This document shows, one piece after another, positions 1 through 64,000 of a stretch of 64,000 nucleotides of DNA. The translations under genes and the position numbers were made by a program. The notes under the pieces were generated by a model. It ran no database searches and was not told the origin of the DNA. It saw only the letters and a program-made list of their open reading frames with translations. This stretch comes from Natronobeatus ordinarius (GTDB lineage Archaea > Halobacteriota > Halobacteria > Halobacteriales > Natrialbaceae). Each line of letters begins with the position of its first letter. Positions within the stretch are counted from its first letter, which is position 1. The DNA is taken from the NCBI RefSeq assembly GCF_024362485.1, contig NZ_CP101456.1:1674001-1738000 (forward strand). The letters run 5' to 3'.

Positions 1-1223
1 GCGGCGCTCGGGATGACGAGCAGGTTGCGAACGAGGTAGTACGAGCCCGTCACGCGGCCGCCCGTTCCCAGCTCGGCGGGGCCGACGATCAGCGCCTTGT
101 GTGCCGGCAGGCCGGCGAACCGGAGGCCGGAGAACGCGAAGAGCAGGGCGAGCACGAGCGCGCTCTCGGGGGCGGAGATGAGCACGATCGGGAACACGGC
201 GTAGACCAGAAACCCGCCGGCGACGACGGGTTTCAGCCCGACTCGCTCGGCCAGTTTCGCCGACGGTACCAGGACGGCCAGCGCGATCAGCATCTCGAGG
301 CCGAGCAGGAGGCCAAAGAAGGCCTGCGGCGAGAGCGAGCCGCCGACGACGGGAAGCGACGTGGGGAGTGTGAGCCCGACCGCGAGGAACTCCGTGACGA
401 CGAGCACGAAGAAGATGTAGACCATGCCGTTGGCGAAGCGAACGAGGGTGTCGGCGACGAGCAGCGGACGGAGTTCGGGCGGGAGATTGCTGAGGTCCTC
501 GACGAGCTGGGAGACGCCCTCGAACTCCTTGCCGAAGCTATCTTCGCTCGAGTCGTACAGCACGTGCTGGCCGACCGTGCCGACGATTCCGAAGACGACC
601 GCCACCCCGAGGATCAGCTGGAACGCGAGGACGACGTCGGCTGCGGCTCCCGTGAACGGCGCGAAGAGCACGGCGGCGATCAGCGGGCCGACGAGGAAGG
701 CCGTCCGCCGGAACAGCTCCGTGCTCGCAAAGCCCATCGCCAGCCGATTCGGCGGGACGGCCTGTTTGACGATGGCGTACGTCGCGCCGAGACCGAACGA
801 CTTCCACGCCTGGGCGAAGCACAACCCGACGAAGACGGCGACGATCGAGAGTTCGATGGGGCCGATCGCGATTCCCGAGAGGAACGGTGCGGCGAGCCAG
901 ATACAAAAGCCGATCGTCGCCAGCAGGCCGAACGCGGTGAGCGCGTAGCGCGAGCCGATCCGGTCGGAGATCGCCCCGCCGGGGTACGGATAGAGGGCGC
1001 TGATGACGTTGCCGAAGGTGCCGAAGAGGCCGATAACGAACGCCGTCGCCCCCAGCGCGGCCAGGTACTCGGCCATGTAGCGGTTGGTCATCTGGAAACC
1101 CAGGCTGAACGCGAACATCGCGAGCGAGAGGACGAGCACGTCGCGCTCGAGGGCGAAGAACTGCCGGTAGGCGTCGAACGGGTCGGGCTCCTGTTGGGCC
1201 GGCTGTCTCTCCTCGAGGCTCAT
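1..1223 (-). CDS. MFS transporter, C-terminus beyond window
   Basis: The reverse strand encodes about 407 residues from the ATG at 1223 with no stop before the left edge, so the C-terminal end is missing. The start reads MSLEERQPAQQEPDPFDAYR and is followed by hydrophobic helices. The loop GGAISDRIGSRYALTAFG after the second helix matches the major facilitator loop 2-3 signature, and a long polar loop near residue 225 (YDSSEDSFGKEFEGVSQLVEDL) is typical of the central MFS loop. It is probably a secondary transporter of the cytoplasmic membrane. No substrate-specific motif was recognised. It is divergent from the deacylase gene to its right. Confidence 0.85.
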   Translation of the reverse strand, partial: MSLEERQPAQQEPDPFDAYRQFFALERDVLVLSLAMFAFSLGFQMTNRYMAEYLAALGATAFVIGLFGTFGNVISALYPYPGGAISDRIGSRYALTAFGLLATIGFCIWLAAPFLSGIAIGPIELSIVAVFVGLCFAQAWKSFGLGATYAIVKQAVPPNRLAMGFASTELFRRTAFLVGPLIAAVLFAPFTGAAADVVLAFQLILGVAVVFGIVGTVGQHVLYDSSEDSFGKEFEGVSQLVEDLSNLPPELRPLLVADTLVRFANGMVYIFFVLVVTEFLAVGLTLPTSLPVVGGSLSPQAFFGLLLGLEMLIALAVLVPSAKLAERVGLKPVVAGGFLVYAVFPIVLISAPESALVLALLFAFSGLRFAGLPAHKALIVGPAELGTGGRVTGSYYLVRNLLVIPSA

Positions 1224-1441
1224 AGGTGTGTCCTTCTACTCGAGGTTCTTTGGGGTTCGCCTTTCAGAACGTTCTGCCCATCGTCTCCCCTGACTCTCAG
1301 CCACCGGCTGTTCGTGTGCCTGTCACGGCTCGTTGACCGACTTCGGTCGTGGCCGTTCTCCCGGCCGGTCCGATCCCGTCGGCCGTTTCGTCAGCGAGAA
1401 GGACCGAACCAGTAAAGGCGAGTGCGTTCCTCGTCAGGCAC

Positions 1442-2401
1442 ATGACGACGACGCTCGGAACGGCGAGCGCGGCCCCCGGCGAGGCCGACACGGGACGTCT
1501 CGAGGTCGGCGAGACCAGAGATGGCAGCCCCGTTGGTCTCCCCGTCGCCGTGATAAACGGCGCGAGGCCGGGGAAGACCCTCTACGTGCAGGCGGCCAGC
1601 GACGGCGACGAACTCAACGGCGTCGGCGTCGTCAGTCGCGTCGTTCCGCAACTCGATCCCGCCGAGATTTCGGGAACGATCCTCGTCGTGGGGATCGTCA
1701 ACTACCACGCCTTCCAGGTGGCCGAACACCGCAACCCGATCGACGACACGAAGATGAATCGGACGTATCCCGGCAACGAGAACGGGACCTCGAGCGAGCG
1801 CATCGCCCACGCGACGTTCGAGGCGGCGACGCGGGCGGACCTGGTCCTCGACCTCCACCAGGGCTCGACGAGTCGGATGATCGACGAGGCCCGAGTTCGC
1901 TGCGGGAAACGCCACCGGTTGCACGAGGAGTGTCTCGAGCTCGCGAAGGTCTTTGGCTGTGGCTACGTCCTCGACCGAAAGGGTCCCGACGGCCAGCTCG
2001 CTCGTGCTGCCCCCGACGAGGGCATTCCGACGATCGACCCCGAACTCGGCGGCGCCGTCGGCTGGGACGAAGCGAGCATCCAGAAAGGCGTCGACGGCGT
2101 CTTCAACGTCCTCCGGTACTACGGATTTCTCGAGGGTGACGTGACGCTTCGAAGCCAGATTCGCGCCTCGGGATTCAACCAGTACGGCTCGCCGGTTGGC
2201 GGGCTCGTCAGATTCCAGAAAGAGCTCGGCGACCGCGTCCAGGCTGGCGACACCATCTTCGAGGTGACGACGGTCTTCGGCGAGTCCAAGGCCACCGTGA
2301 CGGCGGACAACGACGGCATCCTCTGGCGAACGCGACGCCTTCCCCAGGTCGCGACGGGCGAGTACGTCTGTTCGATCGGGACCGACGTGGACAGGTACTG
2401 A
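1442..2401 (+). CDS. Succinylglutamate desuccinylase/aspartoacylase-family zinc deacylase
   Basis: The 319-residue product resembles the AstE/AspA zinc carboxypeptidase-like family, which removes acyl groups from amino acids. The start at 1442 (MTTTLGTASAAPG) is preferred over an in-frame GTG 31 codons upstream because the conserved region begins soon after it. The usual metal motif (G-x-HGDE) appears as SDGDE at residues 53-57, with Asp54 in the place of the His, and the second motif DLHQGS supplies His139. The C-terminal 80 residues (QVGGLVRFQKELGDRVQAGD-like barrel) look like the family's lipoyl-like domain. The stop lies one base before the next start, so it is co-transcribed with the threonine-synthase-like gene. 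The substrate is unknown. Confidence 0.8.
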   Translation: MTTTLGTASAAPGEADTGRLEVGETRDGSPVGLPVAVINGARPGKTLYVQAASDGDELNGVGVVSRVVPQLDPAEISGTILVVGIVNYHAFQVAEHRNPIDDTKMNRTYPGNENGTSSERIAHATFEAATRADLVLDLHQGSTSRMIDEARVRCGKRHRLHEECLELAKVFGCGYVLDRKGPDGQLARAAPDEGIPTIDPELGGAVGWDEASIQKGVDGVFNVLRYYGFLEGDVTLRSQIRASGFNQYGSPVGGLVRFQKELGDRVQAGDTIFEVTTVFGESKATVTADNDGILWRTRRLPQVATGEYVCSIGTDVDRY

Positions 2402-2402
2402 G

Positions 2403-3506
2403 ATGGTCTCGGATCTCACCTGCCCCGACTGCGGGGCCGTCTACGAGGCCGGACCCGACGAGCCGTGGCGCTGTTCCTGTGGGCACCCACTCGAGTTCGT
2501 CGACCAGCCGATGCCAGCGGGAGAACCACGCCCGCTCTCTGCGATCGACACGAGCACGGGCCTGTGGACGTTCTTCGAATTTATCCCGATCGAGCGTCGC
2601 GTCACGTTCCACGAGGGCTTTACGCCGCTCGTCGACGTTCCCGAGTGGGGCGGCGCGTTCAAACTCGAGTACGTCTTCCCGACCGGTTCGTTCAAAGATC
2701 GCGGGGCGACGACGACCCTCTCGCGGGCCGTTTCACTCGGCGTCGAGACGGTTCTCGAGGACTCCTCGGGCAACGCCGGGGCGGCCATCGCGACGTACGC
2801 GGCGCGGGCGGGGCTCGAGGCGGAAATTTACGTCCCCGCGGACGTCAAGCAGTCGAAGCTGATGACGATCCAGCGGGGGAACGCTCGCCCGGTTCGCGTC
2901 GAGGGCTCGCGCGAGGACGTCACGACGGCGTGTATCGACGCCGTGGAGACGGGCAGCGGCTGGTACGCGAGTCACGTCTGGAACCCGGCCTTTCTCGCCG
3001 GGACGATGACGTTCGCGTTCGAGGTCGCCGCCCAGCGTGACTGGGACGTTCCCGACGCGCTCGTCCTCCCGGTCGGCCACGGGACGCTCTTTCTCGGTGC
3101 CTACCGTGGCTTTACGCTCTTGAACGAGGCGGGAATCGTCGACGGGATGCCCCGGCTGCTCGGTGCGCAGGCTGCCGGCTACGCGCCGATCGTCGAGGCC
3201 CACGGTGGCGAGACGACTGCCGACGAAGCCGACGTCAACGAACTCGCCGACGGCATCCAGATCGCCGATCCGCCGCGCGCACCGGAGATCCTCGAGGCGA
3301 TCGACGCCACCGACGGCGATGCGGTTGCTCTCTGTTCGGACCGGGTCGAAACTGCGCTCGATCGGCTGCACCGGAACGGCTTCTACGTCGAACCCACGAG
3401 CGCCGTCGCGCCCGCCGCGCTCCAGTACTTCCGCGAAGCGGGAATCGTCGGCGAGGACGAGGACGTCGTCGTGCCGTTGACCGGGAGCGGCCTGAAGACG
3501 CTCTGA
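2403..3506 (+). CDS. Threonine synthase-like PLP-dependent enzyme
   Basis: The 367-residue product is a fold-type II PLP enzyme of the threonine synthase family (O-phosphohomoserine to threonine). The N-terminus is a small zinc ribbon (Cys7, Cys10 and the later CSC pair). The PLP lysine is Lys98 in SFKDRG, followed by EDSSGNAGAAIATYA, which binds the cofactor phosphate side. The C-terminal VPLTGSGLKTL matches the family's closing motif. It starts one base after the deacylase stop, so the two form an operon; this pairing hints at a specialised amino-acid pathway instead of the housekeeping threonine step. True ThrC function cannot be excluded. Confidence 0.85.
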   Translation: MVSDLTCPDCGAVYEAGPDEPWRCSCGHPLEFVDQPMPAGEPRPLSAIDTSTGLWTFFEFIPIERRVTFHEGFTPLVDVPEWGGAFKLEYVFPTGSFKDRGATTTLSRAVSLGVETVLEDSSGNAGAAIATYAARAGLEAEIYVPADVKQSKLMTIQRGNARPVRVEGSREDVTTACIDAVETGSGWYASHVWNPAFLAGTMTFAFEVAAQRDWDVPDALVLPVGHGTLFLGAYRGFTLLNEAGIVDGMPRLLGAQAAGYAPIVEAHGGETTADEADVNELADGIQIADPPRAPEILEAIDATDGDAVALCSDRVETALDRLHRNGFYVEPTSAVAPAALQYFREAGIVGEDEDVVVPLTGSGLKTL

Positions 3507-3965
3507 TTACGCGTCGCCGTCCGTATCCGCCGATCCCGTCGATGGCCCGTCAGCGAGGAATCGAGCGCTGATGTCCGGCGTCGGCATCATACACTGTTCT
3601 TGCTTTCCGAACCAGTCGTACCGACGGGCGGCGACGACGTCGTAGACGGCGTCGCGAATCAGCCGGGGGACGTATCGAAACGGCACGAGCAGCCGGTAGA
3701 TGCCGCCGAGGTGGCCCGCAGCCCGGAGGACGGCGTCGGATTTCTCGTAGGCATCCCCGTCGTCGACGAGGACGACCGAATCGAGCGCTTCGGGGTCGAC
3801 GTCGGTGTCCTCGAGCAACTCCTCGGCGACCGGGGACTGCAACGGTGCGAAGCGAAAGACTCCCTCGGGGTCGCGGCGAATAACGAATTGGACGGAGCCC
3901 ATACAGAGGTTACAGACGCCGTCGAACAGCAGCACCGGGTGGTTCGCAGACACGTCCTCGGCCAT
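3507..3965 (-). CDS. DCC-family thiol-disulfide oxidoreductase (DUF393)
   Basis: The 152-residue protein carries the diagnostic DCC signature LLFDGVCNLC, with the CxxC pair at Cys18 and Cys21, followed by VQFVIRRDPEGVFRFAPLQS. The family has a thioredoxin-like fold and is thought to act in thiol redox chemistry. It runs convergent to the threonine-synthase-like gene with no bases between their stops. It is the downstream neighbour of an HTTM membrane protein on the same strand, a combination seen as adjacent or fused genes in many genomes. The C-terminal 20 residues (GPSTGSADTDGDA) are acidic and probably disordered. Confidence 0.88.
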   Translation of the reverse strand: MAEDVSANHPVLLFDGVCNLCMGSVQFVIRRDPEGVFRFAPLQSPVAEELLEDTDVDPEALDSVVLVDDGDAYEKSDAVLRAAGHLGGIYRLLVPFRYVPRLIRDAVYDVVAARRYDWFGKQEQCMMPTPDISARFLADGPSTGSADTDGDA

Positions 3966-4069
3966 TGGTCAATCGTGGGTGGGCCGGACCAATCAGTGTT
4001 CCCCTTCGGGACACCCTGTCGGGTCTCGATCCGATCCGTCTCTCTCCATCGTCGTCGTGAGCCCGCTGC

Positions 4070-5674
4070 CTAGAACGCCGGTGGATCGATCGTCGCGGGC
4101 TCGTGGCCATCGCATCCGTGTTCGTACAGCAGCCACGTGGACCGCTCACGGTTCGCTGGATCGGCGATCGTCTCGAGCGTGATGTCCTCGGTGACCATGT
4201 ACATGTTGACCTGGACGAGCTCGTCGCCGTGTTCGTCCGTCCACGTTTCACACAGGTGTTCGGCGAGGTGTCTCGAGGCGTCGCCGCTGGATCCCGCCCG
4301 CCGGACGTCGTTCATGTAGAACCGCTCGCGGTACGTTCCGTACTGGTGCTGGAGTTCGTCGTACGGCCGGTCGTACGTCAGCGGCCGACCGCCGTTGTAG
4401 ACGTCGAGCTGCTCACCGGTTGCGGTTTTCGCCGGGAACACGTAGTAGCGATCGGTGGTCCGGGGAACCGGCGCGAAGACGCTCCAGTCGGGTTGGGCGA
4501 TGTTCAGGCTCGCCGCGACCGTCTCGATCTCCTCGGGGTAATCGGGTTCGAATTCCTCGTCGCGGTCGTCGTCGAGGGCGACGCCGGCGAACTGGACCAG
4601 CGAGAGCGCCACGAGTACCACGACGGTGACGGCGATGACGGTGACGACGAACGTGTAGACGCCGGCTCGAACCGCCAGCAGCCGCTCGGAGTCGAGTCGG
4701 TACGCCGGGAAAGACGCGGCGAGTCGCTCGAGTGCTGCCAGCCTCGAGGCGAGGCGATCGGTGTCGATCCCTGCGGTGTGTGCCAGGCGGGTCGCGTCGT
4801 CCCAGAACTGGCGCTGGAGGAATGGAAGCAGCCCCGTGATCGCGACCCAGGGGAACGCGCCGATGCGGACGGTGAGCGCGAACGACAGGTGCGCGATCAC
4901 GAACATCGCGACGAACGCCAGCCGTGCGCGGCCCTGGAGGAAGATGAGCAACCACGCGAAGAGGAGCATGTAGTACCACGTCAGGCCGCCAAGTTCGAGC
5001 AGCGCGGGGTACTGGCGCAGGATGCCCGCGAGCAGGAACGTCATGTCGTCGAGGCCCATGATGAGCGGCGTCGCCTCGCCGCTCGTCCACAGCGTCGACG
5101 TCGACTTGTGGTAGCCGTTGACGACGTACATCACGACCATCTGTGAGAGGATGAACGCGGAGGCGAGAGTCGAGACGTGTGGCCGCGGCGGGGCGTCGCG
5201 GTGGACGGCGTCGATCGACCACCGTTCACCCAGCGGGAGGAAGATAGCCCAGAACAGCAGCAGCCGGAACAGAGTGTCGGCGTAGCTCAGGACGAACGGG
5301 TTGTGGTGATCGAGCGAGATCACGAACAGAAACGAGAGGACAGCCGCGGCTCTGGTCCTGTAGCCGACGATCAACTGGAGCGCGATCAGGCCCTGGAGGA
5401 CGAACAGCGCGGCGAGCAGCGTCGTGCTCGTGGTGAGGTAGTAGAACGAAAACGCGTAGTCGGGCGTCGCGTCCATCGCCACCGACCGCGGGACGACGCC
5501 GTGTTCGGTGTAAAAGTACGAGAAGTTCCGCGACCGGAGAAGCAAGTCGGCGACGATGAGGGCGCCAGCGACGATGCGAAAGAGGGCGAGCGATCGCGTA
5601 TCGATCCGAACGCAGCGGTTCAGATATCGTCCGATACGCACGGGGAGGGCGGAGGGCTCGAGCGGACGCGCCAT
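4070..5674 (-). CDS. HTTM-domain membrane protein (vitamin K-dependent carboxylase-like)
   Basis: The 534-residue protein starts at 5674 (MARPLEPSALPVRIGRYLNR); a longer in-frame start at 5749 adds only a basic stretch. Many membrane helices follow (RIVAGALIVADLLL, LLAALFVLQGLIALQLIVG and others). The pattern FSYFYTEHGVVPRSV and the long soluble C-terminus after residue 350 (NIAQPDWSVFAPVPRTTDRYYVFPAKT) match the HTTM family related to gamma-glutamyl carboxylase and epoxide reductase systems. The DCC thiol protein follows downstream on the same strand, suggesting that the two work together in membrane-linked redox chemistry. No catalytic activity is proven for archaeal members. Confidence 0.85.
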   Translation of the reverse strand: MARPLEPSALPVRIGRYLNRCVRIDTRSLALFRIVAGALIVADLLLRSRNFSYFYTEHGVVPRSVAMDATPDYAFSFYYLTTSTTLLAALFVLQGLIALQLIVGYRTRAAAVLSFLFVISLDHHNPFVLSYADTLFRLLLFWAIFLPLGERWSIDAVHRDAPPRPHVSTLASAFILSQMVVMYVVNGYHKSTSTLWTSGEATPLIMGLDDMTFLLAGILRQYPALLELGGLTWYYMLLFAWLLIFLQGRARLAFVAMFVIAHLSFALTVRIGAFPWVAITGLLPFLQRQFWDDATRLAHTAGIDTDRLASRLAALERLAASFPAYRLDSERLLAVRAGVYTFVVTVIAVTVVVLVALSLVQFAGVALDDDRDEEFEPDYPEEIETVAASLNIAQPDWSVFAPVPRTTDRYYVFPAKTATGEQLDVYNGGRPLTYDRPYDELQHQYGTYRERFYMNDVRRAGSSGDASRHLAEHLCETWTDEHGDELVQVNMYMVTEDITLETIADPANRERSTWLLYEHGCDGHEPATIDPPAF

Positions 5675-5881
5675 CTGAACAGACACAGATAGCAGACGGA
5701 CATACTTTTTTCGATGAGAACGACGCGAGTGACCTCCGACTTCGTCCACGACCGTGTCGGCCGGGATGGCCCAGTCTGTCGACCACGAGCGGCTGACAGT
5801 CGGCGCTAGATCGGTCGACGACCGGCACTGGATTGGCTGTCGTCTGAGGACGTCCTCGAGACGCGTGAACTGTCGGACGAT

Positions 5882-6601
5882 CTAGTACAGCCCTTCCTCG
5901 GCGAGGACGTCGTTCAGGTCCTCGCGGATCCGTTCACCGGTCTCGCGGTCTCGAGCCGTCGTCACGATCCGGTTCTCCTGAACGCTCGAGCCGTCTCGCA
6001 GGAGGAGTCGGACGTTTCCACCGTCGTCGGCGCGGGTCACCTTCGCCCGGAGGCCCGACTGTGAGCCTTTCCCGCCGGCGTCGATCGGCCCCGGAATAAC
6101 CTTCTTGACGTGCGGGTGGCCGGCGACGGTCTGGATGGCGCGCATCCCCGTCCGGCCACCGATCAGCGTCGTGTGGCTGCCGCCGATCTTCTCGACGGGC
6201 GGGACGTCCACGACGTCGAGCGCCCGGTCGCCGCGTCGCTCGAGGACGGTGTCGACCGGGTCGTCGCCGTCGACGCGGTAGAACGGGTAGTGGAGTTCAC
6301 CACGGACGGCGCGGACGACCTCGCGAACGCCGGCGACGTACACCTCTTCGGGACGCTTGCGGCGGACCTCGTCGGCGATCCCCCCGGCGAAGTTCCGGAG
6401 TTCGATCACCGCCGTCTCGTCGCCGTCCTCGGGAATCGTCGTGACCGTCGTCTCGCCGACGACCGCCTCCTCGGCGAGCATCGTGATCGTCGCCCGGTCG
6501 CGGGCGGCCTCGAGGACGACCGCGTCGGCGTTGGCCTCGCGACAGACCAGACAGAAGTCCCCCGGTTTCTCGAGCGGCGAGGCACAGTGCCGACACTCCA
6601 T
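5882..6601 (-). CDS. DUF2103 metal-binding protein
   Basis: The 239-residue product starts at 6601 with a zinc ribbon: Cys3, Cys6, Cys17 and Cys20 in MECRHCASPLEKPGDFCLVC. The rest matches the archaeal DUF2103 family (predicted metal-binding, COG4031), with VEKIGGSHTTLIGGRTGMRAIQ and HPHVKKVIPGPIDAGGKGSQ in the C-terminal half. The basic, glycine-rich C-terminal domain could bind nucleic acid, but this is inference. It stands alone between the HTTM gene and the tungstate operon. The function is not established. Confidence 0.8.
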   Translation of the reverse strand: MECRHCASPLEKPGDFCLVCREANADAVVLEAARDRATITMLAEEAVVGETTVTTIPEDGDETAVIELRNFAGGIADEVRRKRPEEVYVAGVREVVRAVRGELHYPFYRVDGDDPVDTVLERRGDRALDVVDVPPVEKIGGSHTTLIGGRTGMRAIQTVAGHPHVKKVIPGPIDAGGKGSQSGLRAKVTRADDGGNVRLLLRDGSSVQENRIVTTARDRETGERIREDLNDVLAEEGLY

Positions 6602-6822
6602 GCCGGCGATTCGCGTCGGGGCCCTAAAACGGCCGTGTTTTCCGCTGACCCGGGAGACTGATCGCCTCGAAAACGTGCCCTGTTTCAATTACCTTCCGTT
6701 CGACGAGCGCTCGGAAACGGCGTCAGTGTTGGCTCCAGCCCCGATTCCGTTCGACCGTCCGTAACTGATCGTGGTTTCGCCGCATCCGAAGCTATTTGAT
6801 CCGGGCGGTCGACGATGTATCT

Positions 6823-7743
6823 ATGAAGATACAACGGCGATCGTTCGTCGCGCTCCTGGGGGGCGGTGCCGTTGGGCTGGCCGGCTGTCTCGGCAGGGGT
6901 GATCCCGGGGGGCCCGCTTCGGTCAGTGGGGACCGGCTCAGGCTCGCGACGACGACGAGCACGTACGTCACGGGGCTCCTCGACGAACTGAACGGCCCGT
7001 TCGAGGACCGCTACGGCGTGTTCGTCGAGACGGTCCCCCAGGGAACCGGAGCCGCCCTCGAGACCGGCCGTCGGGGGGACGCGGACGTCGTCCTGGTTCA
7101 CGCCCGCGAGCGCGAGGACGAGTTCGTCGCCGCGGGCTACGGGGTGAACCGCCGCGACGTGATGGCCAACGACTTCGTCGTCGTTGGCCCGTCCGAGGAC
7201 CCTGCCGGCATCGCCGGCGATGACGACGCACCCGCGGCCGTCGCGGCGATCGCCGACTCGGGCTCCACGTTCGTCTCCCGGGGCGACGAGTCGGGAACGA
7301 ACGCGAAGGAACGCGAACTCTGGGAGGAAGCGGGGATCGATCCTGCCGGCGAGTGGTACCGGGACGTCGGCGGGGGGATGGGGGAAGCGCTCACGATGGC
7401 CGACCAGCAGGCTGGGTACACGCTGGCCGATCGAGGGACACTGCTGTGGATGCGAGACGAGGTCGATCTCGTCGTCCACGTCCAGGGACCGCTCGAGGGC
7501 GGTCCGGACCTGCTCGCGAATCCTTACGGGATCGTGGTGGTCAACCCGGCGATCCACGAGAACGTGGCGTACGACCTCGCGATGGCGTACGTCGGATTCG
7601 TCACGAGCGTCGAGGGCCAGGCCATCATCGAAGGCTACACCGTCGAAGGTGAACAGCTGTTCTTCCCCGAGGCGCTGGCGGAGGAACCGAACTTCGGGCA
7701 GTACGTCCCGGAAGAGTGGACCGACACGAACGACGAGGCGTAA
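6823..7743 (+). CDS. tupA: Tungstate ABC transporter substrate-binding lipoprotein TupA
   Basis: The 306-residue protein begins [15 protein letters not shown] and has a twin-arginine signal ending in the lipobox LAGC, so it is exported folded and lipid-anchored outside the membrane. The mature part has the TupA hallmarks: [20 protein letters not shown], a phosphate-like anion loop around [22 protein letters not shown], and [19 protein letters not shown]. TupA proteins bind tungstate very tightly for tungsten-pterin enzymes. The start at 6823 rather than 6796 puts the Arg pair at the correct N-terminal position. It is first in a tupA-tupB-tupC-regulator operon with spacing of 12 bases or overlap. 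Confidence 0.92.
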
Positions 7744-7755
7744 CCCGACTTAGCA

Positions 7756-8472
7756 ATGCCACTCGAGAGCGTTTCGACCGCCGCGGTGTTCGCCGAGTTC
7801 CCGTTCGAGTGGAACTACGTCCGGAGCATCGTCGAGGTCTCGCTGTACGTGAGCCTCACCGCCGTCGCGATAAGCACGCTCATCAGTTTGCCGATCGCCC
7901 TCGCGATCGGCTTCAAGGAGTTCCCCGGAAAGCACCTGCTGGCGTCGCTCATCACCACGGGAATGGGCTTTCCGAGCGTCGTCGTCGGCCTCATCGTCCT
8001 GTTCGCGCTCTCGAACGAGGGGCCGTTCGGCTCGTTCGACCTCGTCTTCACCCCCGAGGCGATGATCCTCTCCCAGATCGTCCTCGCCGCACCGGTCATC
8101 ACTGGCGTGAGCCTCGCGGCGGTCTCGAGCGTCGAGCGACCCGTTCGCGACGCGGCGTTCGCGATGGGCGGGACGCGACTCGACGTCGCGCTGGTGACGA
8201 TCAAGGAGGCTCGCTACGGCATCGCGACCGCGATTCTCGCCGGCTTCGGCCGGGCGATCAGCGAGGTCGGCGGCGTCCTCATCGTCGGCGGCAACATCGC
8301 CGGCGCCGACGGCACCTCCTACACCCGCACGCTCACGACCGCGATCCAGCTCGAGGCGCGCCAGGGCCGATTCGAGACGGCGATGATCCTGGGGGCGATC
8401 CTGGTCGCGCTCGTCTTGCTCGTCAACGCGCTGGTCGTCAGGCTGGGCAACGGCGGGGGTGGCTACCGATGA
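7756..8472 (+). CDS. tupB: Tungstate ABC transporter permease TupB
   Basis: The 238-residue integral membrane protein has about five or six helices. The ABC permease EAA-type loop ([50 protein letters not shown]) lies near residues 115-165, where the ATPase docks. It belongs to the molybdate/tungstate permease group and forms the channel for anion entry together with TupA and TupC. Its TGA stop overlaps the ATG of tupC by four bases (ATGA), a sign of translational coupling. Confidence 0.92.
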
Positions 8473-9236
8473 GCCTCGACGTACGTGACGTCCGCCACGG
8501 CTACGGGGGCGAACCGGTCCTCGACGGCGTCTCGCTGTCGGTCACGCCCGGCGAGGTCGTCGCGATCATCGGCCCCTCCGGCGTCGGCAAGTCGACCCTG
8601 CTCCGGCTGCTCGCGCTGTTCGACGCACCCGAGTCGGGGACGATCGAGTACGACGGGACCGACGTCTGGACGAGCGCGGAACACCGGCGACTCGAGTTGC
8701 GCCGGCGGATCGGGATGGTGTTCCAGGAGGCGAGCCTCTTCGACGCGAGCGTCCGTCGGAACGTCGAGTACGGCCTCCACGTTCGCAAGCCGTGGCCCGC
8801 CCGGCTCCGCCGGGGGATCGCCGACGCGGTCGGGCTGGGGAACGGAACGAGCGAGGCACTCGAGGCGCTCGAAGTGGTGGGCCTCGAGGAGGAACTCGAC
8901 CGCGACGCGCGGTCGCTTTCGGGCGGCGAGGCCCAGCGGGTCGCCTTCGCACGAGCGCTCGCGTACGACCCCGACGTGCTGTTGCTCGACGAGCCGACGT
9001 CGGACCTCGATCCGCGAAACACGGCCGTCATCGAGGCGGCCGTCCGCGAGGCCCGGGCGCAGGGGATCGGCGTCGCCGTCGCGACCCACGACATGCACCA
9101 GGCCGAACGGATCGCCGACCGCGTCGCCGTCCTGCTCGACGGGGAACTCATCGAGGTCGGCGAGACGGGGCGAATCTTCGAGCGACCGACCGACGAGCGC
9201 ACGCGGAAGTTCATCGAGGGGGAGCTGCTCTACTGA
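8469..9236 (+). CDS. tupC: Tungstate ABC transporter ATP-binding protein TupC
   Basis: The 255-residue ATPase has Walker [10 protein letters not shown] near residue 38, the signature [15 protein letters not shown], Walker [14 protein letters not shown] and a switch histidine in ATHDMHQ. The start ATG at 8469 overlaps the end of tupB. It powers tungstate import through TupB. A 25-residue insertion ([23 protein letters not shown]) between Walker A and the signature is longer than in many homologues. The regulator gene begins ten bases downstream, so all four genes are probably one transcript. Confidence 0.92.
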
Positions 9237-9245
9237 GAACCACCT

Positions 9246-9947
9246 ATGACGATCGAGAAAGGATACCGGACGGAACTCGAGGTCGACGGCGTCACGATCG
9301 ACCGCCGCGACGTCGAGATGCTCGAGGCGATCGACGACCACGGCTCGATGCACGCCGCGGCCGACGCGCTGGGGCGATCCTACGCCCGGCTCCAGCGGCG
9401 GGTCGTGGAACTCGAGGAGGCCGTGGGCCAGCTGACCGAGCGACGACGCGGTGGGAGCGGCGGCGGCGGCACCGAGCTGACCGAGACGGCAACGGAACTG
9501 CTCCGACAGTTCGACCGCCACCGCACGGAACTCGCCGGCGTCGCGACGGTCACCGAGTCGATCCTCGAGGGAACGGTCCAGGATCGGACGGGCGAACTCG
9601 CGACCGTCGAGACGCCCGCCGGCCCGGTGGTCGCACTGGTTCCAGCGGGTGCACGCGAGGTCGAGATCAGCGTTCGCTCCGACGCGGTCGTCCTGAGCGA
9701 CCCGGACGAGACGCCCGACACGGGTGGAACGAGCTTTCGAAACCGGTTCGATGCCGTCGTCACCGCCGTCGAATCCGGCGAGGCGGTCGCGAACGTCGCC
9801 CTCGAACTCGACGGTGGCGTCTCCCTCGAGGCGCTCGTCACGACGGGGAGCCGGGACGCGCTGGCGCTCGAGCCCGGCCGGCGCGTCGTCGCTTCGTTCA
9901 AAGCGACGGCCGCTCGAGCGATCCGCGTCGACCGAAACGAGAGCTGA
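9246..9947 (+). CDS. ModE-like winged-helix regulator with TOBE domain
   Basis: The 233-residue protein has an N-terminal LysR/ModE-type helix-turn-helix (VTIDRRDVEMLEAIDDHGSM then AAADALGRSYARLQRRVVEL, residues 14-57). A Gly-rich linker (RRGGSGGGGTELTE) follows, and the C-terminal half has the shape of a TOBE oxyanion-binding module (GTVQDRTGELATVETPAGPVV, then a segment ending VASFKATAARAIRVDR). ModE proteins sense molybdate or tungstate through such domains. As the last gene of the tup operon it probably represses or tunes tungstate uptake. Only one clear TOBE copy is visible. Confidence 0.82.
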   Translation: MTIEKGYRTELEVDGVTIDRRDVEMLEAIDDHGSMHAAADALGRSYARLQRRVVELEEAVGQLTERRRGGSGGGGTELTETATELLRQFDRHRTELAGVATVTESILEGTVQDRTGELATVETPAGPVVALVPAGAREVEISVRSDAVVLSDPDETPDTGGTSFRNRFDAVVTAVESGEAVANVALELDGGVSLEALVTTGSRDALALEPGRRVVASFKATAARAIRVDRNES

Positions 9948-9956
9948 AACGGTCCG

Positions 9957-10385
9957 TCAGGCCGACCGCGCGTCGGTCATCGAGTCGGCGAGCTTCGCCC
10001 CGCAGGCCCGGCAGTAGCGCGACCCCTCGCGGACGATCGCCTCGCAGTCGGGGCAGGTAAACTCGCCGTCGGGTTCCCCGAGGGCTTCCCCGCAGTTGGG
10101 GCAGTAGTCGGCGTCGCCGGCGACCTCGATCCCGCAGTTCGGACAGCCGTCGCGATCCTCCCAGAGGACGCGCCGTTGCGAGCGGTTGACGTAGTTGTAC
10201 GCGCCCCAGAGGACGTTTCCCAGTCCGAAGGTCCACCAGATGGTCAAGAGCGCGACCAGCACGTGCGAGGCGAGCGAGCCGATCTCCCGGTTCACCATCA
10301 CGACTCGATCCGGCCGCTCGTCCTCGATGCGCCAGCCCTGCGCGACGAGGTCGTCGATCTCCCGCTGGAGGCGTCTGCTTCGCAT
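9957..10385 (-). CDS. Membrane-associated double zinc-ribbon protein
   Basis: The product from the ATG at 10385 has 142 residues; a start at 10451 would add 22. It opens with MRSRRLQREIDDLVAQGWRI, an amphipathic segment, then one or two hydrophobic stretches (SHVLVALLTIWWTFGLGNVLWGAYNYV). Three or four CxxC knuckles follow: CPNC, CPNC, CPDC and CRAC, forming tandem zinc ribbons. Such proteins are common in haloarchaea and have no assigned role. It is convergent with the tup regulator, nine bases apart. Confidence 0.72.
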   Translation of the reverse strand: MRSRRLQREIDDLVAQGWRIEDERPDRVVMVNREIGSLASHVLVALLTIWWTFGLGNVLWGAYNYVNRSQRRVLWEDRDGCPNCGIEVAGDADYCPNCGEALGEPDGEFTCPDCEAIVREGSRYCRACGAKLADSMTDARSA

Positions 10386-10455
10386 ACGTTCGATAGGCTT
10401 CGAGGGGGTAAACGGTTGACGACGCCCGATAATCGTGTCGTCGACTGACAACTTT

Positions 10456-10806
10456 TCAGCCGTCCTCCCCGGTACGGGCTCCGACGTAGGCTGCGAGCGT
10501 AGCCACTGCAGCGTCGACGACAGCTTCGTTCAGGACTCCAAGTTCGCGATTGATATCGTCAGGATCGAGAGAGGCGACTGCCCAGGGGAGAATCGAGCTG
10601 TCTTCCGGAAGTCCACCGTCGATCAGGTCCTCGTCCTCGATCGGTATTCGTTCGTCGTGCCAGGTTTTCGTCGTGAGCGTGAGTGCAACGTATTGCTCGC
10701 CGTGGAAGGGCATGTCGGACGTGTTGACGACAACCCATGGCCGACCAGCGTCACCATCTTTGAACGGATCGGCAGCGTAGACGATCGTCCCCCGCGTAAC
10801 AGTCAT
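10456..10806 (-). CDS. PemK/MazF-type toxin
   Basis: The 116-residue product starts at 10806 (MTVTRGTIVYAADPFKDG). It has the PemK/MazF layout: RGTIVYAADP early, GRPWVVVNTSDMPFHGEQYVALTLTT in the middle, and an SSILPWAVASLDPDDI segment near residue 80. The family are small RNA endonucleases that cut mRNA and are kept silent by a partner protein. Its start codon overlaps the stop of the upstream winged-helix gene by four bases, the usual partner-then-toxin order. No target specificity can be read from sequence. Confidence 0.82.
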   Translation of the reverse strand: MTVTRGTIVYAADPFKDGDAGRPWVVVNTSDMPFHGEQYVALTLTTKTWHDERIPIEDEDLIDGGLPEDSSILPWAVASLDPDDINRELGVLNEAVVDAAVATLAAYVGARTGEDG

Positions 10807-11153
10807 TCGTCGTCTCGCTCGCTCGCGTTCACCCACTCGTCGCGATCCTCTTCCCCGTACAGGTCGTCGAACAGTCGCGTCGCTCTGTGCGTACCGTAGG
10901 CCCGTCGGAGTCGGTCCAGGTCGTCGGTAATCGCCCAGTAGGGTCCCTTGTGTCTGACGAGCTTTCGGTTCTCGAGTCGTGAGAGGACGGGATGAATCGA
11001 ATTCTCGTTGACGTCCGTCCGTCGGGCGATTTCTCGTGCTTTCCAGGCGCGATCTCGGTTCTCGTACAGGAACGTAAGAACCTGCTCTGGATTACTCAAC
11101 TCCGACAACTCTTCGGGAGAACGCTCGTCGAACCGATCGATGTCGATGGACAT
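10803..11153 (-). CDS. Winged-helix partner (putative antitoxin/regulator) of PemK/MazF toxin
   Basis: The 116-residue product starts at 11153 (MSIDIDRFDERSPEELSELS). The central part VLTFLYENRDRAWKAREIARRTDVNENSIHPVLSRLENRKLVRHK is a MarR-like winged helix, and the tail is very acidic (GEEDRDEWVNASERDDE). The acidic tail could wrap the basic toxin, as antitoxin tails do, while the winged helix would bind the operon promoter. The gene ends four bases into the toxin gene. Antitoxin action is inferred from position and size; the family otherwise resembles ordinary transcription regulators. Confidence 0.72.
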   Translation of the reverse strand: MSIDIDRFDERSPEELSELSNPEQVLTFLYENRDRAWKAREIARRTDVNENSIHPVLSRLENRKLVRHKGPYWAITDDLDRLRRAYGTHRATRLFDDLYGEEDRDEWVNASERDDE

Positions 11154-11270
11154 ACGTGCCGATTGGAGGCCAACCGGATTAACTGTATCCGTTGTACGTG
11201 TTGTACGCACCGTACCCCGAAGATGACGGATCTGGCTCACGCTGGCTGCTCCGATTCCGACGTCTTGTCA

Positions 11271-12605
11271 TCAGCTTAATCGAACCGGGTCCACCTTGAG
11301 ATACTCGCGCATCACGACCGTCGCGTACGATCCCTTCGGGAGCGAAAACGAGAGCGTTAGAGGGTCAGAGTCGAGCTCGATCCCCGTTCGCACCAGGATC
11401 GCCCGCCGCGTCCCCGTCGAGTGGAACTCGCCGGGGAGGTCGAAGTCCTCGGGGACGAGCTCGAGCTCGTCGAGCACCGCCCGTTCGATCTCGCCGGGTT
11501 CGCCCTCGCCCAGCTCGGTTTCGGTGCCCACGAGCGGCGCGGTGACGAACGCCCGGCCGCGTTCGCAGTGGCGGGTCACTGACCGCACGCGGCGGTCGGT
11601 CACCCGCTGTTCGCGGTCGGTGTCGGGAAGCTCGAGGCCGTCCGGCGCGTCCGTATCCGCGAAACAGACCACGTCGCCCTCGACGGGACGGTCGAACGGC
11701 AGGCCGCGCTCGAGTCGCTCGCTCAGGATCAGGTTGAAGGCGTAGGACTGTGCGGCGTGGACGAACAGCCGCTGGAGGTTCGAGGGCAGTCGCTCGAGGG
11801 CGTCCCGGAACGTCTCCTCCGCTACCTCGTCGGCTTCGGCCAGTTCGTGCAGCATCGACCGCTCGTAGCGCAGCCGGTTCGGAAACCGCTCGAGCGCTTC
11901 GCGCCAGTCCCGGGTCTCCTCGACGAACGTCCGGGCCTCCTGGGTCGATTCGGGTTCGGCGTCGGTCGGGTTGCCGAGGTAGGCCAGCACCGCGCCCTCG
12001 AAGTCGCCGCGGACGAGCTCGAGGCCGACCTCGTGGGTAATCGGGCGTCGGCTCCCGAAGCGCTGCTGGCCGAAGAAGTTGGGGACACCGATCTTCGACC
12101 CCTCCTCGACCCCTCCGAACGCGACCAGTTCGTCGGTGATCGCCTCGGCGTTCTCGGGCGCCTCGGGCTCGCTCACGACCAGTTCGAAGGCGTTGCCCGC
12201 GAGGTCGCCGAACTCGAGTGAGCGACCGGCCCGGCCGAGCACCTCGAGCTCGGCCCCGTTCACGTCGGGGAGCTCGTCCGGTTCGGCCCCATAGATCGAG
12301 AACAGCTGCGTCGTCACGGCGTACTTGTCCTTGGTGCCGGCCCAGGAGACCCGCTCGCGGGAGACGCCAAGCGCGTCCGACAGCCGGGACGCGAAGTCGT
12401 TGGTGTCCCAGCCAGCCAGCGTCGCCCGGAGCACGAGGTGTGGGTAGGCGTCGGGGGTCGCGTCGACGGGCTCGATCGAAAAGCGCTCGAGTTCGCGCAC
12501 CCGGAAGTGGTCGTCGCGCTCGCGGAGGTGGCCGCCGACGCCGTCGGTCTCGCTGACGTAGGACGCCATGCCGACGGCCTGCTCTGTGGGATGGGCTGGA
12601 CGCAT
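11271..12605 (-). CDS. truD: tRNA pseudouridine(13) synthase TruD
   Basis: The 444-residue product from 12605 ([19 protein letters not shown]) matches archaeal TruD, which converts U13 of tRNAs to pseudouridine. The catalytic motif [11 protein letters not shown] holds the active Asp. Other family blocks are [41 protein letters not shown] and [16 protein letters not shown]. The C-terminal end ([19 protein letters not shown]) is typical. The open frame continues further upstream, but that part is antisense to nothing conserved, so 12605 is the likely start. An esterase gene and pth2 lie upstream on the same strand; truD-pth2 proximity is frequent in archaea. Confidence 0.93.
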
Positions 12606-12672
12606 CTCGCCCGTGGCTTGGCGTGGGGTCCGTAAATCGGTTCGTTCTCGTGGCGAGTACGGGAGTCCAGTG

Positions 12673-13320
12673 TTACGCCGTCGATTCGACGACGTCCTCG
12701 AGCAGCTGACGCACGACGGTGAGCTCGTCCGACAGCACGGTGTGGCCCACGTTCCTGTAGATTCGGTCGGTGACGGCAGCCTCGAGGTCATCGAAGACGG
12801 CCGCCGACTCGTGGACTCGCTCGACGGGGATGTGGGGGTCGCGGTCGCCACAGCCGAGAAAGACCGGCGTCCCGGCCATCGACCCCTCGTAGCGCTCTCG
12901 ATCGACCGCTGGACCGATCAACCCGCCCGAGAGTGCCACGACGCCGCCGTATCGACGGGCGTTTCGCGCGGCGAACTCGGTCGCGAGGCAGGCGCCCTGG
13001 GAGAAGCCGAGCAGGACGACTCGCTCCCGCGGGACGCCGCCGTCGACCGCCGTCTCGATCGCGTCGCCGACCGCCCGCAGCGCCGAGGAGAGGTTCGGCT
13101 CGTTGGCCTCGAGCGGCGCGAGAAACAGCTGGGGATACCAGCTCCCGTCCTGGGCCTGCGGCGCGAGGTAGGCGACGTCGTCGTGGCGTACCTCCCGGGC
13201 GAGATCGAGCATCCCACGGGCACGCGCGCCGCGGCCGTGTACGAGTACCATCGCCACGGTGGCGTCCTCGAGCGACGCACCCGAGCGCTCGAGTGGCTGG
13301 TTCTGGTGTGGGTCGTCCAT
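12673..13320 (-). CDS. Alpha/beta hydrolase (phospholipase/carboxylesterase family)
   Basis: The 215-residue protein has the serine hydrolase nucleophile elbow GFSQG near residue 110, an oxyanion region [13 protein letters not shown] at the start of the fold, the acid in [10 protein letters not shown] and the catalytic histidine in [12 protein letters not shown] near the C-terminus. Length and order match the small carboxylesterase/lysophospholipase family. It lies between pth2 and truD on the same strand, with 58-68 base gaps, and may share their transcript. The natural substrate is unknown. Confidence 0.85.
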
Positions 13321-13378
13321 AGCCGTAGATGGCGCTCGAGGAGCAAGGCCGTTCTCCCGGCAGCGAACCGATCGAACG

Positions 13379-13717
13379 CTACAGCAGGGAGAGCTCGCCC
13401 GTTACTCGATCGACCAGCTCCTCGTCGGCTGGCCCGATCGCCAGCGCCGTGACGGTCCCCGGCTCGAGCTGGGTGTGGCCGGCATCCCGGATCACGGCGT
13501 TGGGCAACCTCTCGCGGTCGGCGATCTCGGACAGTTCGTACAGCTCGCGCTCGCTCGAGCCCTTGAGGACGACCTTCTTCTGGCCGCCTCCCTTCCAGCG
13601 CTTGCGGGCCCGGTCGTCGGCCCTTTCGTAGGCCGACAGCGAGGCGTGGGCGACCTGCGCCGCGAGCTTTCCTGTCCCCATGCCGACGTCGGTGCGGGCG
13701 ACGATGGCCTGTTTCAT
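13379..13717 (-). CDS. pth2: Peptidyl-tRNA hydrolase Pth2
   Basis: The 112-residue product ([30 protein letters not shown]) is full length for the archaeal/eukaryal Pth2 family, which releases tRNA from stalled peptidyl-tRNA. Conserved features seen are [47 protein letters not shown] and the closing [19 protein letters not shown]. It is the first gene of the pth2-esterase-truD group on the reverse strand and is divergent from dcd. Confidence 0.93.
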
Positions 13718-13877
13718 GTCCGACTCCTCGAGCCGAGGACTAAAAGCGACGACGATGTGTCGGACGACCAGGCAACGGCGTCACCGCCACGTGCGGAGAC
13801 GGTACGGCACGGGGCTGGCGGACACGTGGTGGTGAACCAGTTGCGCGTTCGACATCGGGTCCACGTTAGATCGAAGA

Positions 13878-13886
13878 GATTTACAC
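13878..13886 (+). promoter_or_regulatory. Probable TATA box of dcd
   Basis: The AT-rich box GATTTACAC is centred about 27 bases before the dcd ATG at 13910, the distance expected for a leaderless archaeal transcript. Confidence 0.5.
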
Positions 13887-13909
13887 CTACTGCGTCCGTC
13901 TGCCCGGGT

Positions 13910-14512
13910 ATGATCCTCTCGGACGCGGACATCCTCGACCGACTCGAGGCGGGCGACCTCGTCATCGAGCCGATCGACGACTACGACTTACAGATCCAGC
14001 CGGCGAGCGTCGACCTCCGCCTCGGGCGGGAGTTCCTCGAGTTCCGCCGGACGAACATCCCCTGCATCCACCCCGACTCCGAACGCGAAGTCGACGAGTA
14101 CGTCACCGAAACGGTCGTCGAGGAGGGCGACGACTTCATCCTCCACCCCGGCGACTTCGTCCTCGGGACGACCCACGAGCGCGTCGAGATTCCGGCGGAC
14201 CTGATCGCTCACGTCGAGGGACGGTCTTCACTGGGGCGGCTCGCCGTGGTGGTGCACGCCACAGCCGGGCTTTGCGATCCGGGGTACAGAGGCCAGATCA
14301 CCCTCGAGCTCTCGAATCTCGGTGCGGCCCCCGTCGCGCTCTCACCCGGCATGCGAATCTCTCAGCTCACCTTCACCGAACTCAAAACCGAAGCCGAGCG
14401 ACCCTACGGCAGCGACCGCGGCTCGAAGTACCAGGACCAGGACGGCCCGCAGGCCTCGCGCATCGGCAGCGACGACGAGTTCGGTGGCGACCAACTCGAG
14501 CGCGATCGCTAG
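13910..14512 (+). CDS. dcd: dCTP deaminase
   Basis: The 200-residue product matches dCTP deaminase, which turns dCTP into dUTP (or dUMP in bifunctional forms) for thymidylate synthesis. Family motifs seen are [11 protein letters not shown] near residue 25, [17 protein letters not shown] near 105 (with the substrate-binding RSSLGR), [14 protein letters not shown] with the catalytic Glu, and [14 protein letters not shown] near the end. The start at 13910 has a TATA box at the right distance. It is divergent from pth2. Confidence 0.93.
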
Positions 14513-14563
14513 CACTCGCGAATTTCAGAACGCTTTCAGTCTCGAACTCCCGATTGCCATCCG

Positions 14564-14755
14564 ATGACCTGCCAGTACCGAGACCCGAACGGCGGTGACG
14601 CCTGCCAGGATGCCGCCACTCGAGCCCTCAGCGTTTACTATCCCGAGCGGGAGCGACAGGTGGTGACTCGCTACTGCGACGCACACGCCGACGCGATGGA
14701 AGCCGAACTGGCCGACGATCCGAACCGCCAGCTGGTCTCGAACCAGGAGTGGTAG
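14564..14755 (+). CDS. Small Cys/His protein of unknown function
   Basis: A 63-residue frame (MTCQYRDPNGGDACQDAATR) sits between dcd and a convergent usp gene. It has Cys3, Cys14 and Cys39 with His42 (CDAHAD), which could bind a metal such as zinc, and its composition is acidic as for other genes here. It starts 51 bases after dcd on the same strand. No known family was recognised; the gene is judged likely real from its composition and its fit between neighbours. Confidence 0.55.
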   Translation: MTCQYRDPNGGDACQDAATRALSVYYPERERQVVTRYCDAHADAMEAELADDPNRQLVSNQEW

Positions 14756-14773
14756 CGCGTCCGGAGGCGAGTT

Positions 14774-15631
14774 TCAGCCGAGCGAGACGTCCTCGAGCGT
14801 CCGGACCGTCAGCACCGGCGTCGGGGCCGCGCTGACGACGCGCTGGGAGACGCTGCCGACGACGAGGCGCTCGAGGCCGCGCCGGCCCTCGACCCCCAGC
14901 ACGAGGAGGTCGACGCCGTGGGCGTCGGCGTAAGCGAGCAGTTCGTCGGCCGGTCGGCCCCGCACGACCGACCGGACGGTCCCCACCCCGCGGTCGGCCG
15001 CGCGAACGGCGACGTCCTTCGTCGCGGCGTCGGCTGCCTGCTCGAAACTCTCGAGGGCGGCCTCGGCGCGCGTCCGGCTGTCGTCGACGACGGAGACGGC
15101 CCGGAGCTCGGCGTCGTACGCCTCGGCGAGGCCGATCGCCTGGGAGATGGCGGCGCTCGAGCCCGGCCGGCCGTCGGTCGCGACGGCGATCTCGTCGATC
15201 CGTCTGGAAACGGCGTCGACCGACGGATTCACGGTGAGAACCGGTCGCGTGGAGTCGCGGATCACAGCCAGCGCGACGCTTCCCAGGAGGAGCCGTTCGA
15301 CGTCGCTTCGGCCGCGCGTTCCCAGCACGAGAAGGTCGACGTCGGCCTCGTCGGCGTAGGCGAGCACCGCTCGGACCGGGTCGCCGTCCCTGACGACGGT
15401 CTCGACGGGGACGCCGCGGTCGCGCGCTTCCGCCGCGAGCTCCTCGACGTACAGCCTGGCGTCGTCCCGGCGTCGGTCGTGACCGTCGGCTCGCCGGCTT
15501 CCGCGTGGCACCTCGACGACCGACAGCAGGTGGGTCCTCGCCTCGAGGTCGGCCGCGATCGAAAGTCCCTGCTCGGCGGCCGTCGTCGCGACGCCGCTCC
15601 CGTCGGTCGCGATGAGGACGTCCTCGTACAT
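14774..15631 (-). CDS. Universal stress protein, two Usp domains
   Basis: The 285-residue product starts at 15631 (MYEDVLIATDGSGVATTAAEQ) and has two Usp domains in tandem, each beginning with a beta strand and ending with a nucleotide-binding motif: VLGTRGRSDVERLLLGSVALAV and VLGVEGRRGLERLVVGSVSQRV. These G-x2-G-x9-G(S/T) patterns indicate the ATP-binding type. A longer start at 15691 is possible, and an AT-rich box lies just upstream of it. The first 74 bases of the gene plus 34 upstream bases are duplicated at 16818-16924, on the far side of a small AT-richer island. The upstream sequence of this gene therefore appears to have been replaced. Confidence 0.88.
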   Translation of the reverse strand: MYEDVLIATDGSGVATTAAEQGLSIAADLEARTHLLSVVEVPRGSRRADGHDRRRDDARLYVEELAAEARDRGVPVETVVRDGDPVRAVLAYADEADVDLLVLGTRGRSDVERLLLGSVALAVIRDSTRPVLTVNPSVDAVSRRIDEIAVATDGRPGSSAAISQAIGLAEAYDAELRAVSVVDDSRTRAEAALESFEQAADAATKDVAVRAADRGVGTVRSVVRGRPADELLAYADAHGVDLLVLGVEGRRGLERLVVGSVSQRVVSAAPTPVLTVRTLEDVSLG

Positions 15632-15665
15632 CACCGGACGTACGGCCGCCTCCGTCTTGAACGTG
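15558..15665 (-). repeat. Direct repeat, left copy (usp 5' end)
   Basis: This 108-base segment covers the start codon of the usp gene and its flank. It recurs in the same orientation at 16818-16924 with two substitutions and one missing base. The two copies are 1,260 bases apart and bound a low-GC island. Confidence 0.95.
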
Positions 15666-15732
15666 TAGAACTCAGCGGTCGTATCGACCATTTAATTAAA
15701 AACATTTAATATATTAGTGGTGATTGCTATGC

Positions 15733-16521
15733 ATGGTTCGCAAGGCCAATGACCAAACGAATCGACGTACCGTCCTCTACGCAACTGCTGCCGGCCTCGG
15801 AACGGTTACAGCAGCCGGAACCGCTACAGCATCACCATCCGAGGGTGAAATCACAGTTGACCCAGAGGAAGAGTATGGGGTAGAACCTATCGACAGCTTC
15901 GAAATAAAGCGTATTATTGAAGCTTCCTCCTACTCGGTTGTCGTTACAGAAACCGATGACAGAGTTTCGGCCGTTAAAATTTCTGCCGAAGACAACGGTG
16001 CAGTTGAGCACGGGGTTATCAGCGAAAAACGAAATCGAGACTCACAGGAAACGGTCGATATAAGTTCTGAAACAGTTCGCGAAGAGGGATTTGATGGGAT
16101 AGTTGAATCGAGCTCGACAGTTATCGAAAAACAAGAAGAGATCTCTCGACAGATCGGATCCTGCGACCTCGATTACTGCAATGAGGATGGATGGCCACAC
16201 TATCAAGAAGGCGTCACACTGACGTTGACTGAACCTGCAGATGTCATTGGGAAAGCCACTTTGACCGAAATCATTGGTGGGTTGGTCGCGATTAAAAAAG
16301 GCGTCTTGTTAGGGGGAGCAGTCGGGGTACTCGTTGCAGCGATGCTTGGACTTGGTACCGGACGAAATTGGACAATATCGGAGTACGATAGAGACGGGTG
16401 GTTATTCCCGAGGATTAGTGCGGGTGTAGCAAATAGCTGGGATGCCGACCCCAGTTCTCATCAGACTGTTATCCAGAGTCGAGGTCGCCACGTATACGAA
16501 TGCCACGAAGGCCATCCTTAA
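15733..16521 (+). CDS. Exported protein of unknown function, Tat signal
   Basis: The 262-residue product begins MVRKANDQTNRRTVLYATAA, a twin-arginine-type signal with a hydrophobic core and AxA-like end (GTATASPS). The mature N-terminal part is acidic and Ser/Thr/Glu-rich. Near residue 140 is a short Cys pair (SCDLDYC), then a long hydrophobic, glycine-rich stretch (TEIIGGLVAIKKGVLLGGAV, continuing LVAAMLGLG), and a C-terminal tail with Trp and a last Cys (RGRHVYECHEGHP). No family was recognised. The layout (Tat leader, acidic domain, amphipathic or membrane-active C-terminus) recalls halocin precursors, but this is only a guess. An in-frame TTG at 15724 is a less likely start. Confidence 0.7.
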   Translation: MVRKANDQTNRRTVLYATAAGLGTVTAAGTATASPSEGEITVDPEEEYGVEPIDSFEIKRIIEASSYSVVVTETDDRVSAVKISAEDNGAVEHGVISEKRNRDSQETVDISSETVREEGFDGIVESSSTVIEKQEEISRQIGSCDLDYCNEDGWPHYQEGVTLTLTEPADVIGKATLTEIIGGLVAIKKGVLLGGAVGVLVAAMLGLGTGRNWTISEYDRDGWLFPRISAGVANSWDADPSSHQTVIQSRGRHVYECHEGHP

Positions 16522-16567
16522 GTAATGACATGAACTACGAAGCAGTTGGAGAAAGACGCCACTAGTT

Positions 16568-16789
16568 ATGAAACGATCGGAGAAGATCAAACGGATCGTA
16601 CTTTTCGCGGCAATTCCTGGAGTTCTTGCGTTCGTCCTCGTCCCGGTGTTCACGATGCTCGTAGCCAGGGAAGTTGATGTGTGGTTCGCGATCTACATCG
16701 CGATTGGCTCCTCGCTTGGGATGGGGCTGTTCATGGCGATTCTCGCGGTCGTGGCGCCGAAGACGTTCGAGTCAGTGCAGCTGCTCTGA
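16568..16789 (+). CDS. Small two-helix membrane protein
   Basis: The 73-residue product (MKRSEKIKRIVLFAAIPGVL) has a basic N-terminus and two hydrophobic helices (about residues 9-31 and 40-63). It follows the exported protein by 46 bases on the same strand, within the same low-GC island. No family was recognised. Small membrane proteins next to secreted toxins are often immunity proteins, but nothing in the sequence proves this here. Confidence 0.6.
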   Translation: MKRSEKIKRIVLFAAIPGVLAFVLVPVFTMLVAREVDVWFAIYIAIGSSLGMGLFMAILAVVAPKTFESVQLL

Positions 16790-16817
16790 GCGAGCACGAA
16801 TTGCCAGGCAAACCACA

Positions 16818-16924
16818 ATCGACAGCCCCTGCTCGGCGGCCGTCGTCGCGACGCCGCTCCCGTCGTCGCGATGAGGACGTCCTCGTACATCACCGGACGT
16901 ACGGCCGCCTCCGTCTTGAACGTG
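16818..16924 (-). pseudogene. Right copy of repeat: decayed usp 5' fragment
   Basis: This 107-base copy of the usp start region begins with the same MYEDVLIATDG codons on the reverse strand, then loses frame through one missing base just after the start region and stops resembling usp after about 24 codons. It is a remnant and cannot make a stress protein. With 15558-15665 it forms the direct repeats flanking the island. Confidence 0.85.
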
Positions 16925-17060
16925 CGTCTGCCTTCCGGGTCGGTTCACCGGCTCATCGTGATTACCGTCGCTCCTCAAGCGGTGGGTGGATCGACCTCGA
17001 GTCCGTGCGGTGAGTGCAGACACTACCCGACCTGATGGCGCTCTCTTGACCGGGCCGTAG

Positions 17061-17070
17061 TTACTTTTAT
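17061..17070 (+). promoter_or_regulatory. Probable TATA box of usp-ferredoxin gene
   Basis: TTACTTTTAT is centred about 27 bases before the ATG at 17092, fitting a leaderless haloarchaeal promoter. Confidence 0.55.
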
Positions 17071-17091
17071 CCGAGTGTGGTAGGGGTTCTG

Positions 17092-18330
17092 ATGTACGAT
17101 ACGATCCTCGTGCCGACCGATGGGAGTACGGTAGCGGAAGCTGCCGGCACGTACGCGATCCGTCTCTCGGAGCGATTCGGCGCGTCGGTACACGTCGTCT
17201 CGGTGCTCGAGCGGGGACTCGTTGGCGGTGACGACGGCGGTGAGGGCGAACGGGCGGTCGACGAACTGGCCGACCGGGCGGCAGATCGCGACCTCGAGGT
17301 GACGAGCGAACTCCGGGAGCAAGAAGACGACGTCCACGAAGAGATCCTCGCGTCGGCCGACGAACACGAAGCAGACCTGATCGTGATGGGGACCACTGGC
17401 CGCAGCGGGCTCGGTCGATTCCTGCTGGGCAGCGTCGCCCAACAAACGTTGCGGGAGTCGCCCGTTCCCGTCACCACTGTCCACGAGGAGACCGACTTCG
17501 AGGCCGAGTTCGAGCGCGTCCTGGTCCCCACGGACGGGAGCCACAGCGCGGCGACCGCCCTCGACCACGCCATCGACCTCGCCGTCGAGACCGGTGCACG
17601 ACTCCACGTCGTCCACGTCACCGACGAAGAGACCGTCGACGAAGTGGAGACGTTCGACGTTTCGGAGACGACTGCGGCCGACGAGGTCGGCCTCGAGCCG
17701 GTCGACGACGCGCTCGAGCGCATCCGCAGATCGGACCTCGAGAGCGTCGACGTCTCGACTCCGAGCGGTCGCGTCGACCAGCGCATTCTCGCGTCCGCTG
17801 TGGCGCACGGCGCCGACTGCATCGTGATGGGAACCCACGGCGAGACGGGGCTTCGGCGCTACCTCCTCGGGAGCACGACCGAACGCGTCGTCCGCTTCGC
17901 CGGCGTCCCGGTGATCGGCATCAGTGCATCGCGAACCGAGGCCGTGACCGTCGAGTACCTCGATTACCAGGTCGTCGACGAACGCGGCTGGTCGCTCGAG
18001 GACGACGACCTCCTCGAGCGGGCCGCGGAGGCCGACCTCGACGCCGACGCTCACGGCACGTTCGAGGTGGCCAACGACGAGTACGTCCTCGACGCGGCCG
18101 AGGCGGCCGGCCACGACTGGCCGTTTTATTGCCGGGCCGGTGGCTGTGTGAACTGTACGGCCGTGTTGCTCGAGGGAGAACTCGAGATGGACGTCCAGCG
18201 AAGCCTCTCCGAGGAAGAAGTGGAGGACCACGACATGCGACTGACCTGCGTCGCGACGCCGGCGAGTGACTCGATCGCGCTCGTCTACAACGTCAAGTAT
18301 CTCGACCGGCTGCAGGACCGCGTGCTTTGA
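17092..18330 (+). CDS. Usp-Usp-[2Fe-2S] ferredoxin fusion protein
   Basis: The 412-residue protein has three modules. Residues 1-135 and about 140-285 are Usp domains (MYDTILVPTDGS, VMGTTGRSGLGRFLLGS; VLVPTDGSHS, VMGTHGETGLRRYLLGSTTE). Residues about 290-412 match the whole halophilic plant-type ferredoxin, including the acidic insertion (ERGWSLEDDDLLERAAEADL) and cluster ligands Cys347, Cys352, Cys355 and Cys386 (CRAGGCVNC, LTCVATP), ending in NVKYLDRLQDRVL. The frame is continuous with no stop or frameshift, so this is a true fusion. It may couple nucleotide or stress sensing to electron transfer. A ferric-reductase-like heme membrane protein lies next on the same strand. Confidence 0.9.
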   Translation: MYDTILVPTDGSTVAEAAGTYAIRLSERFGASVHVVSVLERGLVGGDDGGEGERAVDELADRAADRDLEVTSELREQEDDVHEEILASADEHEADLIVMGTTGRSGLGRFLLGSVAQQTLRESPVPVTTVHEETDFEAEFERVLVPTDGSHSAATALDHAIDLAVETGARLHVVHVTDEETVDEVETFDVSETTAADEVGLEPVDDALERIRRSDLESVDVSTPSGRVDQRILASAVAHGADCIVMGTHGETGLRRYLLGSTTERVVRFAGVPVIGISASRTEAVTVEYLDYQVVDERGWSLEDDDLLERAAEADLDADAHGTFEVANDEYVLDAAEAAGHDWPFYCRAGGCVNCTAVLLEGELEMDVQRSLSEEEVEDHDMRLTCVATPASDSIALVYNVKYLDRLQDRVL

Positions 18331-18408
18331 CCGACTCGGCGTCTCACTGCCAGCGTACGTACGTCGCGTCTCTCAGAACGTCTCTCCAGGGGACCGTGGG
18401 ACGGGGAT

Positions 18409-18418
18409 AGTTTTATCT
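18409..18418 (+). promoter_or_regulatory. Possible TATA box of ferric-reductase-like gene
   Basis: AGTTTTATCT lies about 50 bases before the ATG at 18466, so the gene would have a short leader if this box is used. Confidence 0.35.
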
Positions 18419-18465
18419 GAGTGATCGGTGTCCGTTCAGCAACGGACTCGTGACACGAGTCTATC

Positions 18466-19116
18466 ATGACATCAGACACTAACAACGAGCTCACGCATCA
18501 CCTGGCCGTAGCGATCGGAAGCATCGCCGTGGCGATCCTGCTGTGGGTCGTCGGATACGGTGGGCAGCGAGTCGTCGCCGCCGTTCCTTTCTTCATCCTG
18601 TTTCTCGTGATGGTCATCGGGCCGCTGGTACGCATTCGACCGTCGATCAGGCGACGGTTTTCCGGGAACTTCCCCGTGAACTGGCGGTCGGAACTCGGGA
18701 TCTGGTTCGCCATCTGGTCCGTCGTTCACGTCCTGTTCGTCTTCGCAGCACGCGACTGGGACGTCGTCGGCTATCTGGTCGACATGAGTCCGTGGGCGTT
18801 CGGTGCCATGGTCGCCGTTCTCATCGCGATCGTCCTGGCAGTTACGTCGAACAACCGGGCCTACGACTACCTCGGTCCGAAAGCCTGGAAGTGGCACCAG
18901 AGTCACGGAACCTACGTCATCTTCTGGCTCGTGGCCGTCCACGGCTACGATCGGGCGTACCTCCGGCCCTACGAGGAGCTTGGATTTCCCTCGGACGATC
19001 CGATCCACCTGATTTACCTCGCGATGATCGTCATCGTCGTCGCGCTCCACGTGGTCGCGTTCGTCGCGGTCGTCTCCGAGTATCGAAAGACCGGCGAGTA
19101 CCCGCCGGGCATCTAG
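18466..19116 (+). CDS. Ferric-reductase-like heme transmembrane protein
   Basis: The 216-residue protein has about six membrane helices. Histidines that could bind heme b occur within helices: VVHVLFVFA, WHQSHGTYVIFWLVAVHGYD and LHVVAFVAVVSEY. The pattern WKWHQSHGTYVIFWL corresponds to the signature of the ferric reductase-like domain shared by YedZ/MsrQ. MsrQ passes electrons to a periplasmic methionine sulfoxide reductase, but no MsrP partner is visible here. The upstream Usp-ferredoxin fusion could be its donor. Its TAG stop overlaps the stop of the convergent ClC gene in a shared CTAG. Confidence 0.8.
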   Translation: MTSDTNNELTHHLAVAIGSIAVAILLWVVGYGGQRVVAAVPFFILFLVMVIGPLVRIRPSIRRRFSGNFPVNWRSELGIWFAIWSVVHVLFVFAARDWDVVGYLVDMSPWAFGAMVAVLIAIVLAVTSNNRAYDYLGPKAWKWHQSHGTYVIFWLVAVHGYDRAYLRPYEELGFPSDDPIHLIYLAMIVIVVALHVVAFVAVVSEYRKTGEYPPGI

Positions 19117-20483
19117 AACAGCCGCCTCGAGTCGACCTCGACGCCGCGCTCGAGGAGCCCGATCGTGTAGATGCTCCCCTCGCTCGCGCGCCGCGACAGC
19201 ACTGCGCTGATGAGACAGGCAATCGCGAGCGGCGGGAGGATCCAGACGTCGCCGGTCAGTTCGTAGACGACGACGATCGCCGTCAGCGGCGCGTGTGACG
19301 CTCCGGCGAAGACAGCTCCCATACCGACGGCGGCGTACGTCGTCGGATCGGCAACGGGCACAGGGACCGTCTGGTCCAATAGCGTGCCGTAGACGGTGCC
19401 GGCCATCGCGCCGACGTAGAGCGTGGGGGCGAAGATACCGCCGGAACCGCCGCTCCCGAGCGTGAGACTCGTCGCGACGATCTTCGCGATCCCGAACGCG
19501 ACGATGGCCTCGAGGACGAACCCGCCGACGAGCGCGTCCTGGATCACCGGGTAGCCGACGCCGTAGACCTGCGGGATCGAGAGCGCGATGACGCCGAGAC
19601 AAAGTCCACCCAGCGCCGGCTTCAGGTCGGTGGGAACGGGAAGTCGCTCGAACCCGTGCTCGATGGCATAGAGGGAGTTGGCGAAGGCGAGCGCGACGGC
19701 CGCGCCGACGACGCCGAGGCCGACGTACGCGACGCCCTCCCAGCCGCTCTCGATCGAGATTGGCGGCACCGAAAAGATCGGGTCCGGCAGTCCGACGATG
19801 ACGTTCGCCGTCGCGGTCCCGACCACCGCGGCGATCGCGACCGGCGGGACGTTCTCCCTGGTGACGCGCCCGAGCAGGACCTCCCAGGCGAAGATCATCC
19901 CACCGATCGGGGCGTTGAACGTCCCACCGAGTCCCGCGCCAGCCCCGGCCGCCAGCAACACCGACGTCTGGGGATCGGGAAGGTCGAGACGGTTGCCGAC
20001 GGCGGCGCCGATCGTGCCGCCGATTTGGACGATCGGCCCCTCGCGACCGGTCGCGCCGCCGGAGCCGATACAGACCGCCGACGCGACCGCTTTCGCCGGC
20101 ACGACGCGCAGGGGAAGCCGCCCGCGTGTCCGTTCGATCGCCTCGATCACCTCCGGGACACCCTCGCCTCTCACCAGGCCGCCGCCGCTGTAGCTGGCGA
20201 TCAGTCCGACGATCGCGCCGCCGATGGCGGGCGCGAGAACCCGATAGTACCAGGGGAGCTCGACGGCTCGCTCGAGCAACGCTGCTTGCGACGTCGCTCC
20301 GGCGAAAAACAGCGCGGTGACTCCGATCAGCAGGTACTGGAAGGCGACGGCACCGAGCCCGCCAGCGATTCCGACCAGGACGCCGAGAACGAACAGCCGG
20401 CCGCGAAACGACGTCTCGATCCCCTCGACGAGCCGGAGACCGACGGAAGAAAGGAGGTTGTAGACGGAACGGTGCGGAGACAT
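19113..20483 (-). CDS. ClC-family chloride channel/transporter
   Basis: The 456-residue product from 20483 (MSPHRSVYNLLSSVGLRLVE) has the ClC selectivity motifs: GSGGATGREGPIVQIGG around residue 150, with the gating Glu in GREGP, and GSGGSGGIFAPTLYVGAMAG around 340. The proline/glycine repeats and about ten or more helices fit the family. ClC proteins are chloride channels or H+/Cl- exchangers; without assigning the internal proton Glu the mode is uncertain. No C-terminal CBS pair is present, so it is the short form. It converges on the ferric-reductase-like gene with overlapping stops. Confidence 0.92.
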   Translation of the reverse strand: MSPHRSVYNLLSSVGLRLVEGIETSFRGRLFVLGVLVGIAGGLGAVAFQYLLIGVTALFFAGATSQAALLERAVELPWYYRVLAPAIGGAIVGLIASYSGGGLVRGEGVPEVIEAIERTRGRLPLRVVPAKAVASAVCIGSGGATGREGPIVQIGGTIGAAVGNRLDLPDPQTSVLLAAGAGAGLGGTFNAPIGGMIFAWEVLLGRVTRENVPPVAIAAVVGTATANVIVGLPDPIFSVPPISIESGWEGVAYVGLGVVGAAVALAFANSLYAIEHGFERLPVPTDLKPALGGLCLGVIALSIPQVYGVGYPVIQDALVGGFVLEAIVAFGIAKIVATSLTLGSGGSGGIFAPTLYVGAMAGTVYGTLLDQTVPVPVADPTTYAAVGMGAVFAGASHAPLTAIVVVYELTGDVWILPPLAIACLISAVLSRRASEGSIYTIGLLERGVEVDSRRLF

Positions 20484-20896
20484 ACTGTCGTGGATACGCG
20501 TTCGCGCTGACCCAACGCGGACCGACTCACTCCCGTGGTGTTTCGTCGGCGAGCAGTCGGCGTCTCGTTTCGTCCGACACGCCATCGGGTACCGCGTACT
20601 CGCGGTCGTCGATGCGTCGATCACCGTCTCGCGCGACGGTGGGTATGCGATGCGTCTACACCGATGAGCGGCATCAAACCCAAACCTACGTTCAGTTGTA
20701 TGTGATACTCGCTCGTATTGTTATCTCAGTCTCGACGATATCAACAGTCGTGACTGTGCCTTTCGTGTCAACACACGTTTATACTACTGTATGAGGGGAC
20801 AAAATAATAATCGCTTGCACTGAACTGATCATTACGAGTGGATCGTTCTGGCCAGCCTCTCGTGCAACATTCGCACTGTCTATTCAGCAGAGCCTC
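20484..20896. other. Intergenic region, no gene seen
   Basis: About 410 bases between two reverse-strand genes. The stretch 20690-20830 is AT-richer than its surroundings and contains several short T/A boxes (for example near 20785), so it may hold the promoter of the ClC gene or a decayed sequence. No convincing coding frame or RNA gene was found. Confidence 0.5.
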
Positions 20897-21961
20897 TCAG
20901 TTGCGGCCAGAGTCGCTCGAGGCCCTCCTTGGAGCCGAGTCGTGGGTTGGTTGCGGCTCTGTCAGTTTCAGCCACAGTCGCTCCAGTCCCCAGACGGAGA
21001 GGCAGGCGCCGAAGGCGATCGTGCCGAGTTTTCCGCCGGAGCCGCCGAGATACGGCGTCGTGTAGACGAAGACGAGTCCGGCGACGGCACCGGCGAGGCC
21101 GACGCGAATTTCGCCCGGCAGACGGTCGGGCGAGACCATCCCGACGAACGACGCGCAGAACACCGCGGCGGCCAGCAGCTCGCCGACGGCCGGATGGAAG
21201 GCGGGGAGAGCGAGGCCGCCGACGATGCCGACGACGCTCGAGGCGAGGACCGGGCCCCGGCCGAGTCGCACGCTGATCGCGTACGTGATCGCCGCCCCGG
21301 CGATCGAGTACCCGACAGCGAGGACGTTCGTCGTCGGCTCTGGGAGCGGGTCGCTGTGGAACTCGGCCGCGGTGAACGCGACGACGGGAACGGCGGCGAC
21401 GAACGCGGTCGTCCCGAGCTTGCCGCCGAAGCCCTCGAAGACGGGGCGCACGACGACGAAGGTGAGGCCGGCGAGGAGTCCCGCGAGGTACGCCTGCGCG
21501 TACGTCGTGAACAGCTCCGGCGAGGTCATCCCCACGAACGCCCCACAGTAGATCGGCACGTCGTAGTCGGCGAGGACGACGACGCCGACGGCACCGACGA
21601 TCCCCGCGGCGACGATCGACGAGACGCCGAGTTCGGCGGTGACCGCGAGCGTTGCCACCGCCCCAAGCACGACCGAGAGGACGGTTTTGAGGTCCTCGAG
21701 CGGCTCGCTGAACTGCGGTCCGGCTCCGAGAACGGACCACCCCCACTCGGCTCGCAGGGCGTACCCGAGCGTCGCGGTGGAGGCGACGGCACCGACGGTG
21801 GCGATCGTCGATCGGCCGGGTGCGATCGTCCCGAGGATCGCGAACCCGAAGAGGACGACCGGCGCGGGCGCGAGGATCAGAAAGCCGACTCGCGGATCGG
21901 AAAGCCGGCCGTACCAGTACCTGATCCGGACGCTCGTCGAGTCGGTTACGCGTTCGGTCAC
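20897..21961 (-). CDS. Conserved haloarchaeal multi-span membrane protein
   Basis: The 354-residue product probably starts at the GTG at 21961 (VTERVTDSTSVRIRYWYGRL); a longer frame to 22087 overlaps the divergent usp promoter. About ten hydrophobic helices are seen. An internal duplication is visible: VPIYCGAFVGMTSPELFTTY with GGKLGTTAFVAAVPVVAF, and later AVFCASFVGMVSPDRLP with GGKLGTIAFGACLSVW. The repeated C-A-x-F-V-G-M-x-S-P and GGKLGT-AF blocks suggest a two-fold symmetric transporter or channel. No characterised family was recognised. Confidence 0.75.
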   Translation of the reverse strand: MTERVTDSTSVRIRYWYGRLSDPRVGFLILAPAPVVLFGFAILGTIAPGRSTIATVGAVASTATLGYALRAEWGWSVLGAGPQFSEPLEDLKTVLSVVLGAVATLAVTAELGVSSIVAAGIVGAVGVVVLADYDVPIYCGAFVGMTSPELFTTYAQAYLAGLLAGLTFVVVRPVFEGFGGKLGTTAFVAAVPVVAFTAAEFHSDPLPEPTTNVLAVGYSIAGAAITYAISVRLGRGPVLASSVVGIVGGLALPAFHPAVGELLAAAVFCASFVGMVSPDRLPGEIRVGLAGAVAGLVFVYTTPYLGGSGGKLGTIAFGACLSVWGLERLWLKLTEPQPTHDSAPRRASSDSGRN

Positions 21962-22092
21962 GTCGTTCGTCTCCGGTTCGAAGGGAACCGATATAATGTC
22001 ATGGATGAGGCCTGCTTCGGGCGGGACTGCTCGAGCGGTTGCCACGAGCACCACGGGTAAGGCAGTCCGTCCCGTATGTGGGCACAATTGAG

Positions 22093-22965
22093 ATGACAGA
22101 CGACACGCCGACTGGCGACGGGAAGTTGCTCGTCCCGATTGCGAACCCGGAGACTGCCGAACGACAGCTCGAGACGGCGATCGACGTCGCGGCCGATCGC
22201 TCGGCCGACGTCGTCGTCCTCTTCGTCCTCGAGGTGCCCCCGCAACTGTCGCTCCAGGATGGCCGACGGTACCTCCTCGAGGACGCCCACGAGCAGCTCC
22301 TCGATGAGGCCGCGGCGATGGTCGAGGCGGCAGGGCTTTCCGTCGAGCGTCGCATCAGGATGGCGCGAGGCGTGGGACAGGGGATCGTCGGGGCCGCCGA
22401 GGCCTACGATGTCGAGACGATCTTCATGGGCTGGCGCGGCCGGCCGCCACGCGAGAAGGTCGTCCTGGGCGATCACCTCGACACCGTCCTGAAGAAGGCG
22501 CCGTGTGACGTCCTCGTCAAACGAATCCAGACACCAGGCCCCGAGGCCGTCGACTCCGTGCTCGTCCCGGTCGCCGGTGGCCCCCACGACGCGCTCGCCG
22601 CCGAGACCGCCGCCTCGATCGCTCGCGAGCACGACGCGACGGTCCACCTGCTGCACGTGCTCACGCCGGAGAATCCCGAGCGCTCGCGACCGGAGGCCGA
22701 ACGGCTGCTGCGAGAGAAACTGCCCGACCTCGAGGGAGTCGCGGTCGAACGGACGCTCGTCGAGGCCACCGACGTCGGCGGGACGATCACCGACCGGACG
22801 GTCGATCACGACCTCACGCTGCTCGGCGTCTCCCGTGGCGGCTTCTTCGAGCGACGACTCCTCGGAACGATCTCGGAGGGCGTCGGCCGCCACGCGGCGG
22901 GGCCGGTGATCCTGGCGAAACGCCACGAGTCGGTGCCGTCCCGGCTCGGGCGGCTCCTGCGCTGA
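22093..22965 (+). CDS. Universal stress protein, two Usp-like domains
   Basis: The 290-residue product starts at 22093 (MTDDTPTGDGKLLVPIANPE). Two Usp-like halves are seen; both have altered nucleotide motifs (GWRGRPPREKVVLGDHLDTV; LGVSRGGFFERRLLGTISEG), so ATP binding is less sure than in the other Usp proteins here. Such variant two-domain Usp proteins often accompany transporters, and this gene is divergent from a multi-span membrane protein, which suggests a regulatory partner. Confidence 0.85.
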   Translation: MTDDTPTGDGKLLVPIANPETAERQLETAIDVAADRSADVVVLFVLEVPPQLSLQDGRRYLLEDAHEQLLDEAAAMVEAAGLSVERRIRMARGVGQGIVGAAEAYDVETIFMGWRGRPPREKVVLGDHLDTVLKKAPCDVLVKRIQTPGPEAVDSVLVPVAGGPHDALAAETAASIAREHDATVHLLHVLTPENPERSRPEAERLLREKLPDLEGVAVERTLVEATDVGGTITDRTVDHDLTLLGVSRGGFFERRLLGTISEGVGRHAAGPVILAKRHESVPSRLGRLLR

Positions 22966-23052
22966 GCAGAGCTGGCGCGAGTTCGGCTGCCTCCGACGGA
23001 GCCGTTCGATCGAATCGGCTCGGTAGCCGGATTCGTACGGTTTGTTGTGATT

Positions 23053-23078
23053 CGGTACCGGTACAACGATCCGTATCA
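23053..23078 (-). repeat. Partial copy (lead only) of stop-anchored 3' element
   Basis: Starting at the TGA of the SpoIIM-family gene, the sequence TGATACGGATCGTTGT matches the lead of the four full elements at 28610, 31936, 37708 and 53021, but the conserved hairpin core does not follow. Confidence 0.4.
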
Positions 23079-24620
23079 GAGAAAGAGCCGGAAGTAGTAC
23101 GGACTGACGAACCCCTCGAGGAGCGCCGCGACTGCCAACACGACGCCGAGTCCGACGACCACCCAGAACGCCCGTTCCAGGTCGTTCGCCAGCTCTGTGC
23201 GAGTCAGCTGCCCGCGAACGGCCCGCCACCAGGCGAGACCCAGCGAAATCCCGAGCGCGCCGGCGACGAGGATCGCCGGAATCTCGAAGAGTCCGTGGGG
23301 AGCGACGAACGCGAGGAGGGCGTCGGGATCGACCTCGAGTCGGGCGTAGATGCCGAAGACGAAGCCGTTGAACGCGAGCGACGCGAGTGCCGGGATCGCG
23401 AGCGCGAGTCCCGCAAACGCGGTGGTGAACGCGACGGTCCAGTTGTTCCCGAACAGCTCGAGGGCGAAGATCGGCGGAACCACACCCTCGAGTCGGGCGA
23501 GGATCGACGCTTCGAAGCCCGCGTCGACGAACGGGGCGGCGGCGATCCACCCGACCCAGAAACTGCCGAGTGAGATGGCGATGACGACGGCGTGGATGCC
23601 TGGCGTCTCACGGACGAACGCGAGCAGTTCGGACCAGCCCCGCCGGATCCCTCCGGAGAACTGGCTCCTGAGGGAGCGGTCGGGTGCCGGCGGTGGCGAG
23701 ATCGAGCGCCGGTAGCCGCCGAACAGGGTGGTCTTCAGCAAGTCGAGCGCCGGCAGGACGACGAACACGGAGAGGAGCGCGACGAGGCTCGGTGCGCCGA
23801 CGACCGACAGGATGGACGTCAGAAAGCCGATCCCGAAGAGGGCGACGATCGCAACCGCGTAGTAAAAGATCGCCTCGACCGGTTGTCGCCGGAGGAAGCC
23901 GGCGCTGGCCCGAACCGATCGAAGCGCGCTCACGTCGTCGACGACGACCGCGACGGGGGTGAACGCGAACAGCGCACGGATGACGGCCCCGAGAGCCAGC
24001 CAGGTGAGCAGTCCGAACAGTGCGAAGAGGACGCCGAGCGCGCCCACGCCGGCCGAAATCGCGACGACGACGAGCATCGCCGTGATCGTCCCCACGACCG
24101 CCGCCGCTGTCATCCAGAAGAAGAACTCGAGCAGGAACAACCCCAGAAACGACAGCCAGTAGCGTCGAACCCCCTCGACGCCCGCCGGCAATCCGCGTTC
24201 GTCCCGGAGCCGAGCGTAGCAGGTGGCGACCTGTCCGGCGCTGACGAGGGCGTACAGGAGGACGCTGAGGAGGATCGTAACGACGAGCGTCAACACGACG
24301 AGCCCGACCAGGAAGAGCCCGAACTCAGCCGGCGAGAACGCCGGTTCGATGGCCGTGGCGAACGCTTCTGACCACTGCTCGAACGCCTCCGGATCCGCTT
24401 CGGGGTCGGCCGGGGGCTCCTCGAGCGTCGCCAGCTCCGTCCAGATCACCTCGAGTCGGCCGGTCGTCTCGAGGGCGAGGTAGGCGACGACGAACGCCAG
24501 AAACGGGACGACCCGGGTGATCGCCGGCACGGCAGCGCCGAGGACGTAGAACGGGAGCAGATCGGATGGCCGTTTGCGGAGCGTGGCAACGACGACGCGG
24601 ACGGCCGTTGAGAGACGCAT
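23076..24620 (-). CDS. Stage II sporulation protein M (SpoIIM/DUF95)-family membrane protein
   Basis: The 514-residue protein has two parts. Residues 1-300 hold several long helices with an acidic external loop (LEEPPADPEADPEAFEQWSE). Residues about 315-514 match the SpoIIM/DUF95 family, including LELFGNNWTVAFTTAFAG, FNGFVFGIYARLEV and APHGLFEIPAILVAGALG. The family is widespread in non-sporulating organisms, often beside RDD or MoxR genes; its role is unclear. The N-terminal part resembles large haloarchaeal membrane domains of unknown role, so this is a fusion of two membrane modules. It stands alone here. Confidence 0.8.
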   Translation of the reverse strand: MRLSTAVRVVVATLRKRPSDLLPFYVLGAAVPAITRVVPFLAFVVAYLALETTGRLEVIWTELATLEEPPADPEADPEAFEQWSEAFATAIEPAFSPAEFGLFLVGLVVLTLVVTILLSVLLYALVSAGQVATCYARLRDERGLPAGVEGVRRYWLSFLGLFLLEFFFWMTAAAVVGTITAMLVVVAISAGVGALGVLFALFGLLTWLALGAVIRALFAFTPVAVVVDDVSALRSVRASAGFLRRQPVEAIFYYAVAIVALFGIGFLTSILSVVGAPSLVALLSVFVVLPALDLLKTTLFGGYRRSISPPPAPDRSLRSQFSGGIRRGWSELLAFVRETPGIHAVVIAISLGSFWVGWIAAAPFVDAGFEASILARLEGVVPPIFALELFGNNWTVAFTTAFAGLALAIPALASLAFNGFVFGIYARLEVDPDALLAFVAPHGLFEIPAILVAGALGISLGLAWWRAVRGQLTRTELANDLERAFWVVVGLGVVLAVAALLEGFVSPYYFRLFL

Positions 24621-24673
24621 AGTGGGTGATTGGTTGGGAATCAGTTAACTCACTCGGGCGGTTTCAGCGACGA

Positions 24674-26254
24674 TCAGTCGTCGGTCTGTGGGTGTGGAGA
24701 GGGGTCGTCGATCACGCTGTCGGTCCAGGTGCCCCGGAGGAACCACGCGGCGGTGATGATCGCCGAGGCGACGTAGGAGATCGCGACCGCGTACCAGACG
24801 CCGATCACGCTCATTCCGACGGGGACGAGCAACACGTACGCGATAGGGATGCGGAAGATCCACAGTTCCTGGATCGACAACAGCATCGCGGCGCGCGTGC
24901 TGCCGCTGCCTCTGATACCGCCGAGCATCATCTGGAAGACGCCCAGAAAGAGGTAGGAGGGGCCGGCGATCGTGATGTACGCCGCGCCGATCCGGACGAC
25001 TTCCTCGACGTCGCCGTCGTTCGCCTCGGCCTCGAGGAAGAAGCCGACGATCGGCTCGGCCAGCGGATAGGCGACGGCGATCACGACCGCGAAGACGGCG
25101 ACGACGACGACCGAACTCATGTAGACGGCGTGTTTCGCCCGTTTGACCTGCCCCGCGCCGAGGTTCTGCCCGACGACCGTCTCGGTGCCGCGGGCGAGCC
25201 CCAGGGCGGGGAGAAACAGCAGCGAGGAGAGGCGGTTGACGATACCGTAGGCGGCCACGGCGTCGTCGCCCGCGATGGCGATGATCGCCGTCAGGGCCGC
25301 GATGCCGAGCGCACGCAGTCCCTGTTCGGCCCCGATCGGGACGCCGACCTCGACGATCTCACGGACGGTTTCGACGCGCAATCGAAGGTCGCCGAGTTCC
25401 GGCTGGAGGCCGACGCGACCCGAAAACAGCAGGTACAGCCCGGCAACGGCGGCGATGCCGCGGGAGATGAGGGTGGCGACGGCGGCCCCGGCGACGCCGT
25501 AGCCCTCGAAGCCGGTCGCGGCGTAGAGCGTGGCCTCGAGTCCCTCGGCGCCGACCCACGCGAAGACGGGGTTGTTCTGGAAGCCAAGGATGAAAAAGGG
25601 GTCGATGACGACGTTGATCGTGACGCTCACGATCATCAGGTACAGCGGGGTCCGTGTGTCGCCCCAGCCGCGCGAGAGGGCATCGAAGATGAAAAACCAG
25701 AACATGAAGGCGACGCCAGCGAAAATAATCCGGGTGTACGACACCGCCATGGTGTGGGGGTCGGTTCCCGGCGTCGCGCCGACCATCGAGATGAGCCACG
25801 GCGAGAACACGTAGCCGACGAGTGCGAAGACGAGCGCCACAACCGTGACGAACGAGAGCGTCTGTCCGGCCAGGTGGTACGACTGGGTCAGGTTTCCGGC
25901 CCCCTTGTGCTGGGAGACGAGCACCGTCCCTGCGACGGTCAGCCCGCCACCGACGCTGACGACGAGAAAGACGATCGCCCACGAGTACGACAGCGCGGCG
26001 ACGGGGTCGGCTCCCAGCCGACCCACCCAGTAGGTGTCCGCGAGGTTGTACCCCACGTTGAGGACCTGCGAGGCGACGATGGGCGCCGAGAGCGCCATCA
26101 ACGGCTTGAACAGCTTCCCGTCGGTGACGTTCACCGAACGGTCACCGGATGGACCCGCCGGCGCACCGCCGTCACTCTCGTCGGGATGTTGTCGACGCTC
26201 TGGATCGCTCTCGTCGGGCTGCGATCGGCGCTCCGGGTTGTTCTCGTCTCCCAT
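24674..26254 (-). CDS. MATE-family multidrug/cation efflux transporter
   Basis: The 526-residue product from 26254 (MGDENNPERRSQPDESDPER) has an acidic, repetitive N-terminal tail of about 50 residues and then twelve helices. MATE features include LMALSAPIVASQVLNVGYNL (first helix and loop), GTVLVSQHKGAGNL and, in the second half, ARGTETVVGQNLGAGQVKRA. The duplicated Q-x-x-GAG motifs are diagnostic. MATE proteins export drugs or metabolites in exchange for Na+ or H+. Upstream in-frame starts exist up to 26431 but add no conserved sequence. Confidence 0.9.
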   Translation of the reverse strand: MGDENNPERRSQPDESDPERRQHPDESDGGAPAGPSGDRSVNVTDGKLFKPLMALSAPIVASQVLNVGYNLADTYWVGRLGADPVAALSYSWAIVFLVVSVGGGLTVAGTVLVSQHKGAGNLTQSYHLAGQTLSFVTVVALVFALVGYVFSPWLISMVGATPGTDPHTMAVSYTRIIFAGVAFMFWFFIFDALSRGWGDTRTPLYLMIVSVTINVVIDPFFILGFQNNPVFAWVGAEGLEATLYAATGFEGYGVAGAAVATLISRGIAAVAGLYLLFSGRVGLQPELGDLRLRVETVREIVEVGVPIGAEQGLRALGIAALTAIIAIAGDDAVAAYGIVNRLSSLLFLPALGLARGTETVVGQNLGAGQVKRAKHAVYMSSVVVVAVFAVVIAVAYPLAEPIVGFFLEAEANDGDVEEVVRIGAAYITIAGPSYLFLGVFQMMLGGIRGSGSTRAAMLLSIQELWIFRIPIAYVLLVPVGMSVIGVWYAVAISYVASAIITAAWFLRGTWTDSVIDDPSPHPQTDD

Positions 26255-26516
26255 CGTCTTACTCCTGGCTGCTCGTCCGAGACGAGAGGCGACCATCCCG
26301 TCGAGGAGCCCACGAGGTGCTGACTGGATAGTCAGTCTGAGACCTGAAAAAGGGTTTCGCTTCGAAATAGTTGGCAGTCGACCGACGAGGTCGTCGTTCC
26401 AGCGACAGCGGCCGTCGAAACGGCTGGGCAACGACGTTCAACGCTCGTATAACAGCCGTCGAGAATCACCACCAAGCTCATGACTCTCGAGCCCGTGACT
26501 CTAGTGCTGAATACCA

Positions 26517-26636
26517 ATGTCCCCCAGAACGGTCCTCCTCCCGGTCCTCTCGCTCGTCGCCGCCGTCGCGATCGTGGCCGTCGCCCTCGTCCTCTACTTC
26601 GAGGTGGTCACCGCGGTCCTCGGAACCCTCGAGTGA
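26517..26636 (+). CDS. Small single-helix membrane protein
   Basis: A 39-residue frame, MSPRTVLLPVLSLVAAVAIV followed by a hydrophobic helix and the tail FEVVTAVLGTLE, is preceded by an AT-rich leader. One membrane helix covers about residues 6-28. Small proteins of this kind are often missed. It lies 240 bases before a DUF7344-like regulator and could be unrelated to it. No family was recognised. Confidence 0.45.
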   Translation: MSPRTVLLPVLSLVAAVAIVAVALVLYFEVVTAVLGTLE

Positions 26637-26876
26637 CGACGCCCGGGAACGGGTCTCACCGGCCCGGGTCGGCTCGAGCCGGCTTTCGAATCGTCCGCTC
26701 GGATTGCCGGTTGTGATCGGGTGGGCTTTCGCCCCGCTACCGCTACAACCGCGTGCCGGCGCGGCCACAGGACGGTTCGCAGTTCGTCAGTAATGACGTT
26801 CAGAAGATAGTATCAATCGTCGAGACCTATGTGTGTTGGCATCACCCTGTAATAGCCTGCGGGACGTTCGTCCAGT

Positions 26877-27245
26877 ATGCACGGGCCGAACGGCGCTGGG
26901 ACCGACATCGACGCCATCTACACCCTGCTCGGTACGTCGAGACGGCGATACCTGCTGTATCAACTGCTGGAACGCGAGTACGGAAACGTCGAAGAACTCT
27001 CGTTGCAGATCGCCGCCTGGGAGGCCGAGACGTCGATGGATGCCGTCGACGAGGAGCGTCGACAACGAGTGTACGTCTCGCTGGTTCACAATCACCTGCC
27101 GCGGCTGGCAGATCACGACGTCGTCGACTACGATCTCCGGAGTGGCGACGTCGTCAAACGAGCGGGCTTTGCCGACTTAGAGCCCGTGCTCGAACAGTTC
27201 AGGCAAACCGAGCCGACGCCGGAGAAGTACCGCCCCGTCGCCTGA
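26877..27245 (+). CDS. Winged-helix protein, DUF7344-like
   Basis: The 122-residue protein opens with DIDAIYTLLGTSRRRYLLYQLLE, the start of a haloarchaeal winged-helix domain (DUF7344 type), and continues with VSLVHNHLPRLADHDVVDYD, the recognition part. Such proteins are single-domain DNA-binding regulators found in many copies in haloarchaea. The basic helices and lack of other domains indicate local transcription control. The target is unknown; the gene is divergent from or independent of its neighbours. Confidence 0.8.
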   Translation: MHGPNGAGTDIDAIYTLLGTSRRRYLLYQLLEREYGNVEELSLQIAAWEAETSMDAVDEERRQRVYVSLVHNHLPRLADHDVVDYDLRSGDVVKRAGFADLEPVLEQFRQTEPTPEKYRPVA

Positions 27246-27343
27246 GTGTTTTACCGAGCCTGCTCTGCTGAGTCGAATCCGTCGCCGAAGGCCGATTCGA
27301 CCCTGCAGTCGACGCTTGGCGGAGTACTAAGTGCGCGACTCGT

Positions 27344-28522
27344 TCAGGGCTCGACGAGCGTCGCGTTCGCCGCTGCCTCCTCGGCACGCGCCGCTAGCTC
27401 GTCGGGTTCGACCTCGAGGAGGGGCTCGAGGCGACCGTTCGTCTCCGCGCGATCGGGGGCGACCCGGTTGCAGCCCGCGGGAATCGTCGAGTCGGAGTAG
27501 GTTCCGATCTCGCGCGCCCGGGCGACGATCTCCTGTTTGTCCCACGTGAGCAGCGGCCGGTGGATCGGGAGCGTCGTCGCACGGCTCGTGACGGCGAAGT
27601 TCTGCGCCGTCTGGCTCGACTTCTGGCCGAGCGCTTCACCGGTGACGAGGCCGGCCGCGCCGACGTCAGCGGCGACGTGTTCGGCAACCTGGAAGAAAAA
27701 GCGTCGGAGCGAGAGCATTCGCCCCTGCTCTATCGTCTCGGCGAGCAGGGCAACGGTGTCGCCGCCCGGTACTCGATAGGCCCGCATGTCGACGTTCGGC
27801 GCGTACCGGGAGAGCGTCCGGACGGTCTCCATCGCACGCGCTTCGTGGTCCGGGCCGCCGTAGTCGCCGAGGTCGACGTAGACGGGAACCACGGGGCTGC
27901 CACGTTTCATGATCTCGTAGGCGGCCACGGGCGAGTCGATCCCGCCGCTGATCAGCGCGACCATCGGCGCCTGCGTCCCGAGCGGCAGCCCGCCCGGTCC
28001 GGGAACCTTCTCGAGGTAGATGTAGGCGGCCGTCTCGCGGACTTCGACGCCGAATGTGAGGTCGGGATCGTCGAGGTCGACTTCGGGCTCGAACTCCTCG
28101 GCGACCGCCGATCGGATGACGTCGCCGCCCTCGATAGCGAGGTCTCGGCTGGTGAAGGGGTGGTCCTTTTCGGCTCGGTGGGCGTCGATCGCGAAGCTCC
28201 CGCCGTCGTACCGCGCCCGGGCGGTTTCCGCGAGCGCCTCGCAGATCGCCGCCTTCTCGGGCGTGACGGCGAGCGCCGCGCTCGCGGAGACGACGCCGAA
28301 CGCGTCGGCTGCGGTCTCTGCCGCGTCCGCGACGGCCGCTTCGGTCGTGTGGATCAACGGCCGGTTCCATTGCCGTTCGACCTCGCCGGGGACCGAGCGG
28401 TCGGCGAGGAGGGCCTCGAGGTTCTCGACGAGGGTCCCCTCCATGTACCGCTTGACGGTCGGACTTTTGGTACTCACGTCCCCGTGGCGGACGAGGACGA
28501 CGTCGGCTCCCGGCGGATGCAT
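27344..28522 (-). CDS. thiI: tRNA 4-thiouridine synthase ThiI
   Basis: The 392-residue product has the ThiI layout: an N-terminal ferredoxin-like and THUMP region (residues 1-165), then the PP-loop ATPase SGGIDSPVAAYE near residue 190 and ATTLPIHRPLLTWDKQEIVA near 325. It adenylates U8 of tRNA to make 4-thiouridine, and can feed sulfur to thiamine synthesis. No rhodanese-like sulfurtransferase domain follows, as is usual for archaeal forms. The residues CNRVAPDRAE near the end include a Cys that could assist sulfur transfer. Confidence 0.93.
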   Translation of the reverse strand: MHPPGADVVLVRHGDVSTKSPTVKRYMEGTLVENLEALLADRSVPGEVERQWNRPLIHTTEAAVADAAETAADAFGVVSASAALAVTPEKAAICEALAETARARYDGGSFAIDAHRAEKDHPFTSRDLAIEGGDVIRSAVAEEFEPEVDLDDPDLTFGVEVRETAAYIYLEKVPGPGGLPLGTQAPMVALISGGIDSPVAAYEIMKRGSPVVPVYVDLGDYGGPDHEARAMETVRTLSRYAPNVDMRAYRVPGGDTVALLAETIEQGRMLSLRRFFFQVAEHVAADVGAAGLVTGEALGQKSSQTAQNFAVTSRATTLPIHRPLLTWDKQEIVARAREIGTYSDSTIPAGCNRVAPDRAETNGRLEPLLEVEPDELAARAEEAAANATLVEP

Positions 28523-28609
28523 AGCTGGGCTAGACGGTCGTGGCTATAAGGGAATTACGAGGTGGCCGTCGAGAGACAACGTGGTGGGATGTGACCTCAC
28601 AGACTGCTG

Positions 28610-28679
28610 GCAGTCAATTCCAGCGCACCTGCCCCACGGTCGCGGTTGCGCCGGTCACTCGTCACAGCAATCCGTCTCA
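28610..28679 (-). repeat. Stop-anchored 3' element, copy A
   Basis: A 70-base unit begins at the TGA stop of the MFS gene (TGAGACGGATTGCTGTGACG) and contains the core CCGGCGCAACCGC followed by a pairing arm GGTGCGCTGG. It is 56/70 identical without gaps to copy D at 53021-53090. The fold is a stem of about eight pairs, including one G-U, around a loop holding GTGGGG. Confidence 0.85.
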
Positions 28680-29939
28680 ATCGGCACGCTGGATCGAATC
28701 TCCGATGGTCGGGCTCACCTGTCCGGTGTGCGTGTAGACGCCCACCACGAGGATCGCCCCTGCGAGTAAGGCGATGATGGCGCTGACGGCATACATGATC
28801 TCGAAGCCGATCGTGTAGACGAGCGGGAGTGAGATCATCGGTCCGAGTCCACCGCCGACGTCGCCGAGGACGTTGTTCGTCCCCATCGCCCGCCCCATCC
28901 GTTCTTCGGGCGTGAGATCGGCGAGCAAGGCGGTGAGCGGGCCACCGACGCCGCCCTGTCCGGCCCCGATCAGGACGCAGCCGGCCACCACCATCGCGAA
29001 CGACGGGGCGAGCGCGAGCACCACGAAGCCGACGCAGTTGGTGACGAGAAAGGCGACGAGCACCGGAACGCGTGCCCCGACGGAGTCACTCAGAACTCCG
29101 CCGGAGATCGTAAATACCGCCCCCGCGAGGACGGTGACGGCCATCAACATCCCCGACGTCCCCTGCTCGCCGAACTCGACGGCGTACCCCAGCAGCTCCG
29201 TCGAGATCGTCAGCCCCTCGACCTCGAGGTAGAGCACGAGCGTCGAGAACAGCACGCCAACGTAGGCGAAGTAGAGCCCGAAGTTGACCAGCCCGACGGT
29301 GATCGCGGGAATCGTCAACTCGAGGTCCCACGGGCTCACCGAGGCGTCGTGGCCCTCGACGTGCGTCTCCGGGACGACGAAGTAGGCGATGACGGACGCG
29401 AGGCCGGCGAACGCGGCGGCCAGAACGAACGCGGCGGCGTTTCCGTAGATCTCGCTCGTGACGCCGCCGAGGACGAGCCCCGCGGGGAACCCGAACGTGA
29501 TGCCCGCGCGAACGATCCCCATGCTCGTTCCCCTCGAGTCGGCCTCGCTGACGTCGGCGGTGATCGTGTACGCCGTCGCGAAGACGAGGGCGCTGCCGAG
29601 CCCCCACAGGATGCGCGCGAGGAGGAACCAGAGCTCAGGCGCGTCAGAGACCATCGCGACGACGTACCCGAACGTCGCGACGCCCTCGATCGCCAGCCCG
29701 ACGACGAACGGCGTCCGGGTGCCGATTCGGTCGACGAGGATTCCTGCGGGCGCGTTCGCCACGAGCCGCGTCCAGCGGTTGGCCGCCAGAATAAGGCCAA
29801 CCATGAACGCAGAGATGCCGAGCACCTCGCCCAGGTTCGGCAGGATCGGAAAGATGACGCCGCCACCAAAGCCGACGAAGAACGTACTCGCGACGACGGC
29901 GAGGACGACGCTCCGGCCGCTCGGCTTCGAGTCCGTCAC
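28677..29939 (-). CDS. MFS transporter
   Basis: The product from the GTG at 29939 (VTDSKPSGRSVVLAVVASTF) has 420 residues and twelve helices. Seen features are the loop NAPAGILVDRIGTRTPFVVG between helices 2 and 3 (MFS signature), a second-half equivalent SGGVLSDSVGARVPVLVA, and GLGSALVFATAYTITADVSE typical of drug/H+ antiporter-like MFS proteins. A longer frame to 30113 would overlap the divergent membrane gene, so it is not used. Substrate unknown. The stop codon is the first codon of repeat copy A. Confidence 0.86.
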   Translation of the reverse strand: MTDSKPSGRSVVLAVVASTFFVGFGGGVIFPILPNLGEVLGISAFMVGLILAANRWTRLVANAPAGILVDRIGTRTPFVVGLAIEGVATFGYVVAMVSDAPELWFLLARILWGLGSALVFATAYTITADVSEADSRGTSMGIVRAGITFGFPAGLVLGGVTSEIYGNAAAFVLAAAFAGLASVIAYFVVPETHVEGHDASVSPWDLELTIPAITVGLVNFGLYFAYVGVLFSTLVLYLEVEGLTISTELLGYAVEFGEQGTSGMLMAVTVLAGAVFTISGGVLSDSVGARVPVLVAFLVTNCVGFVVLALAPSFAMVVAGCVLIGAGQGGVGGPLTALLADLTPEERMGRAMGTNNVLGDVGGGLGPMISLPLVYTIGFEIMYAVSAIIALLAGAILVVGVYTHTGQVSPTIGDSIQRAD

Positions 29940-30078
29940 TGTCTCACCGATATTTCGATTCGTAACTACTTCGATCTGAGCCTTGGTTCTTCCGGAGTCG
30001 GTTTCGGGATCGTTCGGGGACGGCGGCTCGGGACATCGGATCAGTGGATATATTTGTGTGGGTTGGTTGCCATGACGT

Positions 30079-30498
30079 ATGGTAGGAGATGAAGTCGAAC
30101 GTGATAGTCGCAACCATCAACTGATCGGCAGCGGATCGGCACTGATGTACGCCGTCGTCTTCACCGCAGTCGGTGCACTCGCGCTCGAGGATCTCGCCTA
30201 CGGTGCCATCGTCGGCGTGTTTGCGGGCGTCGGCACCTTGCTGTTTCTTCCCTGGTTCCTCCGACTCTCGTCCATCCAGGACGAGGCTAGCGACGACACT
30301 CCCTTCTCTGAGGCCGTCCGTCGTGCCGGCGGGAACGCGAAGATGAGCGTATTCGGACTCGGACTCGAGCTCGGCGCCATCGCCATGCTCGCCGTTGGGT
30401 TCGCCCTCGAGGAGCCCGATTACCTCGCCGGAATCGGCGTCGCCATCGCGGTCGCGGTCGCCGTCCCGCTCGTAGCGACTGCCCTCTTCGGCCGGTAA
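30079..30498 (+). CDS. Small membrane protein, four helices
   Basis: The 139-residue product has a polar N-terminus (MVGDEVERDSRNHQLIGSGS) and four hydrophobic helices. A short cytoplasmic loop (SSIQDEASDDTPFSEAVRRAG) separates them into two pairs. No characterised family was recognised. It is divergent from the MFS gene and convergent with the methionine adenosyltransferase gene. Confidence 0.7.
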   Translation: MVGDEVERDSRNHQLIGSGSALMYAVVFTAVGALALEDLAYGAIVGVFAGVGTLLFLPWFLRLSSIQDEASDDTPFSEAVRRAGGNAKMSVFGLGLELGAIAMLAVGFALEEPDYLAGIGVAIAVAVAVPLVATALFGR

Positions 30499-30537
30499 CC
30501 GGCGAAGCGGGTCGACCGCGCCGAGAACGAGCGCCGG

Positions 30538-31743
30538 TCAGAACGTCGTCAGCTCGCCGTCGATGACCCGTCGGGTGATGTCGGTCACGTTCGCCAGCCG
30601 GTCGTCGACGATCGCCCGGACGTCGTCCTCGACGTCGGCGACCGAGAGTCCCGCTTCAGTGACGACGTGGACGTCGGCGACGTGGGGCTGGTCGATCGGG
30701 CGGCCGATCTGGCTGAGCAGGCGCACGCGGAGGTCGCGGATGCCGTCGACCTCGGCGACGACCTCCTCGGCGATGTCCGTCGAGAGCAGGTTGTAGATCT
30801 TGCCGATGTGGTTGACCGGGTTCTTCCCGCTCGTCGCCTCCATCGACATCGAGCGGTTGGGCGTGATGAGCCCGTTCGCGCGGTTGCCCCGGCCCACGGA
30901 GCCGTCGTCGCCGTTCTCCGCGGAGGTGCCGGTGACGGTGAGATAGATCGACCCCTCCTCGTAGTCGTCGGCCGTGTTGACGTGGACCTCGAGCTCGCTG
31001 TCGGTGTACTCTTCAGCGACCGACAGCACGTACTCGCGAACGGAGTTGACGGCATCGGCGTAGTCGTCCATGTCCGCGATGTGTTCGTCGACCATCGCGG
31101 CGGCGACGGTGACATCGATCTGATCGCCCTCACGCTTACCCATGATCTTCACGTCGGGGCCGAGCTCGGGATGGCGATCGGCGTACTCGCCGTTGAGCCG
31201 CCGCTCGGCGTTGCGGACGATCTGTTCGGTCTCAGAAAGCGGCGCGTGGCCGACGCCGAAACTCGTGTCGTTAGCCATCGGCACCGTCGCGCCGTCCTCG
31301 CCGAACACCTCCTGGAGGTCGCCACTTCCCTCGCCGAGTTTCACGTCGACGACGACGTCCGTTCCGAACTCGAGTTCCGGGATCGTCTCGTCGAGGTACT
31401 CACGGGCAGCCCGAAGGGCGATCGTCTCGGCGGGGAACGCCTCACCCTCGTACTGTTTCGTCGCGCGGCCGACGATCAGGATGTAGATCGGATCGACGAC
31501 CTCGCCGCCGCCGAACGCTGGCGCCGCAGAGCCAGCGACCAGCTGCGTCTCGTCGGTGTTGAAGTGAAGCACCTTCCCGAATCGGTCGATGTACGCCCGG
31601 GCGAGCGCTCCCGCGACGCTCTCGGCGATTCCATCACAGATCGAGTCGGGGTGGCCGATCCCCTTTCGCTCGACGATCTCTACCTCCTGATCGGCTACCG
31701 CCCGTCGGTCGATCGGTTCGACCCGAATATTCCGCTCGGTCAT
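30538..31743 (-). CDS. mat: Methionine adenosyltransferase, archaeal type
   Basis: The 401-residue product ([20 protein letters not shown]) matches the archaeal S-adenosylmethionine synthetase family, which is distinct from bacterial MetK. Blocks seen: [19 protein letters not shown] near residue 28, [40 protein letters not shown] and [19 protein letters not shown] near 290, followed by [15 protein letters not shown]. It makes S-adenosylmethionine from ATP and methionine. The ATG at 31743 is the start; the frame upstream of it is not conserved. Confidence 0.95.
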
Positions 31744-31935
31744 TGTCCCACGTTCAAGGGGTGCCGTTCTATACCTTGCGAAAGGGCCAAGCCCTGAGGG
31801 TATCTCGTGAGCGGCCGGCGTCGCGGGTGATGCACGACAGTTATCTCGAGGGAGCGCGACCGAACGACGCTCACAGTGGCTGGTGCTGACAGTCGTACTG
31901 CTCGCTGGATCCGCCCCCTGCTCGTCCAGCCCACT

Positions 31936-32006
31936 GTCCGTCAGTCCCGGTGGAATCGCCACCGTGGGGCGGTTGTGCCGGTACCTCGTCACCACACTCC
32001 GTCTCA
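31936..32006 (-). repeat. Stop-anchored 3' element, copy B
   Basis: The unit begins at the TGA of the CYTH gene (TGAGACGGAGTGTGGTGACG) and has ACCGGCACAACCGC at the same distance as in copies A and D. The second arm is diverged, but the tail GGGACTGACGGAC matches the GGAACTGAC tail of copy D. About 260 bases between the CYTH and mat genes hold nothing else that was recognised. Confidence 0.75.
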
Positions 32007-32579
32007 CTCCTCGAGTGCGAGCTCGAGGTACGAGGTTCTGAGCTGGTCGTCGGGATCGAGGCCGAGCCGCTCGAGGATCGCCAGTGCACCGTCACGCGCG
32101 GACTCGATTCCGTCCTCGTCGGTTTCGGTTTCGACCTCGACGAACTCGCCGACGCCGTCGACCGAATCGAGCGTGACAACGTAGTCCTCGAGCGCGAAGC
32201 GTTCTCGCCCCTTTCGAACCGTGGCCGCGGGCTCGAAGCCGAGGTTCGTGAGTATGGTGCCCATCCGTTCGTCGTCCGCGACGCCGGTTTCGACCTCCTC
32301 GCGCGTCTTCGATTCGTCGTCGACCAACGGCCCCTTGTACGTCAACCGAATCCCGGCTGCGCCGTTGGCTGTACCGTTGCTCTTCACTGTGTCCTGCCCG
32401 TCTTCGGTCGTCTCCTTTCGAATCCGTAACGCCTCGTCCGTCTCCGGAAACGACCGGTGGGGGGCGTCGTAGTAGGTGTCCTCCTGAACGACTGCGCCCA
32501 GGTCGTCGGCCTCGAGTTCGGACAGTCGCTCGCGGACGTCGTCGAGATCGGCGGGGACTTTGACTTCGACCTCGTACAT
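32004..32579 (-). CDS. CYTH-domain protein (CyaB/ThTPase-like, class IV adenylate cyclase family)
   Basis: The 191-residue product starts MYEVEVKVPADLDDVRERLS. The EVEVK strand is the CYTH family's metal and triphosphate-binding start (E-x-E-x-K), and later strands carry alternating charged residues (EALRIRKETT, AGIRLTYKGPLVD, SKTREEVETGV, VETETDEDGIE). CYTH enzymes act on organic triphosphates: adenylate cyclase, thiamine triphosphatase or inorganic triphosphatase. Which activity applies here is not known. It is divergent from the FKBP gene. Its stop codon opens repeat copy B. Confidence 0.86.
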   Translation of the reverse strand: MYEVEVKVPADLDDVRERLSELEADDLGAVVQEDTYYDAPHRSFPETDEALRIRKETTEDGQDTVKSNGTANGAAGIRLTYKGPLVDDESKTREEVETGVADDERMGTILTNLGFEPAATVRKGRERFALEDYVVTLDSVDGVGEFVEVETETDEDGIESARDGALAILERLGLDPDDQLRTSYLELALEE

Positions 32580-32708
32580 ACCTGCTCGAACGGACGGCTG
32601 GCGTAAGTATCGGTCGTTCCGACGGCTGCTGTGGCAGTTCCCGGCGCAGCCACGACGCGTCGGCGCCCCGGTACGGCAGGTCGGACCGACCAAGTGGAAA
32701 ACGCGGCT

Positions 32709-32716
32709 CTTAAATG
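32709..32716 (+). promoter_or_regulatory. Probable TATA box of FKBP gene
   Basis: CTTAAATG lies about 27 bases before the ATG at 32739, consistent with a leaderless transcript. Confidence 0.5.
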
Positions 32717-32738
32717 TTGACGGCGGGACGTACCATGT

Positions 32739-33734
32739 ATGACTGAGGAACAGGAGGCCGAACAGGCCGATGACGTCGACGAGGAAGTTGAAGACGCCGA
32801 GGAAGTACAGGACGAGAGTGAAGAAGAGATCGCCGAAGAGGAGGCATCGGGACTCCAGTCGGGCGACTTCGTCGAGATCGCCTACACCGCCCGAACCGTC
32901 GAGGAGGGGACGCTGGTCGACACGACCGACGCTGACGTCGCCGAGGAGGAAGGCGTCGAACAGCAGGACCGGGAGTTCAAGCCCCGCACCATCGTCCTCG
33001 GAGAGGGGCACATCTTCGGTGCCGTCGAGGACGAGATCGTCGGCAGCGAACCCGGTGACGACGGTACCGTGACGATCCCCGCCGAAGAGGCCTTCGGCGA
33101 GTACGACCCGGACGCCGTCGAGACGGTCAGCATCGAGAAGATCGACGAAGACGACCGCTACCCCGGCGCCCACGTCCACGTCGACGGTCGCCACGGCTAC
33201 ATCCAGACGGTCATCGGCGGCCGCGCCCGCGTCGACTTCAACCACCCCCTCGCCGGCGAGGACGTCGAGTACGAGTACGAGGTCCTCGACGCCGTCGACG
33301 ACCGCGAACAGCGCGCCGCCGGCCTGTTCGAGATGTACCTCGACGTCGAGCCCGAACTCCACATCGAGACCGATGAGGTCGAAGAGGAGGTCATGGTCGA
33401 ACCAGACGAGGACGACGAGGACGAGGACGCCGAACCCGAGTTCGAGACCCAGACGGTCGAGAAGGAGACGCTCTACGTCGAGTCCACGCCCCAGCTGACG
33501 ATGAACCAGCAGTGGATGTTCTCGAAACAGCAGATCGCCCAGGACGTCATCGACAAGGTCGGCGTCGACCGCGTCATCGTCCAGGAGGTCATCGAGGGCA
33601 TGGGCGGTATGGGCGGCATGATGGACATGATGGGCGGCATGGGTGGTGCCGACTTAGAGGACGCACTCGAGGACGCCGACGTCGACGCCGACGAGATCGT
33701 CGAGGAACTCGAGGGCGCCGACGACGAGGAGTAA
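32739..33734 (+). CDS. FKBP-type peptidyl-prolyl cis-trans isomerase (SlyD-like, long archaeal form)
   Basis: The 331-residue protein has a very acidic N-terminal tail (residues 1-37), an FKBP domain (GDFVEIAYTARTVEEGTLVD and VGSEPGDDGTVTIPAEEAFG), an insert-in-flap chaperone-like segment (HVHVDGRHGYIQTVIGGRAR), and FNHPLAGEDVEYEYEVLDAV, which closes the fold. A further domain of about 130 residues follows, with acidic segments and a Met/Gly-rich run (GMGGMGGMMDMMGGMGGADL). The family folds proline-containing proteins. The Met-rich run could bind metal or hydrophobic peptides; this is inference. Confidence 0.9.
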   Translation: MTEEQEAEQADDVDEEVEDAEEVQDESEEEIAEEEASGLQSGDFVEIAYTARTVEEGTLVDTTDADVAEEEGVEQQDREFKPRTIVLGEGHIFGAVEDEIVGSEPGDDGTVTIPAEEAFGEYDPDAVETVSIEKIDEDDRYPGAHVHVDGRHGYIQTVIGGRARVDFNHPLAGEDVEYEYEVLDAVDDREQRAAGLFEMYLDVEPELHIETDEVEEEVMVEPDEDDEDEDAEPEFETQTVEKETLYVESTPQLTMNQQWMFSKQQIAQDVIDKVGVDRVIVQEVIEGMGGMGGMMDMMGGMGGADLEDALEDADVDADEIVEELEGADDEE

Positions 33735-33790
33735 TCGGCCGCGTTCATTTTCCGCGTTCGAACCGACGACGAGCCGCTCGGCTGCGTCGC

Positions 33791-33912
33791 TATAGTAGCC
33801 ACTGAAAGTCGTTGCACACCTGCTCGGGATCAAGCGGCCAGAACTGGCTTATTCTGCCAGTTCTGGCCGCTCCACTACGAGCAGTGTGTAAACCGTTTCA
33901 GTTGTTACTATA
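33791..33912. mobile_element. MITE-like palindromic element
   Basis: This 122-base unit is almost a full palindrome. The inner arms 33833-33848 and 33856-33871 are a perfect 16-base inverted repeat (AGCGGCCAGAACTGGC) around a seven-base loop. The outer arms continue the symmetry to the ends, TATAGTAGCCACTGAAA on the left against TATAGTAACAACTGAAA read from the right. It has no coding capacity. It lies between convergent genes, where its hairpin could also act as a two-way terminator. The terminal repeats suggest a non-autonomous transposon, but no clear target duplication was seen. Confidence 0.8.
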
Positions 33913-33937
33913 TACCGACCTGTCGCCGGCACGGACG

Positions 33938-35191
33938 CTACTCGAGTGCCAGCAGCGCCACGAACAGTAACGCCAGCACGACGCTCACGCCGGCGATCGC
34001 CGGGAACGCGGCGACCACGCCCCACTGCGTCGCGAGCACGCCGAACAACGCTGGCCCACTCGCACTCCCGATGGCCGACGCCGTCTGGATGACGCCAAAC
34101 AGGCTACCGCTGTACTCTTCGTCGGCTCGCTCCGAGACCAGCGCGTTCTTGACCGGATAGCTCGCGTACATCATCACCCCGATGGCGGCGAACCAGAGGG
34201 CCAGGACGACCACCACCAGCTCGAAGGGCAACCCGCCGAGCACTCGAGCGACGAGCAGCGTTCCCCCGACGAGTACCGCGGTGGCGACGGCCGCGCCAGC
34301 GCCGAGGAGTTCCCGATTGAACCTGTCGGCGAGATCGCCCGCCCACAGTGAGGCCAGGCTCCCCCCGAGCAACAGCGTGAAGAACGTCACGTTTCCGACC
34401 GACACCGAGGCGCCGGTTTCCGCAGTGATGTAGGCGGTGGTGTACGTCTGGATCGCGCGATGCTGGAGCGACAGGATCATCGTGACCAGAAAGAGCAACA
34501 CGACGTCGCGAGTGATCGGGACGGCGATCGAGCGCCTCGCCGATCGGAGTCCGTTCCGGATCGAGAGCCCCCGCCCCCCGTCCGTCCGGGCCGAACCGTT
34601 CGTCGACCCGGCCGACGCGAGCAGGAACGGAACGCTCGCCAGCGTCACGACGATTCCGATCAGCGCCGCGGCGGCGAGCGCTGCCCGCCAGCCCACGAGC
34701 ACCGCCAGCCCGCCGACGATGAGCGGCGAGGACATCGTTCCGAGTGCCCCGCCGAAGCCGAACACGCCCATCGCCTTCCCTTCTGTTTCCCGGTTCTCGA
34801 CGTCACTGATGATCGACATCCCCGTCGGATGGAACGTGCTGCCGCTGATGCCGGCGACGGCCTGCGCTGCCAGCAACAGGCCGTAGCTGCTGGCCATACT
34901 CGCGAGCAAGATCCCGACGGACATCCCTGCGAGTCCGACGATCATCACCCGTTCTTTTCCGAGCCAGTCGGCGAGGATCCCCGCCGGAAGCTGGAAGAGT
35001 ACGTACATGGCGAAAAAGACGGTGAGCAGGAAGCCCGCCTGGCCGTAGGTGATCCCGAGGTCGGAGACCAAAAGCGGGATCACCGGCGGGATGACGATCG
35101 CCAGAAACTCGTTTACGCCGTGGCCGACCGTCACCGGTCCGGTCACCCGTGGCCGGGCGACCGCCATCATCCGTCGGAAGGGGTCGAGCAT
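33938..35191 (-). CDS. MFS transporter
   Basis: The 417-residue product from 35191 (MLDPFRRMMAVARPRVTGPV) has twelve helices and MFS hallmarks: FQLPAGILADWLGKERVMIV (loop 2-3 motif), SSYGLLLAAQAVAGISGSTF and a second-half LASLWAGDLADRFNRELLGA. The conserved HPTGMSIISDVENRETEGKA matches a subgroup of haloarchaeal MFS proteins near fosmidomycin-resistance-like transporters. Substrate not known. Confidence 0.87.
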   Translation of the reverse strand: MLDPFRRMMAVARPRVTGPVTVGHGVNEFLAIVIPPVIPLLVSDLGITYGQAGFLLTVFFAMYVLFQLPAGILADWLGKERVMIVGLAGMSVGILLASMASSYGLLLAAQAVAGISGSTFHPTGMSIISDVENRETEGKAMGVFGFGGALGTMSSPLIVGGLAVLVGWRAALAAAALIGIVVTLASVPFLLASAGSTNGSARTDGGRGLSIRNGLRSARRSIAVPITRDVVLLFLVTMILSLQHRAIQTYTTAYITAETGASVSVGNVTFFTLLLGGSLASLWAGDLADRFNRELLGAGAAVATAVLVGGTLLVARVLGGLPFELVVVVLALWFAAIGVMMYASYPVKNALVSERADEEYSGSLFGVIQTASAIGSASGPALFGVLATQWGVVAAFPAIAGVSVVLALLFVALLALE

Positions 35192-35360
35192 ACCGATGAC
35201 CGCGGTTTCTCCAGCGGACAAATAAGGGAGTCGATCGGTGAACTGCTTTTCCGGTTTCCGAGACTCACCGCTCGCGGAGTTGCTCACGGATCACTCCGTT
35301 CACCGTTCGCCATTTCGAGGCGCTCTCGCTGGTCGCGCCTCGCATTGCTCGGAGCAAAAG

Positions 35361-35383
35361 CGGGCCGGGCGCGATTTGAACAC
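35361..35383 (-). repeat. Exact copy of the tRNA-Lys 3' end
   Basis: A 23-base exact copy of the last part of the tRNA-Lys gene (T-arm 3' side and acceptor strand plus one base) lies 107 bases downstream of the tRNA, in the same orientation. An inverted imperfect copy lies between them at 35410-35429. A small stem (GGAGC/GCTCC) sits at 35390-35402. Confidence 0.85.
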
Positions 35384-35467
35384 ACGGTCGGAGCAAAGCT
35401 CCTCCCTGCGTTCAAATCGTGCCTGCCGGTTCACTCACCGATTCGCTGCGCTCATCGGTTCGTTGCA

Positions 35468-35541
35468 CGGGCCGGGCGCGATTTGAACACGCGACCGTCT
35501 GATTAAGAGTCAGACGCTCTGCCTAACTGAGCTACCGGCCC
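35468..35541 (-). tRNA. tRNA-Lys (anticodon CTT)
   Basis: The reverse strand gives a full cloverleaf: acceptor GGGCCGG paired with CCGGCCC, D-arm around GTAGCTCAGTTAGGCAGAGC, anticodon stem TCTGA/TCAGA with loop CTCTTAA (anticodon CTT), and T-arm GTTCAAATC. No intron is seen. A TATA-like box lies about 28 bases upstream. The 3' end is duplicated downstream. Confidence 0.95.
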
Positions 35542-35565
35542 TGTATCGGAATTCCGGCCCGCCGT

Positions 35566-35573
35566 TGATATAG
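35566..35573 (-). promoter_or_regulatory. Probable TATA box of tRNA-Lys
   Basis: Reverse-strand CTATATCA is about 28 bases upstream of the tRNA 5' end, the normal archaeal position. Confidence 0.5.
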
Positions 35574-35673
35574 GTTTCCCTTAGGTGGCGGTTTGCATTG
35601 CGATGCCACTGCAAACCGATCACGTCACGTGGTCTTCACCCTCGGCGCACCAAAACGTAACAGTCTTCGGGAG

Positions 35674-35683
35674 CGTTAAGTAC
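35674..35683 (+). promoter_or_regulatory. Probable TATA box of DHH gene
   Basis: CGTTAAGTAC lies about 28 bases before the ATG at 35707. Confidence 0.4.
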
Positions 35684-35706
35684 ACCGGGTTCGACCCTTC
35701 GGCAAC

Positions 35707-37155
35707 ATGAACACGGGGGTTACCATCTCGTCGACGTCCGACTACGCTATCCTGGGGTGCGGGAGCGTCGGCTACGCCGTCGCGGAGGAGCTCGTCGAGC
35801 AAGGGAAAGACGTGCTCATCGTCGACCGCGATGAGGGCCGCGTCGAATCGCTTCGGGATCAGGACCTCGACGCCCGGGCTGCCGACATCCAGGAACGGGA
35901 GGCCGCCGAGCTGGTCGTCGACCGGAGCGTCGTCCTCATCCTCGCCTCTGACGTCGAGGCCAACAAACGGGCTGTCGAGAACATCCTCGAGCTAGACGGC
36001 GACCAGTTCGTCGTCGCGCGCGCGAGCGATCCCGTCTCCGGGGACGAACTGTCCGACCTCGGCGCCGACGTCGTCATCAACCCGTCGGCGGTGATCGCCG
36101 ACTCCGCCCTGCGAGCGCTCGAGTCGGGCGAACTCGAGTACAACGCCGCCCAGCTCGCCGAACTCCTCGAGGAGACGTCGGGTCGGCTGGCAATCGTCAC
36201 CCAGGACAGCCCCGACCCGGACTCGATCGCCAGTGCGGCGGCCATCCAGGCGATCGCCGATCACCTCGGCGTCGAGGCCGACATCATCTACCTCGGCGAT
36301 GTCGGCCACCAGGAGAACCGGGCGTTCGTCAACCTCCTGGGCATCGACCTGCTCCGGTGGGACGACCTCGAGGATCGGTCGGTGTACGACACGGTCGCGC
36401 TGGTCGATCACGCCGTCTCCGGCGAGATGGACCTCGAGGTCGACATCGTGATCGATCACAACGAGCCGGCCGACGAACTCGAGCCGGCGTTCGTCGACGT
36501 TCGGCCGAACATGTCCTCGACGTCGACGATCATGACGAAGTACATCCAGGAGTTCGACGTCAACGTCTCAGAGGAGGTGGCGACGGCGCTTCTGTACGGC
36601 ATCCGCGCCGAAACCCTGGATTTCAAACGCGATACGACGCCCGCGGACCTCACCGCGGCGGCCTACCTCTACCCGTTCGCGAACCACGACACCCTAGAGC
36701 AGGTGGAGTCGCCGTCGATGTCGCCCGAGACCCTCGACGTCCTCGCGGAGGCGATCGCCAATCGGGACGTCCAGGGCAGCCACCTCGTCAGCAACGCCGG
36801 CTTCGTTCGCGACCGGGAGGCGCTCACCCAGGCGGCGAATCACCTGCTCAATCTCGAGGGGGTGACGACGACCGCGGTGTTCGGCATCGCCGAGGAGACG
36901 ATTTTCCTCGCGGCTCGGTCGAAGGACATCCGCATGAACATCGGCAACGTGCTGGAGGACGCCTACGGCGAGATCGGGGAGGCAGCTGGCCACTCACAAC
37001 AGGGGAGCGCGGAGATTCCGCTCGGGATCTTCACCGGCATCGAGATCTCTGACGACACGCGGGAAACCCTGTTGAATCTCACTGAGGAGGCGGTCAAACG
37101 GACGCTGTTCGACGCGATGGGCGTCGACGGGAGCGAGGGATCGAACGGCTCCTAG
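35707..37155 (+). CDS. TrkA-N/DHH-family phosphoesterase
   Basis: The 482-residue protein begins with a TrkA-N Rossmann domain (YAILGCGSVGYAVAEELVEQ, residues 13-32), which binds NAD(H) or a nucleotide. From about residue 155 it is a DHH-family domain: VTQDSPDPDSIASAAAIQAI, VALVDHAVSGEM and VIDHNEPADE are the metal-binding blocks, and GSAEIPLGIFTGIEI belongs to the DHHA1-type end. Such fusions occur widely in archaea. DHH enzymes cut nucleic acids or cyclic dinucleotides; the substrate here is unknown. It is divergent from tRNA-Lys. Confidence 0.88.
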   Translation: MNTGVTISSTSDYAILGCGSVGYAVAEELVEQGKDVLIVDRDEGRVESLRDQDLDARAADIQEREAAELVVDRSVVLILASDVEANKRAVENILELDGDQFVVARASDPVSGDELSDLGADVVINPSAVIADSALRALESGELEYNAAQLAELLEETSGRLAIVTQDSPDPDSIASAAAIQAIADHLGVEADIIYLGDVGHQENRAFVNLLGIDLLRWDDLEDRSVYDTVALVDHAVSGEMDLEVDIVIDHNEPADELEPAFVDVRPNMSSTSTIMTKYIQEFDVNVSEEVATALLYGIRAETLDFKRDTTPADLTAAAYLYPFANHDTLEQVESPSMSPETLDVLAEAIANRDVQGSHLVSNAGFVRDREALTQAANHLLNLEGVTTTAVFGIAEETIFLAARSKDIRMNIGNVLEDAYGEIGEAAGHSQQGSAEIPLGIFTGIEISDDTRETLLNLTEEAVKRTLFDAMGVDGSEGSNGS

Positions 37156-37245
37156 GGGCGATTCGTCGACCACGGGAGACAGAAAAGCTCCGTTATCGTC
37201 GTAATCGCTCGAGTGGAGGCGCTGGAGTGGTTCGGACCCTGTCGC

Positions 37246-37551
37246 TCAGGCGATGATCTCCTCTTCTTCCTCGTCGGGTTCACGGACGCGCTCGACGACC
37301 TCGTTGACGATGATGACGTCGCCGACGGCTCGAACCCACCGGTAGGGGACGATGACGCCCTGGCCGCGGCCCGTCACGTCGCCGAAGAGTTCGCGGTTTA
37401 CGTTCCCCAGCGCAAGTCCGGTGACTGCCTGGCCGTCGAGATTCAGTCGCAAGTCCTCGACCTCGCCGACGTAGACGCCGCCGTTCGAGTAGACTTCCCG
37501 GCCGACGAGACTCGTTATCTCCTGCGGTGTATCGTCCATATCCAGAGTCAT
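37246..37551 (-). CDS. PRC-barrel domain protein
   Basis: The 101-residue protein is a single PRC barrel: ITSLVGREVYSNGGVYVGEV, EDLRLNLDGQAVTGLALGNV and VIVPYRWVRAVGDVIIVNEV, with a very acidic tail (REPDEEEEEIIA). Small haloarchaeal PRC-barrel proteins include the cell-division proteins CdpB1 and CdpB2, which work with SepF and FtsZ. This protein has that size and layout, but the assignment to that group is only a possibility. It stands alone. Confidence 0.8.
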   Translation of the reverse strand: MTLDMDDTPQEITSLVGREVYSNGGVYVGEVEDLRLNLDGQAVTGLALGNVNRELFGDVTGRGQGVIVPYRWVRAVGDVIIVNEVVERVREPDEEEEEIIA

Positions 37552-37707
37552 GCGGGGTAGCGTAATAATTCTTGGTCAGACGACGGTCGTGCGCTCGAGG
37601 ACGTCGACCCGTAGAGTCGGCCGCCGGTTCACCCGGACGGTCCGTCCTCGAGTTCCGTAACCGGGAACGCCGTCGGCTCCAGTTCAGACGGATTACCGGA
37701 CCGGTTT

Positions 37708-37775
37708 ACTGGCGCAACCGCGGCCCCACTGCGGTTGCGCCGGAACTGACGTACAGCGTACAGCGGCCCGTATCA
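37708..37775 (-). repeat. Stop-anchored 3' element, copy C (hairpin reversed)
   Basis: The unit opens with the TGA stop of the phosphotransacetylase-like gene (TGATACGGGCCGCTGT). Its core is a perfect 11-base inverted repeat, GGCGCAACCGC at 37711-37721 and GCGGTTGCGCC at 37731-37741. The GGAACTGAC tail lies on the stop-codon side, so the hairpin is flipped relative to copies A and D. It could act as a terminator. Confidence 0.8.
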
Positions 37776-38828
37776 GTCGTGGAGGATGGCGTCGACGTTC
37801 GCGTGGTCGACGAGCAACGACTCCATCTCCGCGACGGTTCGTTCGTCCCGCGTCCGTCCGCTGCGGACGACGTCCTCTGCGCGTTCGACGGTCGTCAGCG
37901 TCTCCGTCTGGACCAGCAGGATTGGCACGCCTTTCTCTGCGGCCTGGCCGACGATCGCTCCCGAGGGACGGTGGCCGCCAGTGAGGATGAGACACTTGAT
38001 GCCAGGCGCCTCGAGCGCCGCCCGGTGGATCTCGGCGCGATCGCCGCCGGTGATCACCGCCGCGTTCTTCGTCCGACGGAAGTGGCGGAGGGCGCTGTCG
38101 GCACCCATCGCGCCGACGGTGAACCGCTCGACATAGTCGTCGAGCCCCTCCTCGACGAGGGTCGCCGCGCCGAGTTCGTCCGCGAGGTCGCCGACGGTGA
38201 CGCCCGCGAGCGTTCGTTCCCGGGGTAACACGCCGTGAACCGCGATCTCCCGTCCTTCGAGGAAGGGGACGACGTCGGTCTCGAGTTCGTCGAAGGCGGC
38301 GTCGGCGACGTTGTTGAACAGGACGCCGTCTAAGCGATCGCCGAATCGCCGGGTCGCGGCGAGGACGTCGTCGACGTCGCCGGGCGTCCCGTAGGGGGCG
38401 ATCAGCAGGACGCGCGCGTCGAGCAGCTCGGCGACGTCCGGGTCGGTGAGGTCGACGATGCCGCCGAGCTCGAATCGGCCGCCACCCTCGATCAGCATCC
38501 GGTCGCGACCGTCGGCGAGCGTCTCGAACGCCTCGCGGACGCGCTCGCGGATCGCGTCGGGTTCCTCGCGGCCGCGGATCGCCTGCTGGATGAACGTCGG
38601 TGAGTAGACCACCGGTTCCAGATCGGCGATTTCGGCGTCGAGCCCGAGGACGTCGCTCGCGAGCAGCGGGTCCTCGTCTAAGGTCTTGCCGACGCTGCTC
38701 TCGAGTCTGGTCCCTTTGGGTTTCATGTAGCCGACGCTGTCGCCGTCCTCGCGGGCCAGTCGCGCGAGGGCGAGCGCCACCGCCGTCTTGCCGGTACTTT
38801 CTTGCAGTGAGGTGACGAGTGTATTCAT
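37773..38828 (-). CDS. BioD-like/DRTGG phosphotransacetylase-family protein
   Basis: The 351-residue product (MNTLVTSLQESTGKTAVALA) has a BioD-like P-loop at its start (SLQESTGKTAVAL) and a second-half DRTGG-type domain (EIAVHGVLPRERTLAGVTVG). It matches the family annotated as the N-terminal domain of phosphotransacetylase (COG0857), without the catalytic Pta part. Its ATG overlaps the stop of the acetate-CoA ligase by four bases, so they are translated together. It may regulate or sense acetyl-CoA and acetate metabolism; no enzyme activity is established. Confidence 0.85.
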   Translation of the reverse strand: MNTLVTSLQESTGKTAVALALARLAREDGDSVGYMKPKGTRLESSVGKTLDEDPLLASDVLGLDAEIADLEPVVYSPTFIQQAIRGREEPDAIRERVREAFETLADGRDRMLIEGGGRFELGGIVDLTDPDVAELLDARVLLIAPYGTPGDVDDVLAATRRFGDRLDGVLFNNVADAAFDELETDVVPFLEGREIAVHGVLPRERTLAGVTVGDLADELGAATLVEEGLDDYVERFTVGAMGADSALRHFRRTKNAAVITGGDRAEIHRAALEAPGIKCLILTGGHRPSGAIVGQAAEKGVPILLVQTETLTTVERAEDVVRSGRTRDERTVAEMESLLVDHANVDAILHD

Positions 38829-40921
38829 AGCTTCTCCGTGTCGAGTGTGATGACGAGGTCGAGTGCCTGTACGCCGTCTCCGGTCGCCGCCAGCGGGTTC
38901 ACGTCGAGTTCGACGATCGCCGGGAAGTCGGTCACGAGCTGGGAGAGCCGCTGGATGGTCTCGACGACCGCGTCGACGTCGGCGGGTTCTCGCCCGCGCG
39001 CGCCGCCCAACAGCGGGGCGGCCCGGATCTCGTCGACCATCTCCCGGGCCTCCCCCTCGCCGATCGGGGCCACGCGAACCGACGTGTCCTCGAGTATCTC
39101 GACGAAGATGCCGCCGAGGCCAAAGAGCAAGAGCGGCCCGAACTGCGGGTCGCGGTTCATCCCGACGATCGTCTCGGTCGCACCCTCGAGGTCGACTTTC
39201 TCCTGGACCTGGACGCCGAGCAGCTGGGCGTCGGGCTGGTAGTTGCGTGCCCGCGAGACCAGGTCCTCGTAGGCGTCTGCCACCTCCTCGTCGGGGACGC
39301 CGATCTTGACGCCGCCGATGTCCACCTTGTGGGCGATGTCCGGGCTGACGATCTTCATGACGACGTCGCCCTCGATCGACTCGGCGACGGCCACGGCGTC
39401 GTCGGGGTCGTCGACCACCTCGCTCTCCGGGATCGAAATCCCGTAGCACTCGAGCAGCTCCATCGCCTCGATGCCCAGCTGGTTGCCCTCGCGCTCTGTG
39501 ACCCACTCGAGGATCTCGCGGGCGCGCTCGCGGTCGACGTCGAACGTCGTCGGCTCCTCGACCTCGCGTCGGCGGACGTCACGGTACCGGGCGAGGGCGT
39601 CGAGTCCAGAGACGGCCCGCGCGGGGTCGAAGTAGTTCGGGATGGCGAACTCCCGGAGGACAGTTTCGGCGGCGCGTGACCGGTCGCCCCCCATGAAGGA
39701 GGTGACGACCGGTTTTCCGTGCTCGGTCTGGCGTTCGATCACGGCCTCGGCGAGCCGGTCGTACTCGAGCACCGCCGTCGGCGCGGTGACGACGACCGCA
39801 CTGCCCACGTTGGGGTCTGCGAGTGCGACGTCGAGTGCGTCGTCGAACCGTGACACGTCCGCGTCGCCGATGACGTCGATCGGGTTGTAGACGTTCGCCT
39901 CCTCGGGGAGTGCGTCCCTGAGCGCGTCGATCGTCCGGTCGGCGAACGACGCCATCTCGAGGGCCGAGTCGCCGACGGCGTCGGTGGTCAGCACGCCGGG
40001 GCCGCCGGCGTTCGTGACGACGGCGACGCCATCGGTTTCGGGTTCTGGGAGTCCCGACAACGCCCGCGCCCAGTCGAACAGTTCCTGGACGGAGTGTGCA
40101 CGCAGGACGCCGGCCTGCTCGAGGCCCGCCTCGTAAGCCTGCTCGCTACCGGCGATGGCCCCCGTGTGCGAGGAGGCGGCCTGCGCGCCGGCGCTGGTGC
40201 GGCCGGACTTGACGAGGATGACCGGCGTCTCCTCGGTCACCTCGCGGGTGACGTCGACGAACGTCCGGCCGTCGTCGATCCCCTCGAGGTAGCCGATGAC
40301 GACGTCGACGTCCGGATCGTCACCCCACTCGCGGACGAAGTCGGTCTCGTCGAGGACGGCCTTGTTGCCGAGGGAGACGACGTGGCGAAAGCCGAGTTCC
40401 TGTTCGACCGCCCAGTCGAGGACGGCCGTGACGAACGCGCCCGACTGGCTCATAAAGGAGATCGAGCCCTCGAGTGGCGTCTCCGGGCCGAAGGAGGCGT
40501 TCATCTGGACGGGGGTGCTCATGATCCCGAGGCAGTTCGGCCCGACGACGTTCAGGTCGTACTCGGCGGCGACCTCGCGGAGTTCGCGCTCTCGCGTCGC
40601 GCCCTCGCCGCCGGTTTCGCTAAATCCGGCCGTGATGACGACGACGTGTTCGATGCCTTCCTCGCCGATTTCGCGGAGCACGCCGTTTACCACCGGGGGC
40701 GGGACGACGACGACCGCGAGGTCGACCGACGGCGCACTGGTGACGTCGGGGTAACACGGCAGTCCGAGGAGTTCGTCGCGATCGGGATTGACGGGGACGA
40801 CCGTTCCCGAGAACTCCGTCTGGAGGTTCTCGAGGATCGCTCGGCCGACGGATCCTTCGCGGTCGGTCGCGCCGACCACGGCGACGGTCTCGGCTGTGAA
40901 CAGCTCCGATAGCCTTCCCAT
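38825..40921 (-). CDS. Acetate-CoA ligase (ADP-forming), fused alpha-beta
   Basis: The 698-residue protein contains the CoA-binding domain (VAVVGATDREGSVGRAILEN), the CoA-ligase domain with the phospho-histidine in SSHTGAIAGSEQAYEAGLEQ near residue 255, and a C-terminal ATP-grasp (beta) domain from about 465 (GDVVMKIVSPDIAHKVDIGG). This alpha-beta order is that of archaeal ADP-forming acetyl-CoA synthetase, which makes ATP while turning acyl-CoA into acid. The acyl group may be acetyl or branched-chain. It heads an operon with the DRTGG protein. Confidence 0.92.
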   Translation of the reverse strand: MGRLSELFTAETVAVVGATDREGSVGRAILENLQTEFSGTVVPVNPDRDELLGLPCYPDVTSAPSVDLAVVVVPPPVVNGVLREIGEEGIEHVVVITAGFSETGGEGATRERELREVAAEYDLNVVGPNCLGIMSTPVQMNASFGPETPLEGSISFMSQSGAFVTAVLDWAVEQELGFRHVVSLGNKAVLDETDFVREWGDDPDVDVVIGYLEGIDDGRTFVDVTREVTEETPVILVKSGRTSAGAQAASSHTGAIAGSEQAYEAGLEQAGVLRAHSVQELFDWARALSGLPEPETDGVAVVTNAGGPGVLTTDAVGDSALEMASFADRTIDALRDALPEEANVYNPIDVIGDADVSRFDDALDVALADPNVGSAVVVTAPTAVLEYDRLAEAVIERQTEHGKPVVTSFMGGDRSRAAETVLREFAIPNYFDPARAVSGLDALARYRDVRRREVEEPTTFDVDRERAREILEWVTEREGNQLGIEAMELLECYGISIPESEVVDDPDDAVAVAESIEGDVVMKIVSPDIAHKVDIGGVKIGVPDEEVADAYEDLVSRARNYQPDAQLLGVQVQEKVDLEGATETIVGMNRDPQFGPLLLFGLGGIFVEILEDTSVRVAPIGEGEAREMVDEIRAAPLLGGARGREPADVDAVVETIQRLSQLVTDFPAIVELDVNPLAATGDGVQALDLVITLDTEKL

Positions 40922-40977
40922 CGTCGATACTCTCTCTCGGCGACGAGTTAAACCTGCCCCCTCGGTGACACTGACAC

Positions 40978-42090
40978 TCAGTGAATCGAGATCGAGGTCC
41001 CGGAGCGATCCGAGAGGAGGATCGAGAACAGGTAGATCACGATGGCGACGACGACGATCGACCCGCCCGGCGGGAGGCTCTGGCTGATCGAGAACGCGAG
41101 CCCGCCGTGGATCGATAGCTGGCCGATCAGGATCGAGAGGAACAGTGTCTCCCGGAAGCTGTGTGCGACTTGGGAGGCGGCCGCGACCGGGATGACGAGC
41201 ATCGCCGCGACGAGGATCACCCCCAGGATCTGCATCGCGCCGACGACCACGACCGCAGTCATGACGATGAGCAAGGTGTTGTACCGGTCGACGTTGAGCC
41301 GTGCGACGCGAGCGGCCTGCTCGTCGAACGTGATAAAGAGCAGTTGCTTGTAGGTCACGGCGACGACGGCGACGACGGCGACGCTGAGGACGGCCACCAT
41401 CCGTGCGCCCTCGACGGTGACGATCGCCAGGCTCCCGAACAGAAAGTGCTCGATGTTGATCGCCATCGCGGCGAAGTCCCGTCCCCAGCTAATGAGCAAC
41501 GTACCGACCGCGAAACTCCCGCTCAGGACGATCGCGATCGGGACGTCGCCGTAGGTGTTCGTCCGTTCGGTCAACCATTGGAGTCCGAGTGCCCCGAGTG
41601 CACTCACCACGAGCGCGACGAACAGCAACGAGCCGCTCCAGCCCGTCACCGCGACGAACAACAGACCGACCGCGACGCCCGCAAACGCCGTGTGTGCAAG
41701 CGTTTCGCCAATCAGCGCCATCTGTCGGTGAACCAGATAGGTCCCGACCAGCGGGGCGACGATCCCGATCAATACACCGGTCGCGATCGCCCGCCACGTG
41801 ATCGGGTGGCGAAAGACGTTCGTGCCGAGATAGACGTCCATCCACGCTCCGGCGATCAGAAACTGGTTGAACACCCACTCCGCATAGGGGCCGACGATAG
41901 CCCAGTCAGGGGCAAAACGCAGCCAGTCGAGGACGATAAAGCCGATCATCGCGGCGGCGAGTACCCCCGTCGCGACGATCCCGGCGAACTCGAGGCGTTC
42001 CCGTCCCGAGTTCCCGAGGAACCACTCGAGGCGGCCGACGACGCGGTCGCCGGATGCAGTGTTTTCGTCGGATCGTGTGTCCAGGCTCAT
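40978..42090 (-). CDS. Zinc/manganese-type ABC transporter permease
   Basis: The 370-residue permease of the ZnuB/MntB family has about nine helices and an N-terminal extension of about 80 residues. Family blocks are GTYLVHRQMALIGETLAHTA (near residue 120), GVILVAAMLVIPVAAASQVA and FSISQSLPPGGSIVVVAIVI. The start overlaps the ATPase gene's stop by four bases. With the ATPase and the binding protein it forms a metal importer, and the nearby His-rich lipoprotein argues for zinc. Confidence 0.9.
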   Translation of the reverse strand: MSLDTRSDENTASGDRVVGRLEWFLGNSGRERLEFAGIVATGVLAAAMIGFIVLDWLRFAPDWAIVGPYAEWVFNQFLIAGAWMDVYLGTNVFRHPITWRAIATGVLIGIVAPLVGTYLVHRQMALIGETLAHTAFAGVAVGLLFVAVTGWSGSLLFVALVVSALGALGLQWLTERTNTYGDVPIAIVLSGSFAVGTLLISWGRDFAAMAINIEHFLFGSLAIVTVEGARMVAVLSVAVVAVVAVTYKQLLFITFDEQAARVARLNVDRYNTLLIVMTAVVVVGAMQILGVILVAAMLVIPVAAASQVAHSFRETLFLSILIGQLSIHGGLAFSISQSLPPGGSIVVVAIVIYLFSILLSDRSGTSISIH

Positions 42091-42905
42091 GGGTGATCGT
42101 GTTCGACGACGCCGTGGGCCGCGCCGTAGGCCTCCGCTAAGGCATCGCTCTCGAGGAACGAGACGGTGTCTCCGTGGTGGTACAGTTCCTTGTTGATACA
42201 GGCGATCTTGCTCACGTGCTTGGTGAGGACGTCGATGTCGTGTTCGATGAGGATGATCGTGATTCCTTCCCGATTGAGGTCGTCGAGCAAGCCGTAGAAC
42301 CGATCGCGGGACTCGGCGTCGACGCCGACGGTTGGCTCGTCCAGCGCAAGCAGGTCGGCTTCGGAGGCCAGCGCCCGGGCGATAAAGGCACGCTGGCGCT
42401 GCCCACCCGAGAGCTGGTTGATCCGCCGATCAGCCAGGTCGGAGACCTCGACCGTCCGAAGGGCATCGTCGACGATCTCGTAATCGGACTCCCGCAGCCG
42501 GGAGTGACCGACGTGGGCGAACCGCCCCATCGTCACCGCCTCGCGGACGGTGATCGGCATCGTCCCGCCCCTGTCGGTCGACCGCTGAGCGACGTAGCCG
42601 ATGCGCTCGCCGTCCTCGAACGCCTGGGCCGGCTGGCCGAACAGTTCGACGGTGCCGCTGTCGGGCTGTTGGAGACCGAGCATGAGGTGTAATAGCGTCG
42701 TCTTGCCCGAGCCGTTCGGGCCGATCAACCCGAGGAAATCGCCCTGCTCGACGGACAGCGAGATGTCTTCGACGGCGAGTTTCTCGCCGTAGGCGAACGT
42801 AACGTCCTCGACGGTGACGGCCGGATTCACGGTGATCGTACTTGAGTCTCGAGTGTCGTGCGGTTTAGTCCTTCTATCTCTCCGTCCATCGTCACTCCTC
42901 GACAC
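42087..42905 (-). CDS. Zinc/manganese-type ABC transporter ATP-binding protein
   Basis: The 272-residue ATPase has Walker A GPNGSGKTT, a QRS Q-loop, signature LSGGQRQRAFIARAL and Walker B LLALDEPTVGVD with a switch in LIEHDID. The GTG at 42905 (VSRSDDGRRDRRTKPHDTRD) overlaps the end of the binding-protein gene by 14 bases; a second GTG at 42830 would give the standard N-terminus, so the true start is uncertain. It energises the metal permease. Confidence 0.9.
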   Translation of the reverse strand: MSRSDDGRRDRRTKPHDTRDSSTITVNPAVTVEDVTFAYGEKLAVEDISLSVEQGDFLGLIGPNGSGKTTLLHLMLGLQQPDSGTVELFGQPAQAFEDGERIGYVAQRSTDRGGTMPITVREAVTMGRFAHVGHSRLRESDYEIVDDALRTVEVSDLADRRINQLSGGQRQRAFIARALASEADLLALDEPTVGVDAESRDRFYGLLDDLNREGITIILIEHDIDVLTKHVSKIACINKELYHHGDTVSFLESDALAEAYGAAHGVVEHDHP

Positions 42906-44289
42906 CCAGTGCTTTCTCGAGTGAGGGGATGTTCACTTCCTCCATCTGTTCGACCCACCCCCAGTCCTGCTCGGCCCAGGCGTGGGTCGTTCCCTCGGCG
43001 GGACTGAGCGGTTCGGCGTCGGTCGCAGAACTGTTCTCAAGCAGCATCCGGGCCGCGCTGGGCAGTTCCTCGTCGTCTGGGGTCTCGAATGGATCGTAGA
43101 GGATCGTGTCGATGCCGTGTTCCTCGACGACGTCGATCATGTCGGCGACGTCGTCGAGAGATTCGGCGGCGTCGGGTGTGACACCCACGGGAGTGTGTAA
43201 CTCGAAGTCGTACCGCCGTTCGACGTACTGGAACGAATCGTGAGCGACGAAGACCGCGACCTCACGCGCTGCGTTCTCTGTGAGTTCCTCGAACTGTCGG
43301 TCGACGTCGGCGAGCCGTTCTTTGTACTCGTCGGCGTTTTCGGCGAACAGGTCGGCGTTGTCGGGATCGACCTCCGCGAGGCCGTCCGCGATGGTGTCGA
43401 CGACCCGTTGTGCGAGGACGGGGTCGGCCCAGACGTGTGGGTCGTGGAACTCACTCGCGCCGTCGTCGTCGATCTCGTCGACCACCTCGACGCTCATCGG
43501 TGCCTCGTCGGTCTCGTAGACGATTTCGCCGTCGTGTCGAAGCTGGAAGACGATCTCCGTCTCCCCCGTCTCGTAGCCGATCAACGCGACGGAGTCGCCG
43601 TGGGACTCGACCTCGAGGACGTCCTCCGGCGCGCCCTCGGCCAGCCGCGCGTCGAACTGGAAGGGCTCGTTCGGTCCGAGCGGAACCACACGCTCCCGGT
43701 TGTCCCTGAAGACGGCCCCGATCGGGACGCTGTCGTCGACGGGAACGTCGGGCACGCCGCCGTGCCAGTGATCGATGTGCCAGTAGCCCAGCTGGTCGTT
43801 CGATCGGAGGTCGTAGAAGTCAAAACGATCTCGAGAGACGTCGTCGGGATCGAACTCGTGGTCGTGGTCGGGTTCGGGCAGCGAATCGCCGTCTCCACCG
43901 TCGAACGGGATCAGGTGCGGCCCCATCCCCTCGAGACCGTCGATGATCTCGACCTCGCCTTCGTAGTCACGCTCTAAGTCCGAGACCACGTCCTGGGCCC
44001 AGGAGAACTCGGGCGTGTCGAAATAGATGAACACCTTACTCGAGGCAATCTCCGGCGCGAGATTACCATCTGGCTCCCAGCCGTGCCCCATCTCTCCCGT
44101 TTCGACGGGATTTTCGAAGTCGATCTCGTCGCCAGCGATCTGGTTCGCCCAGTCCCAGAGCGCGAAAAAGGCGGCGTATCCACCCTCGCCGCTGGCGCCC
44201 TCGAAGGGATCGCTCAGACAGCCGGCGAAGGCCCCAATCCCCGCGGCACCCACACCGCTCTTGAGGACTGATCGCCGTGTGAAATCCAT
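42892..44289 (-). CDS. Zinc ABC transporter substrate-binding lipoprotein with large insertion
   Basis: The 465-residue product has a Tat signal (MDFTRRSVLKSGVGAAGIGA) and lipobox FAGC. Residues about 30-120 and 285-465 match the cluster A-I metal-binding proteins (FIYFDTPEFSWAQDVVSDLE; HDPHVWADPVLAQRVVDTIA; VAVFVAHDSFQYVERRYDFE). Between them lies an insertion of about 165 residues with a His/Asp patch (EPDHDHEFD, GYWHIDHWHGG) and a small beta domain. Normal ZnuA has only a short His-rich loop at that place. The TATA-like box at 44311 is about 26 bases before the start. The IS element inserted only about 95 bases upstream. Confidence 0.88.
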   Translation of the reverse strand: MDFTRRSVLKSGVGAAGIGAFAGCLSDPFEGASGEGGYAAFFALWDWANQIAGDEIDFENPVETGEMGHGWEPDGNLAPEIASSKVFIYFDTPEFSWAQDVVSDLERDYEGEVEIIDGLEGMGPHLIPFDGGDGDSLPEPDHDHEFDPDDVSRDRFDFYDLRSNDQLGYWHIDHWHGGVPDVPVDDSVPIGAVFRDNRERVVPLGPNEPFQFDARLAEGAPEDVLEVESHGDSVALIGYETGETEIVFQLRHDGEIVYETDEAPMSVEVVDEIDDDGASEFHDPHVWADPVLAQRVVDTIADGLAEVDPDNADLFAENADEYKERLADVDRQFEELTENAAREVAVFVAHDSFQYVERRYDFELHTPVGVTPDAAESLDDVADMIDVVEEHGIDTILYDPFETPDDEELPSAARMLLENSSATDAEPLSPAEGTTHAWAEQDWGWVEQMEEVNIPSLEKALGVEE

Positions 44290-44310
44290 ATCAGTAGATA
44301 CGGACTCGAG

Positions 44311-44318
44311 GTTAAAAG
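44311..44318 (-). promoter_or_regulatory. Probable TATA box of zinc-binding-protein gene
   Basis: Reverse-strand CTTTTAAC is about 26 bases before the start at 44289. A further AT-rich box, TTTATTTAATAAA, lies at 44337-44349 and could be an operator. Both are intact despite the IS upstream. Confidence 0.45.
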
Positions 44319-44383
44319 GGTTGTTATCTCCCCAGGTTTATTTAATAAAGCGGCCAGATAGCGAAGGATCGGTTACTAACCTC

Positions 44384-45452
44384 GAGGGTGTCATACAATT
44401 CATCTCATACCACGAGCTTGGTTCGGCCCGGATTTTCGCCCTGTTCGTAGTTCGTGATTGCGACGATCACTCGGAGACACAATCCAAGGAACGCTTGTAC
44501 TCGCGCATGGACGCGGCCTCGGGCGCGCAGCGTCCCGAGGCCGCAGTCTGAACACGCTCCAAACGTTCGCTCAACTTGCGTTCGTCGCTTGTATGTCTCA
44601 GCGAGGATCGAACGCTTGAGCGTCACATCCTCGGTGAATTCGCTGATTCGGTTTTCGACGCGGTATTCGATATCGAGCGGTTCGCTGGTGTTTCGTGGGT
44701 TGTACGGGGCGATCGGCACGACTCCTGCTTCCAGCAGGAAGTCGTGCCAATCGAGGATGTCGTAGCCACTGTCTCCAAGCATCCAGATCGGCTGTTTGAC
44801 GGCGAGCGCGTCACGTGTGACGCGCATCGCCGTCTCCTTCGAGGCCTGTTTCGCCTGCGTAAACTCCGCTGCAATCGGAATCTTTGGCCCTGCCGAAACA
44901 ATCGTGAGACCGAACCCGTAGTAGTAGGCTTCGGCCGTTGGATCGTAGTTCCACGACGCGTCATCGTTCCACGCAAGGGCTTCGAGATCGGTTGAATCGA
45001 TCCGGAAGGTAGAGTCGAGCAGGCCGCAGGTAGCGGCCTGCTCGACGAGGCGACTGAACACGTCGTCAACGACCAGTCCGAGGTCAGTGAGGAAGCGATC
45101 GACCGCGTCTCTCGGCGGCGGTCGATCGAACCCACAGCTGAGCCAGACGGCCGTGTTTTGGAGTTCTCGGGTGACAGGACGAGGCCCGTAGATTCCCTTG
45201 TAGTAGCAGTGAAGAAAGCCTTTGAACAGTTCTGGCGGGTGATGATCTCGTGTTCGCCCCCGACGAGCGGGGGCGAACACGTCATACTCGCTGAGAAAGT
45301 CAAAGTCGAGGTACTCAAAGAGCGGAAGTGTCTCGACAGCCACGAGATTAAAGAACTCGTCTATCCAAGGCTCATCTTGCAGGGTTTGAGTGCTGCTGGA
45401 CACGGCTTCTCAACCCTGCCCTTTCGTGTGCGACGTATTCTATGACACCCTC
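44384..45452 (-). mobile_element. Insertion sequence with terminal inverted repeats and target duplication
   Basis: The 1,069-base element has terminal inverted repeats starting GAGGGTGTCATA at both ends (16 bases with one mismatch). It is flanked by a six-base target duplication, AACCTC, at 44378-44383 and 45453-45458. It encodes one intact transposase on the reverse strand. The intact ends and duplication point to a recent insertion. The site separates the zinc ABC operon from the His-rich lipoprotein gene. Confidence 0.93.
44405..45403 (-). CDS. DDE transposase of the IS4/IS5-like superfamily
   Basis: The 332-residue transposase begins at a GTG (VSSSTQTLQDEPWIDEFFNL). The RNase H-like catalytic residues are likely Asp in RIDSTDLEALAW, Asp in MLGDSGYDILDWHDF and Glu in RRTQVERTFGACSDCGLGTL. 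A helix-turn-helix-like region lies near residue 60-110 (HHPPELFKGFLHCYYKGIYG). The frame is uninterrupted and fills the element, so it is probably active. The exact IS family is not assigned. Confidence 0.9.
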   Translation of the reverse strand: MSSSTQTLQDEPWIDEFFNLVAVETLPLFEYLDFDFLSEYDVFAPARRGRTRDHHPPELFKGFLHCYYKGIYGPRPVTRELQNTAVWLSCGFDRPPPRDAVDRFLTDLGLVVDDVFSRLVEQAATCGLLDSTFRIDSTDLEALAWNDDASWNYDPTAEAYYYGFGLTIVSAGPKIPIAAEFTQAKQASKETAMRVTRDALAVKQPIWMLGDSGYDILDWHDFLLEAGVVPIAPYNPRNTSEPLDIEYRVENRISEFTEDVTLKRSILAETYKRRTQVERTFGACSDCGLGTLRARGRVHARVQAFLGLCLRVIVAITNYEQGENPGRTKLVV

Positions 45453-45533
45453 AACCTCCGTTAGCTGTGGTATCCCGAGACGGCCAGTCGAAACGACTGT
45501 CGGGTGACGGGTGCCGTCGGGGAACGACGGTGG

Positions 45534-46331
45534 TCAGTTGTCGCCGGTGAGCCTGAGCACTGCTCGGCCGTCGTGGAGCTCGACGACGTAGTACTCCTCG
45601 ATGTAGCCACACTGCTCGACCTCGTCCGTCTCGTACTCGACGTGGCCCTCGACGACTTCGATCGCACCGGCGACGTCGGAGAAGAACGCGATCTTGTCGC
45701 CGTCGTGGTCGTGATCGTGGTCGTCGTGGCCGTGATCGTCGTGGTGGTCGTGATCGTCGTGGTGGTCGTCGTGGTGGTCGTGATCGTCGTGGTGGTCGTC
45801 GTGGTCGTGGTCGTCGTGGTGATCGTCGTGACCGTGGTCGTGGTCGTCGTGGTGATCGTCGTGACCGTGGTCGTGGTCGTCGTGACCGTTGGCCTCGAAC
45901 ACGACGTAGCCGTTTTCGCCTTCGATCGTGACCTCGAAGGGCTGGTGGGTGTCCGAGAACGTCGGTGCATCGTCTTCGGAGCCACCGGCCGTGAGCGGTT
46001 CGCGGTCGTCGAACTCCATGTGCCCGCAGGCGTGGTCGATGTCGTGGTCGCTCAGCGCGTGGTCGTCGTGGTGGTGGTCGTCGTGATCGTCGTCGTGATG
46101 GTGGTCGTCGTGATCGTCGTCGTGATGGTGGTCGTGCCCGCCAGCACCCTCCGCGAGAATTGTCACGACCGATTCCTCGGCTTCGTCACCGTTCCCGTCG
46201 CCGTTCTCGTCGCCGTTCTCGTCGCCGTTCTCGTCGTCGTCACCGAGACAGCCAGCCATTCCGAGCGCAGCGAGCGAACCGGACGTTGCGAGTACCTTCC
46301 GTCGCGTCGTGAAACGTGGATCGGCAGTCAT
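45534..46331 (-). CDS. His/Asp-rich lipoprotein, probable zinc-binding protein
   Basis: The 265-residue product has a Tat signal (MTADPRFTTRRKVLATSGSL) and lipobox MAGC, then an Asp/Glu/Gly/Asn linker. Two long His-Asp blocks follow (about residues 64-95 and 148-210), with more than 40 His in all, arranged mostly as HDD and HDHD. Ordered parts lie between and after them: HACGHMEFDDREPLTAGG, HQPFEVTIEGENGYVVFEAN and DKIAFFSDVAGAIEVVEGHV. The DNA is a repetitive GTGGTCGTCGTGATCGTC-like tract, prone to slippage. Placed outside the cell near a zinc importer, it may capture zinc. Two Cys (HACGH, EQCGY) could also bind metal. Confidence 0.85.
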   Translation of the reverse strand: MTADPRFTTRRKVLATSGSLAALGMAGCLGDDDENGDENGDENGDGNGDEAEESVVTILAEGAGGHDHHHDDDHDDHHHDDDHDDHHHDDHALSDHDIDHACGHMEFDDREPLTAGGSEDDAPTFSDTHQPFEVTIEGENGYVVFEANGHDDHDHGHDDHHDDHDHGHDDHHDDHDHDDHHDDHDHHDDHHDDHDHHDDHGHDDHDHDHDGDKIAFFSDVAGAIEVVEGHVEYETDEVEQCGYIEEYYVVELHDGRAVLRLTGDN

Positions 46332-46359
46332 TGTTACCCTCTATACGTACGGTGTAACA
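46332..46359. promoter_or_regulatory. Candidate operator upstream of His-rich lipoprotein
   Basis: A six-base inverted repeat, TGTTAC and GTAACA, spaced by 16 bases, overlaps the expected start and promoter zone of the lipoprotein gene. It could be a metal-regulator site, but no second copy was found at the zinc operon. Confidence 0.3.
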
Positions 46360-46548
46360 TGCTTGGTAATCAAGTTGGCGATTTTAATAACTGCGCTTCG
46401 AAGCCCCCATCGACACGGAACGCACAGTCGTAGACTGCGAACGCTCGGCCAGGGGTCGATTTCCTTGCTGGTCACCGACACACTGATCGATATGCCCGGT
46501 GGACGGCGGTGATCTGAAAATTGCGCGCTGAAAACGCGTAATTCGATC

Positions 46549-48063
46549 TCAGGACGAGCGCAGGCTCGTGATACCTCGCTTGATGAACGGTCCGAACAGC
46601 AACGCGAAGATCATGATCGACAGCACCAGCGAGAGCCACCGACCGTACTCGAGCGGGTTGATGAAGATCATGTACGAACCGTCCGAGAGGTGCAAGGCGG
46701 TGCGGAGGTTGTCCTCGGCGATGTCCCCGAGGACCACCCCGAGGACGAACGCGATCACCGAGTAGTTGTACCGCACCATGTAGAAGCCGATCACGCCGAA
46801 GACGATGATCGTCACGATGTCGATCGGGTTGATCCGTAAGGCGTAGGTCCCGAGGAACGAGAGGACGACGACCATCGGGATGATGTAGTCGGTGTCGATC
46901 TTCGTGAGGTAGCCCAGCCGGGTGACCGCCAGCAGTCCGAACGCGAGGATGACCACGTTACCGACCAGCAGTGCCAGTAACATCGTGTAGGTCAGCTGTA
47001 GTTCCTGATTGGCGTCGAACATCTGGATGCCGGGCTGGACGCCGTGCATGAGGAAGCCGCCGATGAGGACCGCAGTCGACGAACTCCCCGGAATGCCAAA
47101 GGAGATGGCCGGCACGAGCGATCCGGCGACCGTCCCGTTGTTTGACGCCTCGGAAGCGACGACGCCGACTTCGTTACCGGACCCGAACGAATCGGGATCG
47201 CTCGACGCTCGAACGGCTTCGGAGTACGCCACGAAGTTCGAGACCGTCGCGCCAGCGCCCGGGATCGCACCGACGATCATTCCAATCATCCCCGACTTGA
47301 TCACCGTGACCGGCCGCGTGACCGTCGAGACGATCCCGTCGGTGATCCCTTCCCGGTTGATCGTGACGCTGCCTTCTGCGATTCCTCCCTCCTGACCGGC
47401 GAGTTTCATCATCTCGGCGATCGCGAACAGGCCGATGAGCACCGCGACGAAGTCGATTCCGTCGAAGAGCAACAGCGAATCGGTGTATCGCATGTCCATC
47501 GCGATCGGCTGGGCGGAGCCGATCGTCGTGATCAGTAACCCCGCCACACCGGCGAGCAGCCCCTTCGCGAACGAGCCGCGGGTGATGACCGTAATCATCG
47601 AGAGCCCGAGCAAAGCCACGAGGAACCGTTCGGGGGTCCCGACCGCGAGCACCATCTCGATCAGAAACGGTGAGAACAGGATGAGTGCAGTGATCGTGAA
47701 CAGACCGGCAAAGGCGGAGGCGGTCGCCGAGATCGACAGCGCCGTCGCCGCTCGCCCCTGTTTCGACATCGGATAGCCGTCGAACATCGTCGCCGCCGAG
47801 GAGGACACCCCCGGCGTGTTGATCAGGATCGCGGCGATCGAGCCACCGTACATCGAACCGCTGTAGACGCCGACTAACAGGATGAGCGCGTCCGCTGCCT
47901 CGAGCGGGAGCGTCATCGGCAGGATAATCGCCATCCCGAGCGGTGGGCCGAGTCCCGGGAGTCCGCCGACGATGATGCCGACGATGACGCCGGCGAGTAG
48001 CCAGATGATCGTCTCGAACGTGAACAGCGCGAACGTGGCGTCGATGAACGTTTCGAGGGCCAT
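46549..48063 (-). CDS. tctA: Tripartite tricarboxylate transporter large permease TctA
   Basis: The 504-residue protein is the large membrane subunit of the TTT family, with eleven or twelve helices. Family blocks are GLPGLGPPLGMAIILPMTLP near residue 35, GSMYGGSIAAILINTPGVSS near 70, GMIVGAIPGAGATVSNFVAY and SFGIPGSSSTAVLIGGFLMH. It imports carboxylates such as citrate with TctB and the binding protein. Its ATG overlaps the tctB stop by one base. Substrate cannot be read from sequence. Confidence 0.92.
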   Translation of the reverse strand: MALETFIDATFALFTFETIIWLLAGVIVGIIVGGLPGLGPPLGMAIILPMTLPLEAADALILLVGVYSGSMYGGSIAAILINTPGVSSSAATMFDGYPMSKQGRAATALSISATASAFAGLFTITALILFSPFLIEMVLAVGTPERFLVALLGLSMITVITRGSFAKGLLAGVAGLLITTIGSAQPIAMDMRYTDSLLLFDGIDFVAVLIGLFAIAEMMKLAGQEGGIAEGSVTINREGITDGIVSTVTRPVTVIKSGMIGMIVGAIPGAGATVSNFVAYSEAVRASSDPDSFGSGNEVGVVASEASNNGTVAGSLVPAISFGIPGSSSTAVLIGGFLMHGVQPGIQMFDANQELQLTYTMLLALLVGNVVILAFGLLAVTRLGYLTKIDTDYIIPMVVVLSFLGTYALRINPIDIVTIIVFGVIGFYMVRYNYSVIAFVLGVVLGDIAEDNLRTALHLSDGSYMIFINPLEYGRWLSLVLSIMIFALLFGPFIKRGITSLRSS

Positions 48064-48917
48064 TAGACGATCACCCCCAGTCCGAGGAGATCGACGGCGT
48101 ACACGGAGAGGCCGATGAGGTCATCCGGTGGCGTCGGCTCCCAGCCCGTCCACCAGCCTTCGGAGACGTCACTCTGAATGATGTCGTAGAACAGATAGGC
48201 AGTCACGAAGCTCACCAGGACGAGTGCGGCCGCTCTGATCGCGTCCATTCGCGCCCACAGCGCCCACGCAGCGACGAAGATCGGCGTCGCGTACAGCATC
48301 CCGATCGTGAACGTCAACAGCATGTATCCGATACACAGCAAGCCGGTGACGATCGGGCCTTTCGGGTCGTCGATTTCGTAGACGTACATGGCGCCCGAGT
48401 CCGCTTCGTCTTCTTCCTCCGCTTTTTCTTCCTCTTGCGCAGGAACGTCGACGTCGTCGTCCCCGAGGATCTGCATCGGCTCGGCGACGAACGACTCGGC
48501 GGATTCACCGACGCGTTCTCTGAACGCGACTGCGCTGATCAGCAACGGTGCACCGACGACGAGCCGGAACAATCCACTGCCGTCGTCCACGAACGCCGTT
48601 CCGCCGGTGTAGAGCGCGTAGATGCCGAGCCCCGCGACGAGCACCGGTGCGACGATCTTCAGGTAGTTCCTGGTGAGGATCAGGAACGACAGAATTGCCG
48701 TTGCCCCGGCCATGAGCTGTGGGAACTCGGCTGCGGTATCGGAGAACTCGCGAGCGCCCCAGTACATGTACACGCCGGTGACGAAGAACAACAGCAACAG
48801 CACGTGTTCCATCGTCGGTCGTTCGCGTAGCACCTTCTCCCCGACGTCGAGAATACTTTCCAACGCTGGCGGAAGCTTGGGCTGTGCGCCGTCTACGGTC
48901 GATTCATCCTGTGCCAT
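48063..48917 (-). CDS. tctB: Tripartite tricarboxylate transporter small permease TctB
   Basis: The 284-residue product from 48917 (MAQDESTVDGAQPKLPPALE) has a soluble N-terminus, three or four helices, an acidic cytoplasmic loop (PAQEEEKAEEEDEADSGAMY) and further helices. TctB proteins are poorly conserved and usually about 150 residues, so this is an enlarged form. Position between tctC and tctA and overlap with tctA support the assignment. Confidence 0.75.
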   Translation of the reverse strand: MAQDESTVDGAQPKLPPALESILDVGEKVLRERPTMEHVLLLLFFVTGVYMYWGAREFSDTAAEFPQLMAGATAILSFLILTRNYLKIVAPVLVAGLGIYALYTGGTAFVDDGSGLFRLVVGAPLLISAVAFRERVGESAESFVAEPMQILGDDDVDVPAQEEEKAEEEDEADSGAMYVYEIDDPKGPIVTGLLCIGYMLLTFTIGMLYATPIFVAAWALWARMDAIRAAALVLVSFVTAYLFYDIIQSDVSEGWWTGWEPTPPDDLIGLSVYAVDLLGLGVIV

Positions 48918-49091
48918 TGTGCCATCAAACTCGTTAGAGAGGTGTTTGAAACCATTTCCGAACCCCCGGCGCCAACCGAGCACCGTACTGTCGTCGTAAG
49001 GAACACTGTGTTATTTGGTAACAATACCATCGTGACCTTCGTTCGCTACTGTTGCTGCACGATGAAAGGTGTTACGAGAGGCAGTGGCCCT

Positions 49092-50174
49092 TTATTCGTC
49101 GGCCATCGCCAGGAACTCGTCGAAGCCGCCGACGACCGCTTCAACCTGCGATTCCTGCTGTTCGACGATGCCAAACCACGCCTCTTCGGCTGCATCCATG
49201 TCGCCGTACTGGAGGATGTTGCCCGTCTCTTCGGCCCACGCCTGGGCGTCGTCGGAGTTGACACCCGCCTCCATAGCCTCGGAGATTGCCTGGCGCTCTT
49301 CTTCCGGGGTTCCAGCGGGTGCGACCTGCGTCTGCTGGAACTCGGTGATCCAGGCCAGACTGTCTCCGTAGTTGGAAATCTGGTCGATGTCCGGCCACGT
49401 GTCGGTGAGGTCGACGTCCATGAGGTTGACGACGGTGTACGCCTCGCCACCCTGCTCTGCGTTCATCGCGGAGGTGTTCGTGGCGAAGCCAGCGGCCACC
49501 TCACCGGACTGGACTGCCTCTGCGGTCGGTCCACCGCCGTCGTACGGAACGGCCGTGTCGTACTCGAGACCGTAGTCCTCCCGGAGCACGAGGGTCGTGA
49601 AGTGGCTGTCACTCCCCATCCCCTGGTAGCCGAAGCCGGAGATGTCGCCGTCCTGGTAGGCGTCCCGAAGTGCGCCGTAGTCTTCGATCCCGTGTTCCTC
49701 GCCGATGTCGCGGTTGACGATGAGCGTGTAGCCGAACGTGCCGATGGTGCTGATCGGCTCGAAGTCGTCCTCGATGTGGAAGTCGAGTCCGATGTCCGCG
49801 TTCTGGGCGGCCCAGGTGAAGTGCGCACCGACGGAGTTGATCGTCCCGAAGGTGTAGCCGTCGTTGTCCTGGGTGGCAAGCCAGTCGGAGCCAGCCATGC
49901 TGCCGGCACCAGGCCGGTTGTCGATGTCGATCGACTCACCGATGTGGTCGGCCGCGCCCGGCTGGACCTGGCGAGCGTAGGTGTCCGTCCCGCCACCCTC
50001 GGACCACGGGATCATCCACGTCAGCGTGTCCGACGGGAAGTCCGGATCCGATTCGGCACCGTTGCCGGTGTCGTCACCGTCATCGTCGTCGCCGTTTCCG
50101 AGACAACCAGCGAACCCGCTGATACCCACGGCCGTTGCAACCCCTGCTGATTTTAGGAAGGTACGTCTTTCCAT
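49092..50174 (-). CDS. tctC: Tripartite tricarboxylate transporter substrate-binding lipoprotein TctC
   Basis: The 360-residue product from 50174 (MERRTFLKSAGVATAVGISG) has a Tat-type signal with lipobox FAGC and an acidic linker (GNGDDDDGDDTGNG). The mature part matches the Bug/TctC family: MIPWSEGGGTDTYARQVQPG near residue 53, IDIDNRPGAGSMAGSDWLAT and YDGGGPTAEAVQSGEVAAGF. It binds a carboxylate outside the cell and passes it to TctAB. A TATA box at 50198-50208 fits a leaderless start at 50174. Confidence 0.9.
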   Translation of the reverse strand: MERRTFLKSAGVATAVGISGFAGCLGNGDDDDGDDTGNGAESDPDFPSDTLTWMIPWSEGGGTDTYARQVQPGAADHIGESIDIDNRPGAGSMAGSDWLATQDNDGYTFGTINSVGAHFTWAAQNADIGLDFHIEDDFEPISTIGTFGYTLIVNRDIGEEHGIEDYGALRDAYQDGDISGFGYQGMGSDSHFTTLVLREDYGLEYDTAVPYDGGGPTAEAVQSGEVAAGFATNTSAMNAEQGGEAYTVVNLMDVDLTDTWPDIDQISNYGDSLAWITEFQQTQVAPAGTPEEERQAISEAMEAGVNSDDAQAWAEETGNILQYGDMDAAEEAWFGIVEQQESQVEAVVGGFDEFLAMADE

Positions 50175-50197
50175 ACCATTTGCTTGGTAGTGCAAAG

Positions 50198-50208
50198 AGT
50201 ATATAAAA
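50198..50208 (-). promoter_or_regulatory. TATA box of the tct operon
   Basis: Reverse-strand TTTTATATACT is a strong TATA element about 28 bases before the tctC start. Confidence 0.6.
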
Positions 50209-50214
50209 CCTTCT

Positions 50215-50486
50215 AATCAGGAACTTCGGGAAGTCGTAGAGATTGTAAACTCAATAGCAATTCTTGATATCCGAAAATATGCCGTTCATTAATCAGTCGG
50301 ATAACGAACCGAACGTCTTATTACTCCCATTATTGCAGGAAAATCAACCTGATCTGTCCGAACGATATTCACTCCTCAACCCTACAGCCTAAGATACTAT
50401 TTATAAGATCATGACACTAATAAGACATTTATCTGGCCTGCTATTGCCATCTACAATTCTTTAAATAGGGGCGAGAACGCATCGTC
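50215..50486. other. AT-rich intergenic segment, no gene seen
   Basis: About 270 bases of markedly AT-rich DNA separate tctC from a decayed peptidase. No coding frame, tRNA or clear repeat was found. The contrast with the surrounding GC-rich DNA suggests foreign or relic sequence at a deletion junction. Confidence 0.45.
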
Positions 50487-50493
50487 GAACAGT

Positions 50494-51021
50494 GGTGTCA
50501 CACTCGCCGGCGATCTCTACGTTCAGAGTACCATCGAGGAGGAGGCCGGCGGCGTCGGCGGACTCCTCTCGGTCCTCGAGCGCGGCTACGTGCCCGACGC
50601 GGCGATCATCCCTGAGCCGTTCAGGCTGCCGAACGTCGGTATCGCGAGTGCGGGCGTGATGTTCTTCGACCTGACGATTCCCGGAAAGAAAGCCCACGCC
50701 GCATGGGGGCACCAGGGCGTCAGCGCCCTCGAGAAAGCCTGCCTCGTCGTCGAAGCGCTGGACGAGCTGAACGCACAGCGACAGCCAACTATCGACTTTC
50801 CGCCCGCGTACGGGGCGGACCCTTCACTCGAGGGACACGTGACGAACATCAACCTCGACGAGCGGTTCTACCAGCGCTACTACGACGTTCCGGTCGTCAC
50901 CACCGGACCCTACGGCCCGAACCTCCACGGCGTCGACGAGTACACCACGGTCACCTCGCTGCTCGAGACTGCCCAGACGCTGGCGTGCTCGGTGATCGAT
51001 TACTGCGGACTCGCGGAGTGA
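50494..51021 (+). pseudogene. Truncated M20-family peptidase/deacylase (ArgE/DapE-like)
   Basis: The remnant reads GVTLAGDLYVQSTIEEEAGG, the end of an M20 catalytic domain with its Glu-Glu base motif, then PGKKAHAAWGHQGVSALEKA from the dimerisation domain. At EGHVTNIN it jumps to LDERFYQRYYDVPVVTTGPY, the end of the catalytic domain. The N-terminal part of about 200 residues and roughly 100 internal residues are missing. There is no start codon before GTG 50590 and no promoter. The gene once encoded a metallo-deacylase and is now dead. It sits upstream of the tct operon on the opposite strand. Confidence 0.8.
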
Positions 51022-51048
51022 AATCGGTGTCTAGACGTTCGCTCGCGG

Positions 51049-51525
51049 CTATTCGGTGACCGGGTTCGGCTCGGCGCTGGCGAGTTCGCACAACGTCTCG
51101 GGCTCGATGGGAAAGACTGCCGTCGGCGTTCCCGCGGCCGCCCACACCGTCTCGTGGTCGAGCAACGTCTCGTCCATCAGGACGGGCACGTCACTCTCGT
51201 GAGCGAACGGTGGCACGCCGCCGATCGACCAGCCGAGCGTCTCCTTGATCCGGTCGGCGTCAGCCATCTCGACGGCCTCGGCGGCGACGCCGAAGTGGTC
51301 CGCGAGCGCGGCTTCGCTGACGCGATTGGCTCCGCTGGTCACGGCCACGACGAGCTCGCCGTCGACGGCGAACGCGAGCGAACTCGCGATCTGGGCGACG
51401 TCACAGCCGACGGCCTCGGCCGCGTCGGCCGCCGTCTTCGTCCCCTCGGGGAACTCCTCGACGTCGGGCTCGAACCGGTACTCGCTTCGCACCTGTTCGG
51501 CGAATTCGACTGCGCGCGGGTGCAT
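51049..51525 (-). CDS. YbaK/EbsC-family aminoacyl-tRNA deacylase
   Basis: The 158-residue product from 51525 (MHPRAVEFAEQVRSEYRFEP) matches the YbaK/EbsC family, which removes wrongly charged amino acids from tRNA (for example Cys-tRNA-Pro). Motifs seen: EEFPEGTKTAADAAEAVGCD, VAQIASSLAFAVDGELVVAV, LGWSIGGVPPFAHESDVPVL and AAAGTPTAVFPIEPE. The in-frame ATG at 51546 would add seven residues. It is convergent with the peptidase remnant. Confidence 0.86.
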   Translation of the reverse strand: MHPRAVEFAEQVRSEYRFEPDVEEFPEGTKTAADAAEAVGCDVAQIASSLAFAVDGELVVAVTSGANRVSEAALADHFGVAAEAVEMADADRIKETLGWSIGGVPPFAHESDVPVLMDETLLDHETVWAAAGTPTAVFPIEPETLCELASAEPNPVTE

Positions 51526-51793
51526 CGGCTCGAGTCTCGAACGCATGGATCGAAAAGGTACTGGTTCGGGCACCGGCTGCCGAGGCGAGCCGGAGTCGCT
51601 CCGCCGCCGGAGACGACGGGGTCGAAGAGATCCACCTCCGGCGACAAGCGGTTTTGTCGGTAGGAGTGGTACGTCTGTGGTGAGCGTGGTAGAACGCATC
51701 GTCTCGGTCGTGAATTCTCGTGACCGCTGGGGGATCGTCACCCCCTCCGGCGAGTATTACGCCGAAGGTCACAGTTCGGGAGGTCGGTGACCG
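51526..51793. other. Intergenic region, possible 36-codon frame
   Basis: Between ybaK and the antiporter gene, a GTG-started frame at 51680-51790 encodes VSVVERIVSVVNSRDRWGIV and ends three bases before the antiporter start. It could be a leader peptide, but nothing confirms it. The rest of the region shows no feature. Confidence 0.3.
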
Positions 51794-53023
51794 GTGTCTA
51801 TCCACGTCGATCCCGGCCTCGTCGCGCTCGTCGCGGCCATCGTCGGCCTCGGCGTCGGAGCCCAGTTCCTCGCCGCGAAGTACCGCGTCCCCAGCGTGCT
51901 GTTCCTCATCGTCGCGGGACTCGCGATCGGCCCCGAGGGACTTGGCATCATTACGGCCGACACCTTCGGGGAAGCACTCTCGACCATCGTCGGGGTAAGC
52001 GTCGCCATCATCGTCTTCGAGGGGTCGTTTCGACTCGAGGTCGAAACCCTCCGAAACGCGCCGCGGGCAGTCTGGTGGTTGATCACGGTCGGTGCAGCGA
52101 TAGCGTTCCTCGGGACTGCCCTGACCGTGCGGCTCCTGCTCGGTGCGAGCTGGGATGTCTCGCTGCTCGTCGGCGCGCTCCTGGTCGCGACCGGCCCGAC
52201 GGTTATCGCGCCGATTCTTGCAGTAGTCCCCGTCCGAGAGGCAGTCGCGACGACCCTCGAGACCGAGGGCATCGTCAACGACGTCACCGCTGCGATCCTC
52301 GCAATCGTCCTCTTCAAGGCGATGACGGCCCAGGAACTCGCGCCGAGGGGGTACGTCCTCCTGTTTGCAGAGCGGCTCGGTATGGGGGCTCTCACCGGCC
52401 TCGTGGTCGCGGCCGTCGTCTGGTACCTCCTCACACAGGTCGACCTCCCGTCCCCGGCAGCGCCACAGGTGGCCCGGTTGCTCACGCTGGCCGCGGCCGT
52501 CGTCGCATTCGCGATCGCGGACTCGGTGTTCTCGGAGGCCGGGATCGCGGCCGCCGCCACCGCTGGATTCACCCTCGGGAACCTCGACCTGCCCCACCGG
52601 GAGTCCATCCTGCAATTCAAACAGGACGTGACGTTGCTCGTCCTCTCGTTCGTGTTTATCACGCTCGCGGCGTTGCTCGAGTTCGCGGAACTGCTTGCGC
52701 TCGGCGTCGCCGGACTCGCGGTAGTCGCCGTGTTGATGATGTTCCTCCGCCCGCTGATCGTCCTCCTCTCGACGGCCGGTGGCGGGTTTTCGATCCGCGA
52801 GCGGCTGTTCATCAGCTTCGTCGGTCCCCGGGGAATTATCCCCGCGTCAGTCGCGACCCTGTTCGCTATCCGTCTTCAGACGGAGACACCTCCTTCGGAC
52901 CCTGCAGGTGCCGACATCCTGCTCGGCACGGTCTTTCTCGTCATCCTCGTGACGGTCGTCCTCGAGGCGGGCTTTGCGAGACAGTTCGCGGCCGCACTCG
53001 GGGTGATTCAGTCCGACGATTGA
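51794..53023 (+). CDS. Na+/H+ antiporter, CPA1 (NhaP) type
   Basis: The 409-residue product from a GTG ([20 protein letters not shown]) has about twelve helices. CPA1 motifs are [20 protein letters not shown] near residue 133 and [20 protein letters not shown] near 160, where the E-x-x-x-N-D segment supplies the ion-binding Asp, and [20 protein letters not shown] near 340. It exports Na+ in exchange for H+, a key function in salt. No C-terminal TrkA domain is present. Its stop is the first codon of repeat copy D. Confidence 0.9.
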
Positions 53024-53090
53024 GACGGATCGCTGTGACGACGTCCCGGTGCAACCGCGACCCTGGGGAAGTTGCGTCGGAACTGACAAC
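53021..53090 (+). repeat. Stop-anchored 3' element, copy D
   Basis: The 70-base unit opens with the antiporter stop (TGAGACGGATCGCTGTGACG). Its core CCGGTGCAACCGCGACC pairs with GTTGCGTCGG in a ten-pair stem in which two positions are G-U instead of the G-C of copy C. The unit is 56/70 identical to copy A. Confidence 0.85.
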
Positions 53091-53178
53091 GGCCTGCATG
53101 GGTCGTGCTGCCGTCTTCGAGTGGATATCGGCGTGTGGCCGTACTTCGAACGGTGCGGCCAGACGCCCCGTATCGCAG

Positions 53179-53186
53179 TACATAAG
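53179..53186 (+). promoter_or_regulatory. Probable TATA box of rps17e
   Basis: TACATAAG is centred about 28 bases before the rps17e ATG at 53211. Confidence 0.5.
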
Positions 53187-53210
53187 AGTCTCTGGAAGGA
53201 ACCCCCAGAC

Positions 53211-53402
53211 ATGGCAATCAAACCGGCCTACGTCAAAAAGACGGGAAACGTCCTCCTCGAGCGATACCCCGACGCCTTCACGACCGATTTCGAGCAGAAC
53301 AAAGACAGCGTCGAAAAGCTGACGAACGTCGAATCGAAGGGCGTCCGCAACCGCATCGCGGGCTACGTCACCCGCAAGAAGAGCGCGCAGATTCCGGCAT
53401 AA
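53211..53402 (+). CDS. rps17e: 30S ribosomal protein S17e
   Basis: The 63-residue product ([20 protein letters not shown]) is full length for archaeal S17e, with [20 protein letters not shown] and [13 protein letters not shown]. It is a small-subunit protein shared by archaea and eukaryotes. The asd gene follows on the same strand, an order also seen in other haloarchaea. It has its own TATA box. Confidence 0.95.
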
Positions 53403-53581
53403 ACAGACATTCTCGTCTCGAGACAATTGCTCGAGTGGCGACGCCGGTCCTCCCGGACCGACGTGCTCGCGGCCGCCGTCGACGACGGTCGGGCCCTCGC
53501 CACGGCCGTCCTGTTCCGGCAAATATCGACCGTGCGAACCATATCCAAACCGTTTTCAGCACCCACGACTGAAGCCCGTCA

Positions 53582-54616
53582 ATGGCAGTACGCGTAGGCA
53601 TACTCGGCGCAACTGGCGCCGTTGGACAGCGACTGATCGGCATGCTCGACCCGCACCCGGACTTCGAGATCGCCGCGCTCACCGCGAGCGACTCGAGCGC
53701 GGGGTCGAAGTACCGCGACGTGGCCAAGTGGCGCGTCGACAGCCCCATCCCCGAGGACGTCGCCGAGATGACCGTCTCCGCGACCGACCCCGACGAGGTC
53801 TCAGACGACGTCGACCTCATCTTCTCGTCGCTCCCCTCGAGCGTCGGCGCGGCGGTCGAACCCGACTTCTGTGAGGCGGGCTACGTCGTCTCCTCGAACT
53901 CCTCGAACGCCCGGATGGCCGAGGACGTCCCCCTGATCATCCCCGAAGTGAACGCCGACCACCTCGACCTCCTCGAGATCCAGCGCGACGAACGCGGCTG
54001 GGACGGTGCGCTCGTGAAGAACCCGAACTGTTCGACGATCACGTTCGTCCCCACGCTCGCCGCCCTCGAGGAGTTCGGCCTCGAGCGCGTCCACGTCGCG
54101 ACCCTCCAGGCGGTGTCGGGTGCGGGCTACGACGGCGTCACCTCGATGGAGATCATCGACAACGCCATCCCCCACATCGGCAGCGAGGAGGAGAAACTCG
54201 AGACCGAGTCGAAGAAGTTACTCGGCAGCTTCGACGGCGCGGAACTCGACTACCACGACGTCGAGGTCGGGGCCTCCTGTAACCGCATCCCAACGCTCGA
54301 CGGCCACCTCGAGAACGTCTTCGTCGAGACCGCCGAGGAGCTCTCGCCCGAGCAGGCCGCCGACGCCATGCGCGAGTACGCCGGCCTCGAGCTCCACTCA
54401 TCGCCGGACCAGCTCATCGAGGTCTTCGAGGAGCCCGACCGTCCACAGCCACGACTCGACCGCACGCTCGGCGACGGCATGAAGATCTCCGTCGGCGGCA
54501 TCCGCGAGTCCACGTTCGGCCTGCAGTACAACTGCCTGGCCCACAACACGATGCGCGGTGCAGCGGGCGCCAGCGTGCTCAACGGCGAGCTGTTGCTCGA
54601 GAACGGCTACCTCTAA
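53582..54616 (+). CDS. asd: Aspartate-semialdehyde dehydrogenase
   Basis: The 344-residue product (MAVRVGILGATGAVGQRLIG) has the NADP-binding loop GATGAVGQRL, SSNSSNARMAEDVPLIIPEV, and the catalytic Cys in LVKNPNCSTITFVPTLAALE near residue 150. LQAVSGAGYDGVTSMEIIDN and GASCNRIPTLDGHLENVFVE follow. It reduces aspartyl phosphate to the semialdehyde for threonine, methionine and lysine. It matches the archaeal/fungal-type Asd. It lies 179 bases after rps17e. Confidence 0.95.
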   Translation: MAVRVGILGATGAVGQRLIGMLDPHPDFEIAALTASDSSAGSKYRDVAKWRVDSPIPEDVAEMTVSATDPDEVSDDVDLIFSSLPSSVGAAVEPDFCEAGYVVSSNSSNARMAEDVPLIIPEVNADHLDLLEIQRDERGWDGALVKNPNCSTITFVPTLAALEEFGLERVHVATLQAVSGAGYDGVTSMEIIDNAIPHIGSEEEKLETESKKLLGSFDGAELDYHDVEVGASCNRIPTLDGHLENVFVETAEELSPEQAADAMREYAGLELHSSPDQLIEVFEEPDRPQPRLDRTLGDGMKISVGGIRESTFGLQYNCLAHNTMRGAAGASVLNGELLLENGYL

Positions 54617-54617
54617 C

Positions 54618-55043
54618 TCAGTCCTGCGGCAACGCCACCACGGGGACCGACGCCTCCCGAACCAGCCGCCGGGCGACGTCGCCCGTGAGCAGTTCGGTGA
54701 TTCGCCGTCCCTCCCGCGGGATGAACGCGATCGCGTCGGCGTTCCACTCCCCGGCGGCCTCGAAGATCGTCTCGACGACGTCGGTTCCGAACCGGACCTC
54801 CGTCTCGACGGTCGCGTCCGTGGCCTCGAGCGGCCCACGTGCGCGCTCGAAGACGGCCTCGGCGTACTCTTTCCGCTGGCCCATCGGCGCCTTGTCGATG
54901 CCGCCGCCGGCCTTCTCGACGACGTGGACGACGACGACCGTGCTGGTCGGGCCGAGCCGCTGCACGAGCGACGAGGCGGTCCGCTCGGCGTCGTCGGGAT
55001 CGGCTGCCGGGACGATCACGCGTCCATCGAATGTGAGCGTCAT
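54618..55043 (-). CDS. Universal stress protein, single domain
   Basis: The 141-residue product (MTLTFDGRVIVPAADPDDAE) is one Usp-like domain. Its loop FIPREGRRITELLTGDVARR differs from the strict G-x2-G-x9-G(S/T) nucleotide motif, so it may not bind ATP. It runs convergent to asd, with only one base between stops. Role unknown beyond stress association. Confidence 0.8.
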   Translation of the reverse strand: MTLTFDGRVIVPAADPDDAERTASSLVQRLGPTSTVVVVHVVEKAGGGIDKAPMGQRKEYAEAVFERARGPLEATDATVETEVRFGTDVVETIFEAAGEWNADAIAFIPREGRRITELLTGDVARRLVREASVPVVALPQD

Positions 55044-55097
55044 CGTCGGCTCTTCGACGTGACTACCTATAAATCTCCGACGGACGATGGTTGACGA

Positions 55098-56066
55098 CTA
55101 CGGGAGAACCTGGTTCTCGAGCCCTTCCGAGGAGCCCGTCTCGCGGATGCGCTCGACGTTTCGCGCGACGATGTCGGCAAGTCGGTCGTAGTAGCGAGGC
55201 GTGTGCCCGGAGTTGTGCGGCGTGATCTGGACGTTTTCGAACCCCCACAGCGGGTGGTCTTCGGGCAACGGCTCGGGATCGGTGACGTCCAGCGACGCCC
55301 CACGGATCATATTCGAGCGCAGCGCGCTCACGAGCTCGTCGGTGTCGACGACCGGTCCACGGGCGACGTTCACCAGCACCGCCTCCGGCGGGAGCGTGAC
55401 GAACGCGTCGGCGTCGATCAGCCCCCGCGTCTCGTCGGTCAGCGGACAGGCGAGCACGAGGTAGTCGGTGCGGGCGAGGGCCGCCTCGAGCGCCTCGTCG
55501 TCGAAGCCGATCACCTCGTCCGTCGGCCCGCCCTTCTCCGGGGAGTATCGAACGCCGATCGTCTCGACGCCGAACGGTTCGAGCCGGGCCGCGACCGACG
55601 TCCCGATCGCACCCAGGCCGACGATCGTCACTGTCGACCCCTGCAGTTCGTGGGCCTGGTAGTGACGCCACTCCCGCCGGCGCTGCTGGCGCGCGGCGAC
55701 GTGGAACCGACGGGTGAATCGCAGCATCGCTCCGAGCACGTGCTCGCCGATGTTCGGCCCGTGGACGCCCGACGCGTTCGTCACCGTGACGTCGCGCTCG
55801 GCGAGGCGCTCGAGCGGGAGGTGACCCGTTCCGGCGTACGCGCACGCGAAGACCTCGAGTTCGTCGGCCGCCTCGAGGAGCGCTTCCTCGAGCGTCATTC
55901 CCGTGACGAAGCGGGCGCTCTGGATCGCGTCGCGCTCTTCGGTCGGCGTTCGGGCGAGCCGGACGGTCGTCTCGGGGAGGCGACTGCTGATCGCGGCCGC
56001 GTACTCCTCGACCGGCATTCCGTGCGTCCCCCGTCGAAGGACGAGGACGTCGAGTTCGTCGGACAT
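55098..56066 (-). CDS. D-2-hydroxyacid dehydrogenase
   Basis: The 322-residue product has the family's two-domain form. The NAD-binding domain carries GSTVTIVGLGAIGTSVAARL near residue 143; catalytic residues lie in LVNVARGPVVDTDELV (Arg), DVTDPEPLPEDHPLW (Glu) and ITPHNSGHTPRYYD (His). It reduces 2-keto acids or acts on related substrates. The substrate loop is not diagnostic. It neighbours the enoyl-CoA hydratase on the same strand but 140 bases apart. Confidence 0.9.
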   Translation of the reverse strand: MSDELDVLVLRRGTHGMPVEEYAAAISSRLPETTVRLARTPTEERDAIQSARFVTGMTLEEALLEAADELEVFACAYAGTGHLPLERLAERDVTVTNASGVHGPNIGEHVLGAMLRFTRRFHVAARQQRRREWRHYQAHELQGSTVTIVGLGAIGTSVAARLEPFGVETIGVRYSPEKGGPTDEVIGFDDEALEAALARTDYLVLACPLTDETRGLIDADAFVTLPPEAVLVNVARGPVVDTDELVSALRSNMIRGASLDVTDPEPLPEDHPLWGFENVQITPHNSGHTPRYYDRLADIVARNVERIRETGSSEGLENQVLP

Positions 56067-56207
56067 ACGGGAGTCGATGGCAGGCCGACTCCAAAGCGTA
56101 CCGGTTCCGGCGAACTGGCGCTCGACGGTCGACTGGCCGGCCCGACGTTCGACGGATGGATCGGCCGACCTGTAACCGGACGCCGGTCGATGGTCGGCAG
56201 TCGGCGG

Positions 56208-56996
56208 TCAGCGCCCTTCGAACGTCGCCGGCTCCTTCTCGAGAAACCCGGTCAGCCCGGCGGCGTAGTCTTCGGTGTCGGCCAGTCCGGCGATCCGGTC
56301 TTTCTCGACGGCGAGCTGCTCGTCGAGCGTCCGGTTCGCGCCCTCCCGGAGGAGCGTCTTGACCTCGGCGTACGCCAGCGTCGGCCCGCTCGCGAGCCGG
56401 GAGGCGACTGCTTCGAGTCGGTCGTCGAACGAGTCGGCCGGGACGGCCTCGGTCGCGAGCCCGCGCTCGACGGCCTCGGCCGCGTCGATCGGCTCGTCGA
56501 GCAGCGCGAACGCCTGCGCCCGGCGCAGCCCCAGCAGGCGCGGCAGGAACCACGTCGCGCCGCCGTCGCCCGAGAGCCCGATCTTCGGGTAGGCGTACTC
56601 GAACCGGGCGTCATCGGCGACCAGAACCACGTCAGCGGCGAGCGCGAGGCCGATCCCGCCGCCCGCGACGACGCCGTTGACGCCGGCGACGACCGGCTTC
56701 GGTGCGCTCGTCATCGCCCGGACGGCGCCGTGCAGCGGCGTGGCGATCGACTCGAGCGTCTCGGCGTCGCGCTCGTCGCCGTGGAACGTGGTGAGGTCGG
56801 CGCCGGTGCAGTAGATACCACCGGTGCCCGTGAGGACGAGACAGCGGACGTCATCGTCGCTCGACAGTTCCTCGAGGCTCGCTGTGAGCGTCTCGGCTAG
56901 CTCGGCGTCCACGGCGTTGTGCGTCTCCGGCCGATCGAGGACGATTCGGCCGATGCCGTCCTCGACGGTGACGGACAGGTGATCGGAGTCGAACAT
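56208..56996 (-). CDS. Enoyl-CoA hydratase/isomerase family protein
   Basis: The 262-residue product from 56996 (MFDSDHLSVTVEDGIGRIVL) is a crotonase-fold protein. The oxyanion positions are in FCTGAD-like GIYCTGADLTTFHGDE and AGVNGVVAGGGIGLALAADV; the usual catalytic Glu positions are occupied by YAYPKIGLSGDGGATWFLPR, where the first Glu is replaced by Gly. The reaction may therefore be hydration, isomerisation or another crotonase chemistry. The C-terminal GLTGFLEKEPATFEGR is the common family end. Confidence 0.88.
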   Translation of the reverse strand: MFDSDHLSVTVEDGIGRIVLDRPETHNAVDAELAETLTASLEELSSDDDVRCLVLTGTGGIYCTGADLTTFHGDERDAETLESIATPLHGAVRAMTSAPKPVVAGVNGVVAGGGIGLALAADVVLVADDARFEYAYPKIGLSGDGGATWFLPRLLGLRRAQAFALLDEPIDAAEAVERGLATEAVPADSFDDRLEAVASRLASGPTLAYAEVKTLLREGANRTLDEQLAVEKDRIAGLADTEDYAAGLTGFLEKEPATFEGR

Positions 56997-57142
56997 ACGC
57001 GCCAGTCTGACCGGAGGGAGCAAAAACGTGCGTACATCGATCCGATCGCCGCCGCGCCACGGTAGCGACCATCGTAGACCGGCTGTTTTCGTTGATAGTA
57101 AACGGGAAAACGGTTGTGACGATCGCCCGGGCATTTTCAGGC

Positions 57143-57151
57143 AGTTTAATA
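57143..57151 (+). promoter_or_regulatory. Probable TATA box of flavoprotein gene
   Basis: AGTTTAATA is about 29 bases before the ATG at 57176. Confidence 0.5.
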
Positions 57152-57175
57152 CGAGGCGTTGAGTGTCCACGGTGT

Positions 57176-58549
57176 ATGGAACGCGTTGACGTCGCGATCG
57201 TCGGTGGAGGCCCCGCAGGGGCATCCGCAGCGGAGCGGGCCGCCGCCCACGGGGCCGAGACGGTGTTGTTCGAACAGGGCGTCCCACGGGAAGATCGGGA
57301 TGCGGTCGGGCCGGACTCGACCGACGCCGCCGGAATGCTCGATTACTGGGTCGACATCATGGACTTCGATCACGGGGAGATTCCCGACGAGGTAATCCTC
57401 CAGGAGCTCGACGGCGTCGACTTCATCGGGCCCACCTCGCGCGTCGAACTCGAGACGACCGGGATCGACGCCTCCTACCCCAGGTTCGGCTACACCTTCC
57501 ACCGCGCCCGCATGGACGACTGGCTCCACGAACGGGCCGAAGACGCCGGGGCCGACCTCCGCGTCGGAACGAGCGTCACCTCGCTCGAGACCGACTACGA
57601 GACGCTGACGCACACGCTCACGCTCTCCTCTGGCGAGAGAGTCGAGGCCGAGTACGTGATCCTCGCGGACGGCCCCCAGCGCCGGATCACCCTCGAAGCG
57701 CTCGACCAGTTCACCCCGCCCGGACGGAGCATCTCAGAGTGCCTCTCCCCGCCGACGGCCAACCACATCGCCTACCAGGAGTACCGGGAGTTCCCCGAGG
57801 AGGTCTTCGAGAAGGATCGCCTGAAGTTCTGGTGGGGCTATATGCCCGGCGAGACTGCCTACCCCTGGGTGTTCCCGAACGACGGCACCGTTGCCCGCGT
57901 CGGGCTCACGATGCCTATCGGGATGACCATCGAGGACGTCGTCTCGCCCGAATCGTACAAACTGCTCGAGCCCACCGACGAGAAGATTCCGACGGGCGCC
58001 GAGTACGTCAGCCGACTGCTCGAGTTCGAGTACGGCGACGAGTACGACGTCGAAGAAGAGTTCCCGCTCGTCGAGAACCGCGGCAAGTCGAAGGGAACCG
58101 AGACGTACCCGATCTCCTCAACCCGACCGATCGACTCCCCCGTCCGGGCCAACATCGCCGTCGCCGGCGGTGCGATGGGGACGACCTCGGCGTTCCACGA
58201 GGGCGGCTACCACGTCGCCGTCCGCACGGGCAAGATCGCCGGCCGCCTCGCCGCGACGGACTCGCTCGAGTATTACAACGACGCCTGGAAGCGCGCCATC
58301 GGCGACGAGATCCTCCGAAACGTCTCCTTCGCCGACATCGTCGCCGACTACGGTCCCGACGACTGGGACCGGGCGTTCGAGATCGTCCAGGGGATGACGG
58401 CGGCCACCGACATCGAGGGACCGCTGCTCAAGAAGAAGTACTCCGCAGGCCTCGGCGCGACGAAGATCCTCGCGGCGTACAAGCGCCGGAAGTACACGTT
58501 CCGTGACGGCAACTACGTCCAGTTCCGCGAGGACGAGTACGTCATCTAA
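57176..58549 (+). CDS. Geranylgeranyl-reductase-family flavoprotein
   Basis: The 457-residue product (MERVDVAIVGGGPAGASAAE) has an FAD-binding GGGPAGASAAERAAAHGAET start, a second FAD block AEYVILADGPQRRI near residue 160, and ANIAVAGGAMGTTSAFHEGG near 325, close to the G-D motif of the family. It resembles the geranylgeranyl/digeranylgeranylglycerophospholipid reductase group, which saturates archaeal lipid chains, but is longer than the standard enzyme and may reduce another isoprenoid. The start at 57176 fits the TATA box. It is convergent with the adenine deaminase gene, stops overlapping by four bases. Confidence 0.82.
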   Translation: MERVDVAIVGGGPAGASAAERAAAHGAETVLFEQGVPREDRDAVGPDSTDAAGMLDYWVDIMDFDHGEIPDEVILQELDGVDFIGPTSRVELETTGIDASYPRFGYTFHRARMDDWLHERAEDAGADLRVGTSVTSLETDYETLTHTLTLSSGERVEAEYVILADGPQRRITLEALDQFTPPGRSISECLSPPTANHIAYQEYREFPEEVFEKDRLKFWWGYMPGETAYPWVFPNDGTVARVGLTMPIGMTIEDVVSPESYKLLEPTDEKIPTGAEYVSRLLEFEYGDEYDVEEEFPLVENRGKSKGTETYPISSTRPIDSPVRANIAVAGGAMGTTSAFHEGGYHVAVRTGKIAGRLAATDSLEYYNDAWKRAIGDEILRNVSFADIVADYGPDDWDRAFEIVQGMTAATDIEGPLLKKKYSAGLGATKILAAYKRRKYTFRDGNYVQFREDEYVI

Positions 58550-60288
58550 TTACTCTCGCCCTCGCCCTCGCCTTCGAGACCGACGACCGACCGCGCGAGA
58601 ACGTCCGCGTATCCCGACGTCGAGAGCTTCAGCGCCGGGACGCCGGGGAACGTAAGCGTCTGGACCGTCAGGAGGGGTCGGTCGACATCGACGCCGAGCT
58701 CCCGGAGGGCGTCCTCGAGCGTCTCGAACTCGGCTGCGATCTCGGGAACGGGACGATCCGCCGCGAAGGCAGCGACGGGCATCGGGAGGTCAGCCACTAC
58801 CTCGCCGTCGCGGACGATCGCCCAGCCCCCGCCCATCGAGGCGACGTGGGAAGCGGCGAGACTCGCGTCGTCGGGATCGGCGGCGACGGTCACGAGCCCA
58901 GCCACCTCCCAGGTGTTCGTCGTCGCGACGGCTCCCGACTCGAGACCGAAACCGGTGAGAAAGCCCGTAAACGCCCGATCCTCGGTCGACGGATCGCGGT
59001 CGATCAGCGTCGCGCTCAGGACGTCCGCGTTCGGATCGGGGACGTACCGTCCCTCCCCGACGGCGGGTTCGACGGCCGTCTCGAGCGAGAGGAGTCCACG
59101 CCCCACTTCCATCGCCCGAACGGTGCCGTCGGGTGCGGCCTCGACCGGGGCGGTGAACCGATCACGGCCGGTCCCGACGTCGATGGAGTCGTAGACGAAG
59201 TCTGGGTAAGTCACCTCGGGATCGACCTGCGGAGTCCCGTCGACGACGACCGATCCCTCCACGATGACCGTCTCGACCGTCATCGACTCGAGGTCGTCGA
59301 CCACCACCAGATCGGCGTGCGCGCCCGGGGCGACGACGCCGCGTCCCTCGAGGCCGAAGTGTTCGGCGGTGTTGCGCGTCGCCATGTCGATCGCTGTTCC
59401 GGGTTCGACGCCCGCGTCGATCGTCCGCCGAAGCACCTCCGCCATGCCGAACCCGCCGACCAGTTCGGTCGGCCAGGTGCCGTCGGTCGACAGGGAGACG
59501 CTCGCGGGATCGACGTCCTCGAGCGCCTCGGTTACGGCGGCGAGATCGTCGCGGATCGAGCCACAGCGGCCGACGACGTGGATCCCGTGTTCGGCTCGCT
59601 CGATCACCTCCTCGGGTGAGATCGCTTCGTGGTCGTCGTCGACGACCGTCGCGAACGCGCGGAGGGCGTCACCGCGACAGCCAGCGCCGTGGCCGACGAT
59701 TTTGACACCCTCCGCTGCCGCCCGCTCGTAGAGGGCGTCGACCGGGGAGTCGCGGCCGACGACGTGGATCCAGTCGATCTCGGCGACGCCGACGACGCGC
59801 TCGTGTGCGAGCAGCGACGCGTACCCCTCGAGTTCGTCTTCGTCTGCCCGCGCCGGTTCGAACGTGTCGACGAACGGCTGGGGCGGAACGGTGTGGTAGA
59901 CCGACAGCGGAAGGTCGGCCGTCACCTCGAGGAACGTCTCGAGCCCCTCGGGACCGAACAGCGCTCCGAGCCCCGAGGGTTCGGTGACGATCGAGGTCGT
60001 CCCCGCCGCGAGCAGATACGGGCACATCCGTTCGGTTGTGGCGTGGATGTCGGCGTGCGTGTGCGCGTCGATCAGCCCCGGCAGGATCACGCGGTCGGTC
60101 GCCGAGAGCACCCGCGTGTCCGGACCCACGACGTCGCTTCCGTCCTCGAGCAGGGCTGCGATCCGGTTGCCGACGACCGCGACGTCCCGCTCGAGGAATG
60201 CGCCGCGACTCGAACAGTAGACGCGGCCGCCCTCGAGTACGAGGTCGGCCGGTTCGTCGCCGAGAGCGACGGGCTGGAGGTCGTTCAT
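58546..60288 (-). CDS. ade: Adenine deaminase
   Basis: The 580-residue product (MNDLQPVALGDEPADLVLEG) has the amidohydrolase metal site PGLIDAHTHADIHATTERMC (H-x-H-x-D region), EIDWIHVVGRDSPVDALYER, a later VGHGAGCRGDALRAF and the metal Asp in VSLSTDGTWPTELVGGFGMA. The order and length match Ade (adenine to hypoxanthine and ammonia); the C-terminal adenine-deaminase-specific domain is present (NTWEVAGLVTVAADPDDASL). An upstream in-frame GTG at 60351 is less likely. The MBL gene lies 13 bases upstream, so they may form one transcript. Confidence 0.88.
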   Translation of the reverse strand: MNDLQPVALGDEPADLVLEGGRVYCSSRGAFLERDVAVVGNRIAALLEDGSDVVGPDTRVLSATDRVILPGLIDAHTHADIHATTERMCPYLLAAGTTSIVTEPSGLGALFGPEGLETFLEVTADLPLSVYHTVPPQPFVDTFEPARADEDELEGYASLLAHERVVGVAEIDWIHVVGRDSPVDALYERAAAEGVKIVGHGAGCRGDALRAFATVVDDDHEAISPEEVIERAEHGIHVVGRCGSIRDDLAAVTEALEDVDPASVSLSTDGTWPTELVGGFGMAEVLRRTIDAGVEPGTAIDMATRNTAEHFGLEGRGVVAPGAHADLVVVDDLESMTVETVIVEGSVVVDGTPQVDPEVTYPDFVYDSIDVGTGRDRFTAPVEAAPDGTVRAMEVGRGLLSLETAVEPAVGEGRYVPDPNADVLSATLIDRDPSTEDRAFTGFLTGFGLESGAVATTNTWEVAGLVTVAADPDDASLAASHVASMGGGWAIVRDGEVVADLPMPVAAFAADRPVPEIAAEFETLEDALRELGVDVDRPLLTVQTLTFPGVPALKLSTSGYADVLARSVVGLEGEGEGESN

Positions 60289-60301
60289 ATCGCCGGCTTT
60301 C

Positions 60302-61252
60302 TCACGCGGGCTCGTAGGTGATGCGGTTTGCGCCGTTGGTTCGGCGACCAATCAGCCCGCGTTCCTCGAGCACGTCGAGGTGGCCGATCGCCTCGCTCAT
60401 CCCGCTGAACACCTCCTGTGGGGGAAGGTCGCCGAACAACCCGTCCATCACCTCGGCGGCTGTCGTGGACCCCGAGACGAGCGCGTTCACGGTGGCGGTG
60501 CGTTCCTCGTGGGCTGCCAGGAGCTCGTCGATTCGCTTCTCCGGGCGGTCGACGAGCGGGCCGTGTCCCGGAAGCAACCGGTCGAACCCGCGGTCACGAA
60601 GGCGCTCGAGCGACTCGTTGAACGCCGGAAGCACGCGCGGCCGGTCACCTTCCGGCTCTTCGGGCGGCTGCAACAGCGGGTTGGGGGTGATCTCGGCGAG
60701 AACGTGATCGCCGACGATCGCCCGCCGCTGGTCGTCGTGTTCGTACGAGAAACACAGCTCTCCCGGCGCGTGGCCGGTGACTTCCCCGGCGGTGAGCGCC
60801 GTCGAACCGACGTCGACGACGTCGCCGTCCGCGAGGAGTCGGTCGACCGGACAGTCCGAGACGTATCTGCTCAGCGCCGCGGTGAACTCGAAGACGCGTT
60901 CGACCAGCGATTCGGACAGTCCGTGTCTGTGAAACGCCTCGCGGAAGTAGCGTCGCTCGTACTCGAGGCGGTCGTCGTACGCCGCGATAATCGCGGCCGT
61001 CGCCTCGCTCGCGAGGACGCGTGCACCGCGGTCGCGAAAGCGTCGCGCGAGCCCGAAGTGGTCCGGGTGTGGGTGCGTGACGAGCACCTGCTCGACGTCC
61101 GCGGGCTCGAGGCCGCGTGCGCCGAGTGCCGAGGTTACGATCGACCACGCCTCGTCGGTCGCTGGCCCGGGGTCGACGATCGTCCGACCGGCGACGTACA
61201 CGTTGACCGGATCCACCGGGAACGGGGTGGGAACCGGGTGTCGCTCGAACAT
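60302..61252 (-). CDS. MBL-fold metallo-hydrolase
   Basis: The 316-residue product from 61252 (MFERHPVPTPFPVDPVNVYV) has the metallo-beta-lactamase signature HPHPDHFGLARRFRDRG near residue 60, VTGHAPGELCFSYEHDDQRR with a further metal His, and ILP-like LLPGHGPLVDRPEKRI with the last ligand. A winged-helix-like C-terminus (FSGMSEAIGHLDVLEERGLI) suggests the LACTB2-like group. It probably hydrolyses a thioester, phosphodiester or lactone. It lies 13 bases upstream of the adenine deaminase start. Confidence 0.87.
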   Translation of the reverse strand: MFERHPVPTPFPVDPVNVYVAGRTIVDPGPATDEAWSIVTSALGARGLEPADVEQVLVTHPHPDHFGLARRFRDRGARVLASEATAAIIAAYDDRLEYERRYFREAFHRHGLSESLVERVFEFTAALSRYVSDCPVDRLLADGDVVDVGSTALTAGEVTGHAPGELCFSYEHDDQRRAIVGDHVLAEITPNPLLQPPEEPEGDRPRVLPAFNESLERLRDRGFDRLLPGHGPLVDRPEKRIDELLAAHEERTATVNALVSGSTTAAEVMDGLFGDLPPQEVFSGMSEAIGHLDVLEERGLIGRRTNGANRITYEPA

Positions 61253-61392
61253 CGTCGGAGAGTGTGTCCCGGCGGGCGTAAACCTTCTCACCGCGACCGA
61301 CACGTCGTACACGGCTCCGGAACGGGCGGTGTCGCCTCGAGCGGGCGGCATCTCGCCGAACGAGGAGCAGCCGCCGGATTCGGAAAGGAAGT

Positions 61393-61400
61393 CTTAAGTT
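61393..61400 (+). promoter_or_regulatory. Probable TATA box of tRNA-Val
   Basis: CTTAAGTT is about 28 bases upstream of the tRNA 5' end. Confidence 0.5.
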
Positions 61401-61424
61401 TCGCGGTCGGGTACAGCCGACTGC

Positions 61425-61499
61425 GGGTTGGTGATCTAGTCCGGTTATGATACCTCCTTCACACGGAGGAAGTCGGCAGTTCAAATCTGCCCCAACCCA
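61425..61499 (+). tRNA. tRNA-Val (anticodon CAC)
   Basis: A complete cloverleaf: acceptor GGGTTGG/CCAACCC, D-arm TGATCTAGTCCGGTTATGAT, anticodon stem CTCC/GGAG with loop TTCACAC (anticodon CAC), and T-arm GTTCAAATC. Discriminator A. No intron was found. Its 3' end recurs at least twice more downstream. Confidence 0.95.
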
Positions 61500-61759
61500 C
61501 TGATTTTGCGCCGAACAATTCCGTGAGGCGCAAATCCGTTACGTTGGGCAGATTTGATATTAGACGAGTCGCGCGCAGCGAAGCGAGCACGTCTCGGCGT
61601 CGTTCAAATCTGCCCCAACCTATTTCTGCCGCGAGCAACTCCGAGAGCAGCAAATCCGTTACGCTCGGGTAGTTTGAACCCTAGAAGTCACAACTGCGCA
61701 GCGAACGAAGTGAGCGTCCCGGAACGTCTTGCCGAGCTGTTTGTTCCGCCCCAACCCAC
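61479..61759 (+). repeat. Tandem diverged units carrying copies of the tRNA-Val 3' end
   Basis: The tRNA 3' sequence GTTCAAATCTGCCCCAACC recurs exactly at 61602-61620 and its last 12 bases (GCCCCAACCCAC) at 61748-61759, giving units of 123 and 136 bases. An inverted copy, GTTGGGCAGATTTGA, lies at 61543-61557, so unit 1 can fold into a long hairpin. Each unit also has related inner text (CAAATCCGTTACG). They look like footprints of repeated integration at the tRNA. Confidence 0.85.
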
Positions 61760-62361
61760 GAGATCCGGGCTCACGAATGGAAGAACGCGTGGCACGCCGG
61801 TACGACTGCTGGCGGGACGGTTCGGCTGCTGGACTGTCAGCGCCACCGAAATGCGCCTTGGACGACATGCTTGCCAATCGAATAAATTCGCTCGCCGAGT
61901 TCGTCGATCAGGGGGGTGCCGTTACACGCGTAGTGTTGTCGAAACCGGATCGTCACCAGTCACCATCGCATAGTCCTGGTGACACGTCGTCTCGGGTCGG
62001 CCGACGCCTGCCGAGCGACTCACTCCCGAGCCGTCGACCGACTGGATCCCGGCTCTGATCGCCGAGCGCTGCAGTTTGCAGATGACAATCTTAAAGTAAC
62101 GATACATCATCTGGTCCACTGTCGTGATCGACTGTGAGCCTCGGTCTTGCGGAAACACAGCGGATGCACTGAGTCGACAGGTCGGTACGTGGAGACGGTT
62201 CTCTCACACTTCCTTTCGCCAGCGCTGTACGAGATGGAACGTGTCGAGTCCGAACGTGTTCATAGTCGGCCGAACTGAACGGAACCAAGCCAACGTCAGT
62301 GACCGGGGAACCGCTCGGCGATCTCGTCGACGCGCGTCCCCGGGCGGACGACGGTGTCTCC
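61760..62361. other. Intergenic region after tRNA-Val repeats
   Basis: About 600 bases with no convincing gene. A perfect eight-base inverted repeat, GTCACCAG at 61952-61959 and CTGGTGAC at 61976-61983, is present. One AT-rich patch (CTTAAAG near 62091) could be a distant promoter. A 109-codon frame at 61729-62058 has no recognised features. Confidence 0.45.
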
Positions 62362-62967
62362 ATGGCGCGTGAAAAAAACAGACGGCGGACGAAAGTCGAA
62401 CGGGTCATTGAAGAGTACGGTCTCGACGGCTGGGGAGAACGCCTCGAGGCCGAGTGGACCGGCGACGGGACCGAACGGAAGAGCCTGCGTGACCTCGCAA
62501 CCGGGTTCAACGTCGCCGTGTTGCGGGCTGCGCTGTCGGCAGCCGGTGAGTCGACGGTCACGGCCGACGTAGAGAGTACGTACCACACGCTCACTGCCGA
62601 CGACGTGTCGCGCTCGGATACGATTCGGAAACGGCGCGAACTCGAGCGAGCCGGCATCGACGTGGACGACGTACTACGAAGTTTCGTCACCCATCAGGCC
62701 ATCCACACGTACCTCACGAACGTTCGCGAAGCCACACTCGAGCGAGACGAGGGTGACCGCGTCGAACGCAAGAAAGAGACCGTTCAGCGACTGATCAGCC
62801 GAACGCAGGTGGTGACCGACTCGACGATCGAGGAACTGGTGAACGCCGAGTTGTTGCGCGATCGACCTTACGAGGTGTTTGTCAACGTTCGTGTGGTCTG
62901 TAACGACTGCGGAACCGACTACGCCGTCGAGGAACTGATCGAACGAGGTGGCTGTGACTGTGGCTGA
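62362..62967 (+). CDS. rdfA: Rod-determining factor RdfA
   Basis: The 201-residue product (MAREKNRRRTKVERVIEEYG) matches the haloarchaeal RdfA family. The N-terminal basic segment and LDGWGERLEAEWTGDGTERK are followed by SLRDLATGFNVAVLRAALSA, a long helical region (KRRELERAGIDVDDVLRSFV) and a C-terminal zinc knuckle (CNDCGTDYAVEELIERGGCD). In Haloferax, RdfA is needed for rod shape and works with an SMC-like protein, Sph3. The ATG at 62362 is preferred over an upstream in-frame start. The SMC-like gene follows by 85 bases on the same strand. Confidence 0.88.
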   Translation: MAREKNRRRTKVERVIEEYGLDGWGERLEAEWTGDGTERKSLRDLATGFNVAVLRAALSAAGESTVTADVESTYHTLTADDVSRSDTIRKRRELERAGIDVDDVLRSFVTHQAIHTYLTNVREATLERDEGDRVERKKETVQRLISRTQVVTDSTIEELVNAELLRDRPYEVFVNVRVVCNDCGTDYAVEELIERGGCDCG

Positions 62968-63052
62968 CGGCGTGTCGTCGGTCGACTGTGGCTCACACGG
63001 TGGCAACTGCAAGTCGAGCGTATTCATAATCAACCCCCATGACCTCTAACAT

Positions 63053-64000
63053 ATGTCCGCAGCAGAGTCGATAGAAGATCAGATCGAGGTAGCAGTATCG
63101 AACGTCGGCGGGATCGACGCGACCGACGTCTCGTTACGGCCGGGAGTCAACGTCCTCACTGGCCGCAACGCGACGAATCGAACGTCGTTCCTGCAGGCGA
63201 TCATGGCCGCACTCGGCAGTGATCGCCCCTCGCTGAAAGGCGACGCCGACGAAGGGTTCGTCGAGCTGGCCTTCGGCGACGACACCTACACGCGCTCGCT
63301 CGAGCGCCAGAACGGCACGGTGAGCTTCGGCGGCGACCCGTACCTCACTGACGAGCAGGCCGAACTCGCGGATCTGTTCGCGTTCTTGCTCGAGTCCAAC
63401 GAGGCTCGCCGGGCCGTCGGCCGTGGTGACGACTTACGCGAGCTCATCATGCGCCCGATCGACACCGACGAGATCCAGGCGCAGATCCAGTTGCTCGAGG
63501 CCGAAAAGCGGGATCTCGACGACCGGATCGACGAACTCGAGCAGTTCGCCCGCGAGCTGCCCGGTCTCGAGGAGCAAAACCGTGCACTCGCCGACGAGAT
63601 CGAGGCACTCGAGGCCGATCTCGCCGACGTCGAGGCCGAACTCGAGACACTCGACGCCGACCTCGAGGAGAGTCAGAGCCAGAAAGACGAACTCGAGGAG
63701 ACGTTCTCCCGGCTGCGGGCCGCCAGAAAGGAACTCGAGACGATCGAGTACGACCTCGAAACCGAGCGTGAGAGCCGACGCGAACTCGAACGCGAACGCG
63801 AGCGGCTCGAAGACGAGTACGACGAGTTCACGAACGAAGAGTTCGAGTCCGCAGACCGGCTCGAAGGGCGCATCCAGGAGCTTCGTGAACGCAAACGGTC
63901 ACTCGAGACGACGGTGAGCGAACTCCAGGGCGTCATCCGTTTCAACGAGGAACGGCTCGAAGATGGCGGCATCGGTCTCGAGGCCGACGACGACGGGGAC
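63053..64000 (+). CDS. Archaea-specific SMC-related (Sph-type) protein, cut by window edge
   Basis: The frame starts at 63053 (MSAAESIEDQIEVAVSNVGG) and runs off the right edge after 316 codons. The ABC-type head holds GVNVLTGRNATNRTSFLQAI, in which the Walker A Lys is replaced by Arg (GRNATNRTS). A long coiled coil follows from about residue 135 (IQAQIQLLEAEKRDLDDRID and many Leu/Glu/Asp heptads). It belongs to the Sph-type SMC-like proteins of haloarchaea; its position after rdfA points to the Sph3 group used in cell-shape control. The C-terminal head lies outside the window. Confidence 0.9.
   Translation, partial: MSAAESIEDQIEVAVSNVGGIDATDVSLRPGVNVLTGRNATNRTSFLQAIMAALGSDRPSLKGDADEGFVELAFGDDTYTRSLERQNGTVSFGGDPYLTDEQAELADLFAFLLESNEARRAVGRGDDLRELIMRPIDTDEIQAQIQLLEAEKRDLDDRIDELEQFARELPGLEEQNRALADEIEALEADLADVEAELETLDADLEESQSQKDELEETFSRLRAARKELETIEYDLETERESRRELERERERLEDEYDEFTNEEFESADRLEGRIQELRERKRSLETTVSELQGVIRFNEERLEDGGIGLEADDDGD

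Follow-up and report, generated by a model that had tools for sequence, protein, structure and literature searches.

Layered hairpin-bearing DNA units behind the tRNA genes of a haloarchaeon

The tRNA-Val-CAC locus and the plan of the unit

What are the copies of its own 3' end, some direct and others inverted, that follow the tRNA-Val-CAC gene of this haloarchaeon, and by what process may they have come to lie there? The question is posed by a 64-kb stretch of DNA (the window hereafter), which spans positions 1674001-1738000 of contig 1 in a haloarchaeal genome of 4.2 Mb. Our analysis showed that the repeats are two copies of a mobile-type DNA unit of about 110 bases and that they are one instance of a genome-wide pattern. 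The parts of the locus, together with a second example from the same window, are the following, in window coordinates.

61425 to 61499, plus strand: tRNA-Val-CAC gene, the target (ARAGORN, 61425-61500; Rfam tRNA model, 61425-61499, 60.5 bits)
61479 to 61499, plus strand: D, the duplicated segment, consisting of the last 21 nt of tRNA-Val-CAC (G53 to N73), GTTCAAATCTGCCCCAACCCA
61503 to 61535, plus strand: hairpin A of unit 1, with stem TTTTGCGCC/GGCGCAAA and tandem-GA loop GAACAATTCCGTGA
61543 to 61557, minus strand: I of unit 1, an inverted copy of the tRNA 3' end, GTTGGGCAGATTTGA
61558 to 61601, plus strand: hairpin B of unit 1, type B1, AGACGAGTCGCGCGCAGCGAAGCGAGCACGTCTCGGCGTC, the unit end that abuts D'; the type also occurs at other tRNAs and in other genera, and an integrase-adjacent B1 hairpin was found at locus L410
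61602 to 61622, plus strand: D', the tRNA 3' end copy closing unit 1, of which the first 19 nt are exact
61623 to 61654, plus strand: hairpin A of unit 2, assigned from the sequence and the consensus of the genome's units
61664 to 61679, minus strand: I of unit 2, a weaker inverted copy, CTCGGGTAGTTTGAAC, assigned from the sequence
61680 to 61738, plus strand: hairpin B of unit 2, of type GTCACAACTG...CCCGGAACGTCTTG, assigned from the sequence; the type recurs in other units
61739 to 61758, plus strand: D'', an older, worn tRNA 3' end copy closing unit 2; wear grows with distance from the tRNA
35361 to 35488, minus strand: second example, behind tRNA-Lys-CTT, with D at 35488-35468, a unit body, and an exact D' at 35381-35361

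D and D' differ at one position in 21 and are spaced by 123 nt, in line with the initial annotation, which had reported a 19-nt recurrence of the tRNA 3' end 123 bp downstream. The third copy that it had placed farther on is present in worn form, its final 13 nt being identical to those of D, and the inverted copy that it had located at 61543-61557 was recovered along with the weaker one of unit 2. Hairpins A and B had escaped it, as had the recurrence of the arrangement at most tRNAs, including tRNA-Lys-CTT in the window. An Rfam search of the locus returned the tRNA only and no other known RNA family. Farther downstream (62299-64000) lie two open reading frames, which we take to resemble a haloarchaeal RdfA-type protein and, after it, an SMC-like coiled-coil protein.

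Alignment of 41 units of this genome with the tRNA-Val orthologues and with named genomes gave a single plan, in which D is followed by hairpin A, I, hairpin B, and D', in this order. In hairpin A, a stem that varies is commonly topped by a loop of the form GA[A/G]C..G[T/C]GA; I repeats, in inverted form, the T loop and part of the T stem at the least. The inverted copies, too, exceed chance: copies with at most three mismatches in 12 were found in 145 of 162 units, against 6 of 162 shuffled bodies. In 131/162 units the tRNA-specific part of I fitted the tRNA of its own unit more closely than it did other tRNAs on average. The inverted copies, which the initial annotation could not account for by simple att duplication, are a constant and mostly tRNA-matched part of the unit. 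Hairpin B occurs in discrete types centred on GCGAAGC-like turns, including B1 (..AGTCGC..ACGTCT..), B2 (..GAGGTTCTGC..GCAGGTTCTC..), and B3 (..GGGAGTGGAGC..GACCGTG), and 41 of the 42 B ends in the genome matched a B at a different tRNA above every shuffle. The unit bodies are short (quartiles 97-123 nt; overall about 66-195 nt) and leave no coding room. First copies lay within 300 nt of the tRNA in 138/143 cases, with only 5 at 550-1250 nt, and almost no large cassettes were found between tail copies within 1.4 kb.

Occurrence, turnover, and polarity

Each of the genome's 46 tRNA genes was mapped, oriented, and searched for its own tail. The search for the unit downstream of other tRNAs, which the initial annotation had proposed, gave a clear answer: 31 of the 46 genes are followed on the same strand by one to three copies, mostly exact, of their own last 21 nt. 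The tail copy usually lies 80-180 nt downstream of the tRNA in this genome. It has a sharp start at G53, the base with which the 5' strand of the T stem ends, and in most cases extends through N73. The two tRNA-Ala-TGC genes of the genome have no unit. Across haloarchaeal tRNA loci, the own 18-nt tail was found with at most two mismatches within 260 nt downstream in 149 of 223 cases, in a pooled set whose collection favoured loci with units, so that the unbiased figure is the 31/46 of this genome; as a control, the tail of a different tRNA was sought in those windows and was found in none of the 223. The tail-copy pattern is far beyond chance.

The possibility that the units are an ordinary dispersed repeat, found at random positions away from tRNA genes, had been named in the initial annotation as the observation that would tell against its reading. 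It found no support, as nearly all significant matches of the units in the genome lie directly behind tRNA genes. For example, a BLAST search of the genome with the tRNA-Val unit gave matches almost entirely behind other tRNAs, and the B2 hairpin occurs seven times, of which six are behind tRNAs and one, at 316352 next to an integrase gene, follows a displaced tail of tRNA-Arg-TCT. The tRNA location does not hold for one decayed, orphan unit, nor for two short matches on plasmids to the common motif AGCGAAGCGAGC. The orphan (contig 1, 3924644-3924830; L097), which had appeared to be an intergenic unit near 3,924,700, adjoins a tRNA-Arg-CCT-like tail at a place where no tRNA gene was recognised. 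The copy within it resembles the tRNA-Val-TAC tail.

Units turn over between species at the orthologous tRNA and leave clean empty sites. Comparison of the locus among close relatives, as the initial annotation had advised, showed that the orthologous tRNA-Val genes of nine species of one genus are followed by 0, 1, or 2 units with differing A and B types, the upstream flank being conserved in most. When the empty site of one genome (G005) was compared with the filled site of another (G062), the sequence after D in the former aligned with the sequence after D' in the latter from the first base, showing that the difference amounts to a 90-nt body plus the 21-nt duplication. The arrays also have a polarity: the mean number of mismatches per 20 by copy rank from the tRNA was 1.06, 1.88, and 2.75 (p=0.002), and because the copies worsen with rank, the units proximal to the tRNA look the youngest.

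Beyond this genome, the pattern GGATTTGAA-N30-60-GTTCAAATCC, which represents I-B-D', was found in 42 of 53 Halobacteria but in none of the 242 genomes sampled from elsewhere in the phylum, and a reversed-pattern control gave zero. A scan of GTDB contigs agrees with this distribution, with Halorubrum, Haloarcula, Halobacterium, Halorhabdus, Natrialba, and Natronococcus among the genera named, and nearly all its matches were behind the matching tRNA. Three archaeal or unassigned contigs outside Halobacteria (L122, L157, and L171) carry a tail copy behind tRNA-Ser or tRNA-Asp and an inverted copy, with an unrelated hairpin between, and the D/I/hairpin architecture may extend beyond the haloarchaeal family of hairpins. 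The plasmid search gave two matches only, a tRNA-Val unit on a Natronorubrum megaplasmid and one match in a virus-like tRNA array. A virus-like array with 20 predicted tRNA genes is present on the Haloarcula halophila plasmid NZ_CP119561.1 (238158-242201 reversed; L100), where a hairpin insert, one end of which is of type B1, interrupts a tRNA-Cys at G53/T54. This tRNA-Cys was considered as proof of insertion without duplication and was rejected: it has an I as well as a D of reduced length and proves nothing. No units away from tRNAs were found on viral contigs (IMG/VR) or phages, the IMG/VR matches being chance, parts of bacterial tRNA-Ser/Leu-like genes, or bifidobacterial tRNA-Met palindromes. 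The latter, made of the tRNA-Met 3' half and its inverted copy, were seen in bifidobacterial genomes, viral contigs, and one Verrucomicrobia contig (L137, L139, L141, L230, L234, L238, L240, L245, and L247) and are possibly a prophage attachment-site structure.

Relation to tyrosine integrases and alternative explanations

The initial annotation had remarked that no integrase gene is in reach of the tRNA-Val repeats, and indeed the units encode none and no PF00589 match was found within the 64-kb window; an integrase is, however, encoded elsewhere in the genome. The tRNA-Arg-TCT locus houses a full-size integrative element of about 20 kb (contig 1, 295958-316268; L383 and L381), with D at 295937 and an exact D' at 316269. 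At its right end, 20.3 kb beyond the tRNA, a hairpin abuts D', the 5' end of the integrase gene is 169 nt away, and two mini-units lie beyond. The integrase (330 aa; contig 1, 315111-316103) matches the Phage_integrase and SAM-like domains and phrog_1, with Xer-type models below cut-offs, an assignment made by matches to general integrase families only, and relatives of it were found in 48/61 genomes. The element's own hairpin is within shuffle range (4/40 shuffles reach its score) and by eye has motifs in common with B2.

Of the 70 integrase loci that were read, many show a tRNA tail in matching orientation at a distance of 50-600 nt from the 5' end of the integrase; a detectable D copy near the integrase is absent for most integrases of the family, and about 9/21 use a longer att. 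The integrase-proximal ends with a G53 boundary were closer to the unit B library than all 40 shuffles in 8 of 12 cases, whereas this was so for none of the nine ends with a longer att (Fisher p=0.005), the split into G53 and longer types and the B similarity test having been devised after seeing the data. The units have the same G53 boundary and abutting B hairpin as the G53-type integrase elements, and no link of hairpin A to any integrase-bearing element was found. An example of the longer type is a provirus-like element of about 12.7 kb in genome G067 (contig 1, about 2226500-2239300; L325 and L330), which lies between tRNA-Val-CAC and an older, worn unit. Its att core in the orthologous tRNA-Val is longer than that of the units and starts in the anticodon stem, on which ground the notion that the units are scars of proviruses of this type was rejected.

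On the whole, we lean towards the view that the units are nonautonomous miniature integrative elements, with the same recombination end as the G53-type integrase elements, and that they are probably moved in trans by such integrases; they appear to be a stripped-down version of larger tRNA-inserting elements. According to this model, each unit would combine hairpins A and B with two sequences derived from its target tRNA, namely the last 20-21 nt (D) and, between the hairpins, an incomplete inverted copy of D (I). Upon insertion at the site from G53/T54 to N73, the D of the element would restore the tRNA, and the old 3' end would be displaced downstream as D'. Newcomers would land next to the tRNA, and arrays would therefore extend outward from it, with the distal copies decaying. 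Hairpin B and the adjacent G53 junction would form the recombination end, in common with the full-size elements encoding a haloarchaeal tyrosine integrase, and it is this integrase that would probably move the small units in trans. We infer circularisation, the acting enzyme, and ongoing movement of the units; against the model stands that neither excised circles nor free units nor movement were seen. A change of tRNA by a unit lineage would need retargeting of both D and I, for which replication-time correction of the hairpin arms is a possibility.

The main rival, which we regard as rather unlikely, is that the units are deletion scars, i.e. shrunken full-size elements that have lost their interior, kept their ends, and been piled up by repeated integration in an accretion of the CIME (cis-mobilizable element) type, with no need for a mini-element mobilised in trans. 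In its favour, decayed elements are known to accrete in tandem at bacterial tRNA genes (PMC5704250), full-size integrase elements with B-like ends adjoin mini-units in common arrays, and the array of genome G061 holds a 113-aa integrase fragment between tail copies. Random deletion, on the other hand, would be expected to give broad lengths, whereas the bodies fall tightly at 97-123 nt with few intermediates, and the constant A-I-B anatomy, with types common to many tRNAs and genera, would require recurrent identical deletion endpoints. The initial annotation had ascribed the repeats to integration and excision at the tRNA as attachment site, and this stands insofar as the copies resemble att duplications and the genome encodes a tyrosine-integrase family with similar hairpin ends at the matching junction. 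No support was found for leftovers of ordinary large elements, given the tight size, the fixed D-A-I-B-D' anatomy, and the common hairpins of the units, and the longer att core used by the tRNA-Val provirus.

Hairpin-driven copying, by template switching in replication or by micro-homologous recombination at the T-loop GTTCRAATC without a recombinase, with precise loss of units by D/D' slippage, seems to us improbable. The alternation of direct and inverted copies with mostly tRNA-matched I arms is what template switching would produce, and some arrays, such as those of tRNA-Val-TAC and tRNA-Leu-GAG, are plain tandem duplications, but such copying leaves unexplained the fixed 21-nt segment with its sharp G53 boundary, the discrete B types at unlinked tRNAs, and the matching junction at integrase elements.

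That the units are a functional tRNA trailer or small RNA, co-transcribed with the tRNA and regulating its maturation, with I pairing to the tRNA 3' half and D' relieving this pairing, is very improbable. The region as RNA folds better than 100 shuffles (z -3.5), and the stems vary with compensation. However, the wobble bias expected of RNA is absent: the stems of 65 A hairpins contain 484 Watson-Crick pairs, 7 G-T, and 4 A-C, the closing position of the A loop is G-T in 4 cases versus A-C in 13, and the corresponding counts are 66 versus 54 for I:D' pairing and 47 versus 49 for the B stems, i.e. G-T is about as frequent as A-C, or A-C is in excess. This lack of G-U excess in the stems favours DNA rather than RNA pairing and function. 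In addition, many orthologous tRNAs lack units, even inside one genus, the copies decay, and the tRNA is complete without them. Finally, a relation to IS200/IS605-type palindromic mini-elements (PATEs) or to REP-type repeats preferring tRNA 3' ends is hardly credible: haloarchaea such as Haloquadratum have palindrome-associated nonautonomous elements linked to IS605-type transposons, which are described as making no duplication of the target (PMC3119063) and which also occur outside tRNA genes, and the units resemble these in being short, non-coding, and haloarchaeal, with a hairpin near each end, but they duplicate 21 nt and have a clean empty site, are restricted to tRNA 3' ends, and share matching ends with elements whose enzyme gene is a tyrosine integrase.

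Significance and comparison with known systems

A search of openly licensed papers turned up no account of mini-arrays of this class-wide kind behind tRNA genes, and a search for the core motif GAGCGAAGCGAG gave nothing relevant. Layered mini-elements lie behind two thirds of this archaeon's tRNA genes and behind many of those in other Halobacteria. As regards genome annotation, tail copies behind tRNAs are not by themselves evidence of a nearby provirus. If the units are integrase satellites, they would document naturally the visits of integrases to each tRNA and the order of these visits, offer ready minimal attachment sites for testing the tRNA choice of archaeal integrases, and show how small a mobile element can be.

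Among known systems, haloarchaeal proviruses end in a tRNA tail with the integrase gene close by, and their reported att sites vary, one being of 13 bp (PMC7911831). The tRNA-Val-CAC and tRNA-Arg-TCT genes are among the most used archaeal targets (PMC8371274). These tRNA-integrating elements (pleolipovirus-type proviruses and SNJ2-type integrases) are kilobases long and encode the enzyme, whereas the units do neither. Another known system is that of the CIMEs, which have lost their integration and transfer genes, have kept attL and attR, and accrete at tRNA genes; like them, the units are bounded by att-type repeats (D and D' at the 3' end of 31/46 tRNAs), have no integrase of their own in bodies of about 66-195 nt, and stand in tandem behind a tRNA beside full-size elements that use the common site (PMC5704250). 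With regard to interior loss, the B-like ends are held in common with integrase elements, the lengths are tight, and hairpin A was not found on full-size elements. CIMEs are described as decayed elements, whereas the units have no coding room, are of fixed size and anatomy, and occur behind two thirds of the tRNA genes.

Integron cassette arrays are composed of many units without a recombinase of their own, grow at one end, and are built on attC sites, hairpins with internal mismatches and a G/TT-type junction. The units would work alike in that they have mismatch hairpins ending at a G/TT-type junction, form end-growing arrays, and carry no recombinase, but they differ in having neither cassette genes nor an attI, and their target is a tRNA gene. 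Hairpin B, judged by this analogy, is compatible with recombination via a folded single-stranded attC-like site. We tentatively entertain the further possibility that the units are class-wide hairpin elements of about 110 bp, each lineage adapted to its tRNA, which tyrosine integrases move in trans via such folded single-stranded sites and which build up integron-like arrays, growing at one end, behind most tRNA genes; if so, few known site-specific integrative elements would be as small.
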